Shown: positions 1-38,221 of the stretch, piece by piece | Numbering within the stretch: position 1 is the stretch's first letter | Layout of the letters: each line of letters begins with the position of its first letter | NCBI GenBank assembly: GCA_904374795.1 | Contig: CAJFEV010000004.1 | Coordinates: forward strand, 1-38,221 | Source of the DNA: an uncultured Bacilli bacterium | Lineage (GTDB): Bacteria > Bacillota_I > Bacilli_A > RF39 > UBA660 | Length of the DNA stretch: 38,221 bases | Reading direction: 5' to 3' | Program-made: the position numbers and the translations under genes | Notes under the pieces: generated by a model | Databases searched by the model: none | Told to the model about the DNA's origin: nothing | What the model saw: only the letters and a program-made list of their open reading frames with translations

Positions 1-1
1 A

Positions 2-202
2 AAATATCAAGAACAATATGATAATTTACATCTTATTTATGATACTTCTTTTCATGATCGATATATCATTTTAGATAAAAAAGTGTTTTATCATTGTGGG
101 TCTTCATTAAATCATGCTGGAAGTAAAACTTTTTCAATAAACACATTAGAAGATGAAATGGTAAAAAGAAGTCTTTTAGAAAAAGTTGTAAAAACAACTT
201 GA
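2..202 (+). CDS. 3' end of an ORF6N-type DNA-binding protein (partial)
   Basis: Only the last 66 codons are present; the gene enters from the left edge in frame 2 and stops at TGA 200-202. The readable tail contains DTSFHDRYIILDKK followed by FYHCGSSLNHAGSKTFSIN. From family knowledge, this HDR(F/Y)IILD...Y.CG.S....G.K pattern is the conserved C-terminal region of many Firmicute ORF6N (KilA-N-like, phage-derived) proteins and resembles a PLD-like half motif (HDR in place of HxK). The DNA-binding N-terminus is outside the window, so the name rests on the tail only. The stop codon overlaps the -35 box of the merR promoter. Confidence 0.5.
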   Translation, partial: KYQEQYDNLHLIYDTSFHDRYIILDKKVFYHCGSSLNHAGSKTFSINTLEDEMVKRSLLEKVVKTT

Positions 203-229
203 CTTAGAGTCCACTTCAAGTGCTATGAT
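199..229 (+). promoter_or_regulatory. MerR-type promoter with 19-bp spacer and operator dyad
   Basis: TTGACT (199-204) and TATGAT (224-229) are separated by 19 bp, longer than the normal 17, which is the hallmark of promoters twisted open by MerR activators. The spacer region holds an imperfect 20-bp inverted repeat (202-221, 14 of 20 positions symmetric, arms ACTT..AGT / ACT..AAGT). It lies directly before a merR gene, so autoregulation is likely. Confidence 0.8.
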
Positions 230-246
230 TCTATTGGGGATGAAAA

Positions 247-621
247 ATGACAATAAAAGAAGTTTCTGAACAATATAGTCTTTCAAAAGATACATTGAGA
301 TATTATGAAAAAGAAGGACTAATTGGTCCTGTTTTAAAAGGAAGTAATGGTCAAAGAGAGTATCAAGAAGAAAATCTTCGCCAAATCGAGTTTGTTAAAT
401 GTATGAGAAGCATAAATATTCCAATTTCAGAACTAAAAAAATATATGGATTTATATGCTTTAGGAGATGAAACGTTAGAAAGTCGCAAAGAAATTTTAGA
501 AAGACAAATGGATTCCATTACTAAACAAATGAAAGATTTAGAACTTGCTAAAGAAAAATTAATAAAAAAATTAAAATTATATGATGAAGAATTAATGAAG
601 AAAAGGAAAGGTAAATCATAG
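247..621 (+). CDS. MerR-family transcriptional regulator
   Basis: 124 aa. The N-terminal winged helix-turn-helix reads MTIKEVSEQYSLSKDTLRYY followed by EKEGLIGP, the classic MerR signature (residues 1-28). Then comes RQIEFVKCMRSINIPISELKKY (in two parts here, about residues 44-66) and a dimerisation coiled coil of charged residues (about 75-118). There is no C-terminal cysteine cluster or ligand domain, so the inducer cannot be read; it resembles the short AdhR/NmlR-like MerR group. The start follows GGGGA at 236-240 with 6-nt spacing. Its own promoter has the 19-bp spacer and dyad of a MerR target. A terminator overlaps the stop codon, so it is probably monocistronic. Confidence 0.9.
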   Translation: MTIKEVSEQYSLSKDTLRYYEKEGLIGPVLKGSNGQREYQEENLRQIEFVKCMRSINIPISELKKYMDLYALGDETLESRKEILERQMDSITKQMKDLELAKEKLIKKLKLYDEELMKKRKGKS

Positions 622-638
622 ACTTTGCCTTTTTTTTC
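607..638 (+). terminator. Intrinsic terminator of merR
   Basis: AAAGGTAAA (607-615) pairs with TTTGCCTTT (624-632), with one G-U pair and an 8-nt loop, followed by a T tract to 637. The 5' arm lies in the last merR codons. Confidence 0.65.
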
Positions 639-647
639 TGCTATAAT
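619..647 (+). promoter_or_regulatory. Predicted promoter of the thioredoxin-like gene
   Basis: A perfect TATAAT (642-647) lies 17 bp after TAGACT (619-624, a weak -35). It overlaps the merR terminator. Confidence 0.5.
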
Positions 648-668
648 TTCCTTAGATAGGTGATGACT

Positions 669-1265
669 ATGGAAAAGAAAAAGATAGAAGAAAAAAATCA
701 AAAAAACAAAAAGAAAATAGAAAAAGAAAAAATAAGTGAAGAAAAGAAAATAGAAGAATTTTTTTCACCAAGTAAATATGTAGTGGTCGGAATTCTTTTG
801 CTTGGAGTAGTCTTGGTTGCTTTAACTTTAGCTAGAATTTATGGAAGTACACAAAATATTGATTATTCAAAAAGTTATCTAGTGGATAAAGAAATTGTTC
901 CAGAAATTACTTGTAGTGATTTAGCTAATGCAATTAGTGGTGAAAGAAGCTTTATTTTTGTTACTCACTATGACTCAGAAGAAGAATATGAATTAGAAAA
1001 AGATTTAAAAGGAGTGATTGGAGAATATCGCTTAAAAGATGATTTCTTTGTTTTTAAAGATGATCAAGAATGTGGTTCTGTAAAAAATATCGAAGAAGGA
1101 AGTATTAAAGAAACTTTAAAATTATCAGAATCCATTGACACAGTTCCTACCATTTTATATTATAAAGACGGTGAATTTATTGACTATGTAAAAAGAGAAG
1201 ATCCAAAGATGATAGAAGCAGCCGATTTTGTAAAATTATTAGATATTTATGAGATAACGAAATAA
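669..1265 (+). CDS. Membrane-anchored thioredoxin-like protein without CxxC
   Basis: 198 aa from ATG 669, chosen because AGGTGA (658-663) sits 5 nt before it; the in-frame GTG 660 and ATG 663 lie inside that site. A lysine/glutamate-rich cytoplasmic head (1-36) precedes one membrane helix (about 37-56). The outer domain (about 85-198) looks like a thioredoxin fold: a strand SFIFVTHYDSEEE, then a cis-proline-type loop DTVPTILYYKDGEFIDYV. The position where thioredoxins carry CxxC reads HYDSEE, so no dithiol redox site is present. Two isolated cysteines (EITCSD, DQECGS) could form a disulfide. Role unknown; perhaps a structural or adaptor thioredoxin fold. Confidence 0.6.
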   Translation: MEKKKIEEKNQKNKKKIEKEKISEEKKIEEFFSPSKYVVVGILLLGVVLVALTLARIYGSTQNIDYSKSYLVDKEIVPEITCSDLANAISGERSFIFVTHYDSEEEYELEKDLKGVIGEYRLKDDFFVFKDDQECGSVKNIEEGSIKETLKLSESIDTVPTILYYKDGEFIDYVKREDPKMIEAADFVKLLDIYEITK

Positions 1266-1281
1266 AGTTATTTCTTTTTTT
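1259..1281 (+). terminator. Short intrinsic terminator
   Basis: GAAATA (1259-1264) and TATTTC (1269-1274) form a 6-bp stem with a 4-nt loop, followed by seven T. The stem is weak and A/T-rich, so read-through into trmL is likely. Confidence 0.45.
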
Positions 1282-1295
1282 AAGAAGGTGAATTT

Positions 1296-1826
1296 ATGTT
1301 AAATATTGTTTTATTTGAACCAGAAATACCAGGAAACACAGGGAATATCATGCGTACTTGTGTCGCGACACACACACGGCTTCATTTAATTGAACCATTA
1401 GGTTTTTCTTTAGAGGAAAAATATATTCGTAGAAGTGGTGTAAATTATATTGATAATTGTGAATATACTGTTTATAAAAATTGGGAAGATTTTCTAAGTA
1501 AAAACAGTGGTACCATGTACTTTTTTACAAGATATGGCCATCATCCACATTCAGACTTTGATTACAGCAATCCGAAAGAAAACATTTATTTAGTATTTGG
1601 TAAAGAAAGTACAGGAATTCCTAGAAGGATTTTAAAACCTCACTTACAAAATTGTGCAAGAATTCCTATGACAGATAAAGTTCGTGCTTTAAATTTATCA
1701 AACTCAGTAGCTATTGTTCTTTATGAAGCTTTAAGACAACAAAACTATTTGGATTTATTTCGAGAAGAACCGAGTGAAGTAGGTCATAAAGGAAATCACT
1801 TTATTGAAGATTATGAAGGAGAATAA
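1296..1826 (+). CDS. trmL: tRNA (cytidine(34)-2'-O)-methyltransferase TrmL
   Basis: 176 aa, normal family length. It is a SPOUT-class enzyme that methylates the ribose of the wobble base of tRNA-Leu species using SAM. Visible motifs: EPEIPGNTGNIMRTC (about 9-23), the HLIEPLGF strand, VFGKESTGIP (about 102-111), RIPM, and the trefoil-knot helix NLSNSVAIVLYEALRQ (about 134-149). AGAAGGTGA lies before ATG 1296. The downstream zinc-ribbon gene starts two bases after its stop, so the two are probably cotranscribed. Confidence 0.93.
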   Translation: MLNIVLFEPEIPGNTGNIMRTCVATHTRLHLIEPLGFSLEEKYIRRSGVNYIDNCEYTVYKNWEDFLSKNSGTMYFFTRYGHHPHSDFDYSNPKENIYLVFGKESTGIPRRILKPHLQNCARIPMTDKVRALNLSNSVAIVLYEALRQQNYLDLFREEPSEVGHKGNHFIEDYEGE

Positions 1827-1828
1827 CT

Positions 1829-2092
1829 ATGCATTGTAAAAGATGTGGTAAAGCAATTGGCACTGATCGAGGAATATGTCCTTTCTGTGGGGCGATGCTT
1901 TCCAAAGACCAAATGGAAATTTATAAACAAGATAAAAAAGAAAATATGTTAAAGCCAGAAATGCTGACCGAAAAATTTGGAGAAAAGCCACAATTTTATG
2001 AAAAAAGAGAAAACAATACAAACTACTTATGGATATTTGTCTTTCTTGGCTTAGCCATCATAATTAGCTTAATCATTTTACTTTTTGTATGA
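1829..2092 (+). CDS. Small zinc-ribbon membrane protein
   Basis: 87 aa. The N-terminus carries a zinc ribbon C3-x2-C6 ... C17-x2-C20 (CKRCGK and CPFCGA). A charged linker (about 25-62) leads to a single C-terminal membrane helix (about 66-87) that ends the protein. Its ribosome site GGAG lies in the last trmL codons. Proteins of this layout (zinc ribbon plus one TM) are common in Firmicutes, mostly uncharacterised. Confidence 0.75.
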   Translation: MHCKRCGKAIGTDRGICPFCGAMLSKDQMEIYKQDKKENMLKPEMLTEKFGEKPQFYEKRENNTNYLWIFVFLGLAIIISLIILLFV

Positions 2093-2131
2093 AAAAGCAA
2101 AAACTTTCCACACTAAGGGTAGAGGGATATT

Positions 2132-2647
2132 ATGGAATTATTTTTACTGTGTGGGAAGATTTTTTTTGCAAGAATTTTAGATGTAACCATTTCAACATTT
2201 AGACAAAACATTATGCTAAAAGGAAAAAACATTATAGGAGGATGTTTAGCTTTTTTAGAAATTCTCATTTGGTTTTTCGTAGCTAGAGAAGCCTTACTTA
2301 TACCAATCGAAAACATTTTTGTTCCGATTTCCTATGCTCTAGGTTATGCAACCGGAACACTTTTAGGAGCATTTTTATCAAAAACATTGATCAAAGGCGT
2401 TATTGGGATTCAAGTAATAACCGATGAAGATAAAAAAGAACTGATTAATGCTTTAAAAATACGAGGCTATAGTTTTAATATTTTAGCTTTAGAAAATACG
2501 TTTAATACAACGCCAAAAATTCTGATTTTTTTAGAAGTAAATAAGAAGAGTTTAAAAAAAGTACAAAACCTTATTCAAAAAAATGATCCGGATGCATTTA
2601 TAGCCATAAGTGATACTAAACAAGTTTATAATGGTTCTTTAAAATGA
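2132..2647 (+). CDS. UPF0316 / DUF5698-DUF2179 membrane protein (YebE-like)
   Basis: 171 aa. About three membrane helices in the first ~105 residues (DUF5698-like, ARILDVTISTFRQ and YALGYATGTLLGAFL visible) are followed by a soluble DUF2179 domain (about 108-171: GIQVITDEDKKELINALKIR... FLEVNKKSLKKVQNLI ... DAFIAISDTKQVYNG). This is the arrangement of the UPF0316 family, whose function is not established. AGAGGG lies 8 nt before the ATG. Confidence 0.8.
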   Translation: MELFLLCGKIFFARILDVTISTFRQNIMLKGKNIIGGCLAFLEILIWFFVAREALLIPIENIFVPISYALGYATGTLLGAFLSKTLIKGVIGIQVITDEDKKELINALKIRGYSFNILALENTFNTTPKILIFLEVNKKSLKKVQNLIQKNDPDAFIAISDTKQVYNGSLK

Positions 2648-2682
2648 TAAGTTTGCTAAGAATTTTTGAAAAATAAAAATAT

Positions 2683-2711
2683 TTTACAAAAAACAAAAAA
2701 GCTGTTATAAT
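2683..2711 (+). promoter_or_regulatory. Promoter of the rimP-nusA-infB operon
   Basis: TTTACA (2683-2688), 17-bp spacer, TATAAT (2706-2711). It directly precedes the leader hairpin and rimP. Confidence 0.8.
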
Positions 2712-2726
2712 ACGGTTATCAGATTT

Positions 2727-2751
2727 AAGTGGGCAGAAATTCCCACTTTTA
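2727..2751 (+). promoter_or_regulatory. rimP leader hairpin
   Basis: AAGTGGG (2727-2733) pairs with CCCACTT (2742-2748) around an 8-nt loop, followed by TTTTA. A GUGGG/CCCAC hairpin right after the transcription start is typical of rimP leaders in Firmicutes. The short T run makes it a possible attenuator or 5'-stabilising hairpin. Confidence 0.6.
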
Positions 2752-2776
2752 TTATTGGAAAGGGTGAGGGAAAAAA

Positions 2777-3025
2777 GTGTTAGAAAAAATTAAAGAAGCC
2801 ATTAAAGAGCCTTTAGCCAAAATGGAAATTGTTGTTGATGATATTTCTTTTGATAAAGAAGGATCATACTATTTTTTACGAATTACATTAGATAAAGTAA
2901 ACGGATTAGATTTAGATACAATAGTTGAAGCGACCAATATAATTAACCCGATTTTAGATGAATTAGATATAATTGAAGAGTCTTACATTTTAGATGTATC
3001 AAGTAAGGAAAGAGGAGGAGTATAA
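2777..3025 (+). CDS. rimP: RimP-like ribosome maturation factor, N-terminal domain only
   Basis: 82 aa from GTG 2777, behind AGGGTGAGGG. RimP assists 30S subunit assembly. The visible sequence covers the N-terminal alpha/beta domain: KIKEAIKEPLAKMEIVVDDI, ITLDKVNGLDLDTIVEATN, INPILDELD, and the end motif YILDVSS. Normal RimP is about 150 aa and continues after DVSSPG with a C-terminal SH3-like domain. Here the PG is KE and the protein stops seven residues later. The reading frame ends cleanly at the nusA ribosome site, so this looks like a settled short form, not a frameshift. Position as first gene before nusA supports the call. Confidence 0.75.
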   Translation: MLEKIKEAIKEPLAKMEIVVDDISFDKEGSYYFLRITLDKVNGLDLDTIVEATNIINPILDELDIIEESYILDVSSKERGGV

Positions 3026-3026
3026 A

Positions 3027-4148
3027 ATGAATGCAAAAGAGTTTATAAAAGCATTAGACCATATAACAGCTGAAAAAAATATTAGTAAAGATGTTGTCTT
3101 TGAAGCAATGGAACTTGCTTTAGCTACTGCCTATAAAAAGAATTTTAATTCAAAAACAAATGTAAAAGTAAAAATTAATCGTGATACTGGAGATATTAGA
3201 GTGTATTCCTATTATGTTGTTGTAGATGATTATGATGATGGAACAGAAACAACCGATGAAGAAGGAAATATCGTAAGAATCCCACCAGAAATTAATGTGG
3301 ATGCTCAAATTCTTTTAGAAGATGCCAAAGAAATAGATCCAACAATTAAAGTAGGAGAAACCATTGAAAAAGAAGTAACACCTAAAGATTTTGGACGGGT
3401 TGCGGCTGGAACAGCTAAACAAGTATTAACCCAAAAAATTAGAGAAGCAGAAAGAGCCGTAATTATGGAAGAATTCCAAGATAAAGCAGGAGAAATGATG
3501 GTTGGAATGCTAGCAATGGAAGACCAAAAAAATTACTATGTAGATTTAGGAAAATCAAGAGGTATTTTACCTAAAAGTGAGATGATTCCTGGCGAAGTAG
3601 TAAAAATGGGAACAAGCATTAAAGTATATATTACAAAAGTAGAAGAAACAACAAAAGGACCATTAATTCTTTGTTCAAGAAAACATTATGGCTTTGTAAG
3701 AAGATTGTTTGAAACCGAAATTCCAGAACTTGTTGATGGAACAATCGAACTATATGCTGTAGTAAGAGAAGCAGGAATTCGTAGTAAAGTTGCTGTATTC
3801 TCAAGAGATGAACGAGTAGATCCAATCGGTGCTTGTATTGGTGCAGGTGGAAGCAGAATTGCTAACATCTTAAAAGAATTAAATGGTGAAAAAGTTGATT
3901 TAATTCGTTATTCTGAAAATCCAGAAGAATTTATCGCGAATGCTTTATCGCCTGCTAAAAATGTAACGGTAAACATTATCGACCCAATGAAAAAGGAAGC
4001 TTTAGCTATCGTAACTGATGATAATCTTTCTTTAGCAATTGGAAAAAAAGGATCCAATATCAAATTAGCAAGTAAGTTAACCAAATATAAAATTGAAATT
4101 AAAACTCTTGCTCAAATAAACGAAGAAGGAAATAAAGATAATGATTAA
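3027..4148 (+). CDS. nusA: Transcription termination/antitermination protein NusA
   Basis: 373 aa from ATG 3027, preceded by AGGAGGAG at 3013-3020. NusA binds RNA polymerase and RNA and modulates pausing, termination and antitermination. Domains in order: NusA N domain (1-~130, starting MNAKEFIKALDHI), S1 domain (about 145-210, YYVDLGKSRGILPKSEMIPG), KH1 (ILCSRKHYGFVRRLFETEIP ... IRSKVAVFSRD, DPIGACIGAGGSRI) and KH2 (AIVTDDNLSLAIGKKGSNIK). There are no C-terminal acidic repeats, as usual for Firmicutes. The stop overlaps the start of the DHH gene by 8 bp. Confidence 0.97.
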   Translation: MNAKEFIKALDHITAEKNISKDVVFEAMELALATAYKKNFNSKTNVKVKINRDTGDIRVYSYYVVVDDYDDGTETTDEEGNIVRIPPEINVDAQILLEDAKEIDPTIKVGETIEKEVTPKDFGRVAAGTAKQVLTQKIREAERAVIMEEFQDKAGEMMVGMLAMEDQKNYYVDLGKSRGILPKSEMIPGEVVKMGTSIKVYITKVEETTKGPLILCSRKHYGFVRRLFETEIPELVDGTIELYAVVREAGIRSKVAVFSRDERVDPIGACIGAGGSRIANILKELNGEKVDLIRYSENPEEFIANALSPAKNVTVNIIDPMKKEALAIVTDDNLSLAIGKKGSNIKLASKLTKYKIEIKTLAQINEEGNKDND

Positions 4149-5067
4149 ACTTTTTACCCATAGGGATGATCCAGATGGTATGGGAAGTGTTATTTTAACA
4201 CGCTTGCTTACAGAAGACTTTGATTTTACTTTATGCAAAGGCATAAAAGAGTTAGATGAACATATAAAAGTGTTCCTAAAAAATCAAGAATGTAAGAATT
4301 ATGATCGAGTTTTTATCACCGATCTTTGTCCAAGTGATAAAACCTTACAAGAGATTGAAAAAGACCAAGAATTATCTGAAAAACTTAAAGTTTTTGACCA
4401 TCATCAAAGTTCAATTGATGAAATGACGAAAGAATATTCTTTTGTAACTTCAATGGTTAAGAAAAAAGATATACCATGCTGCGCAACGAGTTTGTATTAT
4501 GAGTATTTGCTAAATGAAACAAAAAATGCTCTTTTACAAAAGAAAAGTGTTATGGAGTTTGTAGAAAAAACAAGATTACACGATACTTGGGAATGGAAAA
4601 AAGAAAGTGATCTTACAGCTTTTCATTTACAAACATTATTTCAAGTACTAGGTCCTTATGGATATTATTATCATTTTGTGAATAAACTTTCCAAATTTGA
4701 TGATTTTTCTTATACAAAACAAGAAGAAAATTGGATAAAAATTCAAGAAAAAACAAATCAACAACTAATAGAAGAACTTGCTAAACATATTTCTTCTAAA
4801 AGTTATGAAAATCATCAAGTAGGAATTGTATTTGGAAGTTATAGTATACGAAATAATTTAGCTGATTTTTTAAGTCAAAAAAGAAAAGACTTAGACATAT
4901 TAATGTTAATCGCGGTAGATAATCAAAGCGTTTCTTTCCGCTCTTTAAAAGATGATGTAGAAGTAAGAAGTTTAGCTGAAAAATATGGCGGTGGTGGACA
5001 TGAAAAGGCCGCATCATGTTTATTTCAAAATATTGAACCTCTTTTACTGGAAAGAGTTTTAAAATAA
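4141..5067 (+). CDS. NrnB-like DHH/DHHA1 phosphoesterase
   Basis: 308 aa. DHH-family enzymes hydrolyse short oligoribonucleotides or cyclic dinucleotide products using Mn2+. Visible motifs: THRDDPDGMGS (6-16), FITDLCPSD with D61, the DHH triad D86-H87-H88 (VFDHHQSS), TRLHDTWEW (about 147-155), and the DHHA1 motif GGGGHEKAAS (about 283-292). THxDxDG plus xxHDTWEW fits the Bacillus NrnB (YngD) branch more than NrnA. Start ATG 4141 overlaps nusA by 8 bp, so it is translationally coupled. Finding it between nusA and rnpM is unusual; the common place for a DHH gene in such operons is between rbfA and truB. Confidence 0.8.
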   Translation: MIKLFTHRDDPDGMGSVILTRLLTEDFDFTLCKGIKELDEHIKVFLKNQECKNYDRVFITDLCPSDKTLQEIEKDQELSEKLKVFDHHQSSIDEMTKEYSFVTSMVKKKDIPCCATSLYYEYLLNETKNALLQKKSVMEFVEKTRLHDTWEWKKESDLTAFHLQTLFQVLGPYGYYYHFVNKLSKFDDFSYTKQEENWIKIQEKTNQQLIEELAKHISSKSYENHQVGIVFGSYSIRNNLADFLSQKRKDLDILMLIAVDNQSVSFRSLKDDVEVRSLAEKYGGGGHEKAASCLFQNIEPLLLERVLK

Positions 5068-5085
5068 AAAATAAGGAGGAATCTT

Positions 5086-5361
5086 ATGAAAACAAGAAAA
5101 ATTCCTATGCGAACTTGTGTTGTGACGAAAGAAAAGTGTGAAAAAAAAGATTTGATTCGTATTGTGAGAACACCAGAAGGAAATGTTGAGATAGACTTAC
5201 ATGGTAAAAAAAATGGAAAAGGGGCATATGTAAAACTTTCAAAAGAAGTGATTGAAAAAGCCAAAAAAACAAAAGCTTTAGATCGTGCTTTAGAAGTACC
5301 TGTTCCAGATAGCATTTATGAAGAATTAGAAAGTATGGTAAAAGATGAAGAAATAAAATAA
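5086..5361 (+). CDS. rnpM: RNase P modulator RnpM (YlxR family)
   Basis: 91 aa. The YlxR (DUF448) signature RKIPMRTCVVTKEKCEKKDL is at residues 4-23, followed by LIRIVRTPEG, DLHGKKNGKGAYVKLS and a C-terminal helix. YlxR proteins bind RNase P RNA and modulate it in B. subtilis. AAGGAGGAAT gives a strong ribosome site before ATG 5086. The usual next gene, the L7Ae-like ylxQ, is absent and infB follows directly. Confidence 0.92.
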   Translation: MKTRKIPMRTCVVTKEKCEKKDLIRIVRTPEGNVEIDLHGKKNGKGAYVKLSKEVIEKAKKTKALDRALEVPVPDSIYEELESMVKDEEIK

Positions 5362-5384
5362 ATTTTAGAAAGGATGTGTTATTT

Positions 5385-7493
5385 ATGACAGTTAAAGAAT
5401 ATGCAGAAAGCGTATCATTATCAGTAGCTGAAATTTTAAAAAAGTGTGAAAGTTTAGGAATTGAAGTTCGAGATGCCGAGGATATTTTATCTGATGATGA
5501 TGTAATTAATTTGGATATTGCAATAAACCTAATTAGTACAGAAAATGATTCGACTTATGAAGAAGAAGATAGTATGGATGAAGTTGTAGAAGATTTAGTA
5601 GCGAGTACGAATGTTCATACAATGAATCCAGAAACTAAAAAACAAAAATTAAAAAAACGTAGTGCATTAGAATCAAGTAAATCAGAATATTTTAATAAAC
5701 GAAAAGAAATGTATAAACACAAAGAAAAATTAATGAACAATCAAGTTCGAGAAGACATTGTTCTGTATAAAAATGGAATGACTGTTTCTGATTTAGCAAA
5801 CGAATTAAATATCAGCGGAACCGACATTATAAAAAAATTAATGTCTTTAGGTTTAATGGTTTCTTTAAATCAAGAAATAAGTTTTGAAAATGCAGAAATT
5901 ATTGCTTTAGATTATGGTAAGACATTAAAAAAAGAAGAAACACAAGATATTTCAAATTTTGAAGAATTTGAAGTTACAGATAATGAAAACGATTTGATAA
6001 AACGTCCAGCAGTTGTAACCATAATGGGACATGTTGATCATGGAAAAACAACCCTTTTAGATTATATTCGCCACAGTAAAGTGGTGGATACGGAATTTGG
6101 TGGAATTACGCAACACATTGGAGCTTATCAAATTGAACATAATGGTGAAAAAATAACATTTATTGATACTCCAGGTCACGCAGCATTTACAGAGATGCGT
6201 GCAAGAGGAGCAAGTGTCACGGACATTGTTATCATCATTGTCGCGGCTGATGACGGGGTTATGCCTCAAACAAAAGAAGCCATTGATCACGCAAAAAGTG
6301 CTGGAGTGCCAATTATTGTAGCCATTAACAAAATTGATAAACCAAATATCAATATTGAACGTGTAATGCAAGAAATGAGTGAAAGCGGAATCACACCAGA
6401 AGAATGGGGTGGAGATGTTCCATTTGTGAAAATTTCAGCTCAAACCGGTGAAGGTGTAGACTTATTATTAGAAACTATTCAAACAATAAGCGAAATTAAT
6501 GGATATAAAGCAAATCCAAACAGATATGCAATAGGAACAGTTATTGAATCTAAAGTAGATAAAAACATTGGTGGAGTTGCCTCACTTTTAATTCAAAATG
6601 GTACTCTAAGAATTGGCGATCCAATTGTTGTTGGAACAACTTTTGGAAAAGTAAGAACTATGAAAAATGATTTAGGAATGTCTATTGTTGAAGCAGGTCC
6701 TTCTACTCCAGTTGAAATAACTGGATTATCAGATAATCCAAGCGCTGGCGATAAATTCATGGCCTTTGAAACAGAAAGCGAAGCTAAACATGTTGCAGCT
6801 AAAAGAAAAGATGCAGCAAAATTAAATAAGAATAAGAAAGATGTTGTATCCTTAGATGATTTATTTGCAAAAATTAAATCCGGTCAAAAAGAAATCAATG
6901 TGGTTTTAAAGGCGGATGTTCGTGGAAGTGAAGAAGCCGTAAAACATGCTTTAGAAAAAATTGATGTAGAAGGCGTAAGAATTAATGTTATAAGAAGTGG
7001 AATAGGAACAATTACAGAAAGTGATGTCGTTTTAGCAAATGCCTCAAATGCAATTATTATTGGATTTAATGTGATTCCTTCTGCAATTACCAAAGAAGTT
7101 GCAAAAGAATATAATGTAGATATTCGTTTATACACAATTATTTATAAAGTCATTGAAGAAATGGAATTAGCAATGAAAGGATTATTAGATCCGGAATTTG
7201 AAGAAAACATTTTAGGAAATGCTGAAATTAGAAAAATCTTTACTTTTTCAAAAATTGGAAAAATTGCCGGATGTTATGTAGCAGAAGGAATTATAAAAAG
7301 TGGAGCAAATGCAAGAGTTATTCGTGATGGAGTAATTGTTTATGATGGAAAAATTGCTTCTGTTCAAAGAGAAAAAGATACGGTAAAAGAAGTAAAAAAA
7401 GGCTTTGAATGTGGAATCACTTTAGAAAACTTCAGCGATATTAAAGAAGGCGACATCATTGAAAATTATGAAATGGTGGAAATTAAAAGATGA
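5385..7493 (+). CDS. infB: Translation initiation factor IF-2
   Basis: 702 aa from ATG 5385 (the in-frame GTG at 5376 lies too close to AAGGA at 5370-5374). IF-2 places initiator tRNA on the 30S subunit. Two IF2_N modules (about 1-50, TVKEYAESVSLSVAEILKKC, and about 120-180) are separated by a short charged linker. The GTPase domain shows G1 GHVDHGKTT (from residue 215), DTPGHAAFTEMRARG, and NKIDKP. Domains II, III (EINVVLKADVRGSEEAVKHA) and IV (FTFSKIGKIAGCYVAEG) follow to the end. The N-terminal linker is shorter than in Bacillus. The stop overlaps the rbfA start (ATGA). Confidence 0.97.
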   Translation: MTVKEYAESVSLSVAEILKKCESLGIEVRDAEDILSDDDVINLDIAINLISTENDSTYEEEDSMDEVVEDLVASTNVHTMNPETKKQKLKKRSALESSKSEYFNKRKEMYKHKEKLMNNQVREDIVLYKNGMTVSDLANELNISGTDIIKKLMSLGLMVSLNQEISFENAEIIALDYGKTLKKEETQDISNFEEFEVTDNENDLIKRPAVVTIMGHVDHGKTTLLDYIRHSKVVDTEFGGITQHIGAYQIEHNGEKITFIDTPGHAAFTEMRARGASVTDIVIIIVAADDGVMPQTKEAIDHAKSAGVPIIVAINKIDKPNINIERVMQEMSESGITPEEWGGDVPFVKISAQTGEGVDLLLETIQTISEINGYKANPNRYAIGTVIESKVDKNIGGVASLLIQNGTLRIGDPIVVGTTFGKVRTMKNDLGMSIVEAGPSTPVEITGLSDNPSAGDKFMAFETESEAKHVAAKRKDAAKLNKNKKDVVSLDDLFAKIKSGQKEINVVLKADVRGSEEAVKHALEKIDVEGVRINVIRSGIGTITESDVVLANASNAIIIGFNVIPSAITKEVAKEYNVDIRLYTIIYKVIEEMELAMKGLLDPEFEENILGNAEIRKIFTFSKIGKIAGCYVAEGIIKSGANARVIRDGVIVYDGKIASVQREKDTVKEVKKGFECGITLENFSDIKEGDIIENYEMVEIKR

Positions 7494-7837
7494 GTATAAA
7501 AATAGAAAGAATAAATTCGGAAATTGTAAAAAATATTTCGGAAATTCTAGCAAACGAAACTAGGGATAAATTAATGCAAACTATAACAATTACAGCAGCA
7601 GATACATCAAAAGATTTATCCTTTGCAAAAATTTATTTTACAAGTATGGAAGATTTATCCAAAGATCAACTTGAAAAAGAAATGAATGAAGCAAGTGATT
7701 TTGTCAGAAAAAAATTAGCTGAAAAAATGGATTTAAGACAAACTCCAAAGTTAAAATTTATTTTTGATGAATCAATTGAATATGGAAATAAAATAGAAAA
7801 AATACTTGAAGAAATTCATAATCAAGAAAAAGCATAG
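7490..7837 (+). CDS. rbfA: 30S ribosome-binding factor RbfA
   Basis: 115 aa, normal length. The KH-like fold is recognisable: IERINSEIVKNISEILANE at the start, TITAADTSKDLSFAKIYFT, and LAEKMDLRQTPKLKFIFDES with the conserved R-x-x-P-x-L-x-F pattern. It acts in late 30S maturation near helix 1 of 16S rRNA. It starts on the ATGA overlap with infB and is last in the operon, with a terminator on its stop codon. Confidence 0.93.
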   Translation: MSIKIERINSEIVKNISEILANETRDKLMQTITITAADTSKDLSFAKIYFTSMEDLSKDQLEKEMNEASDFVRKKLAEKMDLRQTPKLKFIFDESIEYGNKIEKILEEIHNQEKA

Positions 7838-7856
7838 AAAAATCTATGTTTTTTTT
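7833..7856 (+). terminator. Terminator of the nusA-infB-rbfA operon
   Basis: CATAGA (7833-7838) and TCTATG (7843-7848) with an AAAA loop, extended by A-T pairs, then eight T. It overlaps the rbfA stop codon. Confidence 0.75.
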
Positions 7857-7928
7857 GTTTCCTGGGATATACGCCAAGTCAATTTTAGAAATTTGGAATA
7901 AAAATAATACTGAAAGGAGAAATTTTTA

Positions 7929-8894
7929 ATGAATTTAGAAGAGTATGAAACAGAATGCAAAAATGGAAGCTTATGTGATGTAGTTGAATGTTTAGTAGAC
8001 CGTTGTAAAGTAGGACCGACTGGCCCAAGAGGACCTATCGGACCAACCGGACCATGTTGTCCAGGACCTACAGGCCCAAAAGGTCCAACAGGAGCAACCG
8101 GACCACAAGGCCCAACGGGACCAACCGGACCAACCGGACCTCAAGGATATATGGGAGCGACTGGACCTACTGGACCACAAGGCCCAACAGGAGCGACTGG
8201 ACCTACTGGACCACAAGGACCGACAGGCCCAACAGGAGCAACTGGATTACAAGGACCAACAGGCCCAACAGGAGCAACTGGATTACAAGGACCAACAGGC
8301 CCAACAGGAGCAACTGGACCACAAGGACCGACAGGCCCAACAGGAGCAACTGGATTACAAGGCCCAACAGGCCCAACAGGAGCAACCGGACCACAAGGAC
8401 CGACAGGCCCAACAGGAGCAACTGGACCTACTGGTGCCACAGGACCTGCTGGATCAAACTTTAATTCTTTTGCAATGGTACATGATGAAAGCAATTCAGC
8501 TATACCAATTACAGAAGCTGTTAAATTTAACGTTCCAAATTTACTTAATGAAATTACTTATGATCCTACTACAGGTGAATTTACTGTACCAACAGCTGGA
8601 GAATATATGATTCATTGGTGGATAAATGTTCGAAATAAAGATAAATCAGGCACATGTGGACCACGACCTTTAGGAATTGAATTTCATCAAGTTGTTCCAT
8701 TTGATGTTAAGATTGCGCATTCATCAACACATAATGAAGTATATCCTTGCGCAACCGGAACCATTAGTGGTAATGCTATCTTTAGCGCGCCAGCCAATTC
8801 AAAATTCAAATTCTTTAATACATCTGGTGTAGATATTGAATTAGTTGCAAACGATTTATATTCAGCATCTGTATCTATGAACAGAATTAATTAA
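7929..8894 (+). CDS. Collagen-like GPT-repeat protein with C1q/BclA-like C-terminal domain
   Basis: 321 aa. A short N-terminal segment (1-28) with four cysteines and no signal peptide precedes about 148 residues of Gly-X-Y triplets (29-~176), mostly GPT, GAT, GPQ. The triplet register is broken once by GPCCPGPT, which adds two residues and two cysteines. The C-terminal ~145 residues ([10 protein letters not shown] ... [18 protein letters not shown] ... [19 protein letters not shown] in outline) form a beta-rich TNF/C1q-like domain of the kind that trimerises BclA of the Bacillus exosporium. AAAGGAGA precedes the ATG. Expected product: a trimeric surface or spore filament. It lies between two conserved translation genes and has its own terminator. 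Confidence 0.85.
8013..8453 (+). repeat. Gly-X-Y coding repeat with tandem 36-bp units
   Basis: Five consecutive 36-bp units (starts 8217, 8253, 8289, 8325, 8361), each encoding [10 protein letters not shown](L/P)Q, plus a sixth partial unit from 8397. Units differ at few silent positions, so the tract is recent and prone to slippage length change. The wider imperfect triplet tract is 8013-8453. Confidence 0.9.
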
Positions 8895-8900
8895 CTATAT

Positions 8901-8935
8901 AAAGTCTAATAAAGTAAAATTTATTAGACTTTTTT
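8901..8935 (+). terminator. Terminator of the collagen-like gene
   Basis: A perfect 13-bp stem, AAAGTCTAATAAA (8901-8913) with its complement (8920-8932), 6-nt loop, ending in a T tract. Confidence 0.9.
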
Positions 8936-8942
8936 AAAAAGA

Positions 8943-8971
8943 TTGACATAAAAGCAAGAAAATGATAGCAT
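8943..8971 (+). promoter_or_regulatory. Promoter upstream of the rel leader
   Basis: Consensus TTGACA (8943-8948), 17-bp spacer, TAGCAT (8966-8971). It gives a transcript carrying the small ORF at 9002 and the hairpin at 9060 before the rel-like gene. Confidence 0.6.
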
Positions 8972-9001
8972 TGTAACAATCAAGAAGGAAGTGTGGTTAT
9001 T

Positions 9002-9061
9002 ATGAAAAATTTTGGTAGTGTATGCTTTCAAAAAAATAACAACACTTTTTTCAGTGAATAA
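9002..9061 (+). CDS. Possible 19-aa leader peptide
   Basis: ATG 9002 to TAA 9059-9061 encodes MKNFGSVCFQKNNNTFFSE. AGAAGGAAG (8982-8990) lies about 11 nt upstream, a little far. It follows a consensus promoter and is followed at once by an intrinsic terminator, the layout of an attenuation leader or of a free small protein. No homologue recognised; the sequence has no run of a regulatory amino acid apart from three Asn. Confidence 0.3.
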   Translation: MKNFGSVCFQKNNNTFFSE

Positions 9062-9089
9062 AAACAGGTATAATAGAACCTGTTTTTTT
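9060..9089 (+). terminator. Terminator hairpin in the rel leader, with a -10 box in its loop
   Basis: AAAAACAGGT (9060-9069) pairs with ACCTGTTTTT (9078-9087), 8-nt loop, T tract to 9089. The sequence TATAAT (9069-9074) spans the stem-loop junction and could be the -10 of a second promoter, though its -35 region is only T-rich. Confidence 0.75.
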
Positions 9090-9112
9090 GATAAGTAGGG
9101 AGGGGGAAAATT

Positions 9113-10525
9113 ATGCTATTAAAAGGTTTAGAAAGATTTACAGAAGATGAAAGAAAAAAAATCGAAAAAGCATATTATAAAGCAAAATCTTTACATGATG
9201 CAACGGGAGCAAAAAGAAAAAGTGGTGAGCCATTTTTTATTCATCCACTTGCAGTAGCTCAGATATTAGTAAATTTAGGAGAGGATTGCGAAACAGTATG
9301 CGCAGGACTTTTACATGATACAGTAGAAGATACTCCTTACACCTTAAAGCAATTATCTAAGGATTTTGGCTCAAAAATTGCTTTTCTTGTAGATGGTGTT
9401 ACAAAAATAAAAGACTTACCCGAATTGTCTAAACAGGATCAAGAATTAGAAACCATAAAAAAAATTATAGTAAGTTGTGCCAGCGACATAAGAATTTTAA
9501 AAGTAAAATTGGCTGATCGATTACATAATATGCGTACTTTAAACCATATGAAACCTGAAAAGCAAAAAGAAATTGCTGCTGAAACATTAAAAATATATGT
9601 CCCATTAGCTAAAATGATAGGAGCTTATCGTATTAAAAATGAATTAGAAGATCTATGTTTAAAATATCTTGAACCTGAAAAATATCAGGATACCGTTAAA
9701 GCTAGAGAAAAAATAATGGAAACATACAATCCTGAAATGGAAAAAATGAAAGAAAAATTAAGTCAAAAATTGACAGAGCATCATATAGAACACCGCATTG
9801 AGATACGTTTTAAACATGCTTATGATATTTATCATTATGCAAACGTTTTAAAAAATCCTTTTTTACCAGGACTTAAAGGATTAATTAGTTTAAAAATTGT
9901 AACTCCTGATAACTTAGGATGGCAAAAATGTTTTGAAGTCGGCGCTTGTGTGATGGAATTATGGAAAACAAAATCGGAAATTCATAATTACATAACCAAT
10001 CCCAAACCAAACGGATATGAATCTCTACATATCGAAGCTTTCACAGATATGGATCTTCCAATTTTAATGCGCATTCGTACTGAAACAATGGATAAAATAG
10101 CTACATATGGTTTGACATCGGAAATGTATAACTCAAAAATTCATGATATTTTCCGAGTTTTAGTAAATTTTGTGATCAATAATCAATATGATAATTCTAG
10201 GGTTTTTGTTGAAAATCTAGAACAAAATTTATTTGCTGAGACAATACTAGTTTATACAAAAGATGGTCAATTAAAAAATTTACCAAAAGGCTCTACAGTG
10301 ATAGATTTTGCATACTCTATTCATTCAGATATGGGTGATCATTTAGACTTCGGATTTATTAATGGTACAGCTGTGCAGCCTGAAACAGAACTGAAAGATG
10401 GGGATGTTGTTGAAATTGTTTGCTCACAAAATAGAATGGGACCAAGTCCTAAATGGATTGAATATGCCCATTCTAATGAAGCTCAAAAAAGAATAAAAAA
10501 ATTCGTTCGAGGAGCATGGAAATGA
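9113..10525 (+). CDS. RelA/SpoT-family protein, HD hydrolase plus degenerate synthetase, short form
   Basis: 470 aa, much shorter than the ~730 aa of full Rel. The N-terminal HD hydrolase domain is intact: SGEPFFIHPLAVAQILVNLG (H44), GLLHDTVEDT (H68-D69), and VKLADRLHNMRTL. The synthetase domain (about 220-345) is recognisable by NPKPNGYESLH but lacks key parts: the RPKHxYSIYxK motif reads RFKHAYDIYHYAN, the Mg-binding DLxAxR strand reads GLISLKI, and the catalytic ExQIRT reads LMRIRT. A TGS domain (about 375-435, TILVYTKDGQLKNLPKGSTV) ends the protein; helical, zinc-finger and ACT parts are missing. Likely role: (p)ppGpp hydrolysis without synthesis. AGGGAGGGGGA precedes the ATG; truB follows in an ATGA overlap. 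Confidence 0.85.
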   Translation: MLLKGLERFTEDERKKIEKAYYKAKSLHDATGAKRKSGEPFFIHPLAVAQILVNLGEDCETVCAGLLHDTVEDTPYTLKQLSKDFGSKIAFLVDGVTKIKDLPELSKQDQELETIKKIIVSCASDIRILKVKLADRLHNMRTLNHMKPEKQKEIAAETLKIYVPLAKMIGAYRIKNELEDLCLKYLEPEKYQDTVKAREKIMETYNPEMEKMKEKLSQKLTEHHIEHRIEIRFKHAYDIYHYANVLKNPFLPGLKGLISLKIVTPDNLGWQKCFEVGACVMELWKTKSEIHNYITNPKPNGYESLHIEAFTDMDLPILMRIRTETMDKIATYGLTSEMYNSKIHDIFRVLVNFVINNQYDNSRVFVENLEQNLFAETILVYTKDGQLKNLPKGSTVIDFAYSIHSDMGDHLDFGFINGTAVQPETELKDGDVVEIVCSQNRMGPSPKWIEYAHSNEAQKRIKKFVRGAWK

Positions 10526-11361
10526 AAGATGGAATCTTATTTATAAATAAACCACAAGGCTTAACAAGTAGAGATGTAGTAAATCAGATTTCTAAAATTT
10601 ATCAAACAAAAAAGGTAGGACACACAGGAACTTTAGATCCTTTAGCAACAGGCGTTTTAATAATTTGCCTTGGCAAATATACGAAACTTGTTGAAGAACT
10701 AACAAGTAGTGAAAAAGAATATATTGCTACAATGAAACTTGGAATAAAAACGGACACAGGAGATATAACAGGAAATATTCTTGAGAAAAAAGAAGTGACA
10801 GTATCTCAAAATGAAATTGAAAAATCTTTTCAAGCTTTTCCTAAAGAATATATACAAACGGTACCTATTTATTCAGCGGTTAAAGTAAATGGAAAAAAAT
10901 TATACGAGTATGCAAGAGAAAAGAAAAGTGTAGAACTTCCAAAAAGAAAAGTGTGGATTAAAAATTTAGAAATTTTACATATAAAGAAAGATAAAATTAT
11001 CTTTAAAACAATAGTTTCTAAAGGAACATATATAAGAAGTTTACTTGAAGATCTTGCTAAGAGCTTTAATGAACTTGCTACCATGGAAAGCTTAGTAAGA
11101 ACCAAACAAGGAAAAGTTTCCTTAGAAAATTGCTTAGAACTTAAGGATATTCATATCGAAACTCCTTTAAAAAAAGTAGCTGATATTTTTGATTATCCTC
11201 AAATAGAAATTGACGAGGAAACAAAAAGAAAAGTCGAAAATGGAAATAAACTATTTTTAACGGCAAAAGAGCCAAAAGTATTTATAACTTTTCAAGAAGA
11301 AATCATTGCAATCTATGAAAAACAAGAAAATTGTTATAAAATGATCTTTAAGGTGATTTAG
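10522..11361 (+). CDS. truB: tRNA pseudouridine(55) synthase TruB
   Basis: 279 aa from ATG 10522, which overlaps the rel-like stop (ATGA) and lies 7 nt after GAGGAG (10509-10514); the in-frame ATG 10516 is only one base from that site. TruB makes pseudouridine 55 in the T loop of tRNAs. Motifs: GILFINKPQGLTS (4-16), GHTGTLDPLATGVL with the catalytic D39, YIATMKLGIKTDTGD, PIYSAVKVNGKKLYEYAR, and SKGTYIRSLLEDLA. It is detached from rbfA, its usual neighbour, by the collagen-like and rel-like genes. Confidence 0.95.
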   Translation: MKDGILFINKPQGLTSRDVVNQISKIYQTKKVGHTGTLDPLATGVLIICLGKYTKLVEELTSSEKEYIATMKLGIKTDTGDITGNILEKKEVTVSQNEIEKSFQAFPKEYIQTVPIYSAVKVNGKKLYEYAREKKSVELPKRKVWIKNLEILHIKKDKIIFKTIVSKGTYIRSLLEDLAKSFNELATMESLVRTKQGKVSLENCLELKDIHIETPLKKVADIFDYPQIEIDEETKRKVENGNKLFLTAKEPKVFITFQEEIIAIYEKQENCYKMIFKVI

Positions 11362-12240
11362 ATGCACGATATTTGGAGCCCTTGGCATGGATGTACGAAG
11401 ATAAGTGAAGGATGCAGGCACTGCTATATGTATTATTTAGATAAAATCCATGGAAATAAAGAAGGAAATGTCATTTATAAAACGAAAAATATGCGTTATC
11501 CATTAATGAAAAGTAAAGATGGGTCCTATAAAATTAAAAGTGGAGAACAAATAAGAGTTTGCATGTCTTCTGATTTTTTCTTAAAAGAAGCCGATTGCTG
11601 GCGCGAAGAAGCGTGGGATATTATTCGTCAAAGAAAAGATGTTGTCTTCTTTATCCTTACTAAAAGAGCTGACAGAATAAAAGAATGTCTTCCTAAAGAT
11701 TGGAATGATGGTTGGGAAAATGTGTTTTTAAATGTTACCTGTGAAAATCAAAAACGAGCAGATGAAAGAATTCCCATTTTATTAAATATTCCAGCTAAAC
11801 ATAAAGGAATTATGTGCGCGCCTTTTCTAGGCCCAATTACTATTGAAAAATATTTAAAAGAAAATCAATTAGAGCAAGTAATTGTTGGGGGAGAAAATTA
11901 TGATGGAGCAAGACCTTGTGACTTTGAATGGGTAAAAAACTTACAACAAGAATGCGTAAAGTATAATGTGAAATTTTGCTTTATTGAAACAGGAACAAGA
12001 TTTATTAAAGATAGCAAAATTTATCTTCTAAAAAATAAAGAACTTCAAGCCAAAATGGCTTATAAATCGAAAATGAATTTTGAAGGAAAAAAAATTGTTT
12101 GGAAACTTTACGATGAATTTTTAAATCCCCTAGATAAAGAAAGTATATATCAACCATTTTTTTGGAGTAGATGTGAGAGTTGTGGTTCTAAACCCATTTG
12201 TAACGGTTGTTCTAAATGTGGAAAATGTAAAATTGAATAA
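11362..12240 (+). CDS. DUF5131 (phage Gp37/Gp68-like) radical-SAM-like protein
   Basis: 292 aa. The start IWSPWHGCTKISEGCRHCYM carries three cysteines C11-x6-C18-x2-C21, the cluster pattern of the DUF5131 family, which is related to radical SAM/SPL enzymes. Further family signs are QIRVCMSSDFFLKEAD, VVFFILTKRADRI, VFLNVTCENQKRADERI, IMCAPFLGPI and VIVGGENYDGARPCDFEWV. A C-terminal cysteine cluster (CESCGS ... CNGCSKCGKCKIE) probably binds zinc or a second cluster. The substrate is unknown. ATG follows the truB stop with no gap and AAGGTG lies at the end of truB, so it is in that operon. Confidence 0.8.
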   Translation: MHDIWSPWHGCTKISEGCRHCYMYYLDKIHGNKEGNVIYKTKNMRYPLMKSKDGSYKIKSGEQIRVCMSSDFFLKEADCWREEAWDIIRQRKDVVFFILTKRADRIKECLPKDWNDGWENVFLNVTCENQKRADERIPILLNIPAKHKGIMCAPFLGPITIEKYLKENQLEQVIVGGENYDGARPCDFEWVKNLQQECVKYNVKFCFIETGTRFIKDSKIYLLKNKELQAKMAYKSKMNFEGKKIVWKLYDEFLNPLDKESIYQPFFWSRCESCGSKPICNGCSKCGKCKIE

Positions 12241-12276
12241 AAAATAAATTTTGACAATTTTAAAAAATAAAGACTT

Positions 12277-12316
12277 AAGAATCGATTTATAAAATTTTAA
12301 AAAATAGGTTCTTTTT

Positions 12317-12318
<2 letters not shown>
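12277..12318 (+). terminator. Possible terminator before eno
   Basis: AAGAATC (12277-12283) pairs with GGTTCTT (12307-12313) with one G-U, around a 23-nt A/T-rich loop, followed by a T tract. The long loop makes it uncertain. Confidence 0.45.
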
Positions 12319-13695
<1,377 letters not shown>

Positions 13696-13855
13696 GAACA
13701 GCTATGTATTTCATAGAATGTTTTTCTCTCACATATAGAAAGTTTTCATCATTTATTTTTTTTATAAAAATAAAAAACTTTTTTACAAAAAATATAAAAT
13801 TTAATAATAGTAAATAACAAAAAAAAGCCGGTTTCTAGACAGTTTTTTGACTTTT

Positions 13856-13890
13856 AAAACTTTACCAAAAAGAAAGTTTTATGTTATACT
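13856..13890 (+). promoter_or_regulatory. parE promoter with an internal dyad
   Basis: TATACT (13885-13890) with TTTACC (13861-13866) 18 bp upstream. An 8-bp perfect inverted repeat AAAACTTT (13856-13863) / AAAGTTTT (13873-13880) covers the -35 and spacer, so it could be an operator or a supercoiling-sensitive element. The 190 bp before it (13696-13855) are A/T-rich with no gene seen. Confidence 0.5.
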
Positions 13891-13906
13891 GTCTTAGGTG
13901 AGTAGT

Positions 13907-15820
13907 ATGGCAAACAAAAATACGTATGATGAACACTCTATAAAGATATTAGAAGGATTAGAAGCCGTTAGGAAACGTCCTGGTATGTATATTGGTTCAA
14001 CCGATAAACGGGGAATGCATCATTTAGTTTGGGAAATTGTGGATAATTCTATTGATGAAATTATTAATGGGTTTGGAGATTACATCAAAATTATTCTTCA
14101 CAAAGATGGTTCAATAACTGTTGCTGATAACGGAAGAGGAGTACCCATAGGTAAACATGAAAGTGGCAAAAGCACCCCAGAAGTTATTTATACCATTTTG
14201 CATGCTGGTGGAAAATTTGAAGAAGCTGGTTATAAAGTTTCTGGAGGACTTCATGGTGTTGGTGGTTCTGTTGTAAATGCCTTATCCACATATATGGAAG
14301 TAACGATCTACCGTGAAGGAAAAATTAGTCAAATTAAATTCCATAATGGTGGAAAAGTTTTAAGTCCATTAAAAACCATTGGTGAATCTAAAAAAACAGG
14401 AACCATTGTTACCTTCTTACCAGATAAAGAAATTTTTAAAAACTGCAATTTTTCATTTACAACAATTTGTGAAAGAATGCAAGAAAGTGCTTTTTTGCTT
14501 TCTAATGTAACGATTGAAGTAATTGATGAAGAAGACAATTTAAATGCCAAATATCATTATGAAAATGGAATAGTTTCTTTTGTGGAATATATTAATGAAA
14601 ATAAAAACGTGTTGCATAAACCGATTCATTTTACGAATACAAAAAATAAAATTGAAGTTGATATTGCCATGCAGTATACAGATTCTTATAATGAACAAAT
14701 TCTTTCTTTTGTAAATAACGTAAAAACGGGAGATGGAGGATCTCATGAAGTAGGTTTTAAAACAGGAATCACCAAAGCTTTTAATGATTATGCAAAATCC
14801 AATAATATTTTAAAAAGCAAAGATGCAAATTTAGATGGTGGCGACGTAAGAGAAGGACTAAGTGCAATTATTGCCGTTAAAATTCCTGAAGATTTACTTC
14901 AATTTGAAGGCCAAACAAAAGGAAAATTAGGAACGCCAGAAGCAAGAAGCGTTGTTGAAAGTATTACCTATGAGAATTTAAAATTCTTTTTAGAAGAAAA
15001 TAAAGAAATTGCTTTAAGTATTTTAGAAAAAGCTCAAAAGAGTAAAGAAGCAAGAGAAGCTGCAAGAAAAGCGCGTGAACAAGTAAGAAAAGGAACAGGA
15101 AAAAATAACAAAGAAAGAGTATTAAGCGAGAAACTAGCTAAAGCAACAGGTAAAGATTATGCAAAAAATGAACTTTTCTTAGTCGAAGGAGATTCTGCGG
15201 GTGGTTCAGCAAAACCAGTTCGAAATAGAGAAACACAAGCAATTCTTCCACTAAGAGGAAAAGTATTAAATTGTGAAAAAGCAAGCCAGCATGAAATTGA
15301 AGCAAATGCTGAGTTAAGACAAATTGAATATGCTATTGGAGCAGGTCTTGGTCAAAGCTTTGATTATACCGAATCAAATTATGGCAAAGTTATTATCATG
15401 ACAGATGCCGACGTAGATGGTTCGCACATTCAAATTCTTTTAATTACATTCTTCTACCGTTTCATGCGTCCTTTAATTGAACAAGGAATGCTTTATGTGG
15501 CAACTCCTCCTTTATATGCAATTGAAACAAGTAAAGGAAAAGAATATATTGCCACAGATGAAGAATTAGAAGAAAAGAAAAAAACATTAAAAGGAAATTA
15601 TAAAGTACAAAGATTTAAAGGTTTAGGAGAAATGGATCCTGATGAACTTTATGAAACAACAATGGATCCAGCCAATCGAAGACTCATGCGAGTTTCTATT
15701 ACGGATGCTGCTTTAGCAGAAAAAAGAATTCATGTATTAATGGGTGATGAAGTAGCGCCAAGAAAAGAATGGATAAATGAAAATGTCGACTTTACTTTAG
15801 AAGATGATTTTCGGAAATAG
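13907..15820 (+). CDS. parE: DNA topoisomerase IV subunit B
   Basis: 637 aa from ATG 13907; AGGTGAG (13896-13902) is 4 nt upstream and the in-frame GTG 13898 falls inside it. GHKL ATPase motifs: EIVDNSIDE, DNGRGVP, GGKFEEAGYKVSGGLHGVGG. The TOPRIM domain shows LVEGDSAGGSA and MTDADVDGSHIQ. ParE is favoured over GyrB by GKSTPEVIYTILHAGGKF, by the short C-terminal end WINENVDFTLEDDFRK, and by parC downstream. With ParC it decatenates daughter chromosomes. Confidence 0.93.
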   Translation: MANKNTYDEHSIKILEGLEAVRKRPGMYIGSTDKRGMHHLVWEIVDNSIDEIINGFGDYIKIILHKDGSITVADNGRGVPIGKHESGKSTPEVIYTILHAGGKFEEAGYKVSGGLHGVGGSVVNALSTYMEVTIYREGKISQIKFHNGGKVLSPLKTIGESKKTGTIVTFLPDKEIFKNCNFSFTTICERMQESAFLLSNVTIEVIDEEDNLNAKYHYENGIVSFVEYINENKNVLHKPIHFTNTKNKIEVDIAMQYTDSYNEQILSFVNNVKTGDGGSHEVGFKTGITKAFNDYAKSNNILKSKDANLDGGDVREGLSAIIAVKIPEDLLQFEGQTKGKLGTPEARSVVESITYENLKFFLEENKEIALSILEKAQKSKEAREAARKAREQVRKGTGKNNKERVLSEKLAKATGKDYAKNELFLVEGDSAGGSAKPVRNRETQAILPLRGKVLNCEKASQHEIEANAELRQIEYAIGAGLGQSFDYTESNYGKVIIMTDADVDGSHIQILLITFFYRFMRPLIEQGMLYVATPPLYAIETSKGKEYIATDEELEEKKKTLKGNYKVQRFKGLGEMDPDELYETTMDPANRRLMRVSITDAALAEKRIHVLMGDEVAPRKEWINENVDFTLEDDFRK

Positions 15821-15889
15821 AAAGATAAGTTACTAAAAAAAGATATGAAATACACAGAAATGCAATTTTTATAGTTGGGAAGTGAAAAA

Positions 15890-18361
15890 ATGGCAAAAAA
15901 GAAAGAAGAAAAAACAATTGTTGAAAAAATTTATGAATATAGTTTAGAAGAAATCATGGGCGATTGTTTTGGAAAATATGCCAAAGAAATCATTCAAGAA
16001 AGGGCATTGCCAGATGTACGAGACGGATTAAAGCCCGTACAACGAAGAATTTTATACGGTATGTATTTATCTGGTTATACCTATGATAAACCATATCGAA
16101 AGAGTGCCAAAGCTGTTGGGGAAATTATGGGTAATTTTCACCCACATGGCGATTCTTCAATTTATGATGCATTAATCCGTATGTCACAACCTTGGAAAAT
16201 GCGTGAAAAACTTATTGATGTACATGGAAACAATGGATCAATTGATGGCGATGGTCCAGCAGCAATGCGTTATACAGAAGCAAGGCTTTCAAAATTTGCT
16301 GGTGTAATGTTAAATTCAATTAAGAAAAACACTGTCGAAATGGCTTATAACTTTGATGATACAACTTTAGAGCCTACTGTTTTACCTGCTGGATTTCCTA
16401 ATCTTTTGGTCAATGGTTCTACAGGTATTTCAGCTGGATATGCCACAAATATTCCGACTCATAATCTAGGAGAAGTCATTGATGCAACTATTAAAAGAAT
16501 TGATTCACCAAATTGTAAACTAGAAACAATTATGGATATTCTTCCTGGTCCAGATTTTCCAACAGCAGGAGTTATTGAAGGAAAACAAGGATTAATTGAT
16601 GCTTATTCTAAAGGAAAAGGAAAAGTTGTATTAAAGGCTAAAACCGAGATTGTTCAAAACGGTAATAAAAAACAAATCATTGTTCATTCCATTCCTTATG
16701 AAGTAGTTAAAGAACAATTGATTAAAAAGATAACCGATATCAAATTGGATAAAAAAGTTGAAGGAATAAATGATATTATTGATGAATCCGACACTCAAAA
16801 CATGGCAAGATTAGTCATTGATTTAAAAAAAGAAGCCAACGCCGAATTGGTATTAAATTATTTATTAAAAAATACCGATTTGCAAATTAATTACAATTTC
16901 AATATGGTTGCCATTGTAAATAGAAGGCCAAAATTAGTCGGAATTTTAGAAATATTAGATGCTTTTATTGCCCATCAAAAAGAAGTAATTACAAGAAGAA
17001 CAAAATTTGATTTAGAAGCAGCGAAAAAAGATTATCATATTTTAGAAGGACTCATCAAAGCAATTTCGATTTTAGATGAAGTAATTGCAACGATCAGAGC
17101 AAGTAAAAATAAAAGCAATGCCATCGATAATTTAGTTGAGCAGTATGCTTTTACCTTTGAACAAGCAAAAGCCATTGTTGAATTACAATTATATCGTTTA
17201 ACGAATACAGATATTTTAGATATTGAAGAAAGAATGAAAGAACTAGCTAAAAATATGCATATTTGGACACAAATTCTAGAGCAAGAAGAAGCTTTAAAAT
17301 ATGTAATGAAAACTGAATTAAAACAAATAAAAAAAGAATATGCTAATGCAAGGCGTACAGAAATCAAAGATGAAGTAACCGAAATAAAAATTGATTTAAA
17401 AAGTATGATTCCAAAAGAAAATGCTGTAGTTCTTGTAACTAAAGAAGGCTATGTAAAACGAGTAAGCACCAAAGTTTACCAAGCAAATACGGAAGAACCT
17501 CTTATGAAACCAGGAGACTTTATAACTAATATATTCGATGTAACAACCTTAGATCATATTTTATTCTTTACGAACTTAGGAAACTATTTGTTCTTACCTG
17601 TTCACAAAATTCCTGAAACAAAATGGAAAGAGTTAGGAAAACACATTAATAATATTGTGAGCTTAAGTCCTGAAGAAAAAGTTGTTTCTGCTTGTATCTA
17701 TAATCCAGAAGAAGAAATTGTTTCGGTAACAAAAAATGGTATGATTAAAAGAACAAAAGCAAGTGAATATGAAGCATCAAGAATTTCTAAAGCTATGACT
17801 TCAATGAAACTGAAAGAAAAAGATGAAGTTTTAAAATCTATTGTAGCCACGCCAAATATTTTACTCGTATCCAAAAATGGCTACTATTGTAAATTTAATA
17901 AGGTGGAAATACCTTTAGTAGGAGTAAGAGGTTCAGGAGTTAAAGCAATGAATTTAAAAGAAGATGAAATAGTCGCGATTGAAGGAATTACCGATGAAGA
18001 ATATATCACCGTATTTACAAATAAAAATACTGCTAAAAGAGTAAAAGTAGCTGAGCTAGAAGAAACAGGAAGAGCCAAAAGAGGGAATGCTTTAATAAAA
18101 AAAGTAAAAAGTGCTCCTTATGAAATCACCAATGTCTTAGCAGCTTCTTCTAAAACCGATATGACTTTGATAACAGATGATGGTAAAAAAGAACTTAAAA
18201 ATAGTGAGATTCCAATTATGGACTTACAAAGTACGGGTTCAACTATTTCAAAGAAAGAAATATTGTATGCTTTAAAGACAGTAGAAATCGAAAAAAAAGC
18301 AATTAAAGAAAGTCCTCAAGAAGAACAACAGACTTTTGAATTAAACGATTTTAAATTATAA
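15890..18361 (+). CDS. parC: DNA topoisomerase IV subunit A
   Basis: 823 aa from ATG 15890, 5-6 nt after GGGAAGTG; the in-frame TTG 15875 overlaps that site. It is the DNA cleavage and religation subunit. RALPDVRDGLKPVQRRILYG opens the winged-helix domain, HPHGDSSIYDAL (84-95) is the quinolone region with the sensitive-type residues S89 and D93, and AAMRYTEARL holds the catalytic Y128. Six beta-pinwheel blades fill about 500-800 (for example VSVTKNGMIKRTKASEYEA). It follows parE by 69 bp and ends in a terminator. Confidence 0.94.
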   Translation: MAKKKEEKTIVEKIYEYSLEEIMGDCFGKYAKEIIQERALPDVRDGLKPVQRRILYGMYLSGYTYDKPYRKSAKAVGEIMGNFHPHGDSSIYDALIRMSQPWKMREKLIDVHGNNGSIDGDGPAAMRYTEARLSKFAGVMLNSIKKNTVEMAYNFDDTTLEPTVLPAGFPNLLVNGSTGISAGYATNIPTHNLGEVIDATIKRIDSPNCKLETIMDILPGPDFPTAGVIEGKQGLIDAYSKGKGKVVLKAKTEIVQNGNKKQIIVHSIPYEVVKEQLIKKITDIKLDKKVEGINDIIDESDTQNMARLVIDLKKEANAELVLNYLLKNTDLQINYNFNMVAIVNRRPKLVGILEILDAFIAHQKEVITRRTKFDLEAAKKDYHILEGLIKAISILDEVIATIRASKNKSNAIDNLVEQYAFTFEQAKAIVELQLYRLTNTDILDIEERMKELAKNMHIWTQILEQEEALKYVMKTELKQIKKEYANARRTEIKDEVTEIKIDLKSMIPKENAVVLVTKEGYVKRVSTKVYQANTEEPLMKPGDFITNIFDVTTLDHILFFTNLGNYLFLPVHKIPETKWKELGKHINNIVSLSPEEKVVSACIYNPEEEIVSVTKNGMIKRTKASEYEASRISKAMTSMKLKEKDEVLKSIVATPNILLVSKNGYYCKFNKVEIPLVGVRGSGVKAMNLKEDEIVAIEGITDEEYITVFTNKNTAKRVKVAELEETGRAKRGNALIKKVKSAPYEITNVLAASSKTDMTLITDDGKKELKNSEIPIMDLQSTGSTISKKEILYALKTVEIEKKAIKESPQEEQQTFELNDFKL

Positions 18362-18374
18362 AAAGTTATAGAGT

Positions 18375-18416
18375 AAAAAAATCACTTATCACATACAATG
18401 TAGTAGGTGATTTTTT
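18375..18416 (+). terminator. parC terminator whose 3' arm is the ribosome site of the next gene
   Basis: An 11-bp stem (with two G-U pairs) forms between AAATCACTTAT (18379-18389) and GTAGGTGATTT (18403-18413), extended by A-T pairs, with a 13-nt loop and a T tract to 18416. AGGTGA (18405-18410), the ribosome site of the ylbD-like gene, is within the 3' arm and the T tract is the spacer before ATG 18417. A weak TACAAT (18394-18399) lies in the loop. Confidence 0.75.
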
Positions 18417-18776
18417 ATGGAAAAAAAAGAAGAATTTAAGAATTTCGCGCGTCTTCATCCCGAATTATTAGATTATATTAAAAATAAAGATATGACTTGG
18501 CAAAACTTTTATGAAATTTATGATATTTATGGTGCGGATGAAAATGCTTGGTCAAAATATTTACATTCATCAAATAGCAATACAAAAGATACGGTAAATG
18601 TATTAACAGAAAAACTAAAGACGATGGATATGAACTCCATTCAAGAACATATTAAAACGGCTCAAAAAGCATTAAGTATCGTAAGTGAACTAACTGGAAA
18701 AACTGACACAACTACACCTTTAACAGCAACGGTTCCTAAAGTTCCACGTCCAATTAATAAATTTTTTGAGGATTAG
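18417..18776 (+). CDS. ylbD: YlbD-like (putative coat protein family) protein
   Basis: 119 aa. The N-terminal half, FKNFARLHPELLDYIKN followed by KDMTWQNFYEIYDIYG and DENAWSKY, matches the YlbD_coat pattern (F..F...HP.L...V..G..TWQ..YE.W...G.....W). The C-terminal half is Thr/Pro-rich. In Bacillus YlbD is listed as a putative spore coat protein; whether this organism sporulates cannot be judged here. The adjacent YlbE-like gene supports the call. Translation depends on a ribosome site folded into the parC terminator. Confidence 0.7.
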   Translation: MEKKEEFKNFARLHPELLDYIKNKDMTWQNFYEIYDIYGADENAWSKYLHSSNSNTKDTVNVLTEKLKTMDMNSIQEHIKTAQKALSIVSELTGKTDTTTPLTATVPKVPRPINKFFED

Positions 18777-18779
18777 CTT

Positions 18780-19001
18780 ATGGAACTCACACTTCAAAAA
18801 AAATTTTTAGAAAACCCAAAAATGTATCAACATTTAAAAGAAAATTCTTATTGGTTCAAATATTTAAATCGAGATGCCAATACTTATAAAGAATTTGAAA
18901 GTAAAATGAAAGAAGTATATAAAGAAAGACCAACAGATAAAATAAGTGAAATGATTGATAACATTGATTTAATAAATGGCGTGTTAATGTCTTTAAAATA
19001 A
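18780..19001 (+). CDS. ylbE: YlbE-like protein
   Basis: 73 aa. It shows the YlbE pattern: QKKFLENPKMYQHLKENSYW and FKYLNRDANTYKEFESKMKE, then a helical tail ending in INGVLMSL. Function unknown; the gene pairs with ylbD in Bacilli as it does here. It starts 3 nt after the ylbD-like stop, with GAGG of that gene as ribosome site. Confidence 0.65.
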   Translation: MELTLQKKFLENPKMYQHLKENSYWFKYLNRDANTYKEFESKMKEVYKERPTDKISEMIDNIDLINGVLMSLK

Positions 19002-19002
19002 A

Positions 19003-19031
19003 TTGACAAATAAGAAAAAAGTTTCTAAAAT
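19003..19031 (+). promoter_or_regulatory. Strong promoter before the unknown gene at 19057
   Basis: TTGACA (19003-19008), 17-bp spacer, TAAAAT (19026-19031). It begins right after the ylbE-like stop. Confidence 0.75.
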
Positions 19032-19056
19032 AAATACTTACTAAGAGGTGATAAAC

Positions 19057-19476
19057 TTGAAACAAATTTCTTATGTTATCGGAAAGTCTTCTTATACCAA
19101 AAAAATGAATATCGAAGATGCCGAAAATATTGAAATTATGAATAAACAATTGTCTTTATCTATTCCCTTAATTACTGGGGTGAAAATTGAGAATAAAAAA
19201 GAAATTAAAAACATTTTTGTTGGAAAAGAAATAAATTTACAAAGTATTATATCTAAAAACTATTGGACAGAAAAATACGAATTATCTATAGATGAGCTTA
19301 TGGAAATTGCTCTGCAAGGATTTAAAAGAGCATGCTTACTAAATTATAAAAAATATGATCAAATTATTGTAGGAGTTGCAGAAGAAGACATTATTGTCCC
19401 TGATTATTTTGCTCTAAAAAAAATTATTCTAGAGGAAAAAAATTGTTTATCAAAAGAGAAAAAAAATTCCATTTAA
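19057..19476 (+). CDS. Unrecognised 139-aa protein
   Basis: I do not recognise this family. The start TTG 19057 is chosen because AGAGGTGAT (19044-19052) is optimally placed; an in-frame GTG at 19048 lies inside that site. The protein is soluble, mixed alpha/beta, lysine-rich, with no signal peptide, membrane segment or cysteine motif; it has IISKNYWTEKYELSIDELME and YDQIIVGVAEEDIIVPDYF as the most distinctive stretches. It has its own consensus promoter and a terminator, so it is a single-gene unit. The reading frame has normal local codon use and is very likely real. Confidence 0.65.
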   Translation: MKQISYVIGKSSYTKKMNIEDAENIEIMNKQLSLSIPLITGVKIENKKEIKNIFVGKEINLQSIISKNYWTEKYELSIDELMEIALQGFKRACLLNYKKYDQIIVGVAEEDIIVPDYFALKKIILEEKNCLSKEKKNSI

Positions 19477-19507
19477 GAAAGAGTAATAATTCTTTTCTTT
19501 TTTTTTT
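19475..19507 (+). terminator. Terminator of the unknown gene
   Basis: AAGAAAG (19475-19481) / TTTTCTT (19493-19499) with one G-U pair and an 11-nt loop, then a T tract (19498-19507). Confidence 0.6.
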
Positions 19508-19519
19508 GAGCGCAAAATA

Positions 19520-19548
19520 TTGTAAAAAAATGTCGAATATGTTAAAAT
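19520..19548 (+). promoter_or_regulatory. Promoter of the SipW/McrB-like operon
   Basis: TTGTAA (19520-19525), 17-bp spacer, TAAAAT (19543-19548) preceded by TGT, so an extended -10. No other promoter is evident before 26102. Confidence 0.65.
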
Positions 19549-19586
19549 TTCATATAGAGTAGAGTGGTAAAAATGGATGTGATGGT

Positions 19587-21635
19587 GTGACTAGTAAGAA
19601 AAAAAGACTGCTAGAAAAGCTCATAAACATTTTTTTAAACATATTGATTTTTATTTTTGGTGTATTTTTACTTATTTCCATTTATAACAATATTCAAATC
19701 AATATTTTAGGAAATGATTATTCAAGCTTTTTTGGCTATTCCATGTTTGAAGTACAAACAGGAAGTATGAAAAATGCGATAAATCCTGGCGATATGATTT
19801 TGGTAAAAAGTAATTCCGAAATACAATTAAATGATATTATTACATTTAAACAAGGTGAAGATTTTGTTACACACCGAGTCATCGAAGTTTATAGTGAGAC
19901 TTATGTAACTAAAGGGGATGCAAATAATACGAAAGATGAGCCGATTACTAAAAATCAAGTCGTAGGAAAAGTAGTAAAAATATTCCCAGGATTTGGAATT
20001 ATTCGCCGAATATTATTTAATCCATTTGTATTAGTAGCTTTAATTATTACTCTATATTTAATAAGTACAATGTTTAGAAGAGGTAAGAATATGAAAATAA
20101 AAGAATTTTTATTAAAAGTGATTAACAAAATAAAAGAAAAATTAGAGACAAGTGAAGTTGTACATAAAGAAGAAAAAGAAATACCTGTACACGAAACAAA
20201 ACCGGAACCTATTATTCTAAAAAATCAATTTTCAGAAGACGTCGCTGTAAAAGAAGTTCAGGTTACAGAGCCAAAAAAAGAAGAAGAATCCTTACTAGCA
20301 AAAGATGCTAAGGAAATACTTGAAAATAGCTCTCCAGAAGATTTAGATAAAACAATTTTCTTTAGAATGGTTTCAGTTGATAAAAGTGATGTGGATTCAG
20401 ATTTTCAAACGGTTTCAACCGAAGAGCAAATAGAAGAGGAGGAAGAAGAACCAGCACCTCCTAAAGCCTCTAAAAAGAATATACAGCCTGATGAAGATAT
20501 TGAACAAGAAGCAAAAATGAAACTAGAATTACTTAATAAAAAAAGAAAAAAATGTAAAAATATTATTGAAAAGATTATGTTGCTAAAGACGGACGAATTA
20601 GAAGAAATTATTAAAGAATTAAATCTTCGTCAAGAATATAAACCAAATGAACCGAGTATTAAAGAATACTTTCTAAAAATTTACATTGATGGAAAATATT
20701 ACAATTTCTGTGGAAATGTGAATGTTGCTTATGATAACCGCAATATGATTAGCAAAATAGAAGAATTAATGGAACAAACAGGAGAATATTTAAAGAAAAA
20801 TTATAAGGGTAAAGATGCAAAATTTGCTGAAAAAGTAGACAAGTTCACAAAAATATTTTCCCTATTACCATTCATAGAAAAAAATGCTACCTCAGAATTA
20901 AGAACGAAAAGAGAAGCCTATAAAAAGAAAATTTATCAAATATTTAAAAAAGAATATTTGAGTGAAGCTGAAGCTACAAAGGTAGCAGCAGAAATTATAA
21001 AAATTCAAAAAACATATACAAGTGCTCGTAAATACTTATTAGAAAAATTAAATACAAATACTTTTAAAATAAAATATATTAAAGTCAAAGATGAAAAAAT
21101 GTATGGAGTTGATCTTGACCACAATATTAATTTCAGTAAAGTATATAGTGACTATATCGTCGATAAGACATATCAAGAAGGAATTGTCGCGGAAGATAAA
21201 GTTTTTGTTTTAGCAAACATGCTTTTGATTGAAATTGCTAACGATATGTTAGAAAGCGATTTTTCAAAAAAATATCTTTTATACATACCAGAGAGTTTAT
21301 ATGAAAAAGAAAACAAGCGAAATCAATTATTTGATCTTTTAAATGATGAATATGTAAAGTATTCTTTACGAATTTTGGTAAAATATAACGAAATTGATGG
21401 AAATAAAACTATAATAAAAAATTTAATGAAAGAAGGATTTCAATTTATCCTTTCTATAGATCATCATGAAGTAGTAAAAGAAAAAGATATAAAATTCATC
21501 TATTTAATGGATAAGATTATTATTAATGAAAAAAAAGAAAGCAGTAAAGTTTTAAAAGCACTTCCAAAAGATTTAAAAGAAAATTGCTTGTTTGATGACA
21601 TTGCAACAAAAATAGCTAAGAAAGGAGAAGAATAA
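19587..21635 (+). CDS. SipW-type signal peptidase fused to a large cytoplasmic domain
   Basis: 682 aa from GTG 19587 (an upstream ATG at 19573 runs into a stop after five codons). Membrane helix about 13-35, then an S26B peptidase domain: QTGSMKNAINPGDMI with nucleophile Ser60 and FVTHRVIEV with His96 in place of the Lys of ordinary signal peptidases, then KGDANNTKDEPI. Second helix about 142-161. Normal SipW ends near 190 aa; here an acidic Glu/Lys/Pro linker (about 185-315) leads to a ~365-residue, mostly helical domain with no recognised motif, predicted cytoplasmic. Its last ~130 residues faintly recall a degenerate EAL-type end (LMKEGFQFILSIDHHE), which is only an impression. It overlaps the AAA+ gene by one base. 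Confidence 0.8.
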   Translation: MTSKKKRLLEKLINIFLNILIFIFGVFLLISIYNNIQINILGNDYSSFFGYSMFEVQTGSMKNAINPGDMILVKSNSEIQLNDIITFKQGEDFVTHRVIEVYSETYVTKGDANNTKDEPITKNQVVGKVVKIFPGFGIIRRILFNPFVLVALIITLYLISTMFRRGKNMKIKEFLLKVINKIKEKLETSEVVHKEEKEIPVHETKPEPIILKNQFSEDVAVKEVQVTEPKKEEESLLAKDAKEILENSSPEDLDKTIFFRMVSVDKSDVDSDFQTVSTEEQIEEEEEEPAPPKASKKNIQPDEDIEQEAKMKLELLNKKRKKCKNIIEKIMLLKTDELEEIIKELNLRQEYKPNEPSIKEYFLKIYIDGKYYNFCGNVNVAYDNRNMISKIEELMEQTGEYLKKNYKGKDAKFAEKVDKFTKIFSLLPFIEKNATSELRTKREAYKKKIYQIFKKEYLSEAEATKVAAEIIKIQKTYTSARKYLLEKLNTNTFKIKYIKVKDEKMYGVDLDHNINFSKVYSDYIVDKTYQEGIVAEDKVFVLANMLLIEIANDMLESDFSKKYLLYIPESLYEKENKRNQLFDLLNDEYVKYSLRILVKYNEIDGNKTIIKNLMKEGFQFILSIDHHEVVKEKDIKFIYLMDKIIINEKKESSKVLKALPKDLKENCLFDDIATKIAKKGEE

Positions 21636-23167
21636 TGAATACCTTTTTACGATTCTTTTATGAATTCATATCCGTTTTCTTTGATGGCTTTTTAATGATT
21701 TTCCGAGGGGTATTTGAAGGAATTATTAAAATGTTCAATGTGGGCGAATATACCAAAGTTATTGATAGTTACAAAGGTCAATTTAATGGCGCTGAATGGC
21801 TCATGGTTGTTGTCGCTGTAATATTTTTACTGGCAGTTCTTGCCTTAATTGGATTATTAGTATTCTTTATAATTAAAAGATTTATTCGCAAAGCCAAAAA
21901 CAATTTAAATAAAGAAGAACTATTAGAAGAAATTGGTTCATTAAATGAACAAGTCAGAAAATTAATGAAAGAAAAAGACGAATTAATGGCCATGAAAGTT
22001 TCACAATTAGGATTAAATCCTAATGAAGAAGAACAAGCAAGCGAAGAAAATAAAGAAGGCGAAGAACCTGAAGAGGCGGGAGATCCAAGTATTCGTTTTC
22101 CAAAACTTGTGGCTATTGACCGTGAAATGCAAAACTTCCATATGAAAACATATGAAAATGGCTTTACCTTAGCGGAATTAACGGATGATTTTAGATGTTT
22201 TGCAGCAAGCCAATTGAAACTTTATTATGATGAAACAATACTAAGACCATTCTTTGCTGGACTTGCTTGTGGTAAATTAATTATTTTACAAGGTATTTCT
22301 GGTACAGGTAAAACCTCTCTAGCGTATGCTTGGGGAAAATTTGTAAGTAATGATTCATGTGTTGCAGCGGTTGAACCTTCTTGGCGTGATAAATCTGACT
22401 TTTTAGGATACTTTAACGAATTTACTAAAAAATTTAATGAAACAAAAGCTTTAGGAGAAATATATCGAGCATCGTTTGATGACGATGTTCATACAATCAT
22501 TTTAGATGAAATGAACTTAGCTCGTGTCGAATATTATTTTGCCGATTTCTTATCTACTCTAGAAATGCCAAATCGTGAGGAATGGATTATTGATTTAGTA
22601 CCAAGTTCATGGCCTAATGATCCAAAGAAAATTGTAAATGGTCGAATTAAGATTCCAGGAAATATTTGGTATATAGGAACAATTAACAATGATGACTCAA
22701 CATTCATGGTAACGGATAAAGTTTATGACCGTGCAATGCCTTTAGACATTAATACTAAAGTAGAGCCATTCAAATGTCGTAGTCAAGAAGCTATTCATAT
22801 CAATGCTAGTTACCTAGATAAATTATTTGCCGATGCTTTAAAACAACATCCGATATCTGATGAAGGCTTAAATGGCGTGAAAGAAATGGATAACTATGTA
22901 ATCGCACATTTTAGAATCGCCTTTGGTAATCGTATTATGAAACAATTAAATACCTTTGTTGCCGTTTATGTTGCATGTGGTGGAACCGAAGTGGCTGCCA
23001 TCGACTACTTTATTGCCAAGAAAATATTAAGAAAATTTGATCAATTAAGTGTCGCATTTATTCGTGATGAAATAGAACCATTTATCTCATATTTAAACAA
23101 AAAATATGGTAAAGGGGTAATGGTAGAATGTATATCTTATCTAGAAAACTTGAAAAAGAGTATTTAG
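21635..23167 (+). CDS. Membrane-anchored McrB-like AAA+ ATPase
   Basis: 510 aa. N-terminal amphipathic segment (1-33), one clear membrane helix (about 55-81), a charged coiled coil (about 90-130), an acidic linker, then the AAA+ module (about 160-510). Walker A GISGTGKTS (220-228), Walker B TIILDEMNLARVEYY (287-301, D291-E292), a sensor-1 strand IWYIGTINNDD and an arginine-finger-like VYDRAMPLDI. LDEMNLARVEYYF and TINxDxST are the signature of the McrB/MoxR branch. McrB itself is soluble with a DNA-binding N-terminus; none is seen here. AAGGAGAAG before the ATG and tight packing show coupling to the peptidase fusion and the DUF2357-like gene. Confidence 0.85.
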   Translation: MNTFLRFFYEFISVFFDGFLMIFRGVFEGIIKMFNVGEYTKVIDSYKGQFNGAEWLMVVVAVIFLLAVLALIGLLVFFIIKRFIRKAKNNLNKEELLEEIGSLNEQVRKLMKEKDELMAMKVSQLGLNPNEEEQASEENKEGEEPEEAGDPSIRFPKLVAIDREMQNFHMKTYENGFTLAELTDDFRCFAASQLKLYYDETILRPFFAGLACGKLIILQGISGTGKTSLAYAWGKFVSNDSCVAAVEPSWRDKSDFLGYFNEFTKKFNETKALGEIYRASFDDDVHTIILDEMNLARVEYYFADFLSTLEMPNREEWIIDLVPSSWPNDPKKIVNGRIKIPGNIWYIGTINNDDSTFMVTDKVYDRAMPLDINTKVEPFKCRSQEAIHINASYLDKLFADALKQHPISDEGLNGVKEMDNYVIAHFRIAFGNRIMKQLNTFVAVYVACGGTEVAAIDYFIAKKILRKFDQLSVAFIRDEIEPFISYLNKKYGKGVMVECISYLENLKKSI

Positions 23168-23182
23168 TAAGGGGTGAAAAAC

Positions 23183-24310
23183 ATGGCTCGTTCATTAAAA
23201 GTAAATAAAGAAATTAAAGATACTCGAACCGACTTTTTAAAAAATTTAGATTCAGAAATGGATTATCGTTCTTTATTTCAAAGCGATCTCCTTGTTTTTG
23301 ACTGGGTTGATGAAATGGAATTTGCCTGTCCCTATATTGATATAATCGTTCGTAATCCAAAATTAACTTTAATTCAAGAAAAAAATGTTGTAAAAGTGGA
23401 AAGAGCAAAAAGAATTAATGTGGATAGTGTAAAAAATCTTGCTAAAAATACTCAATACATTAATAAAGTTAAAGAAGATCGCTCTGTTGAACCCAAAAAG
23501 ATTTTAGAGGTTCGTAATGAAGAAACATTTAATATTTATGAAAATCGATTTCTTTATACACTTATTGATGACATGTCTAGATTTATACGAGATAAAGAGC
23601 AAATTTTAAATCATTTTGAATTAATTGAAAACAAAAGAATGGAGTATGCTGCAACCACTACAGCTGCAGGTGAAAAAATTCACATCGAGCTAGCCATTTC
23701 TTCAGAATCTCTACCAAATCAAAAAATAGATAAAAAATTAGCCGAAGAAATAAAAAAAGTAAAAAAGCGTTTAAAAAGAATCAAAGATTATATTTCTAGT
23801 TGGTATCATAGTCCTATGATGAAGCAATTAGAAAGAGAACACGTAAAACCCATTAAGCCACCTTTAAAGAAAACAAATATTACATTAAAAAATCCAAATT
23901 TTAGAATTGCCGCACGTTTATGGGACTTTATAAGGGCATATGATCTTGAAGAAAAAGAAAACAATCAAAACAATGCCAACTTAAACGATAGCATTGAACT
24001 TTTAAAAGGTTTTCTAGATCATAGCTTTTTTATTGATTATAGTGTATTAAATTCTATGAATACCAAGAAAAGAGTTCAAAAGAAAACTATGACCGAATAT
24101 GCCTTAGTAATTTTAACTGAAGAAGTTCATAGAATTATATCTCTTCTTTTAAGTAGTGAAGTAAAAATTACAGATGATGAATTACTAGCACTTATTGCCA
24201 AAGAGATAAAAGCGGAAAAAAAAGAACGGCTAGTAGGTTCAGATGACGTTAAGAAAAAATTTCAATCTGCCATGGATGAATACTTAGAAAGGATGCAAAA
24301 AAACTTGTAG
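23183..24310 (+). CDS. DUF2357-like protein (McrC-type partner, no nuclease seen)
   Basis: 375 aa from ATG 23183, with AAGGGGTG 6-9 nt upstream (in-frame GTG 23174 lies inside it). The region ILEVRNEETFNIYENRFLYT (107-126) matches the E-x-x-x-x-ENRF core of DUF2357, a domain of McrC-like proteins that work with McrB-type ATPases. The middle (about 195-235) is a basic helix-rich segment with SSWYHSPMM, and NPNFRIAARLWDFI follows. No PD-(D/E)xK nuclease motif (D...ExK) is evident, unlike McrC. Soluble, very basic; probably docks on the AAA+ ring. Confidence 0.65.
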   Translation: MARSLKVNKEIKDTRTDFLKNLDSEMDYRSLFQSDLLVFDWVDEMEFACPYIDIIVRNPKLTLIQEKNVVKVERAKRINVDSVKNLAKNTQYINKVKEDRSVEPKKILEVRNEETFNIYENRFLYTLIDDMSRFIRDKEQILNHFELIENKRMEYAATTTAAGEKIHIELAISSESLPNQKIDKKLAEEIKKVKKRLKRIKDYISSWYHSPMMKQLEREHVKPIKPPLKKTNITLKNPNFRIAARLWDFIRAYDLEEKENNQNNANLNDSIELLKGFLDHSFFIDYSVLNSMNTKKRVQKKTMTEYALVILTEEVHRIISLLLSSEVKITDDELLALIAKEIKAEKKERLVGSDDVKKKFQSAMDEYLERMQKNL

Positions 24311-24311
24311 T

Positions 24312-24878
24312 ATGAAAAAGGAAACAATAAAAAAAATATTAAAAATTATTAAAAAAGTATTAAATATAGTTATTGGAATATTTATTGTCTTATTTTTATT
24401 AGTTGTTTGTTTACAGCGATTCACAGATAATAATCTCTCACTTTTTGGCTTTCGAATGTTTACCGTTTTAACAGGAAGTATGGAGCCAAAGTATAACGTA
24501 GGAGATGTATTATTCTCAAAGTCCATTGATCCAAATGACATAAAAGTTGGTGATGCGATCAGTTACTTAGGAGAAACGGGGGATGTAAAAGACAAAGTTG
24601 TAACTCATGAAGTTATAGAAATTGAAACGAATGAAAATGGCGAGAAGATATTTCATACAAAAGGAATTGCAAACATCATTGAAGATCCAATAATTCATGC
24701 TGATCAAATATATGGTAAGGTAATTCACAAATCCACAATACTATCTTTTATTTCAAAAACTATTAGAACTCCAGTAGGATTAATTGTTTTAATCATCATT
24801 CCAGTCTTTTATATTATTGGTTCAGAAATGTTGACGGGACTATTGTCTCATGAAGAGAAGAGAAGAAATAGAGAGTAG
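24312..24878 (+). CDS. sipW: SipW-type signal peptidase I
   Basis: 188 aa, normal size for S26B enzymes. Helix about 14-34, catalytic Ser56 in VLTGSMEPKYNVGDVLFSK, His99 in VVTHEVIEI, and C-terminal helix about 152-170. The Ser/His pairing is the SipW/ER type that releases TasA- and camelysin-like proteins. It starts one base after the DUF2357-like stop, without a close ribosome site, so translation is probably coupled. It directly precedes a TasA-like gene, its likely substrate. Confidence 0.88.
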   Translation: MKKETIKKILKIIKKVLNIVIGIFIVLFLLVVCLQRFTDNNLSLFGFRMFTVLTGSMEPKYNVGDVLFSKSIDPNDIKVGDAISYLGETGDVKDKVVTHEVIEIETNENGEKIFHTKGIANIIEDPIIHADQIYGKVIHKSTILSFISKTIRTPVGLIVLIIIPVFYIIGSEMLTGLLSHEEKRRNRE

Positions 24879-24887
24879 GGGATACAA

Positions 24888-26102
24888 ATGAAACGCAAAC
24901 ATAAGGTGTATTTAAAATTGAATTTACTATCTTTGTTTTGCATTGGTGTTTCATTCATATCGATAACATTAGCTTGGTTTGCTTATAGCGGATTAAGTAC
25001 AGTCACAACTGAAGTAGATGTTAAAGCATGGAATATTGAATTTATGAAAGATTCTGAAGTAGTTACTAATGAAATAGTGATTGATGTGAATGAAGTTTAT
25101 CCAGGAATGGAGCCTATTGTTGAAAAAGTAAGCATTCATAATCGAGGCGATTCAAACGCTATGCTAAGCTATCAAGTAGTGTCAGCAAGGGTACTAAATA
25201 CAGATTTAGAAAATCAAGAAAATGGCTATTTAGTAGACGTATTATCACATGAATTACCATTTCATATTAATATTAATTTAGAAGACCGCTATATAGAAGC
25301 TCAAGATGGAGTAAGCAACTTTTCTGTATCCATTTCGTGGCCATTAGATTCTTTAAATGACGAAAAGGATAGCAAATGGGGAAATGAAGCATACAAATTC
25401 CAACAAGAAGAACAAGCTAAACAAGCCCAAGACCCAAGTTACACTCCTAAAAAATCGTTAAAAATTGTAATAAGTGTTAAAGCAGAACAATTTATAGATA
25501 CGGAAGAAGCTCCAGATATTAACTACAATGTTGGAGACTTAATTTTGTATGATGTAGTGAATAATCAAAAATGTGAAACTTTAAGTAGCACATGTTTAAA
25601 AAATTATGTTTTGGATACAAATAATACCATTGGAGATTCAACAGTAACATTACTACCAGATTTATATGAAACGTATCCGAGCGGAAACTACAGTAATTAT
25701 AATACTCTTTTAAATGAAACGGCAACTACATGGAAAGGCACAACTCGTGCTCTGACATTAGAAGATATTTTAAAAGTGATTTCAACTGATAATCAATATT
25801 CCTATTTAAAAAGAGATAATTTATCTGATGTAATTATTGGCAATCTAGAATACAAAAATCGGATTTCAACAATAGTTGAGAAAAGTAAAGAATATAATGG
25901 ATTATTTTCATTTTCTAGTGAAAAATTCCCTTATCTATCTTCCAATAAGTGCTATTGGGTAAATACAGAATATAGTGCGGATAAGGCTTATGCATTTCAA
26001 AAACAAGATAATATAACAGCAACGATTTATGGAAACGATAAAAATACGCCTTGCAGTATTGTCCCTGTAATAATTGTTGATAAAGCAAATTTAATGGAAT
26101 AA
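24888..26102 (+). CDS. TasA/CalY-like exported protein, probable SipW substrate
   Basis: 404 aa. Basic start MKRKHKVYLK, hydrophobic stretch about 12-34 (LLSLFCIGVSFISITLAWFA), then TASA-like features: WFAYSGLSTVTTEVDVKAWN, with a beta-sandwich domain (about 40-215) containing EVYPGMEPIVEKVSIHNRGD, the typical late-strand motif of TasA/camelysin folds. A second part (about 220-404) has four cysteines in two pairs (CETLSSTC; CYWV and CSIV) and reads like a carbohydrate- or surface-type domain seen in Firmicute surface proteins. AGGGGAT precedes the ATG. It closes the operon. Confidence 0.7.
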   Translation: MKRKHKVYLKLNLLSLFCIGVSFISITLAWFAYSGLSTVTTEVDVKAWNIEFMKDSEVVTNEIVIDVNEVYPGMEPIVEKVSIHNRGDSNAMLSYQVVSARVLNTDLENQENGYLVDVLSHELPFHININLEDRYIEAQDGVSNFSVSISWPLDSLNDEKDSKWGNEAYKFQQEEQAKQAQDPSYTPKKSLKIVISVKAEQFIDTEEAPDINYNVGDLILYDVVNNQKCETLSSTCLKNYVLDTNNTIGDSTVTLLPDLYETYPSGNYSNYNTLLNETATTWKGTTRALTLEDILKVISTDNQYSYLKRDNLSDVIIGNLEYKNRISTIVEKSKEYNGLFSFSSEKFPYLSSNKCYWVNTEYSADKAYAFQKQDNITATIYGNDKNTPCSIVPVIIVDKANLME

Positions 26103-26139
26103 AAAACAAGTCCAAAATAACAAAATGGGCTTGTTTTTG
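26102..26139 (+). terminator. Terminator of the SipW/McrB-like operon
   Basis: AAAAACAAGTCC (26102-26113) pairs with GGGCTTGTTTTT (26127-26138), 12 bp with one G-U pair and a 13-nt loop. Confidence 0.85.
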
Positions 26140-26445
26140 TTAGTAAAAATTATGGTAAAGATTGTAAGTCTTTAATTATACATGTAAGTTTTTGACTTTG
26201 GAGATCCATCAATATCACATCTTTAGAAGAATACATAATTTTAGTTAAAGAATGGATAGAATTTAAGGTAAGAAAAATAAATATCCTAAAAATAACAATT
26301 AAGACAAGCTTTATTTGTAAGAGTATTATAATTATACAATAAAAATCAAGGGGCGAACGAAATGAGTTCATCTTGACCTTTGATTTTTAAAATGTGTTTT
26401 TTTAGATCTCTACCGATTAGGGTTCACATTAAATTTAATCTGTTT
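26140..26445. other. 306-bp convergent intergenic region
   Basis: Very A/T-rich, between two convergent genes. I see no supported gene. It holds the hairpin at 26341-26388. A minus-strand frame (26150-26371) has an AAAGGT before its ATG, but that site lies inside the hairpin and the product resembles nothing known. Confidence 0.6.
26341..26388 (-). terminator. Terminator of the minus-strand TasA/CalY-like gene
   Basis: AAAAATCAA (26341-26349) pairs with TTGATTTTT (26380-26388); two further G-C pairs form across a bulge and an inner GAAC/GTTC hairpin stacks within. On the minus strand the stem ends in a T run; the plus strand also has A/T flanks, so it may work both ways. Confidence 0.65.
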
Positions 26446-27087
26446 TTAAATATTTTCTGTATCATCTAATTGTTGCTCAAATTGAATAGTTGCTTGAATT
26501 TGTAAAGTGGTGTTATTTATAGCTGCATCTTTTCCAATTTCACTATCAGCAGCATCGTCCATAGTATCATCTACACCATCATACCATTCAAAATAAATTC
26601 GAATAGTAAAAGGTTCAAAAGAATAATCTTCTATATCATTTTGAAAAACTAAAGAGTCACTTAATTGATTGTTTTCTAATGTATTGGCAGTAATTTCATC
26701 ACCTTCATTATAATCGCTATTTAAAATAGCATATTTTGTGATCATTAAATCAGGTATATTTTTATTTAAAACTTCAATATTTACTTGATAAGAAAAAGAT
26801 ACATCTACATTTGTTGGATCAATATTAATATCAAAATATCCCTGAGTAGATGGAGCAACTTTGTTTGTCGCGATATCTTCATTTTCCACTAGAACTGGAG
26901 TAATTTGAATAGAAGAAGAAGACCCGTCTAAAATATCTTTTTCATTAACAAGAATTTGCCAATTTGCAAACAACATATCTAAGTTTCCAGTAGTGCTTGC
27001 AACATACCTGGAGTAAGTATTGCTCATTAAACTTAAGGTTAAAGCTAATGAAATTATGATAAATAAAATTTTACATTTCTTTTTCAT
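26446..27087 (-). CDS. Second TasA/CalY-like exported protein
   Basis: 213 aa from the minus-strand ATG at 27087, 7 nt after AGGAGG; the upstream in-frame GTG at 27093 is too close to that site. Signal segment KKKCKILFIIISLALTLSLM followed by SNTYSRYVASTTG, the (T)YS(R)Y pattern seen at the mature start of SipW-processed proteins in Firmicutes. The rest is an acidic beta-sandwich: ANWQILVNE, GYFDINIDPTNVDVSFSYQV, FTIRIYFEWYDG, TLQIQATIQFEQ. It converges on the SipW operon but has its own promoter and terminator, allowing different expression. Probable fibre or surface-matrix subunit. Confidence 0.7.
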   Translation of the reverse strand: MKKKCKILFIIISLALTLSLMSNTYSRYVASTTGNLDMLFANWQILVNEKDILDGSSSSIQITPVLVENEDIATNKVAPSTQGYFDINIDPTNVDVSFSYQVNIEVLNKNIPDLMITKYAILNSDYNEGDEITANTLENNQLSDSLVFQNDIEDYSFEPFTIRIYFEWYDGVDDTMDDAADSEIGKDAAINNTTLQIQATIQFEQQLDDTENI

Positions 27088-27114
27088 ACTCACTCCTCCT
27101 AGTTTTACACTATT

Positions 27115-27143
27115 ATTGTATAATTATTTACAAATATAAGCAA
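27115..27143 (-). promoter_or_regulatory. Promoter of the minus-strand TasA/CalY-like gene
   Basis: Read on the minus strand: TTGCTT (27143-27138), 17-bp spacer, TACAAT (27120-27115). Confidence 0.6.
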
Positions 27144-27221
27144 CATAAATATGACAACGACTAACACAAAAGTGTAAAGAAGTGTAAAAATAAAAACACA
27201 TATATATGTTCGCACTAAAGC

Positions 27222-27250
27222 TTGCATTATAAAAAAAAGTTCGATATAAT
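27222..27250 (+). promoter_or_regulatory. Promoter of the SNF2 helicase gene
   Basis: TTGCAT (27222-27227), 17-bp spacer, TATAAT (27245-27250). Confidence 0.75.
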
Positions 27251-27277
27251 AAACTGCAGAAACAAAAGGAGGCTTAT

Positions 27278-30200
27278 ATGATAGAGGAAATTAAACAAAA
27301 AATATTATCAGCAGTAGCACCAAGAGATTATCAAAAAGGCATGAATTATGAGGAAAGCTATGTAGATTATATCAATTGCACACATTTTGATAATTCCAAA
27401 AGATTTCAATTTCTTGTAGAATCAGAAAGTAGTTATCAAAAATACATGGTTCAAATTGAAATGGTCGGACAAGACATCAAAAAAACTTTATGTACTTGTT
27501 TGCAATTTCAGCAATACCATAGTTGTAAACACGTTGCAGCTTGTTTAATTATCTATTCAAATAAAATGTTTGCTTTACCTAAAGAAACAATAACCAAAAA
27601 ATCAGTTGCCTTCCTAACAAAATTAAAAAGACAATTTAACCAAGAAAATATAAAAAAAGAAGAAGTATTTTTAGATCCTTATTTATGTTTTGAATCGTCT
27701 TATTATCATGATTACTTAGTCTTAAAAGTAAAAATTGGTCAAGAAAAAAAATATTCTTTATTAGGAAAATTATCTTCCTTTTTAAATGAAATAGGTATGA
27801 ATCGTCCATATACTTTTGGAGCAAATTTTACATTTGATCCCAAAAAGCATTATTTCAGTAAAGAAAGCACTGAATTTATAAATCTATTAGATATGATGCG
27901 TAAGTACTATCGCATAGCAGGAAATTCCATATATCTTGATGATACATTATTTAAGCAAATCATCAAAATCTTTCCTAATAAAATTCATATGGAAAATCCG
28001 GAACGAATCATCCCTGTAAAAAAAGAATTTCCATTGACAACAAAATTATCTAAAATAGCTGATAAATATCGAATAACCATGGAAGAAATAGAACTTGTAA
28101 AACCTTTAACAGAAGATTATGAATATGTTTATTTTAAAAATTGTATCTATCACTTAACAAAAGATCAAAGTTTTTTTCTAAAAGAGTCCCTTCACACAAA
28201 TTTAGAGGAATTATTACTACCCGAAAGTGAATTTACCAGCTTACAAAAAAATGTAATTCGGCTAGTAAAAGACCACATCTTGTTAGATGATTCTGTAAGT
28301 GATCTAGTAATCATAAATAATCCAGATGTAAAATTTTATATAGATATTAATGAAGAAGATATCTTGTGCACTCCAAAATTTATTTATCAAGAGGAAGAAA
28401 TTTCTTATTTTGACAAAAGTGCAACCATTCTAAGAGATATTGACTACGAAAATGAAGTGGTAAGAGTATTAGATAAATATGCCTTTCAAAGTGGAAAAGA
28501 TTGCTTTTATTTAGAAGATTTATCAGATATTTGTGCATTTTTAGAAGAAGGATTAGACGAATTAGCTAATGAGTATCCTGTATTTACTTCAGAAAAAGTA
28601 AAAAATACTAAAATTTTGAAAAAAAGTAATGTTAGCTCTACCTTTAGCATAGGAAAAGATAATATTTTACGTTATGAGTTTGATTTAGGAAACATTCCAA
28701 ATGATGAATTAGACAAGGTTATGGCTTCCTTAAAACAAAAAAAGAAATACTATCGACTTAAAAACGGGGATATTCTTTCCTTAGAAGACCAGGCTTTACA
28801 AGAATTAAGCGCTTTAACAGAAGAACTAGAATTATCTAAAAAAGATATGGATAATGCTACAGGAGAAATTCCAAAATATCGTGCGTTGTATTTAGACTCT
28901 ATAAAAAATTCAAAATACAAAATTATCAAAACCGATTCTTTATTTCGAGAATTTATTCATCAATTTAAAGAATTTCAAAATGTAGAAGTAAAATTTACCA
29001 AAGAAGAGCAAAAAATCCTTAGAGATTATCAACTTCTAGGAGTAAAATGGTTATATATGATTCATAAGTGTGGCTTTGGAGGAATCTTAGCAGATGAAAT
29101 GGGCTTAGGAAAATCCTTACAAACTATTTATTTTATGCGTAAAATTTTACAAGAAGATAAAGATGCAAAATTACTAATTGTTTGTCCCACATCTTTAGTT
29201 TATAACTGGGAAAGTGAGTTTTTAAAATTTGCTCCCGAGATTTCTTATCATGTTTTTGCTGAACAAAAAGAAAGAAGACATGAGACTTTACAAAACTTTG
29301 AAGGCAATGTTTATATCACAAGCTATGGTCTTTTACGAGAAGATTTAGAATTGTATCAAGAAAAGAAATTTAAAATCTTTGTTATTGATGAAGCTCAAAA
29401 TATTAAAAATCCAACAACCGGACTTACCAAAGCAGTAAAAAGTATCAAAGCAGAAACCAAACTGGCTTTGACAGGTACTCCAATTGAAAACTCAATTGTC
29501 GAGTTATGGAGCATTTTTGATTTTATCATGCCAGGATTTTTATCCAATTTAATGAAATTTCAAAAAAAATATAAAGTAAAAGATTTTGATGAAGAAACCA
29601 ATCAACTTTTAGAAAATTTACGGATGCAAGTTAAACCGTTTATTTTACGAAGAAAGAAAAATGAAGTCATTAAAGATTTGCCACCAAAAATTGAAAACAA
29701 TATTTATATTGATTTAAATGAAGAACAAAAGAAAATCTATGCTGCTGAAGTAAAATATGCAAATGATGAAATGACTAAATTAGTTCAAAGTGGGGGATTT
29801 ACGAAGAACAAAATGATGATCTTAAGTTTACTTACCAAACTAAGACAAATATGTATTAGCCCCGAAATAACTTTAAAAGATTATCAAGGCGGAAGTAGTA
29901 AAATTGAAAACTTATTAAAAATCATCAAAGAACAAGTAATGAATGGTCATAAAATCCTTTTGTTCACCAGTTTTAAAACAGCTTTGGAACTGGTCAAAAA
30001 ATCTTTAGATGAAGAAAATATTTCAAATTATACAATTGCTGGAGATGTAAGTGCTCAAAAAAGAAAAATGTTAGTAGATGCCTTTAATAAAGATAATACC
30101 AATGTATTTCTAATCATGTTAAAAAGTGGGGGAACAGGATTAAACTTAACTAGTGCGGATGTAGTCATTCATCTAGATTTATGGTGGAATCCTCAAGCGG

Positions 30201-30427
30201 AAAATCAAGCAACAGATAGAACCCACCGTATCGGTCAAACAAAAACTGTTGAAGTAATCAAATTAATATGCAAAGGAACTATTGAAGAAAAAATCTTGAA
30301 TTTACAACAAAAGAAAAAACTGTTAAGCGATAAAATGATTGAAGAGGGGATGAGTGACTCCGATTACTTAAAAGGCTTAACAGAAAAAGATATTCGCAAT
30401 TTACTTGCTTATGAAAATAAAGAATAA
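27278..30427 (+). CDS. SWIM zinc finger SNF2-family helicase
   Basis: 1049 aa. An N-terminal SWIM finger C72-x-C74 ... C83-x-H85 (LCTCLQFQQYHSCKH) precedes a long middle region of unassigned fold (about 100-580) that fits the bacterial SNF2-associated (DUF3670/SNF2_N-type) spacer. The SNF2 ATPase follows: GGILADEMGLGKSLQT (about 600-616), VCPTSLVYNWESEF, VIDEAQNIKN (about 702-711), ALTGTPIENS, and the helicase C domain with KSGGTGLNLTSADVVIHLD and QATDRTHRIGQT. RapA/HepA-like remodeler of DNA- or RNA polymerase-bound complexes. AAGGAGG precedes the ATG. Monocistronic. Confidence 0.92.
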   Translation: MIEEIKQKILSAVAPRDYQKGMNYEESYVDYINCTHFDNSKRFQFLVESESSYQKYMVQIEMVGQDIKKTLCTCLQFQQYHSCKHVAACLIIYSNKMFALPKETITKKSVAFLTKLKRQFNQENIKKEEVFLDPYLCFESSYYHDYLVLKVKIGQEKKYSLLGKLSSFLNEIGMNRPYTFGANFTFDPKKHYFSKESTEFINLLDMMRKYYRIAGNSIYLDDTLFKQIIKIFPNKIHMENPERIIPVKKEFPLTTKLSKIADKYRITMEEIELVKPLTEDYEYVYFKNCIYHLTKDQSFFLKESLHTNLEELLLPESEFTSLQKNVIRLVKDHILLDDSVSDLVIINNPDVKFYIDINEEDILCTPKFIYQEEEISYFDKSATILRDIDYENEVVRVLDKYAFQSGKDCFYLEDLSDICAFLEEGLDELANEYPVFTSEKVKNTKILKKSNVSSTFSIGKDNILRYEFDLGNIPNDELDKVMASLKQKKKYYRLKNGDILSLEDQALQELSALTEELELSKKDMDNATGEIPKYRALYLDSIKNSKYKIIKTDSLFREFIHQFKEFQNVEVKFTKEEQKILRDYQLLGVKWLYMIHKCGFGGILADEMGLGKSLQTIYFMRKILQEDKDAKLLIVCPTSLVYNWESEFLKFAPEISYHVFAEQKERRHETLQNFEGNVYITSYGLLREDLELYQEKKFKIFVIDEAQNIKNPTTGLTKAVKSIKAETKLALTGTPIENSIVELWSIFDFIMPGFLSNLMKFQKKYKVKDFDEETNQLLENLRMQVKPFILRRKKNEVIKDLPPKIENNIYIDLNEEQKKIYAAEVKYANDEMTKLVQSGGFTKNKMMILSLLTKLRQICISPEITLKDYQGGSSKIENLLKIIKEQVMNGHKILLFTSFKTALELVKKSLDEENISNYTIAGDVSAQKRKMLVDAFNKDNTNVFLIMLKSGGTGLNLTSADVVIHLDLWWNPQAENQATDRTHRIGQTKTVEVIKLICKGTIEEKILNLQQKKKLLSDKMIEEGMSDSDYLKGLTEKDIRNLLAYENKE

Positions 30428-30431
30428 AAAA

Positions 30432-30458
30432 GGAATTTTAATTTAAAAGAAAAATTCC
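30432..30458 (-). terminator. tspO terminator
   Basis: GGAATTTT (30432-30439) and AAAATTCC (30451-30458) form an 8-bp stem. On the minus strand it is followed by six T; on the plus strand there is no T tract, so it serves the minus-strand gene and overlaps its stop codon. Confidence 0.65.
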
Positions 30459-30890
30459 AATAGTTAAATACATAACAAAGACTAACCAAAACAAATAAGG
30501 AATCAGCAAATAAGCGGATTCTTTTTTTATATTCCAAAACTTTTTGATTAAATAGAAAACAAGAAGAATAATCGCGAGAATCCCAAAAATAGCTAAAAAG
30601 CGCATTTTAAAAACAAAGAAAATAAAAGTCCATGTAAGATTTAAAAATAATTGAAGATAGTAGACGGTAATGAAAGTTTTATTATCATCCACTTTTCGAT
30701 ATAAATAATAACTAATACCCATAAGCAAATAAAGAATTGTCCAAGCAATAGGAAAAACAATACCGGGTGGAGCAAGTGGTGGTTGATTTAAAGAAGAATA
30801 ATCCATAAAATCTTTAATCACAAAACCAACAATGCTTCCTAAAATTAAGGGACCAAATATTTGCAAAAAATGAAATATTTTTTCTTTCAT
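30438..30890 (-). CDS. tspO: TspO/MBR-family membrane protein
   Basis: 150 aa from ATG at 30890 (minus strand), behind AGGAGTGAT. Five membrane helices are visible. The family signature SSLNQPPLAPPGIVFPIAWT and ILYLLMGISYYLY lies at about 35-68, with the conserved Pro-rich loop and W. NLTWTFIFFVFKMRFLAIFG and IPYLFWLVFVMYLTIGIF are the later conserved helices. TspO proteins bind porphyrins/tetrapyrroles and have been linked to stress responses; the ligand here is unknown. Confidence 0.9.
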   Translation of the reverse strand: MKEKIFHFLQIFGPLILGSIVGFVIKDFMDYSSLNQPPLAPPGIVFPIAWTILYLLMGISYYLYRKVDDNKTFITVYYLQLFLNLTWTFIFFVFKMRFLAIFGILAIILLVFYLIKKFWNIKKESAYLLIPYLFWLVFVMYLTIGIFLLN

Positions 30891-30934
30891 AAAAATCACT
30901 CCTAGTATTAATATAGATTTCTTTAAGCTTTTTA

Positions 30935-30943
30935 TGCTAAAAT
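30935..30943 (+). promoter_or_regulatory. Extended -10 element before the small acidic gene
   Basis: TGCTAAAAT: an extended -10 (TG at 30935, TAAAAT at 30938-30943) with no clear -35. Confidence 0.4.
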
Positions 30944-30958
30944 AAAGAGGGAGAAGAT

Positions 30959-31210
30959 ATGAAAAGAGAAGAAATAGAAGAATGTGTAAGTGAAGTTTTA
31001 GAAGCAAATACTTATGAAAAAGTAAATGAAAATCTTTATTTAACAAAATATCAAAAACAAGTATTAGAAGAATATCATATTCCATTTCAAGAATGTCAAA
31101 ATTCCAAAGAGCTTTTATTTTTGCTTTCAGATATAATTGATGATGAAGAATATGATGAATTAGAAAATGTCGCTAGAGAAATTGCTGAATATGATTATTA
31201 TAATTCATAA
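30959..31210 (+). CDS. Small acidic protein of unknown function
   Basis: 83 aa from ATG 30959, with GAGGGAG upstream. Almost entirely helical and strongly acidic at the end (IIDDEEYDELENVAREIAEY). No signal peptide or metal motif. I do not recognise a named family. Codon use and the ribosome site support a real gene. Confidence 0.6.
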   Translation: MKREEIEECVSEVLEANTYEKVNENLYLTKYQKQVLEEYHIPFQECQNSKELLFLLSDIIDDEEYDELENVAREIAEYDYYNS

Positions 31211-31234
31211 AATATAGTAGTAGGTGTGTAGTAT

Positions 31235-31405
31235 ATGAGTAATAAAGAAATGAGAAATATAGTTGAAGCGTTAGCTTCGTTTAAAATGGATTATTTTGAA
31301 GTTTCACCAGAATATGTGAAAAAAATAATTAAAAGTAAATATAGTACAAAAAAGCATTCGATAAGATTACAAAGGAGAATGAATTATGGAAAAAAATCAA
31401 AGTGA
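31235..31405 (+). CDS. VbhA-like Fic antitoxin (small)
   Basis: 56 aa from ATG 31235 to TGA 31403-31405, with TAGGTGTG upstream. The core EALASFKMDYFEVSPEYVKK (11-30) resembles VbhA-type antitoxins, whose inhibitory helix carries (S/T)xxxE(G/N). Here it reads S15-F-K-M-D19-Y20, so the serine is present and Glu is replaced by Asp. It overlaps the fic start by 20 bp, the normal antitoxin-first order of class I Fic modules. It would block ATP gamma-phosphate binding in the Fic pocket. Confidence 0.6.
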   Translation: MSNKEMRNIVEALASFKMDYFEVSPEYVKKIIKSKYSTKKHSIRLQRRMNYGKKSK

Positions 31406-32018
31406 TATAAACTGGGAATCATACTTTTGGGATAATTCTGATGTATTAAAAAATAAATTATTTATACATGACAAAAATAAATTAAAAGAAAAAGAAATAG
31501 AACTTTCTTTCTACAGACAAGTAGAATTAATGGAGCAACCTATTGTAGGAAAATTTGATACAGAACACTTAAAAAATATTCATTATTATTTATTTCAAGA
31601 TATATACGAATTTGCCGGAAAATTTCGAAATGTAGATATTGAAAAAAATGCGTGCACCTTTGTTCATTGGCAAGAAATTCCTGAAAAGTTACAGATGGAA
31701 TTAGAATTAATGGAAAAAGATTTGAGAAATATAAATTCAATATATGATTTTGCAGAACATTTATCAAAATACTTTTCTGAAATTATATACATTCATCCAT
31801 TTCGTGAAGTAAACGGACGAAGTACTAGAGAATTTATTCGTGAGTATGCTTGTGAAAAATCTAAACTTTTTCCATTTGGACCACTTGATTTTTTGTGGAG
31901 TAAAGTTGATGTAGAAACGATTAACCATACAATTCATTTTTCAATGGTATTTCGTTCAGCCATAACATTAGAATTTTTAAAAGCTTTAGTTCCCTTAGAA
32001 CAAGAAAGAAAGAGATAA
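31386..32018 (+). CDS. fic: Fic-family AMP-transferase toxin (VbhT-like)
   Basis: 210 aa from ATG 31386, 7 nt after AAGGAG. The Fic fold is clear: FDTEHLKNIHYYLFQDIYEF, AGKFRNVDIEKNACTFVHW (flap region) and the motif HPFREVNGRSTREF (137-150), with catalytic H137 and R145. The canonical motif HPFx(D/E)GNGR has Gly where this protein has Val142. Fic enzymes transfer AMP (or other nucleotides) to a target OH, for VbhT/FicT gyrase and topoisomerase IV. It forms an operon with the upstream antitoxin and lies 70 bp before cas9. Confidence 0.88.
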   Translation: MEKNQSDINWESYFWDNSDVLKNKLFIHDKNKLKEKEIELSFYRQVELMEQPIVGKFDTEHLKNIHYYLFQDIYEFAGKFRNVDIEKNACTFVHWQEIPEKLQMELELMEKDLRNINSIYDFAEHLSKYFSEIIYIHPFREVNGRSTREFIREYACEKSKLFPFGPLDFLWSKVDVETINHTIHFSMVFRSAITLEFLKALVPLEQERKR

Positions 32019-32037
32019 TAAAACAATTTAATATTTC

Positions 32038-32066
32038 TTGTTCTTTGTTGCTTTATGTGATATAAG
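32038..32066 (+). promoter_or_regulatory. cas9 promoter
   Basis: TTGTTC (32038-32043), 17-bp spacer, extended -10 TGATATAAG (TATAAG at 32061-32066). Confidence 0.65.
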
Positions 32067-32088
32067 TAAAGTGATAGATGGAGGAAGT

Positions 32089-35000
32089 ATGAAAGAAAAG
32101 AAATATATTATTGGTCTTGATCTTGGAATCAATAATGTAGGTTATTCAGTAATTGATGAAGAATCAAAAAAGATTTTAAAAAAAGGAGTTCGCTTGTTTA
32201 ATACAGCTGATAAAGCTGAAGAAAGAAGAATTGCTAGAAATACCAGAAGAAGATTAAAAAGAAGATCAAATCGTGTCGATGAAACATTAAAACTTTTTAA
32301 AAGTATTCATTTTCCAGATGAAATAACTATTGAACCTGATTTGCTTCAAAAAAGAGTAAAAGGACTTCATGAAAAATTAGAATCGCAAGAAATCGTGAAT
32401 ATTATTTGCTATTTTATGATGCACCGAGGTTATATTCCTTTTGGAGATGAAGAAAGAACGTTAGTAGAATTAAATGAGCTTTTTCCTTGTGAATATTACC
32501 TAAAAAAGTGGCGAGAAATAGGCAAATATCGAGCTTTAGAAGAAGTAGTAAATCACCAAGATTTAAAAAGAGAAATGATAGCTCTCTTAGAAAATCAAAT
32601 GAAATACTATCCAGAATTATCTCAAATTGTTGGGAATGAAGAAAAAGGTTTACTTTGGATTTTTAGTCGCAAAAGAAAGTTTTGGGAAGGACCGGGAAGT
32701 ACAAGATCTTTCTCAGAATATGGTCGCTTCAAAAATGAGGAAGATGTTTTAAAATATCAAGAATTAAAAAAAGAAGGCAAAGAAAAATACTTATTTGAAG
32801 ATCTAATTGGCCATTGCAAAATTTATGTAAACGAAAAATGTGCACCTAAAGCAAATTACTATGCTGAAGAATTTAATCTAATTAATGACTTTTTAAATAT
32901 TCGGGTAATCAACAGGGAAAATATTTTAAAAGAAAGTTATGTACATCAAGATACAAGCAAAGCTTATCATCTTACTACAGATGCAATTGAAGCAATTATT
33001 GAGTATTGTAAAAATTTTACAGGTAAAATCCTTTCTTATAATAAAGTTTTAAAAGATGTTTTGGGCTTAACAAAAGAAGACATAGCAGGATACCGGATTG
33101 ATAAAGATGGGAAACCATTATTCTCTTTATTAAATGCCTATCGCTCTATTAAAAAAAATTATGAAGAAAAGAATCTAGATAGTTCTTGGTTAATAAATGA
33201 TTTAGAAAATTATAACCGTCTAATTAATATTTTAGCTGTTGCACCAGGAAAAGTTGAAATTGCGAAAATGCTAGAAAATATTCATAAATTCACTCAAGAA
33301 GAATTAGATGTAATTGGAAAAATACAAGAAAAATTAAAAAAAGATCGTTTCTTAGATTACCATGCTTTAAGTGAGAAAGCCTTAACAAGAGCTATCCAAG
33401 ATATGAAAGCTACATGTTTAAACTTTATGCAAGTATCAAAGAAATTCGATTACGAAAAAGAAGCATGTGAATACTATTTGAAAAACTATGGCACTGGGGA
33501 AGGAACTCTTTTAATGACTTCAAAATTCATAGATGAAATTGTCGCATCTCCTCAAGTGAAAAAAACGCTTCGTCAAGCTATTCGTATGATCAATGCTATT
33601 ATTGAAGAACAGGGAAACTACCCATCAGTAATCGCTATTGAATCGGCTAAGGAAATGAATGGCGAAGAAAAAATAAAAGAAATAGAACGTGTTCAAAAAA
33701 TTCAAGAAAAACTACGTAAAGATGCGAAAACTATTTTAGAAAACACAGTAAGTGATGATAAAGTCACAGATAACATGATTGAAAGAGTCATACTTTTTGA
33801 AGAAATTGATGGCCATTGTCCTTACTGTGGTAAAGCAATCAATATCAATGATGTAATAAGTAATACCGCAGAAGTAGAACACATTATTCCAATAAGTCAA
33901 AGTGCAGATGACTCCTTGGAAAATAAAACGATTGCTTGTCGTGATTGTAATAGTAAAAAGAAAAATAAAATACCATTTAGTTATATGTCTTCAACAGAAT
34001 TTGAAGAATTTACAAAGCGAGTTTTACAACTAAATATTTCCGAAAAAAAGAGACAAAATCTTTTAACTACGGATGATCCAAATAAATATCAAACAAGATT
34101 TTTTAATCGAAATTTACGAGACACAGCTTATGCAACTAAAGAGTTAGTCACCCAAGTTCGTTTATTTAATGAATATTTAAAGGCCAATTTAAAAGGTGAA
34201 AAAATTGAAATAAAAACCTTATCTACTCCTGGACAATTAACCCATAAAGTAAGAAGATGGTGGGATTTAGATAAGAACCGAGATATTGGAAAATTTCATC
34301 ATGCAGTAGATGCATCTATTGTCGCGGGAATTGCTACAACTCCAATTGGAAAAAGAATAGTAGAAGCTCAAAACAATAGTCAATTTTGGATTAAAGAAAA
34401 AGACAAAGTAAAATCAATTCCTAAATTACTAGAAAAATTTACTATGTATGATATGAAAGAAGAAATCTCTAAAATTCAAAGTGATGAAGATATTTTTATT
34501 TCAATGCAAGTAAATAAAGAAGCAAATAGAAGCATAGCAAATTCAAATATTTATTCTTATATAAAAAAGGAAGAGGAATATTATAAAATTGATCAAATTT
34601 CAGATATTTATGCTCCTGATTTATTTAAAAAGAATGAATCTCTTTTAAATGAATTATTTGATGAAACAAAAACAACAAAAATTCTTTTGTGTCAAGAAAA
34701 AGATCCGAAATTATTTCGATATTTAAGAGAAATCTACTATAAATATCAAGACGGAAAAACCAATCCTTTTAGAAACTACTGTGAAGAATTAATGGAAGAT
34801 AAATCAAAAAAATTTAACGAAAGAACAGATGGAATATTCACACCTTCAAAAAATGGAATAGGTGTACTAGTAAAAAAACTCCGTTATATGCAACGAGCAA
34901 CTGATCCTTTTGTTTTAAACAAAAAAACGATTAATAAAAAAGAAAATACTTATATAGGGCTAGACAATGTAGCTATTTATTGTACAAAGCTTTACTGGGA

Positions 35001-35379
35001 TAAAGATGAGAAAAAAATACTTTTCTTTCCAATTTATTTACCTGTATTAAAATTTGATAAAAAGAAAGGAAATGATCAACATCCTAAAATAAATGATCAA
35101 CATCCTTTATATCAATTGTATTACAACAAACTTTTAAAAGGAAAAAGAGTCGAACATATTGTAGATTTATATAATGGCAATTTTATTAAAATAGAGAAAA
35201 ATAAAAAAGCTCCTACGTTTGAATATGTGTCTACTTTTGATAAAAATTCTGGAAATGTAAGATGTAAATTATTAAATGGTAAAAACGGCTCAAGAATTTC
35301 TTCAAAAGATAAATTCACTTTATATGATGTAGATATTCTTGGAAATAAAAAAAAGCGTTTGACATGGCCTAAAGAGTAA
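32089..35379 (+). CDS. cas9: Compact Cas9 endonuclease (type II)
   Basis: 1096 aa from ATG 32089, with GGAGGAAG just upstream; the longer frame from 32038 starts inside the promoter. RuvC-I IIGLDLGINNVGYSV with D11; arginine-rich bridge helix 44-62 (EERRIARNTRRRLKRRSNR); REC lobe about 65-480; RuvC-II VIAIESAKEMN with E518; HNH about 571-630 with EVEHIIPIS, catalytic H598, and zinc cysteines C577-x2-C580 and C617-x2-C620; RuvC-III KFHHAVDASIVAG with H738 and D741; the C-terminal part (about 780-1096) is the wedge/PAM-interacting region. All nuclease residues are present, so it should be active. Size is in the range of S. aureus Cas9 (1053). A 21-bp duplication (NDQHP twice) lies in the PAM-interacting part. 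Confidence 0.97.
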   Translation: MKEKKYIIGLDLGINNVGYSVIDEESKKILKKGVRLFNTADKAEERRIARNTRRRLKRRSNRVDETLKLFKSIHFPDEITIEPDLLQKRVKGLHEKLESQEIVNIICYFMMHRGYIPFGDEERTLVELNELFPCEYYLKKWREIGKYRALEEVVNHQDLKREMIALLENQMKYYPELSQIVGNEEKGLLWIFSRKRKFWEGPGSTRSFSEYGRFKNEEDVLKYQELKKEGKEKYLFEDLIGHCKIYVNEKCAPKANYYAEEFNLINDFLNIRVINRENILKESYVHQDTSKAYHLTTDAIEAIIEYCKNFTGKILSYNKVLKDVLGLTKEDIAGYRIDKDGKPLFSLLNAYRSIKKNYEEKNLDSSWLINDLENYNRLINILAVAPGKVEIAKMLENIHKFTQEELDVIGKIQEKLKKDRFLDYHALSEKALTRAIQDMKATCLNFMQVSKKFDYEKEACEYYLKNYGTGEGTLLMTSKFIDEIVASPQVKKTLRQAIRMINAIIEEQGNYPSVIAIESAKEMNGEEKIKEIERVQKIQEKLRKDAKTILENTVSDDKVTDNMIERVILFEEIDGHCPYCGKAININDVISNTAEVEHIIPISQSADDSLENKTIACRDCNSKKKNKIPFSYMSSTEFEEFTKRVLQLNISEKKRQNLLTTDDPNKYQTRFFNRNLRDTAYATKELVTQVRLFNEYLKANLKGEKIEIKTLSTPGQLTHKVRRWWDLDKNRDIGKFHHAVDASIVAGIATTPIGKRIVEAQNNSQFWIKEKDKVKSIPKLLEKFTMYDMKEEISKIQSDEDIFISMQVNKEANRSIANSNIYSYIKKEEEYYKIDQISDIYAPDLFKKNESLLNELFDETKTTKILLCQEKDPKLFRYLREIYYKYQDGKTNPFRNYCEELMEDKSKKFNERTDGIFTPSKNGIGVLVKKLRYMQRATDPFVLNKKTINKKENTYIGLDNVAIYCTKLYWDKDEKKILFFPIYLPVLKFDKKKGNDQHPKINDQHPLYQLYYNKLLKGKRVEHIVDLYNGNFIKIEKNKKAPTFEYVSTFDKNSGNVRCKLLNGKNGSRISSKDKFTLYDVDILGNKKKRLTWPKE

Positions 35380-35387
35380 GATATAAT
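35359..35387 (+). promoter_or_regulatory. tracrRNA promoter inside the cas9 3' end
   Basis: Perfect TTGACA (35359-35364), 17-bp spacer and perfect TATAAT (35382-35387). Predicted start about 35394. The -35 box lies in cas9 codons and the -10 just past the stop. Confidence 0.9.
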
Positions 35388-35393
35388 GTAGAT

Positions 35394-35501
35394 GGATCTT
35401 GAAAGCAATAGTTTTCAACTTCCTAAATTACACAGGGTTTCCTATTATAACTTATTTTAGGTAACCATTTGAGATGCTTGAAGCCTAGCATCTCTTTTTT
35501 T
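35394..35501 (+). ncRNA. tracrRNA
   Basis: About 108 nt. The anti-repeat 35411-35436 is complementary to the last 26 nt of the CRISPR repeat (positions 11-36) with one mismatch (T at 35421). After a bulge (35437-35440), CCTA (35441-35444) pairs with TAGG of the repeat, and ATAAC (35447-35451) can pair with GTTT. A downstream single-strand/nexus part (35452-35470) leads to a terminator hairpin. Orientation is the same as cas9 and as the array, as needed for crRNA pairing. Start position is inferred from the promoter. Confidence 0.92.
35471..35501 (+). terminator. tracrRNA terminator, abutting cas1
   Basis: GAGATGC (35471-35477) / GCATCTC (35488-35494), 10-nt loop, then seven T. The cas1 ATG is only 9 bases beyond the T run. 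Confidence 0.92.
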
Positions 35502-35509
35502 ATAATAAA

Positions 35510-36403
35510 ATGGCTTTTAGAACCGTATATATAGAAAAGGCTGTTCGTGTTCGATTAGATTTAAATAACATTGTTGTCAATTTTGAAAATGATAATTATT
35601 ATATAAACTTAGATGAAATTAGTACAATTATATTTGATGATCCAAGGTGTAATATTTCTTTAAAATTATTAGCAACATTATGTGAAGAAGGAATAAATGT
35701 CATTTTTAATGATTCTTCACATATGCCAATAGGTTCTTTACAAACTTTATACAATCATGCTCGTGCTCCAAAAAAAATAAAAAATCAAATAGAATGGGAT
35801 AAAAATAGCCAAATTTATTTATGGACTGAAATTATTAAATGTAAAATTCAAAATCAAATACTTACTTTAAAAAAAGCAAATAAATTCGAAAAAATATCTT
35901 TATTAGAAAATATGATATCTGATGTAGTTTTAGGGGATTTAACCAATAAAGAAGGAATAGCTAGTCGCGTTTATTTTAAAGAATTGTTTGGAAATACATT
36001 TAAAAGATTTGATGAAACAATAATAAATTATGCATTAAATTATATTTATCAAGTTATTCGTTCTAAAATAGCTCAAGAAATTGTTGCCTGTGGATATATA
36101 CCAGCTTTAGGAATCTGTCATAAAAGTGAATTCAATTTATATAATCTAGCTGATGATTTTATTGAAGTATTTAGACCGATCTGTGATTACTATATTTATG
36201 AAATTTTAACCAATACAATAGATGAATACTTAACTCCAAATATTAAAAGAGATATTATTGATATTTTAAACAACAAAGTAAAATTTCAAAATGGAGAATA
36301 TAAAATTCATATTGTTATCCAATTTTTTGTTCAAACATTATTTAAATATCTAGAAACTGGTGATATCTCTTATATACATTTTCCTAAACTATGCAATATA
36401 TAA
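35510..36403 (+). CDS. cas1: Cas1 integrase
   Basis: 297 aa. Start ATG 35510 fits the family N-terminus (MAFRTVYIEKAVRVR, compare type II Cas1 starts), but there is no ribosome site; the T run of the tracrRNA terminator lies just upstream. Metal-binding residues: E148 (NKEGIASRVYF), H204 (GICHKSEFNLYNL) and E219 (DDFIEVFRP), the expected triad of type II Cas1. Cas1 and Cas2 insert new spacers into the array. The stop overlaps cas2 by 13 bp. Confidence 0.96.
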   Translation: MAFRTVYIEKAVRVRLDLNNIVVNFENDNYYINLDEISTIIFDDPRCNISLKLLATLCEEGINVIFNDSSHMPIGSLQTLYNHARAPKKIKNQIEWDKNSQIYLWTEIIKCKIQNQILTLKKANKFEKISLLENMISDVVLGDLTNKEGIASRVYFKELFGNTFKRFDETIINYALNYIYQVIRSKIAQEIVACGYIPALGICHKSEFNLYNLADDFIEVFRPICDYYIYEILTNTIDEYLTPNIKRDIIDILNNKVKFQNGEYKIHIVIQFFVQTLFKYLETGDISYIHFPKLCNI

Positions 36404-36765
36404 ATTTATATAAACAAATGCGTTTAATTTTAATTTATGATTTACCAGTTTATGATGAAGAGAATAGAAAAATATATAGTAAATTTCATAGAAACATTAT
36501 TCGTTTAGGATTTTATATGCTTCAATATTCTGTGTATTCCAAAGTTATTCAGAATGATACATCAATGAAACAATACCTATTTAAATTAGAAAGAATAATT
36601 CCAAAAGTAGGAAATATTGTCGTTCTGAAAATAACAGAAAAACAATATCAAGATATGATTTATTTAAGAGGAGATAAAAACAAATTTGACATGTTAGTTG
36701 GTGGTAAAGAACTAGTGATTTTTGGAGGTGATTATTGTGATAACTATGAAAATGAAAACAAGTGA
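36391..36765 (+). CDS. cas2: Cas2
   Basis: 124 aa from ATG 36391, overlapping cas1. An alternative start is ATG 36418; neither has a ribosome site, and the longer form matches the Y-x-x-M-R-x-I-L pattern of type II Cas2 starts. The ferredoxin-like fold shows MRLILIYDLPVYDEENRKIY with D17, FYMLQYSVYSKV and the RGDKNKFDMLVGGKELVIF edge strand. It bridges the two Cas1 dimers. Confidence 0.94.
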   Translation: MQYINLYKQMRLILIYDLPVYDEENRKIYSKFHRNIIRLGFYMLQYSVYSKVIQNDTSMKQYLFKLERIIPKVGNIVVLKITEKQYQDMIYLRGDKNKFDMLVGGKELVIFGGDYCDNYENENK

Positions 36766-37627
36766 AGAAGAATTACAATTAGATATAAGTAAAAAAAATT
36801 CTATATTAATTTTAAATAAATTAACTTTTTTAAAATTTTATAATAATTTCTATCAATTATTTGAAAATAAAAATAAAGATATAGAAATTTTTTTAGAAAA
36901 TAAACTTCTTGATTCTAAAAATGCTTTTTTATTAACTTTAACAGATCAAACAGAAATATTAGAAAATATGAATTTTAAAAAAGGAACGCTATTTTATGAA
37001 TATATTGTAACTCAAATTAATTCAAATGAAACATTAGATAACGATATCATTTTTTATGATTTAATAAATATTTTAAAAAACGTTCAAAGAAGTTTAAAAA
37101 TGAATATAGAGTATGAAATAAATGAAGATTTAGAAAAACTTATATTATCTCAAGTAGAATTTAATTTGAAAGTAAATTTTGAAAACATAAATGAAATAAT
37201 AAATCTTCTATTAAAAAATTATTTAGAAAAAAACATAAGTAAAATCGGAATAATTTTTTATGATTCAAGCATAATTTCTATAGATATAAATTTGTATGAA
37301 TCTTGCTATTTTTTTGATATCAATTCTAAAAAAAGAATAGAAGAGTACAATGGTATTGTTGATAAAGAAGTAAAAGAATTTGATTTAGACTTTATAATAA
37401 GCAAATTAGAGAGTATTTGGCCTGTAGATTTTAATAGGGATGAAACCATGCTTTATGTAGAACTTTATTGGAAAAGTAAGTTAATAAATCTAAGTTTAGA
37501 AGTTTTAAATGAAACGAGTTTATTAACATATAAATTATTAGATAAAATGTATAACAAAGAATCAAAAATAATGATAAAAAATTTTGAAATTCGTGACAAT
37601 GTTAAATCTTTTTTAGAACAAATTTAA
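36737..37627 (+). CDS. csn2: Divergent Csn2-like protein
   Basis: 296 aa from GTG 36737, 6 nt after GGAGGTG (36724-36730); ATG 36746 is too far. It overlaps cas2 by 29 bp and directly precedes the array, the csn2 position of type II-A loci. The middle, MNIEYEINEDLEKLILSQVE and NEIINLLLKNYLEKN, then SKIGIIFYDSSIIS, follows the Csn2 order (helix, LDLEYDE-like strand, later FVN/LVF strand). It is about 80 residues longer than S. pyogenes Csn2 (~220 aa) and has an extra C-terminal helical part. Csn2 is a ring-forming DNA-end-binding acquisition factor; this call rests on position plus weak sequence likeness. Confidence 0.65.
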   Translation: MITMKMKTSEEELQLDISKKNSILILNKLTFLKFYNNFYQLFENKNKDIEIFLENKLLDSKNAFLLTLTDQTEILENMNFKKGTLFYEYIVTQINSNETLDNDIIFYDLINILKNVQRSLKMNIEYEINEDLEKLILSQVEFNLKVNFENINEIINLLLKNYLEKNISKIGIIFYDSSIISIDINLYESCYFFDINSKKRIEEYNGIVDKEVKEFDLDFIISKLESIWPVDFNRDETMLYVELYWKSKLINLSLEVLNETSLLTYKLLDKMYNKESKIMIKNFEIRDNVKSFLEQI

Positions 37628-37633
37628 AAAATA

Positions 37634-37642
37634 TGCTATAAT
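37634..37642 (+). promoter_or_regulatory. Array leader with extended -10 promoter
   Basis: TGCTATAAT (TATAAT at 37637-37642) would start transcription at about 37650, just before the first repeat. The whole leader between csn2 stop and repeat 1 is 28 bp. The -35 is not clear. Confidence 0.55.
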
Positions 37643-37655
37643 TTCTATAGGTTTT

Positions 37656-38221
37656 GTTTTAGGATCCTGTGTAATTTAGGTAGTTGAAAACCGAGGGAAC
37701 AGGAACTGAAGGTGGTTATACGTTTTAGGATCCTGTGTAATTTAGGTAGTTGAAAACTTAAACTTCAGTTACTGTAGTTGTTCCCGGCGTAGTGTTTTAG
37801 GATCCTGTGTAATTTAGGTAGTTGAAAACTTTCACGCAATGATAATAATAGCTCCGCTGGTTTTAGGATCCTGTGTAATTTAGGTAGTTGAAAACTATAT
37901 CTGGATTAGGAAATGTATCTGGTCTGTTTTAGGATCCTGTGTAATTTAGGTAGTTGAAAACTGATTACTTCTTTTTGGTCTTTTACTATTGTTTTAGGAT
38001 CCTGTGTAATTTAGGTAGTTGAAAACATCGGTATCGTCATTTGTCCCATTTCCATAGTTTTAGGATCCTGTGTAATTTAGGTAGTTGAAAACTTCAAAAT
38101 AAAAATATTCATAACCACTATAGTTTTAGGATCCTGTGTAATTTAGGTAGTTGAAAACAGCATTTGCTAATCCTGATGTAGTATTATGGTTTTAGGATCC
38201 TGTGTAATTTAGGTAGTTGAA
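37656..38221 (+). CRISPR. CRISPR array, 36-bp repeats, open at the window end
   Basis: Eight full repeats plus the first 33 bases of a ninth at the edge. Repeat starts: 37656, 37722, 37794, 37860, 37926, 37991, 38057, 38123, 38189. The repeat opens GTTTTAGGATCCTG and closes GGTAGTTGAAAAC; all copies are identical. Spacers are 30, 36, 30, 30, 29, 30, 30 and 30 bp, all different. The GTTTTAG start and complementarity to the tracrRNA show crRNA is made from the plus strand, so the newest spacers should be next to the leader at 37692. Confidence 0.98.

Follow-up and report, generated by a model that had tools for sequence, protein, structure and literature searches.

A conserved operon of an McrB-like GTPase, signal peptidases and SipW-style secreted proteins in an uncultured gut bacterium: a candidate CoCoPALM-type system

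What might a GTPase related to those of restriction systems do in an operon shared with two signal peptidases and a secreted protein? The question is raised by a locus in a 38,221-nt contig of an uncultured gut bacterium (the window, by which we mean the whole stretch of DNA analysed). Its AAA+ GTPase domain and its DUF2357 protein resemble components of the McrBC type IV restriction systems of E. coli and T. gammatolerans, where DUF2357 corresponds to the stalk of McrC. Signal peptidases, to our knowledge, are usually regarded as stand-alone, with no NTP-driven partner.

Layout of the locus and its secreted proteins

Six open reading frames were confirmed in the window (Table 1). The single tight operon with an adjoining secreted-protein gene that had been claimed in the preliminary description is indeed present: the five genes on the + strand are separated by −1, 6, 1 and 9 bp, and the convergent gene 6 lies 343 bp away. 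Scans for promoters and terminators yielded nothing beyond what shuffled sequences would give. The module is placed between ParC/YlbD and an SNF2 gene. This SNF2 helicase (window positions 27278-30427) adjoins TasA2 in all same-genus copies of sufficient length and is absent from that position in other genera; among NCBIfam families it comes closest to a pilus expression-regulating Snf2 helicase, at 523 bits with a cut-off of 1100.

Table 1. Genes of the module, with window coordinates
Gene	Product	Position	Strand	Evidence
1	Peptidase fusion (signal peptidase and degenerate EAL-fold tail)	19587..21635	+	NCBIfam, predicted model
2	Membrane-anchored McrB-like AAA+ GTPase (predicted)	21635..23167	+	PDB match, motifs, transmembrane stretch
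3	McrC-like partner, DUF2357 without PD-(D/E)xK nuclease	23174..24310	+	Pfam, model
4	Second SipW-type signal peptidase	24312..24878	+	NCBIfam, active-site alignment
5	TasA1, secreted protein, putative cargo 1	24888..26102	+	SipW-style signal peptide, AWFAYSG
6	TasA2, secreted protein, putative cargo 2, convergent	26446..27093	-	Signal peptide, NTYSRY

Both secreted proteins begin with a hydrophobic stretch and SipW-style motifs, of which AWFAYSG in TasA1 is strongly conserved. Of 541 genes close to the GTPase, 141 carry such signals; in the same-genus background the figure is 3 of 115. Neither protein matched TasA, camelysin or a known fibre family in Pfam, NCBIfam or PDB profile searches, and the NCBIfam model of SipW-cognate signals (TIGR04088) gave sub-threshold matches only, in two relatives. 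The earlier label "TasA-like cargo" is therefore to be taken as "SipW-style secreted protein": it draws on the style of the signal peptide and on the SipW neighbour, no sequence match to TasA having been found. The TapA-SipW-TasA operon of Bacillus subtilis likewise places an ER-type signal peptidase beside secreted proteins with SipW-style signals, although those of the window have no detected sequence kinship to TasA. We know of no GTPase, DUF2357 protein or EAL-like fusion in that operon.

The predicted membrane GTPase and its McrC-like partner

McrB was the only match of the GTPase among PDB structures, and a weak one (8e-5). A stronger match (3.5e-40) was obtained to PDC-M26A, a candidate defence family of PADLOC. 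The Walker A motif is located at residues 220-227, and the sequence GISGTGKTS is identical in 34/34 homologues. The GTPase signature, N351-N-D353 in the window, takes the form NND(D/E)ST in all 34 full-length homologues, with NNDD in 32 and NNDE in L041 and L045; because of these two, the signature is read as NxD and not NxxD. One strong transmembrane stretch spans residues 62-80 of the protein; the residues after it are charged and helix-like, with a putative coiled coil at about 90-120. DivIC/FtsB was not among the Pfam matches listed for the N-terminus, and FtsB homology was not detected.

Gene 3 contains DUF2357 (Pfam PF09823, 1.6e-9). Its model (pLDDT 73.5) has a C-terminal half predicted to be all-helical, with long helices at residues 183-211 and 241-327. 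Foldseek found no significant match for this model; in a second structural search the McrC chains 6ut5_G and 6ut7_G led the list over residues 36-256, with Z-scores of 7.4 and 7.1 that are modest, being below 8, and that agree with Pfam. A profile of the DUF2357 alignment did not find McrC in the PDB by sequence. The nuclease domain PDDEXK_7 was not matched by gene 3 in a Pfam search in which a control McrC (L134) gave both DUF2357 (4e-67) and PDDEXK_7 (9.5e-52). No PDDEXK_7 match was found in the window genome, nor was a nuclease match found in any of the McrC-like partners scanned from this clade. The partner is an McrC homologue that has kept DUF2357 and lost the nuclease. A restriction system with a nuclease was rejected: PDDEXK_7 was matched neither in the partner nor in the genome, and the C-terminal half of the partner model is helical. 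Compared with McrBC, the window system lacks the PD-(D/E)xK nuclease, has a membrane anchor in place of the DNA-binding domain, and carries NxD instead of NxxD.

The preliminary description held that no link between McrB/DUF2357 pairs and SipW had been described. This was wrong, since CoCoPALM was named in 2024 for McrB GTPases that carry the NxD motif, have a membrane/coiled-coil region at the N-terminus and are found beside signal peptidases (Bell et al., 2024, eLife, PMC11090510). In the main text of that article CoCoPALM receives a few sentences, with details deferred; the GTPase is described as fused to an FtsB-homologous domain (transmembrane helix and coiled coil), and coiled coils are reported on both the McrB and the McrC homologues. 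A full-text search, which left most subscription journals and preprints outside its coverage, found no further CoCoPALM paper beyond the article and its preprint. The window shares with CoCoPALM the NxD GTPase, the N-terminal membrane helix, the DUF2357 partner and adjacent signal peptidases, of which the window has two. Its EAL-fold domain, putative secreted cargo and peptidase fusion are additions relative to the published main text, which mentions no EAL domain, adhesin, secreted cargo or peptidase fusion. CoCoNuTs belong to the same NxD branch and have coiled coils, and their McrC homologues can be devoid of a nuclease. According to the main text of the same article, however, where the McrC of a CoCoNuT has no active nuclease another one is always present, whereas Pfam and NCBIfam searches identified no nuclease among the window operon genes.

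Conservation and patchy distribution of the module

The GTPase was found in 34 loci in one scan of genome contigs. As judged by ORF calling and clustering, the order fusion-GTPase-DUF2357-SipW-TasA1 is kept in almost every locus that is not truncated at a contig end, and TasA2 often adjoins the block on the opposite strand in the 34-locus set. Median gaps within the block are 3-13 bp across 33-37 loci, which extend to other Bacilli and Clostridia; these loci are not independent genomes, as some come from one genus or one genome. The flanks vary between genera; order and short gaps persist all the same, so the arrangement is not due to chance. In other genera it extends upstream to secreted proteins of ~180 and ~300 aa, a surface protein of 1000-1200 aa and a third peptidase-like gene. 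The earlier proposal that the McrB/DUF2357 pair is tied to signal peptidases and secreted proteins as a conserved unit was borne out.

More widely, relatives were detected in 84 of 392 genomes of the phylum. The 58 loci with a membrane-type GTPase include 55 with DUF2357, 52 with a signal peptidase and 54 with a SipW-style secreted protein. The preliminary description had asked whether such pairs usually occur without SipW or together with a nuclease; for this clade the opposite was found, with a signal peptidase in 52 of 58 loci and no nuclease match in the McrC-like partners scanned. One branch (L125-L130) combines a GTPase of 600 residues with a peptidase.

No other gene of the block is as well conserved as the GTPase; in G019, for example, it shares 59% identity with that of the window, compared with 32% for DUF2357 and 27% for TasA1. 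This conservation bears on the idea that the locus is a plain fibre operon of the SipW/TasA type, whose GTPase pair controls only expression or cell-envelope quality without acting directly in export. The peptidase and secreted-protein genes are arranged like sipW-tasA, as such an operon would have them, yet the GTPase is both membrane-bound and the best-conserved member of the block. Some relatives (L056 and L100) have no SipW-type peptidase nearby but retain the GTPase and DUF2357, together with a cytosolic gene upstream and a surface protein. We regard a simple fibre operon as highly improbable.

Within the genus, the GTPase is present in 10 of 36 genomes, the window's own included, and those same genomes hold the DUF2357 partner and the stronger matches to TasA1. 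A few other genomes of the genus yield weak matches only (E 1e-5 to 7e-4). The flanking gene YlbD can be found in most genus genomes that lack the module. In G013, whose YlbD is 87% identical, the order is ParC-YlbD-w18780-u142 followed by other genes, so that the site is empty; the ParC-YlbD site of G019 is empty as well, and its module is located on a different contig. The module is accessory, with a patchy distribution in the genus and empty sites in close relatives. In one locus (L029; G033 contig 52), a GTPase 94% identical to that of the window has an in-frame TGA, from either a sequencing fault or a decaying copy.

Patchiness and empty sites would also be expected of a membrane-acting defence system, that is, an McrBC-derived sensor of phage infection with a membrane peptidase as its output instead of a nuclease. 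The PDC-M26A match of the GTPase domain and its place in the NxD branch, which according to the main text of Bell et al. (PMC11090510) includes the CoCoNuT defence systems, are consistent with that idea. Set against them, the partner matches neither the PDC-M26B model nor a nuclease, the neighbours are secreted proteins and peptidases with no recognised defence genes, and the window site runs from ParC/YlbD to SNF2. Searches of phages, plasmids and viral contigs also found no full-length copy. Defence appears improbable to us.

Peptidases, the EAL-fold tail and a possible mechanism

Genes 1 and 4 encode ER/SipW-type signal peptidases (NCBIfam TIGR02228, 6e-20 and 4e-26). In the fused peptidase, Ser60, His96, Asp111 and Asp117 are intact in 29/29 sequences. 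For the second peptidase, all 31 sequences have Ser, His and one Asp; the Asp of its GD motif (GDxN) is lost in 30 of these and replaced by Ile or Leu in 27, with Ile in the window, and this loss may affect its activity. In the third signal-peptidase-like gene, which other genera carry on the upstream side of the block (L033:5373-5897, L040:7265-7837, L048:7380-7919 and others), the catalytic Ser is missing from all 11 copies. Judged by these residues, the peptidases would form a graded set: competent (fused), altered (second) and dead (third, other genera).

The fusion consists of a signal peptidase (residues 1-165), a disordered or helical linker and an EAL-fold domain at about residues 489-671. 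In the model of its cytosolic part (pLDDT 77.5, pTM 0.73), the tail resembles EAL domains: they make up most of the leading Foldseek rows (probability 1.00, with a best E of only about 1e-3) and all of the best 50 rows in VIA (Z 11.2-13.5, 159-186 residues, rmsd about 3-5), where the EAL domain of LapD is the top row at Z 13.5, tied with others. The EAL and DDFG motifs, each present in 9 of 10 true EAL domains, occur in none of the 31 tails, and an EGVE-like motif occurs in one. This kinship was not seen by sequence, hhalign being negative and Pfam giving no match, and the assignment rests on the predicted model together with gene position. On that basis the tail is a degenerate EAL-fold domain with its catalytic motifs missing. 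The preliminary description had noted a "cytoplasmic tail"; the cytosolic part does exist, although according to the model it is not a mere tail but a folded EAL-like domain that had been missed.

Gene position points the same way. Stand-alone tails hold the place of the fused tail in Clostridia and others, and in L153 a degenerate GGDEF-EAL gene is found there, directly upstream of AAA-DUF2357. Four clusters (L109, L114, L116 and L118) contain true EAL genes, matched by Pfam at 3e-66 to 2e-71. Among 18 distant genomes of the class, 11 place an EAL gene no more than 6 kb from the GTPase, against an expectation of 0.70 (P 2e-12, ignoring shared ancestry). A further true EAL beside a GTPase (L023) was left out of this support, since that GTPase lacks its N-terminal half, possibly through an assembly fault. 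In a quick tree of the GTPase, the fused tails form one clade (support 100) whose sole other member, L049, has its gene cut by a contig end. The sister group carries stand-alone tails, and the outer lineages are EAL-associated or have no assigned context. The tree places the fusion of tail and peptidase as a single, apparently late, event.

Searches of the window genome (~89% complete) revealed no intact EAL gene and a single, degenerate GGDEF; c-di-GMP is therefore an unlikely input in this lineage. That GGDEF match (L156) has a solute-binding-like extracellular part and an NGNEF motif.

Among degenerate EAL proteins, FimX regulates the machinery of type IV pili and LapD controls the adhesin protease LapG. 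The tail shares with both an EAL fold without catalytic motifs and adjoins surface-protein genes; it differs in being fused to a signal peptidase, in having no recognised GGDEF, and in a host with no detected intact EAL gene. By analogy to LapD-LapG, the GTPase and EAL-like domain could time peptidase cutting as an inside-out switch, through which surface proteins would be released or activated. The top VIA rank of the LapD EAL, tied though it is, the fusion of the EAL-like domain to the peptidase itself and the true EAL enzymes in clusters of distant relatives all fit such a switch, and the altered second and dead third peptidases resemble regulators. LapD, however, works via a periplasmic domain that is absent from the window system, and the c-di-GMP signal is an improbable one here. 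We consider the switch unlikely.

We give about even credence to a CoCoPALM-type system, in which a peptidase docked on a membrane-anchored GTPase ring would mature or assemble secreted proteins of the cell surface. The McrB-like NxD GTPase would be anchored by its N-terminal helix and would probably form a hexameric ring, as McrB does, with the nuclease-less McrC homologue as its activator. The EAL-fold domain could dock the competent peptidase onto this ring. The competent and the altered ER-type peptidase would act on the two secreted proteins as putative substrates, and surface proteins would be matured and assembled locally into a fibre or adhesin, gated or driven by GTP hydrolysis at the membrane, in a manner comparable to the action of the degenerate EAL protein FimX on type IV pili. 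As in the preliminary description, we infer an AAA+-powered export or assembly machine. Counted against this explanation are an EAL kinship unseen by sequence profiles, the lack of a fibre-family match in the searches above and of detected FtsB homology, the kinship of the GTPase domain to PDC-M26A, and a patchiness like that of defence genes. A tentative extension, less likely than not, is a whole class of surface-assembly machines: a GTPase ring of restriction type would have moved to the membrane and become linked to signal peptidases via EAL-fold domains, with readout by c-di-GMP enzymes as the ancestral state and the dead-EAL fusion as a version hard-wired in this lineage.

If the CoCoPALM-type mechanism is correct, the maturation of surface proteins would be powered or gated in a novel manner, by an McrB-type ring together with an EAL-fold dock and the activator of the ring, and the system would be an example of a restriction-system motor reused at the cell surface. 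CoCoPALM, so far a mere name, would gain testable parts: a contact between tail and ring, two peptidases and two substrates. The association of NxD McrB GTPases with signal peptidases was already known under that name (PMC11090510, main text). New here are the modelled EAL-fold tail, the proximity of EAL genes to the GTPase, the single late fusion suggested by the tree, the nuclease-less McrC homologue, the active-site states of the peptidases and the accessory nature of the module.

In L119-L124, two GTPases flank one DUF2357 gene, and surface-like proteins of 700-1600 aa often follow. A surface protein of 1842 residues (L153:7471-12999), built of numerous beta-like repeat domains and ending in a membrane helix, is encoded directly upstream of EAL-GTPase-DUF2357. 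In two loci with no nearby SipW-type peptidase (L056:12612-13913 and L024:217-1485), DUF2357 is followed by a membrane protein with repeated calcium-binding-like motifs of the DxDGxxDxN type.
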